Assembly: GCA_030386875.1 (NCBI GenBank)
Contig: CM059579.1
Location: forward strand, 93,382,383-93,446,382
Length of the DNA stretch: 64,000 nucleotides
DNA from: Morinoia aosen
Lineage: Eukaryota > Arthropoda > Malacostraca > Amphipoda > Talitridae
Reading direction: 5' to 3'
Part shown: positions 1 through 64,000 of the stretch, piece after piece
How the letters are laid out: every line of letters starts with the position of its first letter
How positions within the stretch are numbered: the stretch's first letter is position 1
The notes under the pieces: generated by a model
What the model was told of the DNA's origin: nothing
Database searches by the model: none
What the model saw: only the letters and a program-made list of their open reading frames with translations
Translations under genes and position numbers: made by a program

Positions 1-443
1 TTCATGGTTACGTTCGATCCGTTGGAAGCATTCGTATCTATGAACGCTCTGAGGTTTGCCTGTAGCTTAAACACACTCAGAATGGGGAAAAAATGAAGAT
101 TTTAAATTTGAAATTCCTCTACCCTTTTACGAGGTATCTCTTTGCAAATCCTTTCGTTGAGGACGTCTAAGTTTTACAAATTGACGTAAAATTTTACGAA
201 TTTCTTTATTAGGCTGACTCTAACATGTCCTCAGTTTCTCCTAGTTCTATTAGTCTCTTTTCATATCATGATTGCTTCACCATTCGTGAAAAGTAACTTC
301 TACTCACAGATGTCTCTTTGAGTAACGTCATTATAACTGCGCAACGCGTTTCGTCTGTGCGGACATCTTCAGGCTTAACTGGATATTTTAAGGGTGGGTT
401 CGCAGCTACACGGTCGAATGCTGGTGCGGTGACTGCTGTGAAC
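1..443. other. Unit segment, no recognisable gene
   Basis: This is single-unit sequence also present inverted at 28,689-29,077 plus 27,220-27,273, and at 63,814-64,000. On the minus strand it holds a short open frame (266-472) whose C-terminal part, including the stretch ETSVS and SRMVK, is also readable in degenerate form in the other copies. I do not recognise a protein family. Confidence 0.5.
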
Positions 444-1605
444 CATGGAGCTAGGATATATGGAGGGAGCATAGCCGTCTGTGAAGAGAACCAGTTTTTG
501 AGATTTCTCCTCTGTCTGTGGTAACCAATAGCCGTCTCGCAAGTGTGACGTCAGCACGGAAGCCAGTTACCTCCTGACCACGCTGGGATGCGCACACGCT
601 CGCTGAATGCTCTTCCAGCTGTTGAGTTTTTCGTTAATCATTAATTTGGGATTCTAAGACTCCGAAAGATAATAAATTGTGTTTCCTCACTTGAGGACAC
701 TTAATAATATCAAAATTGCTAGCAAAGATACATTTAGAGTTGAAAACTATAAAGATTACAGACCCTTGAATATAACAAATTAGAGAGCGACTTGCACGCG
801 CACCTCATCCTTCGATTTGTGGAGCGGTACTAAACTTGCTTTGGAAAATCGGAGGGCGAATCGTAGAGGTGAGGAGGCGAGGAGGAGCCAACTTCAGCCA
901 AGCGTCTGTGGTTGGCTCACGTGTGGGGCCTTGCTAAGGTCCCAGTCTCCCAACTTTTGCAGCTAATTTGAACCCGATTGAAATCGGCTATGCTCCCTCC
1001 AGTATATCCTAGCATGGAGCTAGGATATACTGGAAGGAGCATAGCCGATTCCAATCGGGTTCAAATAAGCTGCAAAAGTTGGGAGACTGGGGCATTGGCA
1101 AGGCCCCACACGTGAGCCAACCACAGACGCTTGGCTGAAGTTGGCTCCTCCTCGCCTCCTCACCCCCTCTACGATTCGCCCTCCCATTTTCCAAAGCAAG
1201 ATAAGTACCGCTCCACAAATCGAAGGATGAGGTGCGCGTGCAAGTCGCTCTCTAATTTATTATATTCAAGGGCCTGTAATCTTTATAGTTTTTACCTCTA
1301 AATGTATCTTCGCTAGTAATTTTGATATTATTAAGTGTCCTCAAGTGAGGAAACACAATTTATTATCTTTCGGAGTCTTAGAATCCCAAATTAATGATGG
1401 ACGGTTAACACAACAGCCCGAAGAGCATTCAGCGAGCGTGTGCGCATCCCAGCGTAGTCAGGAGGTAACTGGCTTCCGTGCTGACGTCACACTTGCGAGA
1501 TGGCTATTGGTTACCACAGGCGTAGGAGAAATCTCAAAAACTGGTTCTCTTCACAGACGGCTATGCTCCCTCCATATATCCTAGCTCCATGTATCCTAGC
1601 TCCAT
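444..1605. mobile_element. Palindromic pair of Mutator-like MITEs
   Basis: Two copies of a roughly 570-bp element lie head to head, meeting at about 1,003-1,035. The outer ends read ATGGAGCTAGGATATATGG and its inverse. A 9-bp target duplication GCTGTGAAC flanks the whole pair (435-443 and 1,606-1,614), and the middle copy retains the empty site. Long inverted ends and a 9-bp duplication fit the Mutator-like superfamily. No coding sequence is seen. The last 20 bases or so at the right end are duplicated. The same family is present at 46,819-50,405 and 49,709-50,277. Confidence 0.75.
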
Positions 1606-2280
1606 GCTGTGAACGCAGTGCCCAGTTTGGTTGGCTGCGGAACTTCTAACGAGGAAGGATGCTGTACAGTCATTTTAGTAAATCTTGGCAAATGGCGAGG
1701 CGGTTGAAGGAAGGTTGGTGAAATCGAGGCGTACAGTTGTGGTCAAAACTCTGTGTGGAGTTTTAGGGTGCGCATTGCGCACAGTTCCAGTATTTTGGTT
1801 ATTGACAAACGGGTTTTTGTTTTGAATGAGAATTGCCGCGTTTGTTAGCCCTTCAACCAGGGTTGCCATATTGGCCTTTTTAAGGCCAAATATCACAAAT
1901 CTGGCTTTTTTTGCAAGCGTTTGGCTTCGAGACTATAGGTTTGGCCTTTTTCTTAAATTAGGCTTTTTTCTGGCTTTTTTAGTCATTTTCCGGTTTTTGT
2001 GCCGCCCAAGGCGTAAAACTGAAACTTGACAGTTGAACGCAGGAGCAACATGATCAGCTAGTCTCCAACAGGATCAGCTAGATCTTGCTGAATATTATTA
2101 AATCCTTTGCGAATATCAAATCAAGTAATCAAAGGAGAATTTGCAGATTTGCACAGGCTGTATTTAGCTCAGGATTGTATCAACATTAGTAAGCCGCAGT
2201 ACCAAAAATCAGTATCATAGACTGGAAGCAGGAGAGCATTCTGGCGGTGTTGAGATTCCCAAAGACACCATGCAGTTTTG

Positions 2281-2473
2281 ACTTGGTTAAAGAACTCTCA
2301 GGTTGTGCGCTCATTGCCTGGTGACTCCCGCTAGCAATGCTATTGTTGGAAGAATGTTTTCTATGGTGATAGCAGTCAAAACAAAGCCCAACATTAGATT
2401 ACGAACTTGAAAGGTAGATGAAAAAGTGCAAATCCGAGCACATCTCAACAATAGTTCTTTTGTTGCAAGGACT
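2281..2473 (+). pseudogene. hAT transposase C-terminal dimerisation remnant
   Basis: Forward translation gives LVKELSGCALIAW, a stop, then after a frame change SNAIV.RMFS, a KTKPNIRL segment and IRAHLNNSSF. This order matches the hAT dimerisation region (SNA-x-VER-x-FS followed by KTK). In-frame stops and a frameshift show it is inactive. The catalytic portion is missing from this 1.15 kb element. Confidence 0.7.
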
Positions 2474-2695
2474 TCGAAGTTGCTTCAAGAATGCAATCTA
2501 ATATCAAATCGAGCATCTTTTGCCAAACTGAAACCAAGAAACTAGCTCTCTAGCTGCTTCTACCTCTCAAACTTCAGCTGAGGAAGAAAAGTCAAAGTAA
2601 TTTATGTTATTCCTCGAAGAATAGGGTAAGTTAGGTCTATTTTTCCTTTGTAATAAGATTTTTTTAATGGCTAGTAGAATTATGATACTCTAAGG

Positions 2696-2897
2696 CAAGG
2701 GTCTTCAAACCACGGCCCGCGGGCCAATCCGGCCCGCCAGTGTGTTCAATCCGGCCGGCGACGGTTAAGCCGACCGCGTACTCGGCGACTACTCTAAAAA
2801 TTATAGATAATGACAGGAAAATTAAAACTTTTTCGGCCCTTGGAACTTACTGGAGTAATCAGTATGGCCCTAAGTCTGGAAAGTTTGAAGACCCCTG
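2696..2897. mobile_element. hAT-type MITE nested in hAT
   Basis: A 202-bp insert has ends CAAGGGTCTTCAAACC and GTTTGAAGACCCCTG, flanked by 8-bp duplications CTCTAAGG (2,688-2,695) and CTCTATGG (2,898-2,905), which differ at one base. The interior is GC-rich near the left end. No coding capacity is seen. Confidence 0.85.
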
Positions 2898-3167
2898 CTC
2901 TATGGGCATCTACCTGCTATATTAGTTTACCTATAAATAAATTTGGCCTTATTTGGCTTTTTTCATGGTAAAATTTGGCCTAAAATTCATGAAGTTATCT
3001 GGCAACCCTGCCTTCAACGGCTCGGCGGACTTAGTCCACTTTTGCAAGTGGCCTCAATATACTGTATTTCTAATTTAATTTGTTGTCTAGCGTGTTCTCT
3101 ACGGTTCACTGTCGAGTGGCCGTTCTTTCCTCATTCTAATGTCGGTCACTACCTGATGCCAGAGTAA

Positions 3168-4740
3168 AGGGGTGTTTACACTAGGGGACATTTCGGCTGT
3201 GAGGCGCGACTCGTGTAGCCGAAGCTCACCACTGAGGCTCAAATTTGTGTGTGTGAGCCCGAAGTTCCCGATTCGCTTTGGTTGAATCCGTGCAGCGGCT
3301 ACACGTGTGCGAGGCGCAGCTCGACCGGTCACTCGGCGGTCAGTGTGCGGATGGCAGTCATCAAGTGAGGTAGCGCCTCTCTCTCACCCGTCATGGCTGA
3401 CTCAACACTACCGCGAGAAACTACACTGCTTCTAATTGAAATGTACTAAGCCCATCAATGCCTTTGGCAGACTAAAAGCTGTGAATATAAGGAGGCTGCT
3501 TTCCATTATATTTTAATGAAGATGAACGAATATAGTAACATTTCACTCATGCAAATAAAAAAGAGATTACGTAGCTACGATGCAGCAACAATATTCACAC
3601 AAGCTCGTCTACAGCTGCATGGCTGCCACTTGGTTTTGTGCTGCATGGCTGCCACTTGTGTTTGACCAAAAAATCTAGTGTGACCTCAAAAAATATCGAG
3701 AAACATATAGATTTAATAATAAAACATCCAAAAATTTATCTAGAAGTAAATTAATTATCTACTATAATAAATTAGTTGAACAATAGCATATAAGGATATT
3801 TATTTCATAAATCGCTTTATTTTAGGCAATTTATCTTTATATAAATTATCTAGTATCCTGATATTTACCCTAATAAAGCTTGGTATCCAAATATTCAATT
3901 TTACACGTGTTGCGAGTAGAAAGGTCAGTCTCTATTGCATTGCATTTCATCAATGCTCAGATTCCTACTTCTCAACAATTGTTTTAAGGCTTTCACACCG
4001 CTATCTTCATCACTTTTAATAATTTTGCAATTACTAAGTAAGTTGATTCTACTTTATTAGATGCATTACTTTAGTAAATAACTGATACACCAAGTAGTTT
4101 CATGATAGAAATATCATTGCTCCATCCAACAATAAACTGAACTCCTTGTTACCAATATCATTGGTCGGTCTTTCGTCAAAATGAGGCCACATTACATTAT
4201 TGATAATGTATGTGCATTTTATTCCTTGATTTTCTGATATCATCACTAGTTTTGCAATTGGAGATAGTGTGCTGTAGCTTATGAAGCGTGAAATAGCCGT
4301 CTTGGTGTCGTTCATAATCTGAGCATAACATGATCAGAATATGGTTGCTTCACTATTCAGACAATTTGCTTAAGTAAATTAACAAATATAATAAGAATGA
4401 AGCAGTAACCAACCATTATGGTGACTTCCTAATTCGAATTTACAGTAATCTATCATATACATAGCTTAACTGTAATTCTAGCTAGAAAATTTCTATCACG
4501 CTGAAAAAACTATATGGATTTTATAGCTAATATCTAGGTTCGAAATTTTACATCTAAGCTTCAGCAAAAACACCTAGATCTAGCTATATAATATCTAGCG
4601 TGGCAGCCCTGTTGAGCAGCGCGCGCTCCATGGCTCGCTCCAATGGTGTCTAGTCTAAACGCACATGGCTCTTGTGAAGCTCCACACGAGGCGTCTACAC
4701 GTGAGGCTGCAGCAAAATGTAGACCAGTGTAAACGGCCCT
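3168..4740. mobile_element. PIF/Harbinger-type non-autonomous element
   Basis: Terminal inverted repeats begin AGGGGTGTTTACACT on the left and AGGGCCGTTTACACT on the right arm. The flanking 3-bp duplication is TAA (3,165-3,167 and 4,741-4,743). The middle and right unit copies read straight through the site without the insert. The interior is AT-rich with a repeated ATCTAG motif from about 3,670 to 4,600 and has no recognisable coding sequence. Confidence 0.8.
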
Positions 4741-4743
4741 TAA

Positions 4744-6115
4744 GTCTAATGATGGTGGTTATAATGACGGTGGTATGAGTAGAAAAATGCTGACGTTAAA
4801 AGGTTAAGTGGTAAACAATTGAAATAAAAGGAAACGTTTTGTTTCGATTTCTTTCCTGGCCTGTGCGAATTTTGTTGCAATTGAGTTTTGTGGCAACCCG
4901 TCGTTCTTTGCGCCAGGTTAGGAGTTAATTTGCGTAATGAGCTCTCATTGAATTGGTGCACGAGAACACCTAGGTATTTTGTTTAGCGTATTTGTAAACT
5001 TGGTTTTTTTATCGAAAAATATAATCGAGATTTGATGGCTGGTTAATAGTTCTGGGAAAATAACGGATATCCGTTGTCGTTTATTGCGTAGAAATAATTA
5101 ATAAAATTAAACATTCATAAAAAGTTACGAGCTCTTGGAAAGGGTCCGTGGAAAGTTGCCTCACCTGTGGAAGCGCTTTATAAATGGAAATATTGATGCA
5201 GGACCATGATGGAAATCTACACATACTCTGTTCTCTGAACGGTCAGTGCGAGCAATGACTGAGACTGCAAGACTGGAATACACAGAATGTGGTCACAGAA
5301 ACGAGCAAAGTGGCCAATTCTTGGGTTTTCCCCCCAAGTCCTCTGTTGTTAAACACGAATCAGGTACCAAACGCATATAATAATCAATTTTTACGCTCAA
5401 GCTCCAATACATTCATGCTAACACGATGTCTGTGAACATGACAGTTACGCAAAATGTAGTCCCATTGTTTGTCAGTTTTGTTCGCTTGATCCTTATTGAC
5501 GTCAATACGCTGACTACTTACCTCATGAGGCACAAGGCTATGCTGGCTGCAGCATAATCTTTACGAAAACTCTACAGTGAAAGCTTTAAATTTTATTTGG
5601 CTGCTGGGTTTGTTAGAAACGAATCAAGGTGTAGACAATGAAACGTACCAAAGGTAGAATTCAAATTAGGAAGGTGATGATAAAAACAAAGAGAAAAGAA
5701 ACGGGTGAGAAAAGTGGCCTCATTCTGATAGGAAAGAAATTACTTCACATGAAAAATACGGTATGCGTTAACTGGCAGTAACAAAGCATTTCGTTACTTC
5801 TAAGTCAAAACTTTCAATTAAGCATTAAACTAATTGAAATCACTTAATTTTACACTAGACCTTTATGGCTTATTGAAGCTAATCTAATTAGCTGGTCCGA
5901 TTAATGCACGGACAACTAAACGGGTTTATCTCATTTTAATTTTTCGTCTCATCGGGGTGCTTACATCTTCCTTTCCCGGCCCTGCAAGCGATGACACCAG
6001 AGGAAATCCAGATTGTGGCCGTGTAACGCCGCCTGAACTTGGCCTTCACTGAGCATCTTGGTGATTATCACCTGACTGAGCAGCTGGTAAATGGAGGTGA
6101 AGATAAAAACTAATG
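4744..6115. other. Unit segment without recognisable gene
   Basis: Non-coding by inspection; no frame longer than about 70 codons looks protein-like. It is present in all three copies (25,464-26,835 and 60,003-61,390, inverted) with only small differences. One difference is a G-homopolymer at 60,785-60,806, where the left copy has a mixed sequence. Confidence 0.6.
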
Positions 6116-6154
6116 TTAAGGCGCCTACTTACTTGTAGACATGTTGCGCAATGT

Positions 6155-6238
6155 GTCTATAGACCGTCTACAGACATGTCTATAGACCGTCTACAGACAT
6201 GTCTATAGACCGTTTACAGACATGTCTATAGACCGTTG
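6155..6238. repeat. 23-bp subterminal palindromic repeat
   Basis: About 3.6 copies of a 23-bp unit containing GTCTATAGAC and GTCTACAGAC, both near-palindromes. The array sits just inside the Harbinger left end. Matching arrays lie at 25,343-25,425 and 59,862-59,965. The position and palindromy suggest transposase-binding sites; that is inference. Confidence 0.85.
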
Positions 6239-6334
6239 GACTCCGGTTTTGCCACGTCTAGCGTCCACACTACGATTTGAATTTATCGTCTCTTCCCCGA
6301 CAGTGCGTCATGGAGAACATTGCTTTGTGCGGAG

Positions 6335-6738
6335 TAAGTTCCTGCTTTGCGATAATTGCTAGTGAAAGAACGAGAAAACGTAAATGTTGGTGGAGTCGCG
6401 AAGTTCGCAGAAGGACCTAGTTTCGGAATTTCATTATTGAATAAATTAAGACTGGAAGACGCCATGGGTTTTCGAAATTTCACACGACTAACCCCTTCTG
6501 ATTTCATAGATTTGCTTCTTATGGTTGATGGACTGATAACGAAAAAGAATACAAACTTCAGATAATGTACCTCAGCTTCTCTTCGACTAGCAGTCACACT
6601 GCGTTTCTTAGCAAGTGGAGACTCTTTCACGAACCTCATGAGTACCTTGAGAATATCTAAGCAGGCAATATCGCAAATGGTACCAGAGGTTTGCGAAGTA
6701 ATTATTTCATCATTAAAGCAACATGTAAAAGTATGTAT
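6335..6738 (+). pseudogene. PIF/Harbinger transposase N-terminal part, degenerate
   Basis: Translation gives RKRKCWWSREV, a frameshift, then FGISLLNKLRLED, FRNFTRLTPSDF and KKNTNFR. After one in-frame TAA it continues SLRLAVTLRFLASGDSF, RISKQAISQMVPEVCE and SSLKQHVK. This order (RRWW, LR-ED-x-FRNF-x-R, DT/NT-x-FR, RLA-x-TLRFLA-G, VPEVC) is the N-terminal half of Harbinger transposases related to HARBI1. The DDE catalytic region that should follow is not visible before 7,450. The same TAA is present in the copies at 19,990-20,400 and 59,370-59,790, so inactivation predates the duplications, unless the TAA lies in a short intron I cannot delimit. Confidence 0.82.
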
Positions 6739-7320
6739 ACAACACGAATTTACATTAAACGAATGAATTTATTAAGTTTTGGACCTCCTTTCGAATACGC
6801 TCCGCACTCGTGCAAAGAGGGGTATATCTTGCAGAAAAAAATGCCCATGGCCCATGATAACTCACGTATATTATAATTAAAAAAACATTAGTCAGGGCTT
6901 AAAATATGTGATTCTAACTCAAATGATTTAATGGTTACATACCGGTTGGGTATTAAAAGTACAAAAGATTTTGCTGTCTATAACTGTTGATTTTTCATAG
7001 AAAAGCTACATGTTATGTTGACGTTTAGTGTTTCTTTGTTCTTAATATTCCAGTACAATCGTAGATCTTGAGCCAAAAAGCAAGCAAGATAGTGAAAGCA
7101 AATATTGGGGCTAATTATGCTCTTAGCACGTAGTAATAAAAACAAAAAAGAAGAAAATTCGAATGGATGAATCTAACTTCAGTTGTATGATGAACCAAGG
7201 TCCTCTACTTTCTCATCCAAATATGCTACTAACAACTTTTCTAACATCGCTTTTCATGAACAAACTCACAAGTTTCAAGCATTATTGTTCTAATTACATT
7301 TTGGTACAGGTGTTCGTGCA

Positions 7321-7459
7321 CTACAGGAATTCTTGCAAATCATTGATACCTTCAACCCTTAATTCTGACTGCTGCTGAAATGAAACAGGTGATGTATTGG
7401 GATTTGCAGAATAACTGTCTTGCGAATCGTCTGACAATGGGGAATGTAATGGGTTACAT
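7321..7459 (-). pseudogene. Last exon of Harbinger accessory protein (putative)
   Basis: The minus strand reads through CNPLHSPLSDDSQDSYSANP, then a Ser/Gln-rich stretch and ELRVEGINDLQEFL before a stop at 7,321. The frame is identical in the copies at 19,268-19,406 and 52,142-52,280, although the DNA around it carries differences. Two-gene Harbingers encode a transposase and a Myb/MADF-type DNA-binding protein, often convergent and with an acidic Ser-rich tail, which fits the position and composition. No MADF core was found upstream; the nested hAT sits just there. The assignment is inferred from position, not from a domain hit. Confidence 0.45.
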
Positions 7460-7757
7460 CTTACGAGAAAACAATTTATAAATAGCCAGTGGTTGCCGCG
7501 ATAACTTTTTCTTCATCTTGCGATAACGATAATTTTTCCCCCAACCTGCGATAAACAATAAACGATAAAAATTTTCAAAACCCAACCTGCGGTAAGCGAT
7601 AAACGGTAAAACAATAGCGATAATGTTTTTTACTTGCGATAAAAAAAGCGATAAATGATAAGTACCTTTATTTGGTTGAAAGATTAAAAAAAACATACAA
7701 ACTATTTTTCACAGTGAAAATTAATTAAACTAAACAAAAACTGTCACTGGAACCAGT

Positions 7758-7988
7758 CTATGGCCTACAAGTTCTATTCCACATAAGTATCTCTCTCTGA
7801 GTCAGACTCTCCCTCCTGAAGACAGCATCCAGGAGCTGCATGTTTCCCTTGGTAAAGACCAGCTTCTCAAACCTGTTGCTGGTCATGCTTGCACGCTTGG
7901 GCATGAGAACGTCACCAGCAGTGCTGAACATGCGCTCCACGGAGAACATGCGCTCCAGTGCTGAACATGCGCAGCTGTGATTGGCCAT
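7758..7988 (-). pseudogene. hAT transposase dimerisation region
   Basis: The minus strand encodes ALERMFSVERMFSTAGDV followed by KRASMTSNRFEKLVF and a short tail to the stop. The S-A-x-ER-x-FSTAG...KR...LVF pattern is the conserved C-terminal hAT dimerisation region of BED-finger transposases. ERMFS appears twice because a 19-bp unit is locally duplicated; in the right copy the same unit has expanded into a minisatellite. Only the C-terminal end of the transposase remains in the 819-bp element. Confidence 0.78.
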
Positions 7989-7990
7989 CT

Positions 7991-7997
7991 ACACACA

Positions 7998-8044
<47 letters not shown>
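7991..8044. repeat. (CA)n microsatellite
   Basis: An almost perfect CA dinucleotide run of about 54 bp in the nested hAT. The matching right-copy tract (TG, 51,346-51,378) is shorter. Confidence 0.95.
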
Positions 8045-8047
<3 letters not shown>

Positions 8048-8825
8048 GCAGCTCTCATATGAGGTTTTTCAGGTCTGGAAACGTCAGGCGGGCTGTTGTG
8101 ACTATTGCCGCCCTGCAATTTTTTTTTAATTTTTACAAAAGTCGTCTTTGAATTTATCGTTGATCGTTCCTCATTTTTTGGGACTAGCGGTAAGTGAATG
8201 AGCGATTATTTTATAAAACTTTGCGATAAACGATAAAAGGTTTGACCTTAGCGATAATTATCATATATCGTTTATCGCTCATTTTATCGCACGCGGCAAC
8301 CACTCTAAATAGCCACCTAAAAATTTATAAATATTTGTTTAATAAAAAGTCACAACACCAATTAACTTGATACATTGACAATATTATGACGAGAGCACCT
8401 CCTCGAAATATAGCAGGTCCTCTGTTTCTTGAGTCGTGCGATATAGGTAAAAATTGCCAAGTATATTTCTTCATGGCTACTGCGTTTAAAAAGTTGCCAA
8501 TTTTGTGTAAATTGGCCATGAAATGTCAAATCCGGCAACTCTGTGTGCATCGTCTATCGTTGCAAATGTCGTACACTCTAGCAAAACGTGGCGCAACATG
8601 TCTACCGTTGCATGCTGTCTCCCATTCCAATCGGGAGACCATAGACCTGAGACTTTTGGTCTCGCAACCGACTCGCAGATGACGGTTGGTCTTTAGACGC
8701 GTCTACGTAGACAACGCTAAACAGGTCTCAGAGACCAAAATCGCGCAACATGTCTACAAGTGAGTACGCGGCTTTAGAAACCCTATCTGCGTTAGAGCGA
8801 AAGTCAAAGATTCATTTGATGCGAT

Positions 8826-8941
8826 AGTGTGGGTGCTGTGTGGCTGCTGTGTGGCGGCTGTGTGGCGGCTGTGTGGTGGCTGTGTGGCTACTGTGTGGCG
8901 GCTGTGTGGCGGCTTTGTGGCTGCTGTGTGGGGGCTGTGTG
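8826..8941. repeat. 11-bp minisatellite TGTGTGGCGGC
   Basis: About ten tandem units of TGTGTGGCGGC with variants in positions 8-11. An inverted counterpart with a similar number of units lies at 46,372-46,505 in the right copy. Confidence 0.9.
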
Positions 8942-9039
8942 CAATCATCAACACGAATAAATTTTATTCATTCTTCCTGCCTCCTGCAGCCGCCAGCTGC
9001 GACTTCCTGCACATTCTGAAACCCAACCAAGTCTCCACC

Positions 9040-9270
9040 ACCTGTAACCCAACCATGTCTCTACCGCCTGCAACACACCAAGCCTCCACCGCCTGCAACA
9101 CAAACAAGCCTCCACCGCCCGCAACACAACCAAGCCTCCACCGCCTGCAACACAATCAAGCCTCCACCGCCCGCAACACAACCAAGCCTCTACCGCCTGC
9201 AACACAACCAAACCTCCACCACCTGCAACACAACCAAACCTCCACCACCTGCAACACAACCAAGTCTACA
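9040..9270. repeat. 26-bp minisatellite, short allele
   Basis: About eight or nine degenerate units of a 26-bp sequence containing CTCCACCGCC and GCAACACAACCAAG. The homologous array in the right copy (43,713-44,946) has about 47 units in inverse orientation. Frames through it are by-products of a 26-bp unit that lacks stop codons. Confidence 0.92.
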
Positions 9271-9610
9271 CACAACAGCCGCCGCAGAATACACTCGAGA
9301 CATGAACATGCAGTGACTATACTTCAGTCACCCCTCAAAAGCTCATCTAGTTATTTCAGTGTTCAGTAATCTTAAAATTTACCAATGTAATTTCAATTTT
9401 AAAAAGTCTCGAGTTGTCATCTGGTTCACTAATGCGCATCACTTGTGGAGTATACGTAAGACCGCTACTTCTCTTCCCGCAATTGGGATGAACGACCGAT
9501 GTCGCAAGAATAGGCCTGGCAAATGATGACCCCAGAACCCTCACTGGGTCCTTACTCTGATGACCCCAGCGGGGTCACCGCCGGGCCGATGCCACTACAT
9601 TGCCGGCCCT

Positions 9611-9931
9611 TTACAAGTGGTGACCCCACGCGAATAGCCAGCTCTTACAAACGTAAATGTTTCCTACGACATTCATCGCTGACTCGTTTGTAGTTGGAAC
9701 TAGTACACGCGGCCCGACAAAAATGTCCTTCAAGCAATTTCGTAGAATTACCAAATGCCGTTCAAGGGTGAATTTAGCTCTAGCTTCTCGTTGGCGAGCA
9801 GCATTGCTTCGTCTTGCTATTTCGCAATGTTCATCCGATCGTCTTCGGCGTTTTTCTTGCTGTCGAAGTCCTGCTACTTCTCCCTTGCGGTTGGACACAT
9901 TTTTATCCATGGTGGCTTCTTTTGCTGGCAT
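9611..9931 (-). CDS. Basic Arg-rich short frame, conserved in both copies
   Basis: The minus-strand frame starts in a good initiation context (GCCACCATGG in the right copy at 42,519). It encodes a basic segment with RQQEKRRRRSDE, EIARRSNAARQREARAK and LTLER in the right copy, then a segment ending VPTTNESAMNVVGN. The basic part resembles STPR-like or helicase-associated Arg-rich repeats seen in some arthropod mobile-element proteins; that is a composition match, not a domain hit. The right copy stops at 42,776, while the left copy lacks that stop and runs a few residues further. It could be a first exon or a decayed gene end. Confidence 0.35.
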   Translation of the reverse strand: MPAKEATMDKNVSNRKGEVAGLRQQEKRRRRSDEHCEIARRSNAARQREARAKFTLERHLVILRNCLKDIFVGPRVLVPTTNESAMNVVGNIYVCKSWLFAWGHHL

Positions 9932-10378
9932 TTTATTCTGAAACGTCGTCTATTATCTCTTCGAAGTTTTCAAGAAAATCACAATTTCGAAAACAATTAC
10001 TCAAGTTCCAAAATCTTGGGCCTTAATACTAAGTGGTAGCCAGGTTACTGGTCAAACGAATTTAAAACATTTCTTTTCGCATTATCAATGAAAAATATCA
10101 AAGCAACATGATGTATTTCAACAGAGAAAGCTCAAAGAAAATTTATATATGTAAAAATAAGCCGATTGCGTATTCTGGTCACCATAATCCAAGTGAAAGG
10201 GAATTGAATCACCACAGAAAAGTAATGCAATAAAATAATTTCTTGTTTTTATTAAGCTTTATCCTTGTTGCTATCAAAGCTAAAGAGTGTGACACACGGA
10301 CGGACGGACGCAGCTCTTTTTATAATAGTGATAGTGATTAGAAGGGCACTTGAGAAATATACACACTTATGCCCCATG

Positions 10379-10880
10379 TTATTACTGAGAGCAGGGTGTT
10401 CAATTGTGTCCTGTGATATTACTGAGAGCAGGGTGTTCAATTGTGTCCTGTGTTATTGCTGAGAGCAGGGTGTTCAATTGTGTCCTGTGTTATTGCTGAG
10501 AGCAGGGTGTTCAATTGTGTCCTGTGTTATTGTCGAGAGCAGGGTGTTCAATTGTGTCCTGTGTTATTGCTGAGAGCAGGGTGTTCAATTGTGTCCTGTG
10601 TTATTGCTGAGAGCAGGGTGTTCAATTGTGTCCTGTGTTATTGCTGAGAGCAGGGTGTTCAATTGTGTCCTGTGTTATTGCTGAGAGCAGGGTGTTCAAT
10701 AATGCCCTATGTTATTACTGAAACCAGGGTGTTGAATTGTGCCTTATGTTATCACTGAAAGCAGTGCGTTGAATTGTGCCCTATGTTACTACTGAAAGCA
10801 GGGAATTGAAGAATTTTGCCCTATGTTATTGCTAGATGTTGGATTTTGCCTTATGTTATTACTGAAAGCTTTTTTTATGA
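10379..10880. repeat. 37-bp minisatellite
   Basis: Tandem units of 37 bp contain GAGAGCAGGGTGTTCAATTG. About eight central units are nearly identical, followed by decayed units to about 10,880. The inverted right-copy array (about 41,760-42,035) has fewer and more diverged units, so the left array has been recently homogenised or expanded. Confidence 0.92.
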
Positions 10881-11620
10881 ATGCGTTTGTGGCATTTCTT
10901 TCCTTATTGCGTAGTTATTACTTGGATTCACACACTTAATGCTTAATAAAACTTCCAAACTCCCTCGGGTTGATACCAATATTGTATCTATGAAGATTAA
11001 CGCTCCCAAGAGGAAAATTAGTGATCCTTAGGGAAAAATTAGGTAGGCCTTCTTTTTGTTGAAACAGAAAGTTTTCTATTTTGGTAAGGATCATTTTTTC
11101 GGTAGACTGCTGTCTTGTTTTTCAGAAGCTCTAACTTTCTTCTTCAACCGTTACCTTGTTTCATAACCTTCCTTCTTACCTTACTGTTCCTATGCACACG
11201 GGACCCTGTGCGGGGGACACGCTAGTGCATAGATTCCGCGTTCCCCCAACTCCAAACTAAATGCATAACTATTCATCAATTCGTCCTGTCTTTGAACGTC
11301 TTCGTTGTGGTAAGGGAGGCTAAAACAAACTTATAATCAATCGACCTACAAATTCCACGATTGCCTTTCCATGCTACGCTGTACCCCCCTCTGTGCGTTC
11401 ACCTGCTAACGGGCTTTGTGTTGAAGACCTTTCAAAAACGATTTTTGTATCATTTTCTATTAAATAAAATGTTTATACTTTTTTCATGAAAACAGAATAA
11501 AAGCTCGTTGGGCGTACAATGTCGCGCTAAACAATTTGTACAAATAATGTATGGCACCTACGCTTTTTATAGCGCCAGAGCGGCTACATTCATTGCATTC
11601 TTGGGGCAATATGAATCAAG
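10881..11620. other. LINE-like 3' region of the unit
   Basis: No gene is seen. The stretch around 11,041-11,340 resembles 37,880-38,175 in the spacer, including CTAGTGCATAGATTC-type and GTGGTAAG..GAGGCTAAAA motifs. In the spacer copy that match ends in a short (ATCA)n tail, so this is probably the 3' end of a non-LTR element family. Confidence 0.45.
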
Positions 11621-12100
11621 ATGGAAGTTGAAGAAAAACTGATAAATGCTGAATACAGGATAGCAATGAACTCGAAAAAGAAGGTTGGTAGGAAAACCAA
11701 GACCTACATATTATATTTCAACGAAAGTAAGGCCTCCCACTCCTCTAGCTCGGGACTTTGCGTGTTCCCTGGGAGCACTAATTCCTACACTAACATAGGC
11801 TACTTTTACAATTTTTCCACGTTGATCTGTAAAATACAAAATCAGTAAAAATCATATATGTCCGAGTTAAAAAAAAAGAATGGAAAATCACTAAATTGGA
11901 CGTTGTGATTTAGAAGACATTCTCTCGGGTACAATTTCTTCATTTAAAATGCCGCACAGCTCTACAGGAGACCGGGACTTGATTTGTAAGTGCAACTAGT
12001 GCAATGCTTGTAACCCGGAAAAAGTAAAAGTGTTTACACAAAGTTTATACATAAAATATATAACATTGGGTGTTAAATGATTTTAACATTGAATATGGAT

Positions 12101-12343
12101 TTAAATAAGTTTATAGACTGCTGTTGCCCGGTTTGTTGGGGTGGAGGTATTGGAAATTGCCCTCCTGTGAACTTCATTGTTTGCTGCGGTGAGGCAGGAC
12201 AGGTGGCGCTTCAGTTGTGAGGCCTGGCACGCGATGTGGTGTGCACTATTGGGGAGCTGGGGACTTTTACAGTTATTGCTGTTAATAATATTGTAAAGTC
12301 TTTTTTGTGTAGATTGCGAACATAACTTTGGTAGAAGTACCAA
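12101..12343 (-). CDS. Short conserved frame, unknown function
   Basis: An 80-codon minus-strand frame whose inverted counterpart at 40,266-40,508 differs at only a few residues. It contains HHIACQASQLKRHLS and C-L-TAANNEVHRR. I do not recognise a family, and no signal peptide or membrane segment is seen. Similarity between copies may only reflect recent DNA duplication, so coding status is doubtful. Confidence 0.2.
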   Translation of the reverse strand: MVLLPKLCSQSTQKRLYNIINSNNCKSPQLPNSAHHIACQASQLKRHLSCLTAANNEVHRRAISNTSTPTNRATAVYKLI

Positions 12344-12643
12344 AGCGGCAACTAAATAGTCTGACCACAGTTGTCAACTGATTATACTGTATATTATTCT
12401 TATTAGTATTAAGATCCTCAGTTTTCATTAACCCTTGGGTACCTACATGCCCATGGCAATAGCCGAGCCAGATGATTGAGAGAAAAGCACGAAAAAATGC
12501 GTTCCCTGCGCTGCGTGAATCTGATTTTGACAATGCATGTAGAAAGAAAAAAAATTATATACAAAAAAGATGATACCAAAAGCTCATCATTGGTTTTGAA
12601 AATATTTTAGAGCAAGGATCCTGCGTTGATACATATGAGTGTC

Positions 12644-12814
12644 TGTGCGCCAAGCGCCATCCATGCCCCTCTTCCCCCGTTCGCCTCAGAGGTCTTATAA
12701 GCGGTGAGCTCTTTAGGGCCCGCGCATTTGGTTCGCATCCCCACCTGTACTACATCGTCACCAATAAAAGTCGCCTTTAACCAGCGTGATCTCTAACCTC
12801 TGTCTGCCTGTATA
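12644..12814 (+). repeat. 5' LTR
   Basis: This 171-bp repeat begins TGTGCGCC and ends CTGCCTGTATA. It contains CTTATAAG, a possible TATA element, at about 12,695 and AATAAA at about 12,763, as expected for promoter and poly(A) signals. It differs from the 3' LTR at two positions. TTTGGTGGCCAGAGAG follows directly and is where a primer-binding site should lie; the tRNA was not identified. Confidence 0.92.
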
Positions 12815-15800
12815 TTTGGTGGCCAGAGAGTTGACGGACCCACGAATTTAAAGAAGATTTAATTGAGAAGTCATGAAGATATTGTATTCGACGAGAGACG
12901 TACAGAAGTTTGAGAAGAAGATCCAGTGACTTCAGCAAATCAACACGGCGGAGAAGATTACTGATAACTACAGAGAAATTAAGAGAACTACCGAGAAGAT
13001 CGTCTGGTGACGACGAGAATTATAACTTCTAAGAAGCGATTATAAGAACAGCATCTACAGAGAGAGAGCTTCAGAGATCTACGGAAAGAGTGACCACAGA
13101 CCTAAAATTACATCTACGAGGTGGTTCAGTTACGTTATCTTCGTGCTGCGGACGTAGCAGTAACGGTGCATCGCCTCCAACGACTGCAGAGATCGCGACA
13201 TCGTTCGACAACGACAACTAAAACTACGATTTAAGATAAGTAACGCAGCAACAATTAGTTGTTATAATTGTTACAGTACTGTTGCAGCCTAGATATTCGT
13301 TGCGCGTGAGAGATACAGCGTGCAGCAGCAGGGGTAGAGTTTTTGCCAGGCAGTTTTTTTTGCATTAGCCAGTGAGTGCAACCAGTGTGTTCAATGACCC
13401 CTAGACATGAGCTATTTTTAAGAGTTTAAAAGAGCTGTTTTTTTAATGTGAGTGGCACTATTTTCTCGAAGTGTTGCTATAAGTGTTTCAAGTAATTTTG
13501 TATTGTAGCCTGAAACACTAATTTTGTATTGTATTTGTATTGCAGCCTCAAGTAATTTTCGCTTGAGCAATCATTAAGCTCAGTTGAGCAGTAATGTAAT
13601 GTGTAATACCTAAACACCAAACTAATAACGTAACTATGCCTGAAATTTCAGTGACCAGCGCTCCTGTAACGAGTACAATGACTATCACGGTTATTTTTCT
13701 TGCGTGGATATATTGGCGAAAAAGACATAAGTATCCTTAAATGCCTTTTGTAGCCTGTGCAACATGTTGGTCATTACCTGAGTTTTTTTTGCTGGTTGCG
13801 TCTGATAGGATGTTGCAGGGGAAGGTGCGTTCCAATTTGCCCAAAGGTAGTGCTGAAGACCTTTGTAAAACTCAACGTTCAAGCAGTTAGAGAGTAAGAG
13901 GAAAATTGTTTGCAAGAGAATCATTGCAGTATGATTTCGAGGAAGTACTACTGATCAAAGGATCAGTTATTGAAAGAACAATTCGCTGTACTAAGATGAC
14001 AGGAATTAGTTAAAAGATGATGTAAAAGTAGTACAATGCATTGAAATAGTGATGAAATATGTACTGAGAAATGCAATGTAATTTCGAGAATTAAAAATAT
14101 ATTAAAGTTGGAAGATACTCTTTCAAGTGAAGTAAGTAATAATGGATGTTCAGATGATACATTCCTGATGTTATTGCTCTGAGTACGAAAGAAGAAATAT
14201 GTGAGAAAAATAGAGCAAAAAGAGAAGATACCGCGGCAGAGTGAATGTCCGTGAGAGAATAAATAAAGCGTTGCAGCGCTTGGTAAAAGATACCGACAAG
14301 TCTGTGGAGTTCTGGTAAATGGTTAAGGTTACCAGGTACATTTACCAGCGAGGTCGAGTGATACTGTTGAGAATTAGTGTTGAATTAATTCGCGCAGACA
14401 ATTAAGTGAGTAAGCTTTAAGAGAAGCTGTTACCGTTGATTTTCGATGGGACTCTGATTGTAGTTCATAATTTCATGTGGTGGAAATAATACCATTGATA
14501 CCATGACGGTCAGAGTTTAGCATTGTTGATTGCGGTTGTCATTGTGCTGGCGAACAGAAGAACTATCCGAGAGTAATAATGAGAGGCGATAGATGCCCAT
14601 TAATTAACCACACGCGGTGGTCTGGTAATAAGTTAAGAGTAACAAGTAAGAGGAAGCAGAGTGTGCAGAGCAGCACGCATAATTTCATGTGCAGTTGAGC
14701 TGCAGCGCGTGCAGTACGAGTGAGTAGTGCAGCTTATTCTTTTTGCGTTGCTCAAGGCCGCAAGTACCGTGCAGGCATTGAACTCTGGCAAGGCCGTGAG
14801 CGCCTTGTTTCCGGTTGCTTTGTCTGGCAACAGTTGACAGCTGATATGAATATGACTGGTGAATAGTCACGAATAAGATGTGTTTTGGAGAAATTAAGGA
14901 GACTAATTATGAAATTGTGGAGACTAATTAAAAGTAATAAAATTTGATTTATTTCTTAGTTATTTGTTTAACGAGAGTGGCTGCTTTTAATGTTTTTTGA
15001 GCACGTATAAACGATCTAGTACGTCATACAGTCATTTTGCAAGCCTACTCGAATTTCATAATAAGTAAATTTGAAATTAACATAAATAAATTCATTAATT
15101 TGAAATTAATCCGACGTAAAAGAATGTAAAATTTATCGTCAAGTCTCCCAAAGTTTCTACGGGATATTTAACAACTGATAGAACGATTAAAATTCAGAGT
15201 GTTTAACGTCAATATTGATTTTTACCTTACAACAAATCGTGTTTTTACCTTATGTATTCAATTGTGTGTTTTTGTTGTATTTGCTTATGCTTCATGTTAA
15301 CCTCGCATACGCTTTAGTATTTACCTTTTTGATTAAGGCATTAACGTCACGCGATATGTGAAATGTAAAGTAATCGTTTACAGTATAAGGGTTTAACAAT
15401 CACAGAATAATAATTTTCTTATGTTCTTGTGTTAAAGCCGCACGTGTTTGTTGAGAATTTTTGAATCTTTGATTTTTTTTGTATGCACGTTTTGCGAGAA
15501 TTGACGACTTTGCACATATTTAAATCTTTTTTGCCGTGCATTGTCTGGGAAAGGTTCAAGAACGTACTCTCATGTCTCGATGAAAATTAATATGCTGAAT
15601 TCACATTTTAAATACAGATTGGAAAATTACATGAAATGTTATAATTCGTTGTTTTTTGGTTTGTGTTGTGCTACGCACATTCAACTCTAGGCGTGCATGC
15701 GCTTGGACGTTTTTGCTAAATTGACAAATTAAAGGGTGAGCGGATTCCCTGATTGCAAAATGCAGTCGCTGACTTTGCAGCTTAACCGGTGAGGCGATCG

Positions 15801-17770
15801 TTCTAGGCGCTACGGCGCAATTCACATTGCTATTTTTAATTTCGATTGGAATGTTTTATCGTCAGCACGAATTAATTAAGTTTTTACAAGTGAATGGAAA
15901 TTTTCCGATCAGGAATCTGGATGCAGTTCTTCCTTCAAGCTATTCTAGTAGACGAGCAACATTTGTTGATATTTTATAAGATTGACTTGAAAATAATTTT
16001 TTTTACAGTTCGTTATCAAGCTGCAGTTCACTTTACGTAAACTTTTATGCTTGTGTTTTAATTTAGTATATCTTTTAGGATTGTTAAAAATGTGTTTATT
16101 TTTATTTCTAATTGGTCATGCTAATCGTTTTTGTATTCATTTAAATTTCAGTTTCGCGTGGGTGCACGAGCATTGCGTGGGTTCATGCACTGTACGATAG
16201 GTCTGCAAGGCCTGGCGGCGGAGCGCCTATCAACAAATGAGGCGACCTTGAAAACAACTTAAGTTCCGCGCGCAGTCAACAACTTAAGCTCCGCGCGCAG
16301 TTAAGCCATACTAACTAGGAAGAATTCACCTTCGTGAAAGGGAAGGAGAACAACGGTGAACCATTGATACGGTGAACCATTGACTTTAAACGGTGAACCA
16401 TTGATAAGGTGAACCATTGACTTTAAATACAAAAATAACTCAACTTGAAATAGAGATGTTCTGCTTGAAAAGAGACGTTATTTTCTACGATGTTACTTTA
16501 CCATGTTCGTGGTGTTGCCAACGTGGTTTAAGTATATTTAGAAACTTGAAAGTAGGTAATTATAAATTCAGTCGTTCAAAATTATGACTTTGTTTACATT
16601 TTATTACTATTGGATTACGATAATTTGAAAAGTGATTATTCTTTTACTTTTGCAGGGTGCGAAACCCGATTTTCATATTCATACTTGATGTTCTAAACTA
16701 TCGTGCATTCGTTTTTGTTACGTATTATCTTATATCTTACTCCATGTTCTATTTCATTATGTTAACGATATAATTAAGTTTTACGAGTCCACGGCACTCT
16801 GTTTATTCTGATTGGTTGTTTTGACTAATAGAGGAAAAGTTCTGTTCTAATTGGAGCGATGTTTGGCTTTAACATTATAAAAATCATTAACAATAACATA
16901 CGCGTATAATAACAATAACTTTAACTAACATCTATTCTGAAGTCTACGGTAACGCAGACGATGTTTTAAATGTTTTTTGTGAAAACTTTTTTGATTCTTT
17001 AATTTGATGTCTAGCTAATTTAATTATCTTTTCTGAATTATTTTTCATCACCTACGAGGTAATAGTTTTGATTCTTATAAAATTTTCCGAAATTGTTTTG
17101 CCGAAGAACTCGTGTTTTGTTCGGAGTTAGTCTATAATCCTTATATAATCCATGTAATCACTAGATTTATTTTGTTTTAATAATAATACTTGTGTGTATG
17201 CGAGACCTTACTAACGTCAAGTAACAAGGTTCGAGCAAATTGATGATGTTTGCTGTAGAGGTATTTGCTGTGGCCACGATTTCGAAATTATCCATGTGAT
17301 TACTTGATGTCTAAATTGTTTTTATTTACAAATTGTTGCGACGAGTAATAACTTTTTATTGCGAAGGAAATGAAATTATTTGGGTTGATGCGAATCGAAA
17401 TTGTGTTTTTAATAAGATTATCTGGCGTTTCTTTTTCTTTCCTTTGCCATGCCTTGTTGACGTTCTTGGTAAGTCCATTAGTTGTGCTGTTGTTTTTTGT
17501 AGCAGCTAGTGTTGTGTTTTCTTTTCAATTTTGAAGAAAAGGGCAATTATGTTGTTCGCCCTTGTACTTCTTGCTTGTATTGCCTAGTGTTATAAATAAT
17601 TCTTTTGCGAGGTATCTTTTACTGAGTTTGATCAAATTTAATTGTTTGGTTACTAATTACCTTTGAGTATTACACGCATGTGAGGCGGATTTTGTGTTTG
17701 AAATTTAAATTTTTGTTTTTATCCGCCTGAATAATATTTTTTTTTATTTATAATTGAATACCTATCCGGG

Positions 17771-17785
17771 TAAAGGGGGGAGGTA
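17771..17785 (+). other. Polypurine tract
   Basis: TAAAGGGGGGAGGTA directly precedes the 3' LTR, in the expected place for plus-strand priming. It fixes the element's orientation as plus. Confidence 0.8.
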
Positions 17786-17956
17786 TGTGCGCCAAGCGCC
17801 ACCCATGCCCCTCTTCCCCCGTTCGCCTCAGAGGTCTTATAAGCGGTGAGCTCTTTAGGGCCCGCGCATTTGGTTCGCATCCCCACCTGTACTACATGGT
17901 CACCAATAAAAGTCGCCTTTAACCAGCGTGATCTCTAACCTCTGTCTGCCTGTATA
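17786..17956 (+). repeat. 3' LTR
   Basis: A 171-bp repeat matching the 5' LTR at all but two positions, which points to a young insertion. It is followed by the TGTC target duplication. Confidence 0.92.
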
Positions 17957-17960
17957 TGTC

Positions 17961-18975
17961 GTAATACCCACGTCACTAGTTGAAACGAATGAGGGCAATG
18001 TATTCCTATTGTTGCTAAATCTAGCTTTGGTAAAGCATGTAACTACATACATATAGAAAAGAAGTACAAGAAGTACAATTGGAAGACTAGTGCAAGACTT
18101 GTAACTATTAAAAGATGTGTAGCTAGTGCCGGTGACAGCTCCCCCGGTCAGAGCAGGCAGCAGAACAGGAGCTAGTACACAACACATCCTCTCGTGTGAC
18201 GGTGTCCAGTGAACGTCTTCAGTTGACGCTTTGGTGGCGGCCGCTGTGACGGGGCACGGGTACGCCGGCTGTGCCCGATGGGGGTGAGGCGTTAGATATG
18301 GTACGGAAATGGGAGTATGGGAATATAGCAGAGATATACTAGTTCTGCTGGCAACGTAGCCGATTGAAAAATGGTGTAGTTTGTAAAATATTAGTGCTGG
18401 AAGGCTAAAATGTGTTTCATTATAAAGAGTAGACTTTAAACTTTAATTTTATTTTTATAATTTTGCCTATTTACCTTATCTTATAAATAAATGTGACACT
18501 CATCATAAGAAATTATTTTATGCATGAATATTTGATCAAAACTCATGTTTTCATTCCGGGGCAAAATAACAACCTCCGATCTCTATCGTGCGGTGAGATT
18601 TCTTGATATTGCATTTGATGTGGTTGTAAATTAAGAGTTTTTTTGAGAACAAAATGAACAGTGGTTTTCTTTACCTGTGTCCCAGCAGACAATTTTCTAC
18701 TGACTTCATTTTATCACCGTTAATTAAAATCCTCACCGTGTTATTCTTGGTCACTCCTTATGGTGGGGCAAATGAGCAAAGTTATGTCAATGAAATAAAT
18801 CTTTAAATCCTCCTCTTTTCAATGAAACTTATTTCAGCCTTTGAGCACTTAATATTTTACAGACTACAGCGTTAGCACTTTTAACACCGTTCCAGCGTAT
18901 TGGGCAATATGTGCACCATTCGGTAAATAGTTCATTCACGTACCGGTATAAATGAACGACATTCCATCTGTTTCA
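17961..18975. other. End of left unit, LINE-tail similarity
   Basis: This matches 38,950-39,980 inverted. The first 100 bases or so (AATACCCACGTCACTAG, then GAGGGCAATGTA-type sequence) resemble the LINE 3' ends at 34,600-34,700 and 35,000-35,070. The rest is AT-rich with no recognisable gene. Confidence 0.5.
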
Positions 18976-18989
18976 CATTTTCACTGTTT

Positions 18990-19240
18990 AATTAATTAAT
19001 TGATTAATTTTCACTGTGAAAAATAGTTTGTATGTTTTTTTAATATTTCAACCAAATAAAGGTACTTATCATTTATCGCTTTTGTTATCGCAAGTAAAAA
19101 ACATTATCGCTATCGTTTTACCGTTTATCGCTTACCGCAGGTTGGGTTTTGAAATTTTTTAACGTTTATTGTTTATCGCAGGTTGGGGGAAATATTATCG
19201 TTATCGCAAGATGAAGAAAAAGTTATCGCGGCAACCACTG
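18990..19240 (+). mobile_element. Truncated hAT end, middle copy
   Basis: Contains the GCGATAA-rich end of the hAT seen whole at 7,487-8,305 and ends in CGGCAACCACTG. The element is cut at the junction with the left unit copy. Confidence 0.8.
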
Positions 19241-19267
19241 GCTATTTATAAATTGTTTTCTCGTAAG

Positions 19268-19406
19268 ATGTAACCCATTACATTCCCCATTGTCAGACGA
19301 TTCGCAAGACAGTTATTCTGCAAATCCCAATACATCACCTGTTTCATTTCAGCAGCAGTCAGAATTAAGGGTTGAAGGTATCAATGATTTGCAAGAATTC
19401 CTGTAG
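19268..19406 (+). pseudogene. Harbinger accessory protein last exon, middle copy
   Basis: Encodes the same tail as 7,321-7,459, with SDDSQDSYSANPNTSPVSF and a stop after LQEFL. See that entry for reasoning; the frame is unbroken here. Confidence 0.4.
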
Positions 19407-19989
19407 TGCACGAACACCTGTACCAATATGTAATTAGAACAATAATGCTTGAAACTTGTGAGTTTGTTCATGAAAAGCGATGTTAGAAAAGTTGTTAGTA
19501 GCATATTTGGATGAGAAAGTAGAGGACCTTGGTTCATCATACAACTGAAGTTAGATTCATCCATTCCAATTTTCTTCTTTTTTGTTTTTATTAATACGTG
19601 CTAAGAGCATAATTAGCCCCAATATTTGCTTTCACTATCTTGCATGCTGTTTGGCTCAAGATCTACGATTGTACTGGAATATTAAGAACAAAGAAACACT
19701 TAACGTCAACAAAACATGTAGCTTTTCTATGAAAAATTAACAGTTATAGACAGCAAAATCTTTTGTACTTTTAATACCCAACCGGTATGTTACCATTAAA
19801 TCATTTGAGTTAGAGTCACCTATTTTAAGCCCTGACTAATGTTTTTTTAATTATAATATACGTGAGTTATCATGGGCCAAGGGCATTTTTTTCTGCAAGA
19901 TATACCCCTCTTTGCACGAGTGCGGAGCGTATTCGAAAGGAGGTCCAAAACTTAATAAATTCATTCGTTTAATGTAAATTCGTGTTATA

Positions 19990-20400
19990 TACATACCTTT
20001 ACATGTTGCTTTAATGATGAGATAATTACTTCGCAAACCTCTGGTACCATTTGCGATATTGCCTGCTTAGACATTCTCAAGGTACTCATGAGGTTCGTGA
20101 AAGAGTCTCCACTTGCTAAGAAACGCAGTGTGACTGCTAGTCGAAGTAAAGCTGAGGTAGATTATCTGAAGTTTGTATTCTTTTTCGTTATCAGTCCATC
20201 AACCATAAGAAGCAAATCTATGAAATCAGAAGGGGTTAGTCGTGTGAAATTTCGAAAACCCATGGCGTCTTCCAGTCTTAATTTATTCAATAATGAAATT
20301 CCGAAACTAGGTCCTTCTGCGAACTTCGCGACTCCACCAACATTTACGTTTTCTCGTTCTTTCACTAGCAATTATCGCAAAGCAGGAATTTACTCCGCAC
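19990..20400 (-). pseudogene. Harbinger transposase part, middle copy
   Basis: The minus strand carries LRLEDAMGFRNFTRL, NTNFR, the shared TAA, and RLAVTLRFLASGDSF with VPEVCE. It is the counterpart of 6,335-6,738 with the same premature stop. Confidence 0.78.
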
Positions 20401-20509
20401 AAAGCAATGTTCTCCATGACGCACTGTCAGGGATGAGACGAGAAATTCAAATCGTAGTGTGGACGCTAGACGTGGCAGATATATGTAGACCGACCGGGGT
20501 TGAAAATTT

Positions 20510-20600
20510 GGCCGGGGCCGGGGTCAACAAGTTTGATATGGCCGGGGCCGGGGTTATCAAATTTACCACGGCCGGGGCCGGGGTTCAGCCCGTGTCAGGG
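20510..20600. repeat. GGCCGGGG blocks, left hAT end
   Basis: Three blocks of GGCCGGGGCCGGGG spaced by about 25 bp of AT-richer sequence. G-runs of four on the plus strand could support quadruplex formation. Confidence 0.85.
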
Positions 20601-20964
20601 CGTGTCACGACGACGTAATGCATAACGCCGGTTAGTGGCTCAATGCATGTTGAATTACGGTCGCGGTTGGGTGTGTATTTATGTCAAGTTAATAAAGTTT
20701 GTAGACTTGCAGTTGCAGGGCTTGTTGAATTAATTAATACAGAAACAATTATAGTTTTTTAATGTACCGGGTGTTCCACAAAAATGTCCCGACTTTTTAA
20801 TTGATTATATCTTCGCTTTAAATTGACATATTTGAATTGTCTTTTTTCACAATGTGGTAAATCTTGTTTCCTTTTCGAATAATTTAATAGAATTAAAAGG
20901 GCAATTTTTTGGGGAAATCTAATACGTAAAATGAAAAGAAGAACCATTTTAAAAAAGAACATTC

Positions 20965-21016
20965 TTTTAATGGCAAACGTTTCGGAATCTCCGATTCCAT
21001 CATCAGTGCTGTAAAA
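20965..21016 (-). ncRNA. Hammerhead ribozyme motif, PLE 3' end
   Basis: On the minus strand the order is stem I strand TTTTACAGCA, core CTGATGA (21,000-21,006), stem II GGAATC/GATTCC with a GGA loop (20,984-20,998), core GAAAC (20,979-20,983), then GTT and stem I return TGCCATTAAAA. Stem I pairs GCA/TGC and TTTTA/TAAAA around a small internal loop. Stem III is only an AC/GT pairing, the minimal type I form known from PLEs. One unpaired U lies between the CTGATGA core and stem II. Cleavage is expected after the base following ACGT. Activity is untested. Confidence 0.8.
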
Positions 21017-21282
21017 CAAGGAATGAAAAACGATAATGAACAAATTGCGAAAAAGCTATAAGAAATTAATATCACTATACCTTTATCGAAAAATAGCTAT
21101 TCCTAACCATTAAAAATAAAAACACAATTTCTCTTGAACATTCGAAGCCACACGTACACATACACCTAAATTCTAGCAATCAAACCAACACACAATAACA
21201 TATACACAAAGTAACAGAACTGCATACACACACACAAAACACACACACACACGGACACACACACATTCCAACACACTCCTAT

Positions 21283-22120
21283 TTACACAGTTGGGGCAAT
21301 ATTTAATTTCATCGCACTTTGATCATTATTCAGCTGAGGTCTATGGGTAAAAATGAACAATGATTCCAAAATTCTATGGTCAAATCCCTTTGTAGTTCTA
21401 CAAAGTATGGAGAAATGGGAACTTTTGAAAGGGTGGTTTGAACTATGGCAATGATCTCTGATGGCTGACTGGGAGGGAGATGAGTATGGACGGCCGATTC
21501 TAAGGGAGATACCAGAGTGTTGGCTGCTGTGACGAATAAATTGCTGGAGTGTAGTACTTCCAACATAGGACTGCAGGCAGCAATCACATTTATACAAGTA
21601 GACACAACCATTTCTCAGGCACTCTTCCAAACGCTCTTTCCTATTGAAAAATGAACTTATTTAAAACTATTTCTATAAAATGGTAACACGTCAATGAAAG
21701 GAAAATGAGAGTGTATCAGAGATAAAAGATCCTTTCCCATATCCTTGAAAAGATACCCCAAGAAAGAGAGCTCGACGAAAACTTTGTGCTTTAGTGCGGT
21801 CAGAATTGTACACGGAGGGGAAAGTTTTTTGTCTAAAACCTTTTTAACCAGATTGTTAATTAAAGATACAGGGTATTTATTTTGTACAAGTAACTTTGTG
21901 ATATATTTCACTTCGTCATGAAATATTTTATATAAATTTGAAATACAGTATGCTCTATGCAATAATGTAGTGACACTTGTTTTACTATAATCCTTGTAAA
22001 TACAACTGAAGAAATTGGTACATAATCCCGTAAATGTAGGTTTTCTATAAAAAGAGGTGGTGAACGTTGAATTAGTTTTTTTACGAGAACGTCTAAAAAC
22101 GGCAATTTATCGTTCAATTT
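21283..22120 (-). pseudogene. PLE reverse transcriptase C-terminus and GIY-YIG endonuclease
   Basis: The upstream part reads NDKLPFLDVLVKK and, in a shifted frame, LLHRAYCISNLYKIFHDEV and NKYPVSLINNLVKK, as in PLE RT C-terminal regions. After a further frameshift near 21,640 the GIY-YIG part reads CVYLYKCDCCLQSYVGSTT, IRDHCHSSNHPF, ILESLFI and P-x-LNNDQSAMKLNI. The VYLY and YVGST elements correspond to the GIY and YIG strands, with a Cys pair between them as in animal PLEs. Frameshifts make it non-functional. The RT catalytic half is missing by 5' truncation. Confidence 0.85.
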
Positions 22121-22249
22121 ATCATGGCGTGATATCCATTTATGTAGTCAAAGAATTTTAGGGCCTCTTCCTGTGAACGATGCATTCACAGTAGGTATTT
22201 CACAGTAGGTACTTCACAAGGTATATCACAGTAAGTGTTTTATTCCTTG

Positions 22250-22301
22250 TTTTACAGCACTGATGATAAAATCAGAGATTCCGAAACGTTTGCCATTAAA
22301 A
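22250..22301 (+). ncRNA. Hammerhead ribozyme motif, degenerate second copy
   Basis: The plus strand repeats TTTTACAGCA, CTGATGA (22,260-22,266), GAAAC (22,283-22,287) and TGCCATTAAAA. Stem II is weakened to AATC/GATT plus mismatches, so folding should be poorer than in the 20,965-21,016 copy. It lies in the inverted terminal copy of the PLE. Confidence 0.7.
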
Positions 22302-22382
22302 AACTTTCCATTTTATATTGGTTCTTCTTTTCATTTTACGAATAATTTAAGTTTTTGAAAATCGTTTAAAAACCACTTTACA

Positions 22383-22655
22383 GTGATCGATTTACTGAAA
22401 GAGGCTGAAAAACTATTTGTTCGAAGGAAAAGTTTTAAAAACAGCAATGGTGATCTTCTTCATTTCTCAATACCTACTGTGAAGGAACGCGTTTTCATAA
22501 CATCACCTCCACCATTAATGATTCTTCGACAACGAGTTGAAGTGTTTCAAGAACTAAAAGAAAACGGTGAAATGATCCGCAAAACTCTTCGTTTAATGGT
22601 GGCTAGAAGTAATGCTTGCCTCGAGAGAAATGGTGGGTATGTCGAAGGATACTAA
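22383..22655 (+). pseudogene. mariner-family transposase C-terminal fragment
   Basis: A frame ending RQRVEVFQELKENGEMI, R-TLRLMVARSNACLERNGG and YVEGY. An R-x6-C-x-E-x-NGG-x-(F/Y)-x-E ending is typical of Tc1/mariner transposases in the group with CCGGGTG-type ends. The N-terminal DNA-binding and DDE regions are absent. Confidence 0.6.
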
Positions 22656-23028
22656 ATTAATTTTTTATTTAAACTTTATTTAATGTATTGATTTGTTACT
22701 CTTTTAAGTTTTTGTTTGTTCGGTTTTTTGGAAAGTGCAAAATAAGGAAGAATATCAATAATGTTTTAAAATGTTTTCCTTCGAAAAATTAGTTTTTCTA
22801 TCCGTTTCAGTTAATCGATCAATGTTAAGTTGTTATCAAACGATTTTTGAAAACATAAATTATTCGAAAATAAAATAAAATTTACTACATTCTGAAAAAA
22901 TGAAAATTGAAATATGTAAATTTAAAGCGGAAATATAATCAATTGAAACTCAATGACATTTTTGTGGGACACCCGGTATAATGACTGAAATTAGTGCGTA
23001 AATAGTATGGGATTACTTTTACACATCG

Positions 23029-23660
23029 GTGAAGAGTGTAGAAATTGAAGTGTGCACCATTTGTGAAGCAAATATACGACGAGGAGCGGCTGGTGCATCT
23101 CAGAAAACTTTCTCTATTAAATATTTATGGGGCCATCTAAAATCGACACAAAATGATCAATTCCTGGAAGCTGAAGAAAAACCAAACAACGAAAAATCAT
23201 TGAAAAATAGAAAAAATGAACAAGAAGAAAAACTAAATGTCCATGTATTGAAAACAACCAAAGACAGTTTAGGGTGCAGCAGTGACAAAACTGCCGATTG
23301 TAGCAAGTCGTCTTCGTCTACTGGCAAACAGCTGACTTTAAAAGAAACATTTACTCTATCTAAAAACTGGGAGCCAAATAATACTGACCAAATACAATAG
23401 AGAGAAATTGTTAATTGAATAAGAAGTTTCAAGTTCCATCAGAGAAGGTAATTACAACAAGACTAATTCCGGACCGCAGTATCCAAATTCAGTTAGCTAT
23501 TTGAGAGGAAATACAAAAGTAAATTAACGAAAATAGCGTCTTCTCAATAACTGCTGATATTAGGACCTCTCCAAGTCAAGATTCTTTCATGTCAATAACT
23601 GCGCACTGGATTATAAATATACTGGATGGTAGCATAGATACTGCGTTTTCTTCTCAGTGA
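23029..23660 (+). pseudogene. hAT transposase with BED zinc finger, decayed
   Basis: An N-terminal segment CTICEANIRRG...KTFSIKYLWGHLKSTQ fits a BED finger (C-x2-C ... H). A charged linker follows, then TLKETFTLS and a stop at 23,398. Further on, in broken frames near 23,530-23,630, ITADIRTSPSQDSFMSITAH-W matches the T-x-D-x-WTS...Y-x-s-ITAHWI region of hAT transposases. Multiple stops show it is dead. The dimerisation region was not found. Confidence 0.75.
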
Positions 23661-23774
23661 CTGCATGTTCTTCAGGATTGCAATGAAATCGCAAATCTCT
23701 TTAGAAATCGTTTTAAATTTGTTTAAAAGACACGTGAATTTTTCACGTGCGAGTAGCCAGGCACACTACCCTGT

Positions 23775-25140
23775 ATCCACTTCAAATTATTAATCCAAGT
23801 CAAGTTCAAATTAATCCAAGTCAAGCTCAAATTTACCCAAATCAACTTCCATTTAATCAAAGTCAAGTTCAAATTAGTCCAAGTCAAGTTCAAATTAATC
23901 CAAGTCAAGTTTAAATTAATCCAAATCAAGTTCAAATTAATTCAGCCCCGTGTTGAATTAATAATCGACATAAATCCCTCGTTAATTTGAGCGTTTCTTG
24001 TATTAAAAATGTATCTGTTGGATGTGATGAGCAAGAAAAACGTTTTTCCCTTCAGCAAGGAATACATAAAATTTCTGCAGTATTAAAACCAGCTGTCGTA
24101 AAATTTGCTAAGTATCCAACATCAAGAGGCAGAGAGTGATTCAGATCTTTCAGCGGAGTAACAGTTAGAAGTCAATCATAAAAACTTCGTATTATACTAC
24201 ACATTAAAGTTGTTTTATAATTCTAAAATTAATGGCAGTATGCATTCAAATAATTATGTTCAAAGGTACTTTTATGTTACAGATACACATAGTATCGAGG
24301 ATTTATTTACACTCATTTAAAGATTTACGTGCCTGAAATTCCACTTTATCACATTTACGAAATCATATGTGCATACAAATTACAAATGATTGCCACTGGA
24401 CGATGTGTAGATTTAACCTTTACAAGAAATGAGCAAATGCGATTCATTGAGTACTTATGTACGATACCATTTGATTACAATTTATGTGAGTACATTACTA
24501 CACAGATACAATCCTACAATAGCAATAAAAATTGTGCCATCCCTTCAAATGAATAGGCCTATGCAAATATATCATATCGATCAATGAAAAAAATTGAAAC
24601 TTGTTTTTACAAAAATCCTTTGAACCAGCAAAAACAGACTTCGTTGCTATATTTCTTTCAAAGGTTAAATCTACATATCATCCAATGGTAATCTTTCGTA
24701 GTTGCATGCATATATGACTTTATATATGTGATAAAACGAAATTTCACGCATATAAATCTCTAAATGAGTAATTAAATCCTCGATACTACTATGTGTATGG
24801 GCATGTGTAACATAAAATTATCTTTGAACATTAATATTTGAATGGATGCACATTGTCATTATTGTAGAATTGAAAAACTACTTTAATGTATAGTTAATAC
24901 GAAGTTTTCATAATTGATTTATATATGTTACTCCGCTCAAAGATCTGAATCACACTCTGCCTCCTGATGCTGGAGACTTAGCAAGTTTAATTTGAACTTG
25001 ACATGCCTTAATTTGAACTTGACTCGGATTAATTTGAACTTGACTCGGATTAATTTGAACTTGACTCGGATTAATTTGAATCTGACTTGAATTAAATTGA
25101 ACTTGTTTTGGATTAAATTGACCTTGACTCGAATTATTTT
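23775..25140. repeat. Internal inverted structure with 20-21 bp repeats
   Basis: AATTAATCCAAGTCAAGTTC-type units at 23,775-23,945 reappear inverted (GAACTTGACTCGGATTAATT) at 24,995-25,140. Further inverted matches join about 24,113-24,440 with 24,660-24,985. Together they form an imperfect foldback of about 1.37 kb. No gene is recognised in it. Confidence 0.75.
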
Positions 25141-25194
25141 GAGGTGAAAAATGTATAGTAAAAAACTAAAAACCCCGGCGAAAACCCCGGTTCA

Positions 25195-25315
25195 GGGCAC
25201 TATTTTGCCGGGGCCGGGGCCGGGGCCGGGGTCTGCAAAAATTGTCGGGGCTTGCCGGGGCCGGGGGCGGGGTCAGCCAAAATGGCCGGGGTTGGCCGGG
25301 GCCGGGGCCCCGGTC
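25195..25315. repeat. GGGGCC tandem blocks, right hAT end
   Basis: Contains four consecutive CCGGGG units at about 25,208-25,232 and further GGCCGGGG blocks to 25,313. The run of G4 tracts is a strong quadruplex candidate by eye. Confidence 0.85.
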
Positions 25316-25463
25316 GGTCCATAGTGGCAGAACCGGAGTCCAACGGTCTATAGACATGTCTGTAAACGGTCTATAGACATGTCTGTAGACGGTCTATAGA
25401 CATGTCTGTAGACGGTCTATAGACACATTGCGCATCATGTCTACAAGTAAGTACGCGCCTTAA

Positions 25464-27273
25464 CACTACAGTTTTTATCTTCACCTCTATTTACCAGCTG
25501 CTCAGTCAGGTGATAATCACCAAGATGCTCAGTGAAGGCCAAGTTCAGGCGGCATTACACGGCCACAATCTTGACTTCCTCTGGTGTCATCGCTTGCAAG
25601 GCCGGGAAAGGGACACCCCGATGAGACGAAAAATTAAAATGAGATAAACCCGTTTAGTTGTCCGTGCATTAATCGGACCAGCTAATTAGATTAGCTTCAA
25701 TAAGCCATAAAGGTCTAGTGTAAAATTAAGTGATTTCAATTAGTTTAATGCTTAATTGAAAGTTTTGACTTAGAAGTAACGAAATGCTTTGTTACTGCCA
25801 GTTAACGCATACCATATTTTTCATGTGAAGTAATTTCTTTCCTATCAGAATGAGGCCACTTTTCTCACCTGTTTCTTTTCTCTTTGTTTTTATCATCACC
25901 TTCCTAATTTGAATTCTACCTTTGGTACGTTTCATTGTCTACACCTTGATTCGTTTCTAACAAACCCAGCAGCTAAATGAAATTTTAAAGCTTTCACTGT
26001 AGAGTTTTCGTGAAGATTATGCTGCTGCCAGCATTGCCTCGTGCCTCATAAGGTAAGTAGTCAGCGTATTGACGTCAAGAAGGATCAAGCGAACCAAACT
26101 GACAAACAATGGGACTACATTTTCGTAACTGCCATGTTCACAGACATCGTGTTAGCATGAATGTATTGGAGCTTGAGCGTGAAAATTGATTATTATATGC
26201 GTTTGGTACCTGATTCGTGTTTAACAACAGAGGACTTGGGGGGAAAACCCAAGAATTGGCCACTTTGCTCGTTTCTGTGACCACATTCTGTGTATTCCAT
26301 TCTTACAGTCTAAGTCATTGCTCGTACTGACCGTTCAGAGAACAGAGTATGTGTAGATTTCCATCCTGGTTCTGCATCACTTATTTCCATTTATAAAGCG
26401 CTTATACAGGTGAGGCAACTTTCCACGGACCCTTACCATGAGCTCGTAACTTTTTATGAATGTTTAATTTTATTAATTATATCTACGCAATAAACGACAA
26501 CGGATATCCGTTATTTTCCCAGAACTATTAACCAGCCATCAAATCTCGGTTATATTTTTCGATAAAAAAAAAAAAAGTTTACAAATACGCTAAACAAAAT
26601 ACCTAGGTGTTCTCGTGCACCAATTCAATGAGAGCTCATTACGCAAATTAACTCCTAACCTGGCGCAAAGAACGACGGGTTGCCACAAAACTCAATTGCA
26701 ACAAAGTTCGCACAGGCCAGGAAAGAAATAGAAACAAAACTTTTCCTTTTATTTCAATTGTTTACCACTTAACCTTTTAACGTCAGCATTTTTCTACTCA
26801 TATCATCGTCATTATAACCACCATCATTAGACTTACTCTGGCATCAGGTAGTGACCGACATTAGAATGAGGAAGGAACGGCCACTCGACAGTGAACCGTA
26901 GAGAACACGCTAGACAACAAATTTAATTAGAAATACAGTATATTGAGGCCACTTGCAAAAGTGGACTAAGTCCGCCGAGCCGTTGAAGGGCTAACAAACG
27001 CGGCAATTCTCATTCAAAACAAAAACCCGTTTGTCAATAACCAAAATACTGGAACTGTGCGCAATGCGCACCCTAAAACTCCACACAGAGTTTTGACCAC
27101 AACTGTACGCCCTGATTTCACCAACCTTCCTTCAACCGCCTCGCCATTTGCCAAGATTTACTACAATGACTGTACAGCATCCTTTCTCGTTAGAAGTTCC
27201 GAAGGCGAACTGGGCACTGCGTTCACAGCAGTCACTGCACCAGCATTCGATCCGTGTAGCTGCGAACCCACCC
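25464..27273. other. Unit segment, middle copy, no recognisable gene
   Basis: Inverted counterpart of 4,744-6,115, 3,011-3,164 and 1,615-1,857, without the insertions seen there. A frame at 27,057-27,353 runs across the junction with the TTAA-flanked element and is judged a chance frame. Confidence 0.6.
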
Positions 27274-27277
27274 TTAA

Positions 27278-28684
27278 GGGAACCATGTCCACCGGTCGGC
27301 AAAAACTTGATTTTCCATCCGTAGATTTTGTTCTATCGGACTTACGTGTATGAAAATTTGCAGGCTACTAGATCTCCAGATTCCCAACAACTTTTCATCA
27401 ACAAGTTTTTTCGCATTGGGACATAGAAATGAGTTATTCATGATGAATAAATAAACATATATGTATAATATATACGTTATAATGGGGCCGAAATATAGAA
27501 AGCTAGAGCAATGCGGTTTGTTGCATGCGAAAGTACAACGTATTCTCCAAAAATGCTGCTGACCGGTTTTTGTATTTGAATTTATCCTGAATTTATAGAA
27601 TTTTTTTTGAAAAAGCTATAATCAGAGTTTAAAATTAGGGTAAAAAGTCCACAGAAAAAATTTCACGTAAAAATTTTTGAAAATCATGTGAACAGCAATT
27701 GTAGATTACACCCGTGACTTCCAAATGCAGCAAACCACATTGCTCTAGCTGTGTAAACTTCGGCCCCGTTATGACGAATGTATTGGAAGTCGTGATTGTT
27801 CAATATCGACGATTTAAGAAAAATAATGCTTCACCTCCTACAGTTTTTGAGCTTCAGTGATGATTTTAATATCATTGAATGCAGAAAAACAAGGGCTTCA
27901 CAATGCATTAGGAAGTTTTTCAAAATTCATTCTTGTTTCAAAATTATGACGTCATAAATTTGTGTTTTCTTGAGAATATATTTTTTTTTCTTTTTTTTTT
28001 GCATCCAATGATACCAAAATCATAACTGTAGCTCAAAAACTATCAGAAGAAGCATTTAGAACCCCCCCCCCCCCCCAAAATGCCGTTTTCCATGATTTCC
28101 CATTTTCTTTTCCAAGAAAATCGCATTATGTCATCAATGATAAATGATTCTAAATTGCATTTCCTATCGGTATACCAAATTTCATTGCTCTAAATTCAAT
28201 AATAAAAAAAATATTCGGAAGGAGGATGCTTACCTTAAGGAATATGAATGATGAAATATATATATAAAAAAAATAATTAAAATTGAGAGTTTAAGAATTT
28301 TTTTTTAATGTCCACGTTATTCTGCATCCAATGACACCAAAATCATTACTGTAGCTCAAAAACTGTAGGAGAGGAAGCATTTAGAAAACCCCCAAAAATG
28401 TCGGTTCCTATGATTTCCCATTTTCTTTTGAAGAAAATCGCATTTTGTCATGAATGATAAATGATTCGAAATTGTTTCCTCATCAGTATACCAAATTTCA
28501 TTGCTCAAGGATCAAAAATGAAAAAAAAGGTCCGTAAGGGTGATGCTCTCCCCCTCCCGGGGGGGGATGCCAGCTCTGGGATACGTTCCTGATATTATTA
28601 GACATTTGGGGACATATCTCAAACTCATTTAAAGCAATAAAAGAAAATCGGGAGAGGACTGCAGATGCCCCCAGCATGGTTCCC
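27278..28684. mobile_element. TTAA-flanked non-autonomous element (Kolobok- or piggyBac-like)
   Basis: Ends GGGAACCATG and CATGGTTCCC lie between TTAA duplications (27,274-27,277 and 28,685-28,688). The left unit copy has the empty TTAA site. The interior is AT-rich and non-coding, and holds a diverged tandem duplication of about 330 bp (27,990-28,240 with 28,320-28,530) and a 15-C tract at 28,062-28,076. TTAA targeting is shared by piggyBac and Kolobok; the G-starting end differs from the CCC start of the piggyBac at 55,961. Confidence 0.75.
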
Positions 28685-29077
28685 TTAAAATATCCAGTTA
28701 AGCTTGAAGATGTCCGCACAGGCGAAACACGATTCGCAGTTATAATGACGTTACTCAAAGAGACATCTGTGAGTAGAAGGTACATTTCACGAATGGTGAA
28801 GCAATCATGATATGAAAAGAGACTAATAGAACTAGGAGAAACTGAGGACATGTTTGAGTCGGCCTAATAAAGAAATTCGTAAAATTTTAGGTCAATTTGT
28901 AAAACTTAGATGTCCTCAACGAAAGGATTTGCAAAGAGATACCTCGTAAAAGGGTAGAGGAATTTCAAATTTAAAATCTTCATTTTTTTCCCATTCTGAG
29001 TGTGTTTGGGCTACAGGCAAACTTCAGAGCGTTCATAGATACGAATGCTTCCAACGGATCGAACGTAACCATGAAAC

Positions 29078-29390
29078 AAATTATGGAATCCCTCTCCAGG
29101 TCTGGTTGCTGGAAGCGCGTTAACAACGAGCCCAGGAACGGCACGTGATAATGCTGCAATAATGAGAGTCGCGAAAAGATCTCACCAAATCCAGGCAGCC
29201 TAAAATGTAATGAAGATTGAATTTTTTTCACTCACGAGAACGATAATATTGAGTGCGCTAAGTGCTTGATTTCAAGGGTTGAAGAGTCCGAGTTTGGTTT
29301 AGAAGGCGCTACTCCAGAGTCGCGTGTTTGAGGGTGGGTTCGCCACGCCAGAGTCGCGTGTTATAGTAGGAAGAAGAGATAAGAAATTAG
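29078..29390. other. No gene seen
   Basis: Sequence beyond the matched end of the middle unit copy. It may be more of the unit, since the left copy starts at the window edge. Nothing recognisable. Confidence 0.4.
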
Positions 29391-29394
29391 ACTA

Positions 29395-29530
29395 GTTGAG
29401 TACCAAATCAGCAAAGGAATATAGTTTACCGCTAGTCCCAAAAAATGAGAAACAATAAACGATAAATTCAAATACGACTTTGGTAAAAATTATAAAATTT
29501 GCAAGGCTGCAATAGTCACAATAGCCCGCT
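29395..29530. mobile_element. hAT fragment
   Basis: Matches the inner end region of the nested hAT family (compare 8,085-8,200 and 51,255-51,320): ACCGCTAGTCCCAAAAAATG, then the AACGATAAATTCAAA and ACGACTTTGGTAAAAATT sequences. It lacks terminal repeats and abuts the kinesin-like pieces. Confidence 0.65.
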
Positions 29531-29624
29531 GTTTGAGCCAGCCTTCCTTCCCTTCTCCCCATCCCTTCACACTCGTAACTTCGACGCAAGCGAGTGAGTG
29601 AGAAAGGTGAAGAGGCAGCTCACC

Positions 29625-29759
29625 TTGAGGTTGGTGACGTGAGTGTGCGGAGATTTGGGGTCTGAATTTGATTTCGTATGTCAGGTACATGGCCTCCTCG
29701 GGTGCCGCCAACAGGTCTTTGATCTATTCATTGTATATCTCCAGGAAGCTCGCTTCAAT
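29625..29759 (-). pseudogene. Kinesin-14 motor exon, broken duplicate
   Basis: The minus strand reads IEASFLEIYNE, a TAG stop, IKDLLAAPEEAMYLTYEIKF, then loses frame through a 2-bp deletion relative to 30,708-30,860. It ends at the same donor site (CTCAAG followed by GTGAGC). Intron sequence next to the donor is also shared, so this is a DNA-level duplicate rather than a retrocopy. FLEIYNE...DLL is the kinesin motor strand region before switch I, most like the C-terminal-motor ncd/KIFC1 type. Confidence 0.8.
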
Positions 29760-29795
29760 CTATATAAACATACAGCAGCCCTAGAGACCACCCAC

Positions 29796-30029
29796 CTTCT
29801 GGCCGAGCGTCATGATGACGTCGCCGAGGTTGCTGAGGCTTTTGTTCAGGTCACTCACTGCAATCTAATGGCATGGGAGCCAGAGAGCACCATTCTGAAG
29901 GTTGAATGCGACCTGGAACTTGCTTCGTTCCTGCTGGTGGCCGCCACCGCCCGGTGCTGCTGGGCTGCGCCCAGCAGCGTGTAAATCTCGTTGCGCTCCC
30001 TCACGCCCACAACCTCGATGGATAAATCA
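29796..30029 (-). pseudogene. Kinesin-14 switch I and relay pieces, fused by deletion
   Basis: The minus strand reads VVGVRERNEIYTLLGAAQQ, RAVAATSRNEASSRSHSTF, RMVLSGSH, then a stop. In another frame directly after comes LNKSLSNLGDVIMTLGQK, ending at a good donor (AAG then GTGGGT, 29,791-29,796). NEASSRSH is the switch I motif and LNKSLSNLG the following helix of kinesin motors. The DLAGSE (switch II) segment that should separate them is absent and no intron fits between them, so a deletion has joined two coding pieces. Confidence 0.82.
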
Positions 30030-30707
30030 CATTAGTTAAATTCAAAATCCCTCACCACAACAAAGGTGTTGCAAAGAGAGGAAAGATGAAGGCACCATTG
30101 TGTGTGGAGATGAGGGGCCGCAGAATATATGCGTGACTTGTATTGCCACGCATGATTTCCAGGGCAAAGAAACCTCAAGTTTAGATGGTTCTAAAACCAA
30201 AATATTTCAATAAATTGATAATATTTTATGTTCTCTCTAACTATAACTTAAGACAAACTGCCCATCATCTAGAACAGATGATGAAAACAGGAAGACGAAA
30301 CATTGTGTCGTGAAATACGAATTTATAAACAAAACTTCCGCTTATGCCACTCGTAACTTGAAAAACTTTTTGAACATCATTCAAAAGATAACCAAAATAT
30401 TAAATTAGTAGCAATATTCCGTGAAGTTTAAGATTGCTTTTGCAGAAGCAACCTAGCCTGTTCTTGAAGAAGCAACCAAGGAAGAGGCTCGCTTCAAGAC
30501 TGTCAAAATCGTTCAATAGAGGACATCAAAACCTGAAATTTGAAGCAAGCATGAACAGATTTGTGGAATCGTTCAGAAGGTAATAAACAATGATGTTGCA
30601 GCCACATTCCGTGGCTTATTATCATTTCCTTCAATATATATTTCCAGATGAAGTTATGTAGAACAACGCAAGCGAGTGAATGAGTGGGAAAGAAAGAGGC
30701 AGCTCAC
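30030..30707. other. Between kinesin pieces, nothing recognised
   Basis: AT-rich, presumably intron or spacer. No exon-like motif was found on either strand. Confidence 0.5.
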
Positions 30708-30860
30708 CTTGAGTTTGGTGAAGCGAGTGTGCGGAGTTTTGGGGTCCGTGAACTTGATTTCGTAAGTCAGGTACATGGCCTCCTCGGGTGCCGCCAACGG
30801 GTCTTTGACCGATTCATTGTATATTTCCAGGCAGCGCGCCTTCATCTGGAACTCCCAGCC
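30708..30860 (-). CDS. Kinesin-14 (ncd/KIFC1-like) motor exon
   Basis: A clean 51-codon exon on minus: GWEFQMKARCLEIYNESVKD, PLAAPEEAMYLTYEIKF and TDPKTPHTRFTKLK, bounded by a CAG acceptor and a CTCAAG/GTGAGC donor. GWE-x2-(M/I)KA-x2-LEIYNE followed by a D-x-L loop is the segment before switch I in C-terminal-motor kinesins, which bind microtubules and move to the minus end in spindles. No P-loop exon is found upstream in the window. It may be a genuine exon of a split gene or a surviving piece of the pseudogene next to it. The second L of the usual DLL is preceded by P here. Confidence 0.65.
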
Positions 30861-32206
30861 CTGCTCGCACGACAAGCCGAGTGAATATCTACTCAAAATT
30901 ATCCCCTGCTCGCATGACCTGCCTAGTGAAAAGCTACTCAAATTTTCCTTCACACATTTTTATTCCTTATATTTTTTAGCTTACAATTTAATACACGTGA
31001 CGACCATCTTTCTTCTGACGTTAAGCAATATAGCTAATCTATCTTTTGCAGTGCAACTTAAACCCGTTGTGAACCTTCTTAGTGAGCTACATCTTCATAG
31101 AGTTTCAAGGCGATTTTTGAGGCGAAATTTGCTTGACAGTGACTATTGGCAGAACTAAGTCCCCGATGCATAGGTATTTGGTGATGACTACGCCGGTACA
31201 GCCGTTCAGTTGTGTGTTGGGCTTACATTTTCTTGATAGCTTCAAACTAGCGTTGAATGCATCAAATAGGACTCAGAAGAAAGGAAGTATCGAAGATCGT
31301 ACAAGAATTTACGGTTAGCTGTATTTTAAAAGGAAATGCTGCAAATCTAATTGCCCTACTTCGCTTTTAATTGCCATCAAAAACTGTTTTCATCAGGATT
31401 GTACTTGAGACCACTTCAGCACCGTTGGTACGCAATGTTAGCGAATAAATTTCCCCCACGTTGCCCATTAGGATGAAAACAAGATATAAAATATTCGAAT
31501 TATACAAAAATATTTACAGCTTCAATTCTCATCGCACTGCTCGGCAATCTTTATCTGTCTTTTCGTCCGTTGTGCGTCTAACTTATGCTCGCTACTTAAT
31601 CTCCAACGCACATTACAGTAGATTGAACTGAGAGTAAACCACCATCTTCGGCCAATCTATCCCTTATTATACTTTGAAATGAGCAAGCAACACCAGTGTG
31701 CATTTTATTGAGCATTCACCACGCTCACCTTCCCATGTTATACTCCAAATGACACACCCACCGTCTCTCGCTATACGCCACCTGTCAGAACCACCTTGAT
31801 ATGCCCTACTCCACACGCCACAAGTACCACCACACCCACCTTGCCCCGCAGAACAGAGCCATTCTGTTTGGAAGTAACGGTCACAGAGATAACGATAAGG
31901 TGGTGCGACCGTGATGACTCAGCGTTCTTGTTGGTGGCGACCGTGTGGCGGTTGCTTAGGCCCTCCTGTGGGTAATGGAGACAATGAGCACCGTTCGAAA
32001 TGCGATTAACTCTTTAAAGTTTAAATTGCACTCCTGGGGCATCATCTGTACCTAGGAATTCAAAATTGGAGAGCCAGGGACAAAATTAGCCTTAGTATAA
32101 GAGTTAGCCTTAGTGAGAAGATTAGATGGTCAGGATGAGAACGACAACGAGTGTGGAGATCGGCCAGTAAGGGGAGCAGCGGACCTGACCTCGATGTTCT
32201 AGGCAC
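30861..32206. other. Spacer, nothing recognised except duplicated acceptor
   Basis: A roughly 45-bp tandem duplication at about 30,861-30,950 repeats the 3' splice region of the kinesin exon (GCGAGCAG). The rest, to 32,206, has no recognisable gene. Confidence 0.5.
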
Positions 32207-32342
32207 CCCTGAGGAAGTCGACGAGCCTGTCGTTGTAGAGCTCGAACATGTGGCAGTGTACATGCACCTTCTGCCGCGACCGGCCCTCCTTCGCCAGCTC
32301 GAAGAGGCGGTTGAACGCGCGAGGTGCAATACCGGCTGCCCT
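32207..32342 (-). CDS. Second kinesin motor exon, KCBP-like
   Basis: The minus strand reads RAAGIAPRAFNRLFELAKEG, then RSRQKVHVHCHMFELYNDRL and VDFLRG. It is preceded by a pyrimidine-rich acceptor (CCCACGCACAG). G-I-x-PRA-x2-LF followed by FELYND-x-LVDFL matches the kinesin motor region. It covers the same strand as the LEIYNE exon at 30,708-30,860, so the two cannot belong to one motor. The wording is closest to calmodulin-binding (KCBP-type) kinesin-14 as I recall it; confidence in the subfamily is low. The donor is weak and a TAG follows within 10 bases. Confidence 0.55.
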
Positions 32343-32980
32343 CTGTGCGTGGGAAAGATTACTATAATTAACCATTATCATAATGGTTTTGTTGATCCTA
32401 TTCATAAATATTGATCTCAGTTACTTTCATATTACTAATCTTTAATCATCATCATAATGACTATCCTGATCCCATTCATAGATTTTGATCTCGATTACTT
32501 TCATTACTAACATCATTAATGACCATTTCGATCCTATTCAGCAGTCATGATCATGGTCGCTATCATCTAACTCAGGGATTGTCAGTCAGAATCACTAACG
32601 GTCATCATCTCCAAATGATAATTCATTGTTAAAATCGTCATTATCACACGCTTTATTACGATCAACAGTCAGAATCACTCTCATAGTCATCCATCATGTT
32701 AATAATGATTACCGTTATCACCAATATAGAGCGCAGCCACTCGTTGTTGAGTGGTGTAAAGCTAACGAAGTTTTGTCGTTTTGCCAATTTTATTTAGTCA
32801 AGTTCCTAGAGCAAAAGGTGGGCGCCGAACTAGCTACATGCCAAAATTTCCCAAACCTAGGCCTGTTCAGAACTATTACCAGAACATCCTAACCAGCTAA
32901 CCTCATGAGATAAATATTAAGACTTTGAGCGCCACCGGTGGCCAAGGAAGGGATTTTCTTAATCTTCCTGACCGACCAAA
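32343..32980. other. ATCAT-rich intergenic or intronic DNA
   Basis: Repeated ATCATTA/TCATAATG-type sequence to about 32,720, then unremarkable DNA. No gene seen. Confidence 0.5.
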
Positions 32981-32987
32981 AGAGATA

Positions 32988-33386
32988 ATGCCGTTTGTGG
33001 TGTTGGTACTACTTGGACACTTGCCTGTTCCCCGATCATGCTGTATGTGGTGTTTGTACTACTTGGACACTCGCCTGTTCCCCGATAATGCCGTTTGTGG
33101 TGTTTGTACTACTTGGACACTCTCCTGTTCCCCGATCATGCTGTTTGTGGTGCTTGTACTACTTGGACACTCGCCTGTTCCCCGATAATGCCGTTTGTGG
33201 TGTTTGTACTACTTGGACACTCGCCTGTTCCCCGATAATGCCGTTTGTGGTGTTTGTACTACTTGGACACTCACCTGTTCCTCGATCATGATGTTTGTGG
33301 TGTTTGTACTACTTGGACACTCGCCTGTTTCCCGATAATGCTGTTTGTAGTGTTTGTACTACTTGGACACTCGCCTGTTCGCCGAT
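32988..33386. repeat. 60-bp minisatellite
   Basis: About 6.6 tandem units of exactly 60 bp, each with TGTACTACTTGGACACTCGC and CTGTTCCCCGAT. Because 60 is divisible by three, frames stay open and encode a 20-residue repeat in more than one frame. Confidence 0.95.
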
Positions 33387-33661
33387 TCAGCAATCCAACT
33401 CATGTCGCACAAACCTTGTGTCCACTCGAATATTGTGATTATTTGTCAATGCCTTTAGGTACAGATTTCAATTACAGTATGTTAGCCGTAAATGTTCCAT
33501 TTAAATTCGTGGAATTCCCAATACCGAAAAAGACCTACCGACAAACTAGCGCTGATACAAATGAAATGCAACATAATGAGTTAACAAGGTCACTAAGTTC
33601 TACAAAACACAGCGGAAGTGCTCCGTGTACGCTTGTGCTTCCTGAAACTTGTGTTGCGTAA
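33245..33661 (+). CDS. Open frame starting in the 60-bp repeat
   Basis: A 138-codon frame: about 2.5 repeat units, then a unique 90-residue tail with PLEYCDYLSMPLGTDFNYSM and KFVEFPIPKKTYRQTSA. The tail is hydrophilic and not low-complexity, but I recognise no domain. It might be an exon end or a chance frame. No promoter or splice support is evident. Confidence 0.2.
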   Translation: MWCLYYLDTHLFLDHDVCGVCTTWTLACFPIMLFVVFVLLGHSPVRRFSNPTHVAQTLCPLEYCDYLSMPLGTDFNYSMLAVNVPFKFVEFPIPKKTYRQTSADTNEMQHNELTRSLSSTKHSGSAPCTLVLPETCVA

Positions 33662-34009
33662 CACGAACTCCTAGCATTCCTAAGTGAGGTTCTAAAATTA
33701 CTTCCATGGCTGCCCTGGTTGTATAGCTAGAATCACATAGCGTGACTCCCCAGAGGGCATAGGATAGGCAGTAGGCTTAGGTTAGTTAGGTTTGTCTATC
33801 TTATGCTATGGGAACTGCAACCCCCAGAGAGATACTGTCAGTTACCTTAGGCCTTCGAGGACTTCTGCATTTTATACCCACATTATATTTTTCCAGTGTT
33901 TTGCCTCTTTCATCTCTCTCTATCTTCTTTCTTTCCTTCCTCTTCACAAACTATTCTCCATACATGCGAACACACCTAGTGTATAGATTCTCAGAACATC
34001 GCACAACAT
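33662..34009. other. No gene seen
   Basis: Pyrimidine-rich around 33,890-33,960; nothing recognised. Confidence 0.4.
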
Positions 34010-34790
34010 TCTTATAGAAAGTGTATGTATTGTGATTGTCTCGATGCATAGAAATGTATTTGTGTATGTTTACGTGTTGGGTGCATGTATGTGCGTAGGT
34101 ATGTGTGTGCATGTATATATTTACATGTATATATGCACATATGTGTGTACTAAACTAACAACTAGCATTTTATCTTGAGATAATGGTCTTTTCTCTTCAC
34201 TCTCAAATTGTAACATTACCTAACTCGTCACCTCTTTATTATTGTAAAGTATTCATGTAAAATACAATAAATTCGTTGTGTGATTATCCATTTAATTATA
34301 CTTAAAAATAATGCTAATCAACTAATGACCGCTATGTTAAAAATTTCTAATTAGAGATAAAATACTTGTAATTTCCGTGGTCCTCATGCTTATACTTATA
34401 TTTTTTTCATGCTTCTTTGAAATGACATTTTTAAACATCTGCAGAAACGAGCAAGTTCTAATATTACTTCCTGGCGTCACGAATTTCAAAGTTTTATGTC
34501 ATGTACATGTAAACTGTCAAAAGTGTTTCCACCCCACAAAGAAAAAGCATTGTCCATGAGATTGTGTTGTCTCTTATTATTATTACATGTATCATCAGAT
34601 GTAGCTTAAGCTACATTAGGAGTATATTGCCCTCAATCATTTCTCTTCGACTAGTGACATGGGTATTACAATACTCATGTGTGTGTAGCATCTAAGTGTA
34701 TTAACTTTAGGATATTTAAAAACCAATGATTGTACTTTGGTACAATCTCTATTGGAAATAAAGAGTTTTTCTTTTTCTTTCTTTCAAGTG
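34010..34790 (+). mobile_element. LINE 3' end, plus orientation
   Basis: It ends TTGGAAATAAAGAG followed by TTTTTCTTTTTCTTTCTTTC, a poly(A)-signal-like site and (CTTT)n tail similar to the LINE tail at 52,703. It contains the GACTAGTGACATGGGTATTAC segment shared with the unit. No RT is present; 5'-truncated copy. Confidence 0.6.
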
Positions 34791-34904
34791 AATGACACGA
34801 CTTCATGAATTTTACAATGCAAGGTTTTTCAGTTCACCATTTCGTGAATACGTTTATGTGCGAGTAAAGTGAGTTGACCGAGTTCACCATTAGAAAGTTA
34901 GAAA

Positions 34905-35640
34905 AGAAAAAACTTTATTTCCAATAGAGATTGTACAATATTACAATCATTGGTTTTTAAATATCTTAAAGTTAATACACTTAGATGATACATGCACATG
35001 AGTCTTGTAATACCCATGTCACTAGTCGAAAAGAAATGATTGAGGGCAATGTACTCCTAATCTTGCTTAATCTACATTTGATAATACATATAATGATAAT
35101 TATAAGAGATAACACAATTTCTTGGACGATGCATGTTCATTGTGGGGTGAAAACACTATTGACAGTTTACATGTACAAGACATAAAATTTCAAAATTATT
35201 GATGCCAGGAAATGATATATGAATCGTTTGTTTATATACATACATATATGTATATATATGTACACATAAGCATGAGGACCAAGAAGATTATAAGTTTTGT
35301 ATTTCTAATTTAACAATTTTAACATAACGGTCGTTGGTTGATAAGCATTTTAATTAAATATAACTGCATGATCGCACAACAAATATATAGTTTATACATT
35401 AATGCTTTACAATAATAAAGAGATGACGAGTTAGGTAATGTTACAAGTTGAGAGCGAACAGAAAAAAACATTATCTCTATTAAAATGCTAATTGTCAGTC
35501 TAGTACACATATGTGCACATATACACATGCACACACATACCCACGCACATACACTAAACTCGTAAGCATACACAAATGCATTTCTATTCATCGAGGCAAT
35601 TACAATACATACGCATTCTATGAAGTGTCATACGCATAGC
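34905..35640 (-). mobile_element. LINE 3' end, inverted copy
   Basis: Inverse of 34,010-34,790 by eye at high similarity, tail facing tail across about 115 bp. It starts at the tail side with AAAAACTTTATTTCCAATAG. Confidence 0.65.
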
Positions 35641-37250
35641 GTGCACACGTACACATATACACCGTACACATATACACAAGGAAGCATGTGCGCAAATATC
35701 TGCGTAATCTAATCAGTATAAACCAGCATTCCAATCGGGGGAAACGGAAAAAATATCTTTTATTATGGCATGAATTTTATAAAATTTCCGTACTGAAATT
35801 AGTGGCACAAAACAGTCTATCTAAGTCAGAAACATGATAACGAATGTGAGACGTGAATAAGAAAGAAAACATTAATGTCCTATAAGGGTTTCATATTTGA
35901 AAAAAATCACATTATCTTCGAAATATGGCGCAAATTGTCGGCAATTGATAAACATACAGATGTACATGGGTATCGCATTATTATAAGCTTATAACTATAA
36001 GCATTTTAAGCATATTACTGCATTATAAATGGATGATCACACAATGAATTTATTGTTTTATTTTTACATGGATGCTTTACAATTTCATATTAGAAAAAAA
36101 ATCACATTATCTTTGTAATATGGTGCAGAATGTCTGCAATTGATAAACACACACACATATAGGTACCATGACGGTCTAGTTTAATGCTTGCAAAGAAACG
36201 GAGAGGGATGACATAGAATGCAACCTTCGACTGATTTATCTACTCTAGTGCACACAGGTGCACATACACACATATACAAGTAAGCATGTTTGCAAATGGC
36301 AGCGTTTAGGCAATCAAATCATAATACCTACGCACACTTCAAAACTGTTGTGTGATGTCTTGAATTTCATGACAATGATCGGGGGAGATTGTTCAGCAAT
36401 GGAGATACCAGGCAAATGAGATTCATCAATACTTATTCAGTATGTTCTGTAACTTTAGACCATATTAGACCATACTTCTTTCCGATGAAAATTCAATGCA
36501 TTTCGGGGAAACAGAGGCAGCGATGGAGGGAATAATAGGATTCATTTTTATTTTCTTTGCCGTTCTGTTGTTCTTTTCGTGAGCTGTTATCGTGTCAAGC
36601 TTTCAAGAGTTGTGTCCAACATGCCGATAAATGCATGTGACACAGAGGACGAGTCTGTTGTTGGGTGCTATAGCTGTTGGATTTGCAGATCAGCCGAAAT
36701 GGAAAGTGATCACAGCATCTCCCAAAAACTTCAGTTATGTTCATCACTAGAATTCTGCCTTCAAAGGCAATTTGAATGAAAGTACTCTTGGGCACTCAAT
36801 CTGGAAAAATTTTTGTAAGCTAATTCGTAGCATGATATCGTCAAATTACACACGTCAGTGGAATAAAATTTCGCTGTTGGGCGCTCATCCTGGGTACATT
36901 TTTATGAGCTTATTCGAAACATGATAGATATTGCCAAAAACGTCCATTCATTGTAAATCGAAGTGGTGACCGTAGTGCAGGCAACCGAGTCAAGCAATGA
37001 CGTCTCGCAGTTTTCCTACGGAAGCACTCAGCAGTCCTCTCCCATCGCTTTTTGGGGCGAACACTTTTTAATGGAGTTGTGCGCTTTCACCGGCATACAA
37101 ATGAGCCGGACGTGCATTTTGTATCTCAGGTGCATGCAATGTGTTGGAGCAGTCCATAGCTGGTGCTGGTTCCAGTGTTTGTGCATGGGCGCTACTTCAA
37201 GTTCAAGTGTTCATATCTTAAACCTTTCCCTCTCGAGAAAAGGGATATAA
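35641..37250. other. Spacer with small tandem duplication
   Basis: Two related segments about 214 bp apart (35,894-35,950 and 36,105-36,160) and more LINE-tail-like CACATA-rich sequence to about 36,300. A 95-codon frame at 36,963-37,250 on plus is unrecognised. Confidence 0.45.
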
Positions 37251-38185
37251 TTATTGTGTTTAGGAGAATTAGTGCTCTCTAGGGGAAGATTTGAGGCTCC
37301 GAGCTGAACGTTAAATAAGCCTTGGTTTTGTGTAAAAAAGGATAGTCTCGCTCGTAGCCCTCTTTTTTTTTGGTCACTATTATCCCTTTTCAGCCCCTAT
37401 AACTTTCTCCTTCAATTTTTTTTCCTGTTCCATAAAATTCTTTCGCTTTTGTTGTTTCTATTCAGAGGGAATCTAGTCTGGAAATGCTCTAGTGCATAGA
37501 TTCCTCTTTTCCTGCTTCCGTACTAGAGTATGCTTCCTTCTTTTCTGCCCTGGGAAAACGTTTTGTGGAGGTCATGGTTCATAAATGAACTTTTGATATA
37601 ATTTCATAATTAAACACTACAATTCAGGCCTTTTTTGAAGTTTTTAGTACATATTTTACTTGCATGCAAAATTTTCATTTTCTCTAATCATGTTTTTCAC
37701 CTATGTTTTTCCTTCTTTGGTGAGTGGAATTATAAGCATTTTAAGTTTCTGAAATATAAGCAGCCCTAGGCAAGTAATACTTCAATGAATTGAGTAATGC
37801 ATACAATTTTTTAAAATCCTTACTTAGAATTACACTAGAACTCCTGCAACTAGAACACGTGCGGTGTTCCAGTTGCAGTGCCGAGATTTTTGTTGGGCTT
37901 CTTTTTGTTGAAATAGGATAGTTTTTTCGTTTTGTTACCTCCATTTTCGGTTCACTGCTGTCCTGTTTTTCAGCACCTATTACTTTTTTCTTCAACTGTT
38001 ATCTTGTTTCATGAACTTCTTTCTCAAATTACTGTTTCTATGCACCTTGTGCGTAGATTCCGCGTTCTCTTAACTGCACACTAAATTGTACCTTCATCCT
38101 TTCTCTCTTGGAACATCTTTGTTGTGGTAAGTTGAGGCTAAAATTTTCTTATAATCAATCAATCAATCAATTAAGTTGCAGTGTC
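37251..38185 (+). mobile_element. Two LINE 3' fragments with (ATCA)n tail
   Basis: 37,260-37,560 and 37,880-38,180 resemble each other and the unit sequence at 40,820-41,420 (inverse of 11,020-11,830). The second ends in ATAATCAATCAATCAATCAA, a short tandem tail typical of some non-LTR retrotransposons. Confidence 0.5.
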
Positions 38186-38202
38186 TTGTTCAAGTTTATG
38201 GA

Positions 38203-38691
38203 AGACTACCACTGGTGACTACCACTGGTGACAATAACTGGTGACTACCACTGGTGGCTACCACTGGTGACAACCACTGGTGACAACAACTGGTGACTAC
38301 CACTGGTGACAACAACTGGTGACTACCACTGGTGGCTACCACTGGTGACTACCACTGGTGACAACAACTGGTGACTACCACTGGTGACTACCACTGGTGA
38401 CTACCACTGGTGACTACCACTGGTGACTACCACTGGTGATTACCACTGGTGACTACCACTGGTGACTACCACTGGTGACTACCACTGTTGACGACCACTG
38501 GTGACTACCACTGTTGACGACCACTGGTGACTACCACTGGTGACTACCACTGGTGACTACCAATGGTGACTACCACTGGTGACTACCACTGGTGACTACC
38601 ACTGGTGACTACCACTGGTGACTACCACTGGTGACTACCACTGGTGACTACCACTGGTGCTACCACTGGTGACTACCACTGGTACCTGTCT
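38203..38691. repeat. 13-bp minisatellite GACTACCACTGGT
   Basis: About 37 tandem units of GACTACCACTGGT with a few GACAACAACTGGT and GACGACCACTGTT variants. Each unit contains the hyphenated palindrome ACCAcTGGT. Confidence 0.95.
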
Positions 38692-39741
38692 CTCAAAACT
38701 TCTTGGCATCAGTCAGCCGTGGCGTTCCTCAGAATCAGTTTCCCAAAGCGGTCGGAGAGCTATCTACAGCTCGTCTAAGCGGCATCAAACAACATGGTAA
38801 TGCAAGGTCTGGAGGGGGCTTTAGTCAACCTGGCCACTTGCGCTCTCCTGCATAGATGTTGTGGGGGCGTGATGTGTTGTGCTGCACATTGTGATGTTGG
38901 GGCATCCGTTGCTCAATTGAGACACACTCGGGATTACGTTTTTCAATTCGAAACAGATGGAATGTCGTTCATTTATACCGGTACGTGAATGAACAATTTA
39001 CCGAATGGTGCACATATTGCCCAATACGCTGGAACGGTGTTAAAAGTGCTAACGCTGTAGTCTGTAAAATATTAAGTGCTCAAAGGCTGAAATAAGTTTC
39101 ATTGAAAAGAGGAGGATTTAAAGATTTATTTCATTGACATAACTTCGCTCATTTGCCCCACCATAAGGAGTGACCAAGAATAACACGGTGAGGATTTTAA
39201 TTAACGGTGATAAAATGAAGTCAGTAGAAAATTGTCTGCTGGGACACAGGTAAAGAAAACCACTGTTCATTTTGTTCTCAAAAAAACTCTTAATTTACAA
39301 CCACATCAAATGCAATATCAAGAAATCTCACCGCACGATAGAGATCGGAGGTTGTTATTTTGCCCCGGAATGAAAACATGAGTTTTGATCAAATATTCAT
39401 GCATAAAATAATTTCTTATGATGGGTGTCACATTTATTTATAAGATAAGGTAAATAGGCAAAATTATAAAAAAAAATTAAAGGTTAAATAATTATTCTAC
39501 TCTTTATAATGAAACACATTTTAGCCTTCCAGCACTAATATTTTACAAACTACACCATTTTTAAATCGGCTACGTTGCCAGCAGAACTAGTATATCTCTG
39601 CTATATTCCCATACTCCCATTTCCGTACCATATCTAACGCCTCACCCCCATCGGGCACAGCCGGCGTACCCGTGCCCCGTCACAGCGGCCGCCACCAAAG
39701 CGTCAACTGAAGACGTTCACTGGACACCGTCACACGAGAGG

Positions 39742-40005
39742 ATGTGTTGTGTACTAGCTCCTGTTCTGCTGCCTGCTCTGACCGCGGGAGCTATCACCGG
39801 CACTAGCTACACATATTTTATTAGTTACAAGTCTTGCACTAGTCTTCCAATTGTACTTCTTGTACTTCTTTTCTATATGTATGTAGTTACATGCTTTACC
39901 AAAGCTAGATTTAGCAACAATAGGAATACATTGCCCTCATTCGTTTCAACTAGTGACGTGGGTATTACGACACTCATATGTATCAACGCAGGATCCTTGC
40001 TTTAA
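39742..40005 (+). CDS. Short hydrophobic frame, doubtful
   Basis: It starts MCCVLAPVLLPALTAGAITG and has a membrane-like stretch SLPIVLLVLLFYMYVVTCF. A near-identical frame lies on minus ending at 18,187 in the left copy, where the LTR insertion changes its C-terminus. The second half overlaps sequence similar to LINE 3' ends at 34,600 and 35,010, so this is more likely repeat-derived than a gene. Confidence 0.2.
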   Translation: MCCVLAPVLLPALTAGAITGTSYTYFISYKSCTSLPIVLLVLLFYMYVVTCFTKARFSNNRNTLPSFVSTSDVGITTLICINAGSLL

Positions 40006-42518
40006 AATATTTTCAAAACCCATGATGAGCTTTCGGTATCATCTTTTTTGTAAATAATTTTTTTTTTCTTTCTACATGCATTGTCAAAATCAGATTCACG
40101 CAACGAAGGGAACGCATTTTTTCGTGCTTTTCTCTCAATCATTTGGCTCGGCTATTGCCATGGGCATGTAGGTACCCAAGGGTTAATGAAAACTGAGGAT
40201 CTTAATACTAATAAGAATAATATATAATCAGTTGACAACTGTGGTCAGACTATTTAGTTGCCGCTTTGGTACTTCTACCAAAGTTATGTTCGCAATCTAC
40301 ACAAAAAAGACTTTACAATATTATTAACAGCAGTAACTGTAAAAGTCCCCGGCTCCCCAATAGTGCACACCACATCGCGTGCCAGGCCTCACAACTGAAG
40401 CGCCACCTGTCCTGCCTCACCGCAGCAAACAATGAAGTTCACAGGAGGGCAATTTCCAATACCTCCACCCACACAAACCGGGCAACAGCAGTCTATAAAC
40501 TTATTTAAATCCATATTCAATGTTAAAATCATTTAACACCCAATGTTATATATTTTATGAATAAACTGTGTGTAAACACTTTTACTTTTTCCGGGTTACA
40601 AGCATTGCACTAGTTGCACTTACAAATCAAGTCCCGGTCTCCTGTAGAGCTGTGCGGCATTTTGAATGAAGAAATTGTACCCGAGAGAATGTCTTCTAAA
40701 TCACAACGTCCAATTTAGTGATTTTTCCATTCTTTTTTTTTAACTCGGACATATATGATTTTTACTGATTTTGTATTTTACAGATCAACGTGGAAAAATT
40801 GTAAAAGTAGCCTATGTTAGTGTAGGAATTAGTGCTCCCAGGGAACACGCAAAGTCCCGAGCTAGAGGAGTGGGAGGCCTTACTTTCGTTGAAATATAAT
40901 ATGTAGGTCTTGGTTTTCCTACCAACCTTCTTTTTCGAGTTCATTGCTATCCTGTATTCAGCATTTATCAGTTTTTCTTCAACATCCATCTTGATTCATA
41001 TTGCCCCAAGGATGCAATGAATGTAGCCGCTCTGGCGCTATAAAAAGCGTAGGTGCCATACATTATTTGTACAAATTGTTTAGCGCGACATTGTACGCCC
41101 AACGAGCTTTTATTCAGTTTTGATGAAAAAAAATAAAAACATTTTATTTAATAGAAAATGATACAAAAATCGTTTTTGAAAGGTCTTCAACACACAGCCA
41201 GTTATTAGGTGAACGCACAGGGGTACAGCGCAGCGTCAATTGTCGAGCGTAGCATGGAAAGGCAATTGTGGAATTTGTAGGTCGATTGATTATAAGTTAG
41301 TTGTAGCCTCCCTTACCACAACGAAGACGTTCAAAGACAGGACGAATTGATGAATAGTTATGCATTTAGTTTGGAGTTGGGGGAACGCGGAATCTATGCA
41401 CTAGCGTGTCCCCCGCACAGGGTCCCGTGTGCATAAGAACAGTAAGGTAAGAAGGAAGGTTATGAAACAAGGTAACGGTTGAAGAAGAAAGTTAGAGCTT
41501 CTGAAAAACAAGACAGTAGTCTACCGGAAAAATGATCCTTACCAAAATAGAAAACTTTCTATTTCAACAAAAAGAAGGCCTACCTAATTTTTCCCTCAGG
41601 ATTACTAATTTTCCTCTTGGGAGCGTTAATCTTCATAGATACAATATTGGTATCCACCCGAGGAAGTTTGTAAGTTTTATTAAGCATAGAGTATGTGAAT
41701 CCAAGTAATAAGTACGCAATAATGAAAGAAATGCCACAAACGCATTCATAGGAAAAGCTTTCAGTGATAACATGAGGCAAAATCCTACATCTAGCAATAC
41801 CATAGGGCAAAATTCTTCAATTCCCTGCTTTCAGTAGTAACATAGGGCACAATTCAACGCCCTGCTTTCAGTGATAACATAAGGCACAATTCAACACCCT
41901 GCTTTCAGTAATAACATAGGGCACTATTGAACACCCTGCTCTCAGCAATAACACAGGACACAATTGAACACCCTGCTCTCAGCAATAACACAGGACACGA
42001 TTGAATACCCTGTTCTCAGTAATAACATGGGGCATAAGTGTGTATATTTCTCAAGTGTCCTTCTAATCACTATCACTATTATAAAAAGAGCTGTGTCCGT
42101 CCGCCCGTCCGTCCGTCCGTCCGTGTGTCACACTCTTCTACAATCGATAGCTTTGATAGCAACAAGGATAAAGCTTAATAAAAACAGGAAATTAATTTTT
42201 TGCATTATTTTTCTGTGGTGATTCAATTCCCTTTCACTTGGATTATGGTGACCAAAATACACAATCGGCTTATTTTCACAAATATAATTTTTTTTGAGCT
42301 TTCTCTGTTGAAATACATCATGTGGCTTTGATATTTTTAATTGATAATGCGAAAAGAAATGTTTTAAATTCGTTTGACCAGTAACCTGGCTACCACTTAG
42401 TATTAAGGCCCAAGATTTTGGAGCTTAAGTTATTGTTTTCGAAATTGTGATGTTCTTGAAAACTTCGATGAGATAATAGACGACATTTCAGAATAAAATT
42501 CCTGCAAAAGAAGCCACC

Positions 42519-42776
42519 ATGGATAGAAATGTGTCCAACCGCAAGGGAGAAGTAGCAAGACTTCGACAGCAAGAAAAACGCCGAAGACGATCGGATGAAC
42601 AACGCGAAATAGCAAGACGAAGCAATGCTGCTCGCCAACGAGAAGCTAGAGCTAAATTGACCCTTGAACGGCGTTTGGTAATTCTACGGAATTGCTTGAC
42701 GGACATTTTTGTCGGGCCGTGTGTACTAGTTCCAACTACAAACGAGTCAGCGATGAATGTCGTAGGAAACATTTAA
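42519..42776 (+). CDS. Basic Arg-rich short frame, right copy
   Basis: Counterpart of 9,611-9,931 with an ATG in GCCACCATGG context and its own stop at 42,774-42,776. It has NVSNRKGEVARLRQQEKRRR, then AARQREARAKLTLERRL. The left copy lacks this stop and runs on. The shared frame and favourable start are the only support for coding. Confidence 0.35.
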   Translation: MDRNVSNRKGEVARLRQQEKRRRRSDEQREIARRSNAARQREARAKLTLERRLVILRNCLTDIFVGPCVLVPTTNESAMNVVGNI

Positions 42777-42851
42777 GTTTGTAAGAGCTGGCTATTCGTG
42801 TGGGGTCACCACTTGTAAGGGGCCGGCAATATAGTGGCATCGGCCCGGCGG

Positions 42852-43380
42852 CACACACTTCAAACCCGCAGATTTGGACGCCGCCCACCCCTCTCCCTCT
42901 ACCTCCAAGCAGCTACAGCACCACCTCCGAGCAGCCACAGATATGTTAGGTTAAATTTATTTAGGTTAGGTTAGGTTAAGTTAAGTTAGGTTAAGAGGTT
43001 AGGTTAAGTTAGGTTAGGTTGGGTAAGGTTAGGCCAAGTTCAGTTAGTTTAAGGTTAACCTAAAAAAGTTTAAAAATGACTGTTTTTGCGTGCCGAAGTG
43101 GAGGGTCAAATATCCAAACACCAGCGGTCGTTGTTAAAACTTATTATAATGACTTAATACAGGTTAACTTTGGTATTCCGCTGTAGTATCCACTTACTAA
43201 ATACATGTAGTGTTTATAATGCATTGATTAATAATAAATGTATAACGAACAGATAGGTTAATAAACCTCAGAAGTACTACATAGTTAAATAATTGGCGCG
43301 AATGGCAACGTGCTGCAGCAACACGGAGGTGGAAGGAGAGGGGTGGGCGGAGTCCAAATCTTCGGGTTTGGAGTGTGTGC
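42852..43380. mobile_element. Mutator-like MITE carrying TTAGG tract
   Basis: Long inverted ends (CACACACTTCAAACCCG and ACACACTCCAAACCCG, continuing past CCCACCCCTCTCC) are flanked by the 10-bp duplication GGCCCGGCGG (42,842-42,851 and 43,381-43,390). The left copy at about 9,577-9,586 shows the empty site. No coding sequence. Confidence 0.8.
42936..43030. repeat. TTAGG-type degenerate repeat
   Basis: A degenerate run including TTAGGTTAGGTTAGG and TTAAG variants, the arthropod telomeric unit, internal to the Mutator-like MITE. Confidence 0.85.
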
Positions 43381-43390
43381 GGCCCGGCGG

Positions 43391-43712
43391 TGACCCCGCT
43401 GGGGTCATCAGAGTAAGGACCTAGTGAGGGTTCTGGGGTTATCATTTGCCAGGCCTGTTCTTGCTACATCGGTCGTTCATTACAATTGCGGGAAGAGAAG
43501 TAGCGGTCTTACATATACTCCACAAGTGATGCGCATTAGTGAACCAGATGACAACTCGAGACTTGTTTTAAATTGAAATTACATTATTACATTTTAAGAT
43601 TACTGAACACTGAAATGACTAGATGAGCTTTTGAGGGGTGACTGAAGTATAGTCACTGCATGTTCATGTCTCGAGTGTGTTCTGCGGCGGCAGTTTTGTG
43701 TAGACTTGGTTG
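43391..43712. other. Unit segment, no gene
   Basis: Matches 9,270-9,575 inverted. Contains the short palindrome TGACCCCGCTGGGGTCA. No gene recognised. Confidence 0.6.
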
Positions 43713-44946
43713 TGTTGCAGGTGGTGGAGGCTTGGTTGTGTTGCAGGCGGTAGAGGCTTGGTTGTGTTGCGGGCGGTGGAGGCTTGATTGTGTTGCAGGC
43801 GGTGGAGGCTTGGTTGTGTTGCGGGCGATGGAGGCTTGGTTGTGTTGCACGCGGTGGAGGCTTGGTAGTGTTGCAGGCGGTGGAGGCATGGTTGTGTTGC
43901 GAGCGGTGGAGGCTTGATTGTGTTGCAGGCGGTGGAGGCTTGGTTGTGTTGCGGGCGGTGGAGGCTTGGTTGTGTTGCGGGCGGTGGAGGCTTGGTTGTG
44001 TTGCGGGCGGTGGAGGCTTGGTTGTGTTGCGGGCGGTGGAGGCTTGGTTGTGTTGCAGGCGGTGGAGGCTTGATTGTGTTGCAGGCGGTGGAGGCTTGGT
44101 TGTGTTGCAGGCGGTGGAGGCTTGGTTGTGTTGCGGGCGGTGGAGGCTTGATTGTGTTGCGGGCGGTGGAGGCTTGGTTGTGTTGCGGGCGGTGGAGGCT
44201 TGGTTGTGTTGCGGGCGGTGGAGGCTTGGTTGTGTTGCGGGCGGTGGAGGTTTGGTTGTGTTGCGGGCGGTGGAGGCTTGGTTGTGTTGCACGCGGTGGA
44301 GGCTTGGTTGTGTTGCAGGCGGTGGAGGCATGGTTGTGTTGCGGGCGGTGGAGGCTTGATTGTGTTGCAGGCGGTGGAGGCTTGGTTGTGTTGCGGGCGG
44401 TGGAGGCTTGGTTGTGTTGCGGGCGGTGGAGGCTTGGTTGTGTTGCGGGCGGTGGAGGCTTGGTTGTGTTGCGGGCGGTGGAGGCTTGGTTGTGTTGCAG
44501 GCGGATGAGGCTTGATTGTGTTGCAGGCGGTGGAGGCTTGGTTGTGTTGCAGGCGGTGGAGGCTTGGTTGTGTTGCAGGCGGTGGAGGCTTGGTTGTGTT
44601 GCGGGCGGTGGAGGCTTGATTGTGTTGCGGGCGGTGGAGGCTTGGTTGTGTTGCGGGCGGTGGAGGCTTGGTTGTGTTGCGGGCGGTGGAAGCTTGGTTG
44701 TGTTGCAGGCGGTGGAGGCTTGATTGTGTTGCAGGCGGTGGAGGCTTGGTTGTGTTGCAGGCGGTGGAGGCTTGGTTTTGTTGCGGGCGGTGGAGGCTTG
44801 GTTGTGTTGCAGACGGTGGAGGCTTGGTTGTGTTGCGGGCGGTGGAGGCTTGGTTGTGTTGCGGGCGGTGGAGGCTTGGTTGTGTTGCGGGCGGTGGAGG
44901 CTTGGTTGTGTTGCGGGCGGTGGAGGCTTGGTTGTGTTGCAGGCGG
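43713..44946. repeat. 26-bp minisatellite, long allele
   Basis: About 47 tandem units of 26 bp (GGCTTGGTTGTGTTGCGGGC plus GGTGGA), with GCAGGC and TTGATTG variants that recur in higher-order patterns. Since 26 is not divisible by three, each strand gives a 26-residue repeat across three units; both strands lack stops for over 1.2 kb. Codon-level conservation cannot be separated from DNA repetition, so I do not call a gene. Confidence 0.95.
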
Positions 44947-44948
44947 TA

Positions 44949-46220
44949 GTGTCATATTTCAAAAACATGACTGTAGGAGAAGTGACGTTAAGAATTTGAC
45001 GAAGCGATTGGCCTACGCTTTTGTTCAAATAAGAGTTCTAAAAGAACCATATAAATCTGAGAATCAACGAAGAAACGTCATGTCATCTATACCTTCGAGA
45101 AGAAACTTCGATCGGACGCCGATGAAACAAGGAATGGTAACAGAAAATGCCACGATCTCCAACATGTAAAGTAGTATAATGTTTTCTTAATATTAATAGT
45201 GTTTTATGGGAAATATTAGTATAAATATGTTAACAAAAGTAAGTACCAATGTATTTGAATTGTTTTAGGAAATATCTTATGTTCATACGTAAATCTTGCG
45301 ATACCGTTATTACTAGTTGGGATCTGAAATCGTCGCGTTGCCGAGGCGGTTGCTGGCGAGGGTCGAGGACTCGAGGGAGTCACGCACGAGAGGACATAAG
45401 ACAAAGACGTAGCCAGCGCAAGCGTTAGATACCTCAGTCCAGTTGGACTAGGGCCTTAAATTGCCTCTTAAAAAGTATTATGACTAATCAACCATATCCT
45501 TTGGATGCTAATGAAAACCTCCGTGCCTTCATATAATCGTGAATAACTCACACCTAAAATAGCCTCTGCTGGATACGATCAACCGTAACTTTAAACTGCC
45601 AATCCAAAATGGTGGCCCGACAACGGAAGCCCAGCCTGTCTACAATGGCCGGCGGATTTCAGATAAGTGTCCTTCCTTATCCACCATGTGTTTAATGTTC
45701 CGCCTTCAGAACTTCTAAGTATGTAGGATTCAGCGGCGTTCGAATACAACATGTAATCGATTAACAATTTAACTTGATTTCTTTTATTTGTCAATAGTGA
45801 ATGTCTAAATCTTTTGTCTATTTAATTACCTACGTAATTAGGAAGAGTGACGATGACGATGATGAGGATGATGATAAAGAAAACATAGAAAAGAATGATT
45901 AATGTTCGAAGCCATGAAATACGGCTAAGCACATAATTAAAAGCCTTCCGCTCTGAGCCCATGCTTACCTAAGATCTTAAAATTAACATGTCTTATGAAT
46001 ATAAATATTGTTTGTCCGAGTATCGGACAGGTGGCAGCTGCCTTGATTTATAAAGACTAGAAAATAAAAGAAAGTGACGAATAAATGATTACGAATAAAA
46101 TATGTCACGACAATTAAAATCACAGAAATATCGGCAGCAATTAAAAGACATAAAACACGCACTCAAACGTCAACGACGAGAGAAACGTAACGATGAAATG
46201 ACAACACGGGGACATCATAG
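44949..46220. other. Insertion in right copy, unclassified
   Basis: Splits the 26-bp array relative to the left copy, which goes directly from array to flank. A GTAG at each border could be a short target duplication, but the ends are not clearly inverted. It holds short frames, including one ending at 45,169 with NFDRTPMKQGMVTENA and a basic start at 46,102 (MSRQLKSQKYRQQLKDIKHA). Neither is recognised. Confidence 0.45.
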
Positions 46221-46371
46221 CAGTAGAGACATGGTTGGGTTGCAGGTGGTGGAGACTTGGTTGGGTTACAGGTGGTGGAGACTTGGTTGGGTTGCAGAAT
46301 GTGCAGGAGGTCGCAGCTGGCGGCTGCAGGAAGCAGGAAGAATGAATAAAATTTATTCGTGTTGATGTTTG

Positions 46372-46505
46372 CACACAGCCCCCACAAAGCCGCCACACAG
46401 CCACCACACAACAGCCACACAGCAGCCACACAGCCGCCACACAGCAGCCACACAACAGCCACACAGCCGCCACACAACAGCCACACATCAGCCACACAGC
46501 ACTCA
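46372..46505. repeat. 11-bp minisatellite, right copy
   Basis: About twelve units of GCCGCCACACA-type sequence, the inverse of 8,826-8,941. Confidence 0.9.
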
Positions 46506-46988
46506 CACTATCGCATCACCTGAATCTTTGTCTCTCGCCCTAACGCAGATAGGGTTTCTAAAGCCGTGTACTCACTTGTAGACATGTTGCGCGATTTTGG
46601 TCTCTGAGACCTGTCTAGCGTTGTCTACGTAGACGCGTCTAAAGGCCCCCTCACACGCGCAAATATATCTGCAAACATATCTGAACTGGTGCTGAATTCG
46701 TGCGTTTGTACGCTCATTTCAGGTTGGCACAGACTGTATAAGGCAGATGAGCCATGCTTGATAATTTTGGAGCGACAGGCTGCAAACTGCAAACCTTGCC
46801 ACCACGTCAGTGTCACGCATGGAGCTAGGATATATGGAGGGAGCATAGCGCACTCCGATCGGGCTCAATTTGGCTGCAAAAGTTGAAACACTCGGGCACT
46901 CTCAATGCCCGACACGTCATAATTCTGAGCCAACCACAGACGCTTGGCTGAAGTTGGCTCCACCCACCTTCCTTACAACCCCACCTCA

Positions 46989-49409
46989 CAGTGCTTCCAC
47001 TTAAGGGTAGAATACCCTATTTTAGGGTAATCAGATGTGGTCTAGGGTAGAGTTTAGGGTAAAGCAAAATTACATGATTTTTAGGGCAATTCGACTTCTG
47101 TCGGGGGTAGTGCAACAAAATTGTAGGGATATTGCCTGTTTTCATTACCAATATGAAGTTTGCTCTCAAGTACTACAATATACCTTGTGTAAGGTACATT
47201 GTGGAAGCACGCTACCGAAGTATTTGTGAAAATGTTCAATAAGAGTTACATTTGGAACAAACTTGCCCGAACTCGCCATTAATTTAGTCTTTATTGCACA
47301 TTACGATAAGGTGCAAATTGCTGTGCATATCGCTGCAGATCTCTCAGAACTCAGATCTCTCTTCAGTCTAATGAGGCCAGATTTGCTGCACAAATAATAC
47401 TTTGGTTAATTGAGAGTAATTACAATAACTAAAGTGATATGCAACTTGATATAATGTTTGGAATTTTACATTTTCTTGCCTTACATAACTAACTCGGTAA
47501 TGTATCAAGATTTACACCAATACATCGGTCATCGTCGTTTACTGGAATTAGACAGCTATATAACGTGTACAGAACGACACTCCCCGTGCCGAGAGTAGGC
47601 AGTTTCGTTTCTGTCGAGTGCAATTACTGTCAGGTACTGTTACGAGCAGTATTGCATCGTGACAAAATATTTGGTTATTTGCGTTTCGGCAAATTGCTAT
47701 TATTAAATAGATCCTGTGTACGATGAAGCTGCTACACCACCCATGAAGGAAAGTCAAATTTTATCGTCTGTTAAGCCCTTTTCACGAAAAGGGAAGGAAG
47801 GATAGAGAAGTGAACAAATGTTTCAAGCTGGTTAGAAAAGCCTAAGCCATATACCACAACTAAGGATACGGTATACTGTACTATATGCTCAACCATCATT
47901 ACGCTTGGTAAATCTGAGATTATTCTTCATGCTAACACTCAACGCCATAAGTCTCTCAGTGCAGAGAGGGAAAACACAAACTATAACTCTGTTCATTTTA
48001 TCACACAATCCAATTGAGAAGTCAGGTATAAAAATTGAATTACCGATATGTGGCAATCTTTCTCAGAATGATTTGCCTATTTCATTACTACTGAAACAAA
48101 TGTTTCTCAAAGGAAGTAAGCTTAGGGAAACAAAGAGCTTCAAACATAATTAGACAATGGTTAAGTAAACGTCTACTAAGTGATCTTGCCGTTGTTCTTA
48201 ATGAAGTTTATATTCTGTAATCCTTGATGGAACAACTGATCGCAGTAAAGCTAAACAGCTCGGAGTCATCGTCCAATAATGGAGTGAGAGTCCAATTAAG
48301 AGCTCCTTTGTTGATCTTGTTGAAAAATAGGATAACACAGCCAATGGATTATTTACTACTCATAAAAAGGATTTCAGTGATGAAAATATTAAATTGAGCG
48401 ACATTGTAGGGTTCTGTTCAGACACGACTTACGTTATGATGGGACCCAAACATTCTTCTGCTTCTTTGTTAAAAAAAATGAATTTTCGGCTTCATAGAAT
48501 AAATGTGGGCTTGGTGGAAATACAGATATTGGCAGTGAATAAAAAAGCTTGTGAGATAGAAATCAAGGTTTTTCTTCCATTATTCATGGCACTAGGGCTT
48601 ATTAACGTAAGACTTCAATTCTTGGGGGAGCTACAAGTACTCGACTGTAGGCTTTTGGATTTTTTGACATGTGGGCATTTGTCGAAAAATAATCCGGCCA
48701 TGGGCCGAGATTCTTAATTGCAACGAGACTCTTATTTGAAATTCAATGGGGCTAACTTTGAACCTTGAGCAACATCTGCTTCGCCTTACTCAACGTAAAT
48801 CAACTCTATCCGCAGCTAAATTCGCACCAATTGAGTATACTGATTGCAAAAATTTTAGGAAAGTTATAATAATTATTCTTCATATAGTGCATTACATTCT
48901 TTGCCCCGTTCTTTGCAATTGCACCGAGAATTAGGGTGTATATGAACTTATTTCACATCTAAATTCCTCTAATTCATTGCACAAAAATTTTGGAACTGTA
49001 TTTGTGTTGTGTTCCATAAATAAATGTTTCGAGTCGTTCATTTCCTCTTACTTTGTCTTTGCTTCTCTCTGATAGTCAAGAGTAGATCGCCTGGCCTCAT
49101 ACTTTACGTTCATTGAACAGAACTTGTAACTAGGTAAACATACAAATAAGACAAACTATAGTGAAAGCAAAATAAAATGTTGCACGTATCGTGACACATT
49201 TGACTCCTTGAAGTCAGAGAATTGCATTTTCTTATACCCGCATGTCCCTGATGTCGTGTCATTTCTACACATATAAACATGGAAACATTGAATATTTTCA
49301 TTTAATACCAGCAATGGGCTTATTTGACATTTTAGGGTAATTTATGCATTTTTAGGGTAATCTTGAACAAAGTTTTAGGGTAGGAACTTTCGCACTCGTG
49401 GAAGCCCTG
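46989..49409 (+). mobile_element. hAT transposon nested in Mutator-like MITE
   Basis: Ends CAGTGCTTCCAC and, from the right, CAGGGCTTCCAC, with 8-bp duplication CCACCTCA (46,981-46,988 and 49,410-49,417). TTTAGGGTA-type motifs lie in several copies just inside both ends. Confidence 0.88.
47820..48720 (+). pseudogene. hAT transposase, zinc finger and catalytic-core remains
   Basis: Near 47,870-47,980 the plus strand reads DTVYCTICSTIITLGKSEII, then LHANTQRHKSL, a C-x2-C...H-x4-H finger. From 48,200 broken frames give ILDGTTDRSKAKQLGVIVQ, FVDLVEK, GLFTTHKKDFSDENIKLSDI and VGFCSDTTYVMMGPKHSSAS, the order of the hAT RNase H-like core around the second acidic residue (FCSDTT). Several stops and frameshifts show inactivity. 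The C-terminal dimerisation region is unclear. Confidence 0.72.
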
Positions 49410-49708
49410 CCACCTCATTTTCCAAAGCAAGATTAGTACCTCACCACAAGTCAAAGGGTGAGGTGTGCGTGCAAGTCGCTCTAATTTGTTATAATCAAGG
49501 GCCTGTAATCGTTATAGTTTTCAACTCTTAATGTATCTTTGCTAGTAATTTTGATATTATTAAGTATCCTCAAGTTAGGAAACAGTTTATTGTCTTTCGG
49601 AGTCTTAGAATCCCAAATTAATCATTAACGATGACGCGATTAACTAAACAGCTGGAAGAGCATTCAGCGAGCGTGTGCGCACTCTAGCGTAGTTGGTAGG
49701 TAACTGGC

Positions 49709-50277
49709 ATGGAGCTAGGATATACTGGAGGGAGCATAGCCGATTCCAATCGGGTTCAAATTAGCTGCAAAAGTTGGGAGACTGGGACATTGGCAAGGCC
49801 CCACACGTGAGCCAACCACAGACGCTTGGCTGAAGTTGGCTCCTCCTCGCCTCCTCTACGATTCGTTCTCCCATTTTCCAAAGCAAGATTAGTACCGCTC
49901 CACAAATCGAAGGATGAGGTGCGCGTGCAAGTCGCTCTCTAATTTGTTATATTCAAGGGCCTGTAATCTATATAGTTTTCAACTTTAAATGTATCTTTGC
50001 TAGTAATTTTGATATTATTAAGTGTCCTCAAGTGAGGAAACACAATTTATTATCTTTTGGAGTCTTAGAATCCGAAATTAATGATTGACGATTAACTCAA
50101 CAGCTGGAAGGGCATTCAGCGAGCGTGTGCGCATCCCAGCGTAGTCAGGAGGTAACTGGCTTCCGTGCTGACGTCACACTTGCGAGACGGCTATTGGTTA
50201 CCACAAACATAGGAGAAATCTCAAAAACTGGTTCTCTTCACAGACGGTTATGCTCCCTCCATATATCCTAGCTCCAT
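49709..50277. mobile_element. Mutator-like MITE inserted in its own family
   Basis: A full 569-bp copy with ATGGAGCTAGG ends and a 10-bp duplication GGTAACTGGC (49,699-49,708 and 50,278-50,287). The target is the end region of the outer copy. Confidence 0.82.
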
Positions 50278-51307
50278 GGTAACTGGCTTCCGTGCTGACG
50301 TCACTCTCGCGAGACGGCTATTGGTTACCACAGACAGAGGAGAAATCTCAAAAACTGGTTCTCTTCACAGACGGCTATGCTCCCTCCATATATACTACCT
50401 CCACGGCGTCACGCCTGCCTTCGTGTGTGGTGCACGATTGTACTCTGCCTCTCTCCCTCCTTATGCACTTCAATAAGCAATTTCTTATTTGTATGTTCAC
50501 AACTTTTTAGGGACTATTCTTTAGCCCATTTTGAGCGAGCTTTTACATCTCTTTTATTTTTTATTCATTGCAACTATAGCGAATCCTATCAATTGTACGA
50601 ACTCGCCGTCTGGAGTCTCTATTCTTATGCGTACTCTCCAGTCTCCACATAGCTGCTACTGGTATACTGAAGCGTGCGCCAGTCTTTGTCAAGTTTGCAG
50701 TGTGTTGTTTGCATCGTGTGAGGAGCCTTGAGACCGACAAACCAAATTCAGGTCCGATTGTCTGCCAACATATTTGGACGTGTGAGGGGGCCTTTAATAA
50801 AGACCAACCGTCATCTGCGTGTCAGTTGCGAGACCAAAAGTCTCAGGTCTATGGTCTCCCGATTGGAATGACATTTGCAACGATAGACGATACACACAGG
50901 GCTGCCGGATTTGACATTTCATTGCCAATTTACACAAAATTGGCAACTTTTTCAACGCAGTGGCCATGAAAAAATATACGTGGCAATTTTTACCAATATC
51001 GCACGACTCGAGAAACAGAGGACCTGCTATATTTCGAGGAGGTGCTCTCGTCATAATATTGTGAATGTATCAAGTTAATTGGTGTTGTGACTTTTTATTA
51101 CACAATTATTTATGAATTTTTTGGTGGCTATTTACAGTGGTTGCCGCGTACGATAGAATGAGCGATAAACGATAAATGATAATTATCGCTAAGGACAAAC
51201 CTTTTATCGTTTATCGTTTATCGCAAAGTTTTATAAAATAATCGCTCATTCACTTACCGCTAGTCCCAAAAAATGAGGAACGATAAACGATAAATTCAAA
51301 GACGACT

Positions 51308-51844
51308 TTGGTAAAAATTGAAAAAACCTCATATGAGAGCTGCCAAGTGTGTGTGTGTGTGTGTGTGTGTCTGTGTGTAGCTGGCCAATCACAGCTGCGC
51401 ATGTTCAGCACTGGAGCGCATGTTCAGCACTGGAGCGCATGTTCAGCACTGGAGCGCATGTTCAGCACTGGAGCGCATGTTCAGCACTGGAGTGCATGTT
51501 CAGCACTGGAGCGCATGTTCATCACTGGAGCGCATGTTCACCGTGGAGCGCATGTTCACACTGGAGCGCATGTTCAGCACTGGAAAGTGGAGCGCATGTT
51601 CAGCACTGGAGCGCATGTTCAGCACTGGAGCGCATGTTCAGCACTGGAGCGCATGTCCTTCGTGGAGCGCATGTTCAGCACTGCTGGTGACGTCCTCAGG
51701 CCCAAGCGTGCAAGCATGACCAGCGACAGGTTTGAGAAGCTGGTCTTTACCAAGGGAAACATGCAGCTCCTGGATGCTGTCTTGAGGAGGGAGAGTCTGA
51801 CTCAGAGAGAGATACTCATGTGGAATAGAACTTGTAGGCCATAG
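51308..51844 (+). pseudogene. hAT dimerisation frame expanded by a minisatellite
   Basis: A 178-codon frame opens with a CVCVCV microsatellite tract, then the 19-bp array read as repeated ALERMFSTGAHVQHW, then FVERMFSTAGDVL, KRASMTSDRFEKLVF and the same tail as the left copy. The functional-looking hAT C-terminus survives, but the region before it is repeat-derived, so it is not a working transposase. Confidence 0.7.
51397..51683. repeat. 19-bp minisatellite from transposase codons
   Basis: About 15 units of GCGCATGTTCAGCACTGGA with a few variants. The left copy (about 7,917-7,975, inverse) has only two or three. Confidence 0.93.
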
Positions 51845-52141
51845 ACTGGTTCCAGTGACAGTTTTTGTTTAGTTCAACCAATTTTCACTATGGAAAAATA
51901 GTTTGTATGCATTTTTTCATATTTCAACTAAATAAAGGTACTTATCATTTATCGCTTTTGTTATCGCAACTAAAAAAATTATCGCAATCGTTTTACCTTT
52001 TATCGCTTACCGCAGGTTGGGTTTTGAAATTTTTTATCGTTTATTGTTTATCGCAGGTTGGGGAAAAATTATCGTTATCGCAAGATGAAGAAAAAGTTAT
52101 CGCGGCAACCACTGGCTATTTATAAATTGTTTTCTTGTAAG

Positions 52142-52280
52142 ATGTAACCCATTACATTCCCCATTGTCAGACGATTCGCAAGACAGTTATTCTGCAAATC
52201 CCAATACATCACCTGTTTCATTTCAGCAGCAGTCAGAATTAAGGGTTGAAGGTATCAATGATTTGCAAGAATTCCTGTAG
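52142..52280 (+). pseudogene. Harbinger accessory protein last exon, right copy
   Basis: Same unbroken tail frame as 7,321-7,459 and 19,268-19,406, stop at 52,278-52,280. Confidence 0.4.
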
Positions 52281-52805
52281 TGCACGAACACCTGTACCAA
52301 AATGTAATTAGAACAATAATGCTCGAAACTTGTGAGTTTGTTCATGAAAAGCGATGTTAGAAAAGTTGTTAGTAGCATATTTGGATGAGAAAGTAGAGGA
52401 CCTTGGTTCATCATACAACTGATGTTAGATTCATCCATTCGAATTTTCTTCTTTTTTGTTTTTATTACTACGTGCTAATGGTATAATTAGCCTCAATTTC
52501 TGCTTTCACTATCTTGCTTGCTTTTTTGCTCAAGATCTACGATTGTACTGGAATATTAAAAACAAAGAAACACTGAACGTCAACATAACATGTAGCTTTT
52601 CTACGAAAAATTAACTGTTATAGACAGTAAAATCTTTTGTACTTTTAATACCCAACCGGTATGTTACCATTAAATCATTCGAGTTAGAGTCACCTATTTT
52701 AAAGAAAGAAAGAAAAAATGTTTACTTCCAAGTTGCCACATGAGATACATGCCAACATATTGGCTTTTAAAAGTTTCTCAATACAGGACATCCTAAAACA
52801 AATGT

Positions 52806-53158
52806 TCCATACGAGGAGTACTAATTGACAAACCATCCGAGGTGTACAAATAGATAGACCATACGAGGCATATTAATTGACAAAATATACGAGGCGTACT
52901 AATAGACAAACCATTCGTGGTGTGCTAATAGTCTAACAAAAGTTCTATACTAGGAGTACTAATTGACAAACCATCCGAGGTGTACAAATAGATAAGCCAT
53001 ACGGGGCATAATAATAGGCAAACTATACGAGGTGTACTAATAGACAAGCTATCAGAGGTGTACAAATAGATAGACCATACGAGGCATATTAATGAACAAA
53101 ATATACGAGGCGTACTAATAGACAAACCATACGTGGCGTGCCAATAGTCTATCTCTGC
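52806..53158. repeat. 26-bp minisatellite in LINE 3' region
   Basis: About 13 diverged units of CATACGAGGCGTACTAATAG plus ACAAAC, with a higher-order pattern. Unrelated in sequence to the other 26-bp array. Confidence 0.88.
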
Positions 53159-53199
53159 CAAGGGTAGTTGAATGAGAAATGAAAAATATCATCTCTTGG

Positions 53200-55440
53200 A
53201 TATTTTATACTCCAAGAGATTCCGGCATAGCGCCCCTTCTCTTCTTTTTCCTACTTCGATAATTTCAACTAAGAACTTGGGAGTTTCGAAGAATTCTTTA
53301 GTAGTATTCGAATTATTTATAAGGTCATCGAAGTAGGAAAAATACAAAAAACACTATAACGGAGCAGATTGAAACACCATCGTAAATGACAATCAAGTAT
53401 TGAGAAAAGGTTAGTCACAAGTAATTTATAAAGAACATCGCGAAACACAGCACGCACATCTAGAAATGCGTAAACAAACTTACACTCAAAAATGAAATGC
53501 ATGGCTTATTCGGCATACAAATATAGAGATAATTTTTGCAAGAGCGCTTTATTTCATTTGTCTGTTTATACTTTTGATTTCTTCTATTCACAGAAATGCC
53601 CTTCGGGGTCGTGATAGATCGATTTATTAATCATAAAGCAAGCGCAATCAATTTGTTTATTTCTGGAATTTGGTTCAGTGTTAACTGACCGCAGAGCTTT
53701 AGGTAAAATGTAATGTATCTTGAGGTTTTGCTTTTTACGCAAAAAGTAGAAATAGAAACATATATATGTACAAGTGCGCATATATATGTGCGAACGAGTG
53801 CATGTGTACACTGATACGTAGACATTTATGTTTGCGTGCGCACACATACACACTCACGGACACACCAACACACATATTCATATATATACGTATTGAAATT
53901 GAATATAAGAAAAATGCTAATATACATGAAAAATAATCTTGCTCTTTCTATATTTAAAATGACAGCCGAAGCTCTGATGAATCGTAAAAAATAACATGAG
54001 GAAAGATAAGGAATAGAAAAAGGATTTCGAAATACGTATAAATGGAATGGTTTTTTAATTTCTTAAAAGAAATTTTAAGAAAACTCAAGTTACCGCCGAG
54101 GGGAAAGAACATATTTCACATCTTCTCGATATTCACCACATCATGCGGGCATGGGTACATGGGATAAAATGGAGATACAGTGTAAGCCGGTTACCACTCA
54201 TGATTGACAAATATCTACAAAATACTGGCAGAAATGGGTAAACAAACATATACTCAATACAAAAATTTTTAGTTTGTACAACATACGGACAAAAATATAA
54301 TTTTACCACGATTCATATGCTCACACTGCACTGTATTTCATTAATTATATTTGTCATTAATCCGATTCACAGAAACGCCCTCTAGGGAAGAGATAGATCT
54401 ATTTTTGAATCATTTCGCTAGTGCAATAAAATTTATGAACCGGATGGTTTTTGCGTGAAGAAATGAAATAGAAACATGTATATTTATTATGTAGATACAT
54501 ATATATACTTACACACGTACACACACATGTTAATATATATACTTATTGAAAATGAAATATAAGAAAAAAAATACCAACATAAAATAAAAAGATAAAAACA
54601 ACCTACCATCTACTACACAGAAAATGACAGTTGAGCTCACTGTCATCCTAAGAAATTTTAGCAAAAAAAAATAACTAAAAGGAAAAGAAGACTTCGAAAA
54701 ACATGAAAATGAACTGGTTTTTAATGTCTTCATAGAAATTTTTAAGAAAACTCAGGTTACAGTCAAGAAACAACACAACTCTTCAGCATTATACGGACAT
54801 GTGTACATGGGATAAAATGGAGTAACATTGTGGCCGGATATCACATCTGAGTGGAGAATATTCACAAAATTTGGCACATATAGGTAGATTAGGCTATGAT
54901 CCAAAGTGATAATTCTAATTACAGAAATTTAGAGTTTTTTCCGATTTGAAAGTTCAGTGCTAGTGTGCGCTGAACACACGCAAAATAAATAAAAAGACTA
55001 AATGAAATGCTTGAATTACCCCCTCCCCCCTGCTCAGCCGAAAATCGGTTGAAAACATCTTCGGGAATGATTTTGAAATAGCGGGACAACGTTAGCCAAA
55101 ATTTAATTCATTAAAAACTTTGCACAACCCTCACATCTATAAACCTGTTTATTGGTGTACACACAAAATGTATTTCATGGTATATTTGTCATACGGACGT
55201 TAAATATTAATAGAGAAAAGAGAAAGAAATAACAAAATAAAGATGAGGGAATACTCCTAATTATGGAAAGAACGTTCGTTCTGCTGCATTGAACTGAGGC
55301 TGTGGTGCTCATTGTTGTCGACAGAAATAAGTAAGATGAATATACGAATGGCTTAGCAAACGTAAAATGAAGTAGTTTCTAATTTTCTAACAGAAATTTC
55401 AGGAAAATTGAAATTTCTGATAAATGGGAAGTTCACACCG
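53200..55440. repeat. Diverged tandem segments of about 650-760 bp
   Basis: Segments near 53,470-54,180, 54,230-54,830 and 55,130-55,440 share ordered motifs (GATTCACAGAAA(C/T)GCCCT, GAAATAGAAACAT, TACATGGGATAAAATGGAG). They probably form a repeated 3' region of the LINE. No coding sequence recognised. Confidence 0.55.
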
Positions 55441-55454
55441 AAATGCTGCAGGCC

Positions 55455-55956
55455 CTATGACAGAGATGAAAAATGACGTGACACATTTACTCTAAATTCT
55501 TTTACAGTTTTAGAGTTTTTGATATGCTGGGGAAGCTTGTTCCACAAAAAAGCTCCAGAAACTGAGAGAGCTTTTTGTCCCACGTTAGATGAACGGTAAC
55601 TGACTAAAACATCGTTCCTCCGATTTGGTCTTTTGTTTGGGATATTAGATGGAAAAAATTTTACCACCTCTGCATTACTTTGGGGGAGGTAGAGAAAGGA
55701 GAATACTCGTCGAGCTTTTTGGATCATGAATCTGTTCGGTATTGGGATCCAGTCGAGTTTTCTAAAAAGAGGGGTGACAAGACCGTATTTATTGAAATTT
55801 CCTTTGCATACTACTTTGGCGGCGAAGTTTATACATTTTTGCAACTCTTCCTGACGACATTGAGGTAAATCTCCCCACACAAGACTGCAGTAGTCCAGAC
55901 GCGATAAAACTAAAGACTGAATCACTAATAATCTAGATTTTTCGTCAAGTGTGTTC
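55455..55956 (-). pseudogene. LINE C-terminal region
   Basis: The minus strand reads KNTLDEKSRLLVIQSLVLSR, LDYCSLVWGDLPQ, LQKCINFAAKVVC, LFRKLDWIPI, VSYRSSNVGQKALSVSGAFL and WNKLPQHIKNSKTVKEFR to a stop at 55,455. LDYC, a W-x-PI-x-R step and an A-x-x-WN-x-LP block are hallmarks of the RT-distal region of CR1/Jockey-group LINEs. The frame itself is open; it continues the RT frame across the piggyBac site. Confidence 0.82.
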
Positions 55957-55960
55957 TTAA

Positions 55961-57978
55961 CCCTATATGGCACAATGTTGCTTTCAGGCAACATACCGAA
56001 AAAACTTTAATATCTCAGAGTATTTGAGGAAACAAAACCTATAAGATTTCTCCCAATACCTTGGGATGTAGACTACCGCTGCAAAACGCCCACCTAAAAA
56101 AATTCTGTAGAGCACGTGCACAATAAGGAACAGATTGCGCTGAAGTGGGGCTCTGAGTAATTTGCAAACTAACGGTTGTTTCTCTTTGCCTGTTGTTCAC
56201 TGTTTTTGGAGCAAGTATGAAAATAAATTATGCTGTAAATAGATACTGTTCTAAAGACTATGTGTAGGTAGTTAGAAATTATTTGATCAGAAAATAAAGT
56301 TTCCAGATCCTAAGTTCTGTTTGTTGCCTGAGGGCAACATTGCGCAACTAAGCGTATTCTTACTGGACTCTGCTTGTTGCTTGAGAGCAACACGGCTCAA
56401 CTGAGTATATTCTTTCTGGGATTAGCATTGTAACTTGAGCTAAGCATTGTGATAGCATAGTTCTTTCGTTGTCTATTTTTCACATTTTGATCATATATAG
56501 AGATGGCGAAAACGACAAATATATTTGATTGAAGATATATATCTTGATTGAAGATACATAATATGCAAATCTCTACTCTGCACCAAAACTACTAGGATTT
56601 TGTCCAGTTTACAACCCTATATTTATGTATATATATTCGCTAATTCTTCCACAATTCATGCATATTTTTTCCAGTGATGGATGCTAAAAAAAGTTCTAAG
56701 GCTTACTATACCATCTAAATCAGGAGATGAAAACATAGAGAATCTGACGGTGACAGTGATGCCAATGAAATAAAAAGGCCATCCAAAATGCTCGCAATGC
56801 TTGAAAAAACGGGCTGGAGAATAAAATGCCAGAATATGAAGAAGAGCAACAGCCCTTTTCATCAAATGTAAAAGGGAGAAAGCGTACATGGAAAACAAAA
56901 GGCCCATCTAAAATTTCGTATAATGGGTATGATTTTACTAGACGGCAATACCACCCTGGCAATGAAGTGAAGAAACCGATTGAATGCTACAAAGCTGTGC
57001 GATAGAAGTCTACTGAGTAAAGTGGTGGATAAATGTAATAAATATTAAATTCACGAAAATCCTACCAAGCCACCAATGCTAACAGATTCACTAATGTTGA
57101 ATTCACTAATGACTCTGAATATCATACCTGTAAGATCCAAGAAGTGATATGAATGGCTTTGGCATTTTTTTGGATATGATGGTCATGCCGGCCTGGCTAT
57201 TGTATAGACGTGAATATAAGTGCCTTGACATTCCGAATATGAAACAACTTCCTATGTTCAAGTTCAAGCTAAAGATCTCTGGGTGTCTCCCACTACAGGG
57301 AAAATCTTTGAAAAAGGAACTAAAGAGAGGAAAACCATCTAATGAGGATGTTTGTTCATTGCATAAGAAAAACAAAGAAAGGTCTCACTGCCCCTACTTA
57401 CACAAATGATGTCAGTCTAGATGAGATCGGTCATTTTCGTCAATATGAAGAAAAGAAGGGATGTTGCAAATATCGAGGCTGCAGCGGAATTGCGAAAATT
57501 TTATGCATAAACGCGAAGTTTTTTGTGCTGCGCACCATATCCTAAACGTCTCTTCAAGTTCTGCACTCCTTAGTTCATATATACCTTAGTTGTAAAGGGA
57601 TGAAATTTTGACAATTTGTTTTGTAGCATATTGTAGTATATCAATACTATTGTTTTCTATTCAATAAAATTTTATTCAAAAGCCTTCAATAAAAATAATT
57701 AATTGTAATTTGCGTATTGAATGTCTTTGGTAAGATTTTTGGCAAAGCAAATTGCATTTTTTGCCGCAGTTGCACAATGTTGCTTTAGAGCAACAAACTG
57801 GACAAACAAAAACATCCTTGGTGGGACAATGTTGCTTTGAGGCAACAATCCGGAAAATTTTACATACTCATAGTAGAATTTTTTGAAGACGATATATATC
57901 ATTCTGGCACTGTTATAAACGAGGTTTTGTGTTGAAATATTTTTTTTTCCCAAAACTGAAAATGCGTGCCATATAGGG
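55961..57978 (+). mobile_element. piggyBac element inserted in the LINE
   Basis: 13-bp ends CCCTATATGGCAC and the exact inverse, flanked by TTAA (55,957-55,960 and 57,979-57,982). The 2,018-bp element interrupts a LINE frame that is in register on both sides. Hairpin motifs such as TGTTGCTTTGAGGCAACA occur near both ends. Confidence 0.93.
56820..57540 (+). pseudogene. piggyBac transposase remnants
   Basis: Early: PEYEEEQQPFSSNVKGRKRT then a Tyr/Arg-rich stretch to 57,004. Late: RSHCP, DEIGHFRQYEEKKGCCKY and GCSGIAKILC, i.e. the C-terminal H-x-P-x2-x-(D/E)KKG-x-C cysteine-rich finger of piggyBac transposases, with frameshifts. The catalytic DDD core is mostly gone, so the element is non-autonomous. 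Confidence 0.72.
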
Positions 57979-57982
57979 TTAA

Positions 57983-59153
57983 TGCGATGAAAGAACATTA
58001 AGGTTCCGTTAATTTTGTTGCACATTGTTTCGACGTGTGAATTGAAAGTCATATTTCTGTCAAACCAAACACCCAGATTTTTAACCTTATCTACTGGTTC
58101 AATTGTATCGTCTCCAAATGTTAGCTTGAATGGTGGTAATTTTTCAGTCGCATTCTGTGATCCAAAAATAATGCATTGCGTTTTACTTGAGTTAAGTTTG
58201 AGGCCATTATGGTCATACCACTATTTCAAATTTCTCAGGTTTTCAGCGTTGGTTTGGGTTTCTTTTAAATCCGCTGTTGAGCTTGTCATGGCAATTTGTA
58301 CGTCATCAGCATACATTGAGATTTTTGTGTTTGCCGGCATGGTGGGGAAATCATTGTTGAAAATTGAAAATAGGAGTGGGCCGATGATTGAACCTTGAGG
58401 AACGCCAAAATTATTTGGTATGAATGATGACATTTTGTTATTCAACCACACTGCATGAGAGCGGTTTAGTAGGTAGCTTTCAAACCACTGAGTGTTCATT
58501 CTGAGGTTTGAAATTTTTTGTAGAAGTTTCTTATGCTCAACACTGTCGAAAGCTTTGGAGAGATCAAACAATAGTAAGAGAGTTAATTTTTTTTGGTCAA
58601 TATCATTGTAAATTTTTTATTTTATGTTTAACAGGGCGTCCTGAGTACTGGTATTCCTTCTGTGAGCATATTGATTGCGATGCAGTAGATGTGACTCGTC
58701 TATGTAAGACGAGAGCTGGTTTGTTATTACTTTTTCTAATATTTTGGACATAACAGGCAGGAGACTGATTGGTCTGTAGTTTGACGCTATGTCGATATCA
58801 CCAGATTTATGTAATGGCTTAATAATGGACAGTTTCCATTGATCGGAAAATTTGTTTGTGGCTATAGATGTATTTATTATCAAGCGAATAAGGGGTGCTG
58901 TGACAGGAAAGCTGTCTTTTATATGGTGGAGGCTTATGCCATCATGTCCAGTCGCTTTAGTATTCTTTAGTGAGTATAAGATTTTTCGTATCTCTATGAC
59001 GCTAACTGGCTTTGGGCTCCACTTGTTGCTACTATTTGGGAATGAAACATCGCTCAGATTTGCCCCTGTAGATGTGCCTAAAACTGTCCTGGGTACTTCA
59101 TTGAAAACATCTTCGCCAACTTTTGAGAAGAAAGTGTTAAAGCCATTCGCCAT
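57983..59153 (-). pseudogene. LINE reverse transcriptase domain
   Basis: On minus: KNTKATGHDGISLHHIK, KSGDIDIASNYRPISLLP, VMSKILEKVI, a TAA near 58,617, FDLSKAFDSVEHKKLL, GVPQGSIIGPLLFSI, MYADDVQIAM, a TAG near 58,221, then LKLNSSKTQCIIFG and VKNLGVWFDRNM. These are RT blocks in order, with the YADD catalytic box intact. Two in-frame stops and the piggyBac inactivate it. The NYRPISLLP and GVPQGS wording fits the CR1/L2/Jockey group. Confidence 0.88.
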
Positions 59154-59369
59154 TTTTGTGGGGTTGTCAAAAGTGCTTTTGCAGTCTGAATTTTTATACT
59201 GAGCAACTTAAGCCCTGACTAATGTTTTATTAATAATAAGATACGTGAGTTATCATGGGCCATGGGCATTTTTTTCTGCAAGATATACCCCCCCTTTGCA
59301 CGAGTGCGGAGCGTATTCGAAAACTTGAATAAATTCATTCGTTTAATGTAAATTCGTGTTTTATACATA

Positions 59370-59790
59370 CCTTTACATGTTGCTTTAATGATGAGATAAT
59401 TACTTCGCAAACCTCTGGTACCATTCGCGATATTGCCTGCTTAGATATTCTCAAGGTACACGTGAGGTTCGTAAAAGAGTCTCCACTTGCTAAGAAACGC
59501 AGTGTGACTGCTAGTCGAAGTGAAGCTGGGGTAGATTATCTAAAGTTTGTATTCTTTTTCGTTATCAGTCCACCAACCATCAGAAGCAAATCTTCGAAAT
59601 CAGAAGGGGTTGGTCGTGCGAAATTTCGAAAACCCATGGCGTCTTCCAGTCTTAATTCATTCAATAATGAAATTCCGAAACTAGGTCCTTCTGCGAATAC
59701 TTCGCGACTCCACCAACGTTTACGTTTTCTCGTTCTTTCACTAGCAATTATCGCAAAGCATGAACTTACTCCGCACAAAGCAATGTTCTC
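59370..59790 (-). pseudogene. Harbinger transposase part, right copy
   Basis: Minus strand: ERTRKRKRWWSREV, FGISLLNELRLEDAMGFRNF, FEDLLLMVGG, NTNFR, the shared TAA, then RLAVTLRFLASGDSF, and VPEVCE. In this copy RRWW and the following LRLED are in one frame, unlike the left copy. Confidence 0.8.
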
Positions 59791-59861
59791 CATGACTCAT
59801 TGTCAAAGATTAGACGAGAAATTCAAATCGTAGTGTGGACGCTAGACGAGGCAAAACCGGA

Positions 59862-59965
59862 GTCCATAGACATGTCTGTAAACGGTCTATAGACATGTCT
59901 GTAGACGGTATATAGACATGTCTGTAAACGGTCTATAGACATGTCTGTAGACGGTCTATAGACAC
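59862..59965. repeat. 23-bp Harbinger subterminal repeat, right copy
   Basis: About 4.5 units of the 23-bp ACGGTCTATAGACATGTCTG-type repeat; counterpart of 6,155-6,238. Confidence 0.88.
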
Positions 59966-60002
59966 ATCGCGCAACATGTCTACAAGTAAGTACGCGCCTT
60001 AA

Positions 60003-61769
60003 CACTACAGTTTTTATTTTCACCTCCATTTACCAGCAGCTCAGTCAGGTGATCATCACCAAGATGCTCAGTGAAGGCCAAGTTCAGGCGGCGTTACACG
60101 GCCACAATCTGGATTTCCTCTGGTGTCATCGCTTGCAAGGCCGGGAAAGGAAGGTGTACGCACCCCGATGAAACGAAATATTAAAATGAGATAAAACGTT
60201 TAGTTGTCCGTGCATTAATCGGACCAGCTAATTAGATTAGCTTTAATTAGCCATAAAGGTCTAGTGTAAAATTAAATGATTTCAATTAGTTTAATGCTCA
60301 ATTGAAAGTTTTGACTTAGAAGTAACGAAATGCTTTGTTACTGCCAGTTAACGCATACCGTATTTTTCATGTGAAGTGATTTCCTTCCTATCAGAATGAG
60401 GCCTCTTTTCTCACCTGTTTCTTTTCTCTTCGTTTTTTTATCATCAGCTTCCTAATTTGAATTCTACCTTTGGTACGTTTCATTGTCTACACCTTGATTC
60501 GTTTCTAACAAACCCAGCAGCCAAATGAAAATTTAAAGCTTCACTGTAGAGTTTTCGTCAAGATTATGCTGCTGCCAGCATTGCCTCGTGCCTCATAAGG
60601 TAGTAGTCAGCATATTGACGTCAATAAGGATCAAGCGAACAAAACTGGCAAACAATGGGACTACATTTTGCGTAACTGCCATGTTCACAGATATCGTGTT
60701 AGCATGGATGTATTGGAGCTTGAGGGTGAAAATTGATTATTATATACGTTTGGTACCTGATTCGTGTTTAACGGCAGAGAACTTGGGGGGGGGGGGGGGG
60801 GGGGGGCCCAAGAATTGGTCACTTTGCTCGTTTCTGTGACCACATTCTGTGTATTCCATTCTTACAGTCTAAGTCATTGCTCGCAATGACCGTTTAGAGA
60901 AGAGAGTTTGTGTAGATTTCCATCCTGGTTCTGCATCAATTATTTCCATTTATAAAGCGCTTCCACAGGTGAGGCAACTTTTCACGGACCTTTCCATAAG
61001 CTCGTAACTTTTTATGAATGTTTAATTCTATTATTTATTTCTACGCAATAAACGACAACGGATATCCGTTATTTTCCCAGAACCATTAACCAGCCATCAA
61101 ATCTCGATTATACTTTTCAATAAAAAAAACAAGTTTACAAATACGCTAAACAAAATACCTAGGTGTTCTCGTGCACCAATTCAATGAGAGCTCATTACGC
61201 AAATTAACTCCTAACCTGGCGCAAAGAACGACGGGTTGCCACAAAACTCAATTGCAACAAAGTTCGCACAGGCCAGGAAAGAAATAGAAACAAAACTTTT
61301 TCTTTTTATTTCATTTGTTTACCACTAAACCTTTTAACGTCAGCATTTTTCCACTCATACCACCGTCATTATAACCACCATCATTAGACTTACTCTGGCA
61401 TCAGGTAGTGAGCGACATTAGAATGAGGAAAGAACGGCCACTCGACAGTGAACTGCAAAGAGCACGCTAGACAACAAATTAAAATAGAAATACAGTATAT
61501 TGAGGCCACTTGCACAAGTAGACTAAGTCCGCCGGGGCGTTGAAGGGCTAACAAACACGGCAATTCTCATTCAAAACAAAAACCCGTTCATCAATAACCG
61601 AAATACTGGAAATGTGCGCACCCTAAAAACTCCACACATAGTTTTGACCACAACTGTACGCCCCGATTTCACCAACCTTCCTTCAACCGCCTCACCATTT
61701 GCCAAGATTTACTACAATGACTGTACAGCAGCCTTTCCCGTTAGAACCGAAGTTAAACTGATCACTGCG
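60003..61769. other. Unit segment, right copy, no recognisable gene
   Basis: Inverse of 4,744-6,115, 3,011-3,164 and 1,615-1,857 without the left insertions. Contains a 22-G tract at 60,785-60,806. Confidence 0.6.
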
Positions 61770-61772
61770 TTA

Positions 61773-63810
61773 AGCTGGGGATACATTGACACTCTTTTCA
61801 ACACTCTGAGTGTCACTTCGACGGGCACATACACTGTTGCCGGGCTAGCAGGCGGGCAAAGTGAGGTTCACTTGGACATTCTCCCTAGCCATTCTTTGCC
61901 GCCGCCTGCCCGTCAATCACTCCATCTACAGATGAGCCGTAGCCTGCAGCATGTCATCAGTAGGGATGTGACATTGAACATATTGCATATATATGCTTTT
62001 GAGTATATTTTAGGTAGCATAAAATATGCCCGCAAGTATATATGCAGTGTGGGCATATCGCATATTTTACTCGGAACAGCATAAAATATGGCGAACATGC
62101 ATGATTAACTGTAAGTGGCAGTAAACTGAAACCTAGTAAAACCTTCCCATTACTTTTAAATTATATTCCTTTTTTCATCCAGTTTTATTTAATTCTTTTT
62201 GAATAACTGGATCAATTTTGTAAATTGAAATTTTTCGTAAATCAATAATAATTGTAAGTTGCTACAGCTACTTCAAAAGTTTACTTTAATTTTGCGGGAA
62301 TTAGCTCAAGTTTTTTTTAGATATAGTTCCTTATGAAGTGTATTTGAGATTAGTGCGGCTAAAAGTGATCTACAATTATGCCGAAGGTGAACAAGGAGCA
62401 TCATATTTAGAATACTTCAAGGAATTTGAAGATTTTCAAGCCCAGGAAGAATTTCTCTATCGCATTTATTGCGAGAAACAGGTGATATATAAAACTTTTT
62501 TTCACTCAGAACACGTTAGAGAAGTTTTGCGTGGTACAAGGTTTTAGTTTCTAAATATTATCACGCAGAACTTTGTTGGGCTTAGTGCACACTTTATCAA
62601 ATTATTGTTATCGAAGGATATGAATAATTATTATTGCTCTTGCATAACAATACAGGGACTTCTTACTTCGAGAGCAATAAAATTAATGGATATCGTAGAG
62701 GAAACATTGAAGAACAGATATGATACAAGGTATTATGAAGAGTTAAATTGCATTTTGGTGATAAAAAAAGGTTTTGAAAAGATAAAAACAATCAACTCAA
62801 TTTTGACTCGTGAGATCTCTGACGCAATGGATGAATCCATAAAGGAATATTCGAACTAACTTGCTTCACTTTTGCTCCACTTGTTTCTTGCGATGTCGAG
62901 TGGAAGTTTTCGCAGTGTAAAACTTGGCTGGCAGATAATCGTAGAAGATTTGTTTTTAAAAATCTCAACTACCACGCAATTATCAAGAGCAACCCTCGAA
63001 TTTGATGCTAAAATATATTCCTCGTATAAAAGAAGGATTAAGAAATGTTCCTTGCATTCATGAAAAAATATATAGTTCAGAACCAGCCTTGGATTAGATT
63101 ACTTTTTTTTTTCGTTCGTTATCATCGTCCTTGACTCGTTCAGATTAGAATTATTTTTGTTTCATAATATTTATGTTTAGATTAGTTATAAAAATTAGTT
63201 GAGAATTGTGTACACTCAATTATTAATAGAAAATTATGAAAGAAATTATTTTTTCCGTGTATGAAGAAGTACACTGTATCCTGTATCATTGTTTCTGTAC
63301 AATTTTCCTCACAAAAAATATAAATTTGGAGCTATTCAAGTGAAGCATTTATATGGATGCATATTTCTGCTTAGCATGTAATACGCGCTTCCACAATTAT
63401 GCATAGAGTGTAGCATATATGCATCGAGTGTTTCTACATATGGTTTTTCTAGCATAATTCTTGCCGAAGCCTTCATATTTTATGCTGCATATGCGCAACA
63501 AAAATCAGCAAAAACAAGAACATTGAAGAACGTGCAATCAATGACATACGAAATAAATTATTAGCGCTATTCTACTAAGCATCAGCAGCTCCTGGCGAGA
63601 AGTACTAGAGCGCGGAGCGCAGTACCTCCCAACGTAGCGTCTGGATTGCAACTGAGCAGTGTGAGCAACACACTCTGCCCGCCGACTTTGACGCTTCTGC
63701 TGCCTGCTAGCGCTGTGCCAATGTGAACGATCGCTGCCCTTTCGCTGCGCGCGCTTGCCCGCGCCCGATGGTTCTGAGCTTCCAATGCGAGTGTCAATGT
63801 ATCCCCAGCT
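61773..63810 (+). mobile_element. PIF/Harbinger-type element with hAT inside
   Basis: Ends AGCTGGGGATACATTGACAC and its inverse (22 bp in full), flanked by TTA (61,770-61,772 and 63,811-63,813). The left copy (about 1,625-1,645) shows the uninterrupted target. GCATATATGC-type motifs cluster at 61,978-62,065 and 63,350-63,500 around hAT transposase remains, suggesting a nested hAT whose exact ends I cannot fix. Confidence 0.8.
62378..63060 (+). pseudogene. hAT transposase remains, CGGBP1-like type
   Basis: An MPKVNKEHH start at about 62,380 and, in shifted frame, FLYRIYCEKQVIYK...HSEH, a zinc-finger-like segment. Further on, LTREISDAMDE and, in another frame near 62,870-62,990, FAPLVSCDVEWKFSQCKTWL followed by ADNRRRFVFKNLNYHAI. 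The last part matches the S-x-DVE-x-FS-x2-K...DNR..F-FENL pattern of the hAT group related to CGGBP1. At least three frame changes and stops; the catalytic core is deleted. Confidence 0.7.
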
Positions 63811-63813
63811 TTA

Positions 63814-64000
63814 GAAGCAGTCGCTGCACGCGCATTCGGTCCATGTAGCTGCGAACCCACCCTATAAATATCTAGCTAAGCCTGACGATGTCCGCAAAGA
63901 CGAAACGCGATGCGCAGTTATAATGCCCTTTCTCAAGGAGAAATCTGTGAATAGAATATACTATTCACGAATGGTGAAGAAATCAGGATATGGGAAGAGA
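63814..64000 (-). other. Unit segment at window end
   Basis: Inverse of about 240-440 with several differences. Continues outside the window. Confidence 0.7.

Follow-up and report, generated by a model that had tools for sequence, protein, structure and literature searches.

Penelope-type minimal hammerhead motifs as probable passengers of a DNA transposon in the amphipod Morinoia aosen

Introduction

Minimal type I hammerhead ribozymes of Penelope-like elements (PLEs) were reportedly described by Cervera and De la Peña in 2014. Passages in PMC7761336 and PMC6155905 present them as minimal type I motifs that have no proper helix III, lie in the pLTRs of the elements and in tandem, and number in the thousands per animal genome; cleavage as a dimer is proposed for them there, and a passage of PMC7761336 calls their function in vivo a mystery. 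Poseidon PAc, from Anolis carolinensis, cuts and extends both strands, reverse transcription starting inside the start of an ORF that is said to begin at stem II; its hammerhead does not cleave without protein, insertion in vitro does not require the ribozyme, and RNA-seq gave no reads that end at the cut site (PMC11167929). For Penelope of Adineta vaga, parts of PMC3846280 give an inverted pLTR, a tail and a short target duplication as the typical structure, and mention one element that was itself struck by a pogo transposon. Natural hammerheads with an extra core base exist, and some of them are active, according to passages of PMC3088659.

Here we consider a stretch of 64,000 nucleotides from Morinoia aosen (contig CM059579.1, positions 93,382,383 to 93,446,382), referred to below as the window, in which a first-pass annotation had placed hammerhead motifs at both ends of a PLE. 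The best explanation of the sequence, the covariation, the copy structure and the target duplications, all of which were observed directly, is that these are Penelope-type minimal hammerheads that entered an ancestral DNA transposon through one PLE insertion and multiplied with it, a reading to which we give a probability of about 0.85.

Two unequal hammerhead motifs

Hammerhead positions are given in the usual numbering (C3, A15.1, H17). The same numbering appears in passages of PMC3088659. On the minus strand of the window, the motif at 20,965-21,016 reads, from 21,016 down to 20,965, TTTTA-CA-GCA-CTGATGA-T-GGAATC-GGA-GATTCC-GAA-ACGT-T/TGC-CAT-TAAAA, the slash marking the predicted cut between 20,976 and 20,975; it is, to the letter and with its extra T, the motif that the first-pass annotation had singled out. 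The core and helices I and II are kept, with a proximal helix I of 3 bp (GCA/TGC) and a helix II of 6 bp (GGAATC/GATTCC) closed by the loop GGA, and the type I core C3UGANGA...GAA is present with its A15.1-U16.1 pair and with U at H17. Helix II does not follow A9 directly, as one T at position 20,999 (an extra U in RNA) stands between CTGATGA and helix II, and helix III is not closed within one molecule, being an ACGU without a loop that only a dimer could form. Sequence, copy alignment, covariation and covariance model alike present this copy as sequence-intact, and the earlier description of it as a Penelope-type minimal hammerhead of type I is supported.

The plus-strand motif at 22,250-22,301 has the same layout, with AAAATC facing GATTCC in helix II: AA in place of GG at 22,268-22,269 removes the two core-proximal pairs, so that the copy rightly called the weaker one is broken, by its sequence, the copy alignment and the covariance model. 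As had also been noted, both motifs sit in inverted arms (20,952-21,031 and 22,235-22,314), which are 88% complementary. Judged by sequence, the two copies are thus unequal, the minus one competent and the plus one broken. Position 22,268 is A in 22 and G in 5 of 27 aligned plus-arm rows; plus motifs with that pair intact therefore exist, and the helix II break most likely postdates the insertion, in a branch that includes the window. A marker for the broken plus arm, allowing at most one mismatch, has 51 copies in the genome.

The search with the Rfam hammerhead model that had been suggested as a check was negative. Rfam release 15 gave no match at all for the window at gathering scores, and searches up to E 10 found no hammerhead in 20,700-22,500 or in 20 genome relatives, each returning three low-scoring matches to unrelated families. 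Our own covariance model finds both copies, the minus one at 68.5 bits (partly by construction, as that copy is in the model) and the plus one, which is absent from the model, at 60.5 bits (E 5.3e-13); within 20 transposon loci it finds 39 places at 44.7 bits or more. The folding energies of the two motifs are ordinary (z -0.64 and -0.77). Elsewhere in the window, a third, degenerate hammerhead-like match lies on the minus strand at 28,444-28,498 (22.2 bits, E 0.0069); it has no extra U and its core is changed.

Relatives across the genome and covariation

The genome, 1,990,973,590 bases in 29 contigs, was searched with the pattern CTGATGAN{10,30}CGAAACGTTT and, as a control, with the same pattern reversed. 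There are 4,055 exact matches (2,050 + 2,005) and 5 control matches, and a non-T base at the cut position (H17) yields a further 2,760 (1,408 + 1,352) against 27. The core bases are fixed by the search pattern, so that their conservation counts neither for a ribozyme nor for a hairpin. The extra U is found in 3,906 of the 4,055 matches (96.3%), the remaining 149 having another base after CTGATGA; what had been suggested to be a lineage variant is, on these counts, a lineage-wide feature.

Covariation was measured on an alignment of 21 sequences, which also underlies the covariance model: the minus copy of the window and 20 genome matches with different loops, taken from the first 100 listed and all on contig C1. 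These sequences are related, and their changes are hence not independent events. The hammerhead pairs are formed in 90.5% of 147 cells, and the covariation score of 0.467 compares with 0.129 +/- 0.030 in shuffled alignments, none of 500 being as high, and with 0.020-0.117 when the partner is slid by 1-3 columns. Support is weaker on two of the five measures: two-sided changes, seen in 5 of 7 pairs, are equalled in 16 of 500 shuffles, and the 10 further pair types in 99 of 500.

Proximal helix I occurs as GCA/TGC, GAA/TTC, GTA/TAC and TCA/TGA, and has at least 3 pairs in 15 of the 20 samples (re-dealt mean 5.7, maximum 11 in 2,000). Helix II has at least 4 pairs after one extra base in 29 of 44 distinct motif strings among the matches listed, where re-dealing gives a mean of 16.8 and a maximum of 23 in 1,000, and in 38 of these 44 strings from the listed matches the best helix II pairing is the one with one extra base. 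The covariation that the first-pass annotation had looked to in stems I and II is thus present in helix II and proximal helix I; of its two-part stem I, GCA/TGC is borne out by the relatives and the distal TTTTA/TAAAA, present in the window, is not, the observed mean being reached by 29 of 300 re-dealt sets. Together, these sequence comparisons mark the motif as a genuine variant of a known ribozyme type, shared across the lineage.

The Penelope-like insertion

The two motifs belong to a PLE insertion of 2.2 kb with inverted arms (20,765-22,978, minus strand), recognised by its arms and by the TAATG flanks at 20,760-20,764 and 22,979-22,983, and lying inside a transposon. Of the 19 rows in which the left end could be located, 15 have exactly TAATG beside it, and at the right end 18 of 21 do; the sharing of these flanks across copies points to one insertion event, which duplicated 5 bp. 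Read along the minus strand, a broken RT/thumb piece is followed by an endonuclease-like domain, then by the hammerhead, and last by the opening codons of the PLE ORF. What we take, from motifs recognised by eye, to be the C-terminal part of a reverse transcriptase and thumb (approximately 21,640-22,200, minus) is frame-broken and 5'-truncated; the presumed C-terminal endonuclease-like domain (21,286-21,639, minus), named in the same way, has a GIY-YIG-like motif (CVYLYKCDCCLQSYVGST...R...H) in 118 open amino acids. Neither piece matched a relevant Pfam or NCBIfam family or a PDB sequence, and the AlphaFold model of the endonuclease piece (mean pLDDT 44.8) is too poor for use.

The tail (20,765-20,962, minus) holds the first ORF codons (ATG at 20,962, MFFFKMVLLFILRIRFP...) and was identified by homology to an array PLE, its counterpart being the ORF start of the tandem-array unit L071 on C1 (155 bp, 74%, E 4e-20). 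In both the window and L071 the ORF starts 44 nt after C3. The idea that the extra U is kept as part of a start codon (AUGAUG) was dropped for both, because the shared ORF starts at that distance and the AUGs of the motif open short frames. The right arm contains extra hairpin DNA (22,344-22,855, no strand assigned) that is partly absent in some copies.

The name PLE is drawn from sequence motifs, from the order and architecture of the parts and from published descriptions, and the tandem copies, the inverted pLTR and the tail with first codons are those of a PLE; the inverted arms correspond to the inverted pLTRs usual in such elements. The tandem array on C1 to which L071 belongs has a period of 2.87-2.88 kb, with 4 minus and then 9 plus motifs. 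For the 159 C1 sites listed, neighbours less than 3 kb apart are minus-plus 27 times, same-strand 12 times and plus-minus never, and from the 27 minus-plus against 0 plus-minus pairs it follows that the inverted pairs point outward. Separately, motifs on C1 with a non-U cut site form 17 minus-plus pairs within 3 kb, 15 of them at 997-1,040 bp; these are probably a second amplified head-to-head unit, away from the listed transposon ends. Another PLE-like copy, separate and decayed, lies at L039:7500-9500 (minus); it has stretches resembling an RT and an endonuclease, and two hammerhead matches, both degraded (39.1 bits on minus, 29.9 bits on plus).

The outer DNA transposon

The first-pass annotation took the two motifs for the ends of a mobile PLE. 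This part of it is not supported: the unit that has been copied is a DNA transposon of 4.84 kb with 8-bp target duplications, and the PLE is its 5'-truncated passenger. The transposon spans 20,484-25,323 (4,840 bp, no strand assigned), as judged from the shared unit, its ends and its target duplications. Its inverted ends in the window are TGTAGACCGACCGGGG and CCCCGGTCGGTCCATA; the left end in most other copies is TATAGACCGACCGGGG or a one-base variant of it, and the right end CCCCGGTCGGTCCATA or close to it. Comparison of copies places the 8-bp target duplication GTGGCAGA at 20,472-20,479 on the left and 25,324-25,331 on the right, no strand being assigned to either; the left one is separated from the transposon end by a 4-base insertion.

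The copies compared are 10-kb stretches fetched around 20 of 40 scored matches, chosen by the similarity of the minus arm and its flanks, and all 20 share the transposon unit, whole or in part, on one or both sides. The 8-bp duplication was compared in the 15 of 21 rows (the window and the 20 loci) that have both ends; in these 15 it is perfect in 12, has one mismatch in 2, and is GTGGCAGA in the window. One of the 12 is locus L034, where the match is with one of two right ends. Locus L031 and the window locus are segmental duplicates, 97.8% identical over 10 kb, and hence not independent; in L031 the left duplication lies directly at the transposon end. It occupies C24:93741300-93751299, duplicates 17,018-27,017 of the window and lies about 340 kb away on the same contig. 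Inverted ends with a target duplication of fixed length are the marks of a terminal-inverted-repeat DNA transposon. Allowing at most one mismatch, the left end has 781 genome matches (374 + 407); among the 14 exact left ends in the C1 listing, an exact hammerhead lies at the expected distance from 5, and the others have a changed one or none.

The only ORFs of at least 120 aa that overlap 20,484-25,323 are those at 20,088-20,618 (176 aa), which spans the left transposon end and has no Pfam match, and at 23,029-23,400 (123 aa). No transposase was found in the one overlapping ORF of the window unit that was searched, and the transposon is probably non-autonomous. Its right half forms a large hairpin (23,789-25,142), with 21-bp tandem repeats in both arms (23,789-23,962 and 24,966-25,163) and further inverted arms inside, for example 24,101-24,194 and 24,895-24,988. 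Just beyond the right end, 25,343-25,425 consists of 23-bp palindromic tandem units (ACGGTCTATAGACATGTCTGTA...), of which L031 has more. Elsewhere in the window, 51,308-51,844 (plus) has a weak match to a hAT transposase end (PF05699) and 58,617-59,153 (minus) one to a reverse transcriptase (PF00078), both below the curated cut-offs.

Diversity among copies was also compared. In 29 minus-arm rows, picked with a query (20,940-21,060) that contains the motif, the minus motif has a diversity of 0.0117 against 0.071 and 0.065 in its flanks, and 0.6% of the 52-nt windows outside it are as low. For 19 rows of the 10-kb set the values are 0.0139 in the motif, 0.0165 in the 44 query bases that flank it on one side, 0.0428 in the 25 that flank it on the other, and 0.05-0.07 further out. 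The plus motif, which lies outside the query, has 0.034 against a mean of 0.053, with 6.5% of windows as low. Selection on the passenger ribozymes is not claimed, as the low diversity of the minus motif is confounded by the query that contains it.

Alternative explanations

It is most improbable that the motifs are chance matches in A+T-rich repeat DNA, an idea refuted by the 4,055 matches against 5 in the control and by the covariation. An independent PLE carrying active hammerheads at both ends, the outer 4.8-kb unit being a coincidence, would account for the insertion having ends and a 5-bp duplication of its own; it is nevertheless very unlikely, since all 20 fetched copies (picked by minus-arm similarity) extend, on one side or both, into outer sequence that they have in common, the 8-bp duplications flank the outer unit, and the plus copy is broken in most of the aligned copies.

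An explanation with a better claim, which we still consider improbable, is that the motif has been retained not as a ribozyme but as a hairpin to which a PLE protein binds, the extra U pairing with G12 and GAUG with CGUU. Such a fold, with the core buried, is the predicted minimum free energy structure of the monomer at -10.0 kcal/mol, the hammerhead with helix III open being at -7.5, and the covariation of helices I and II suits both folds. In PAc the RNA required for insertion in vitro lies in the ORF start, and the ribozyme can be dispensed with. Against the hairpin, the PAc motif does cleave with protein, and its C3G, G8C and double mutants are hammerhead-like (PMC11167929).

Proposed ribozyme action and spread

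Cleavage, the help of a protein or a dimer in it, and the route by which either element is copied are matters that we infer. In PLE copies elsewhere in the genome the same ribozyme lies just upstream of the ORF and would cut tandem PLE RNA into unit lengths. Because helix III cannot be closed in the monomer and the predicted monomer fold buries the core, a second RNA copy or a PLE protein would be needed, and by analogy with the described systems cleavage is probably helped by one of these. Within the window, sense and antisense motifs on one transcript could pair with each other, which makes activity there doubtful.

At insertion, a PLE would copy its RNA at both strands of the cut site and leave ends that point outward, each made up of the pLTR, the hammerhead and the first ORF codons as a tail, and the inverted arms would be the outcome. 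The DNA transposon would then have multiplied the whole block by its own mechanism, with the hammerhead pair as a passenger. Carriage as DNA transposon cargo would be a second spreading route for genomic ribozyme motifs, and counts of hammerheads in genomes can accordingly include dead passengers.

A possible overlap with a splice site

On the minus strand at 21,009-21,028 lies a stretch that resembles a 3' splice site (TTTCATTCCTTGTTTTACAG), a function suggested by its sequence. Its AG at 21,010-21,009 abuts the hammerhead, and the last G is base 2.3 of helix I. In 11 of 20 samples, which make up about six motif groups by our own grouping, the final two bases of helix I's 5' strand are immediately preceded by an AG, and further AGs in the 22 nt upstream number only 7 in all 20 samples together. 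In 10 of the 11 AG-bearing samples the triplet is CAG, and the 18 nt before it are 83% pyrimidine, compared with 60% in the other 9; the minus and plus copies of the window both have the pyrimidine tract and the AG. Helix I itself calls for the G of the AG (17 of 20), and not for the A, the C, the tract or the AG-free stretch.

We put forward tentatively, and with more doubt than belief, that hammerhead and spliceosomal 3' splice site form one overlapping switch in the PLE families of this genome. An intron would end in CAG, its G being base 2.3 of helix I; splicing would remove the 5' strand of helix I and leave an mRNA immune to self-cleavage, and only unspliced RNA would keep a working ribozyme and, with the intron, act as template. 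A 2003 paper is said to have described introns in PLEs. If true, the switch would link two PLE puzzles, the retention of introns and the purpose of the ribozyme. No published overlap of a splice site with a PLE hammerhead was found in searches of open-licence PMC papers. With thousands of covarying copies, a near-fixed U, an ATG shortly after the predicted cut in 13 of 20 samples, and in 11 of 20 an acceptor-like sequence that has a base pair in common with the ribozyme, the cut-or-splice model is directly testable.

Comparison with known systems

The motifs resemble the minimal hammerheads of PLEs, as described in passages of PMC7761336 and PMC6155905, in being type I without a proper helix III, in their place in pLTRs and in tandem, and in their thousands per genome; they differ from those descriptions in that 96% of matches have a U inserted after A9, ahead of helix II. 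The core insertions reported in passages of PMC3088659 lie elsewhere, after A6, after A13 and near C3, whereas the one here follows A9. With PAc the locus shares a hammerhead at the junction of pLTR and ORF, and initiation of reverse transcription at the ORF start, as found there, yields a tail (PMC11167929). The PAc cut lies 26 nt downstream of the start codon, whereas here 13 of the 20 samples have an ATG starting 8-13 nt downstream of the predicted cut and the other 7 have none within 23 nt. For Adineta vaga, the relevant passages of PMC3846280 describe no Penelope piece multiplied inside a DNA transposon, as appears to have happened here; the insertion itself is built like the Penelope of that species, with an inverted pLTR, a tail of first codons and short target duplications.
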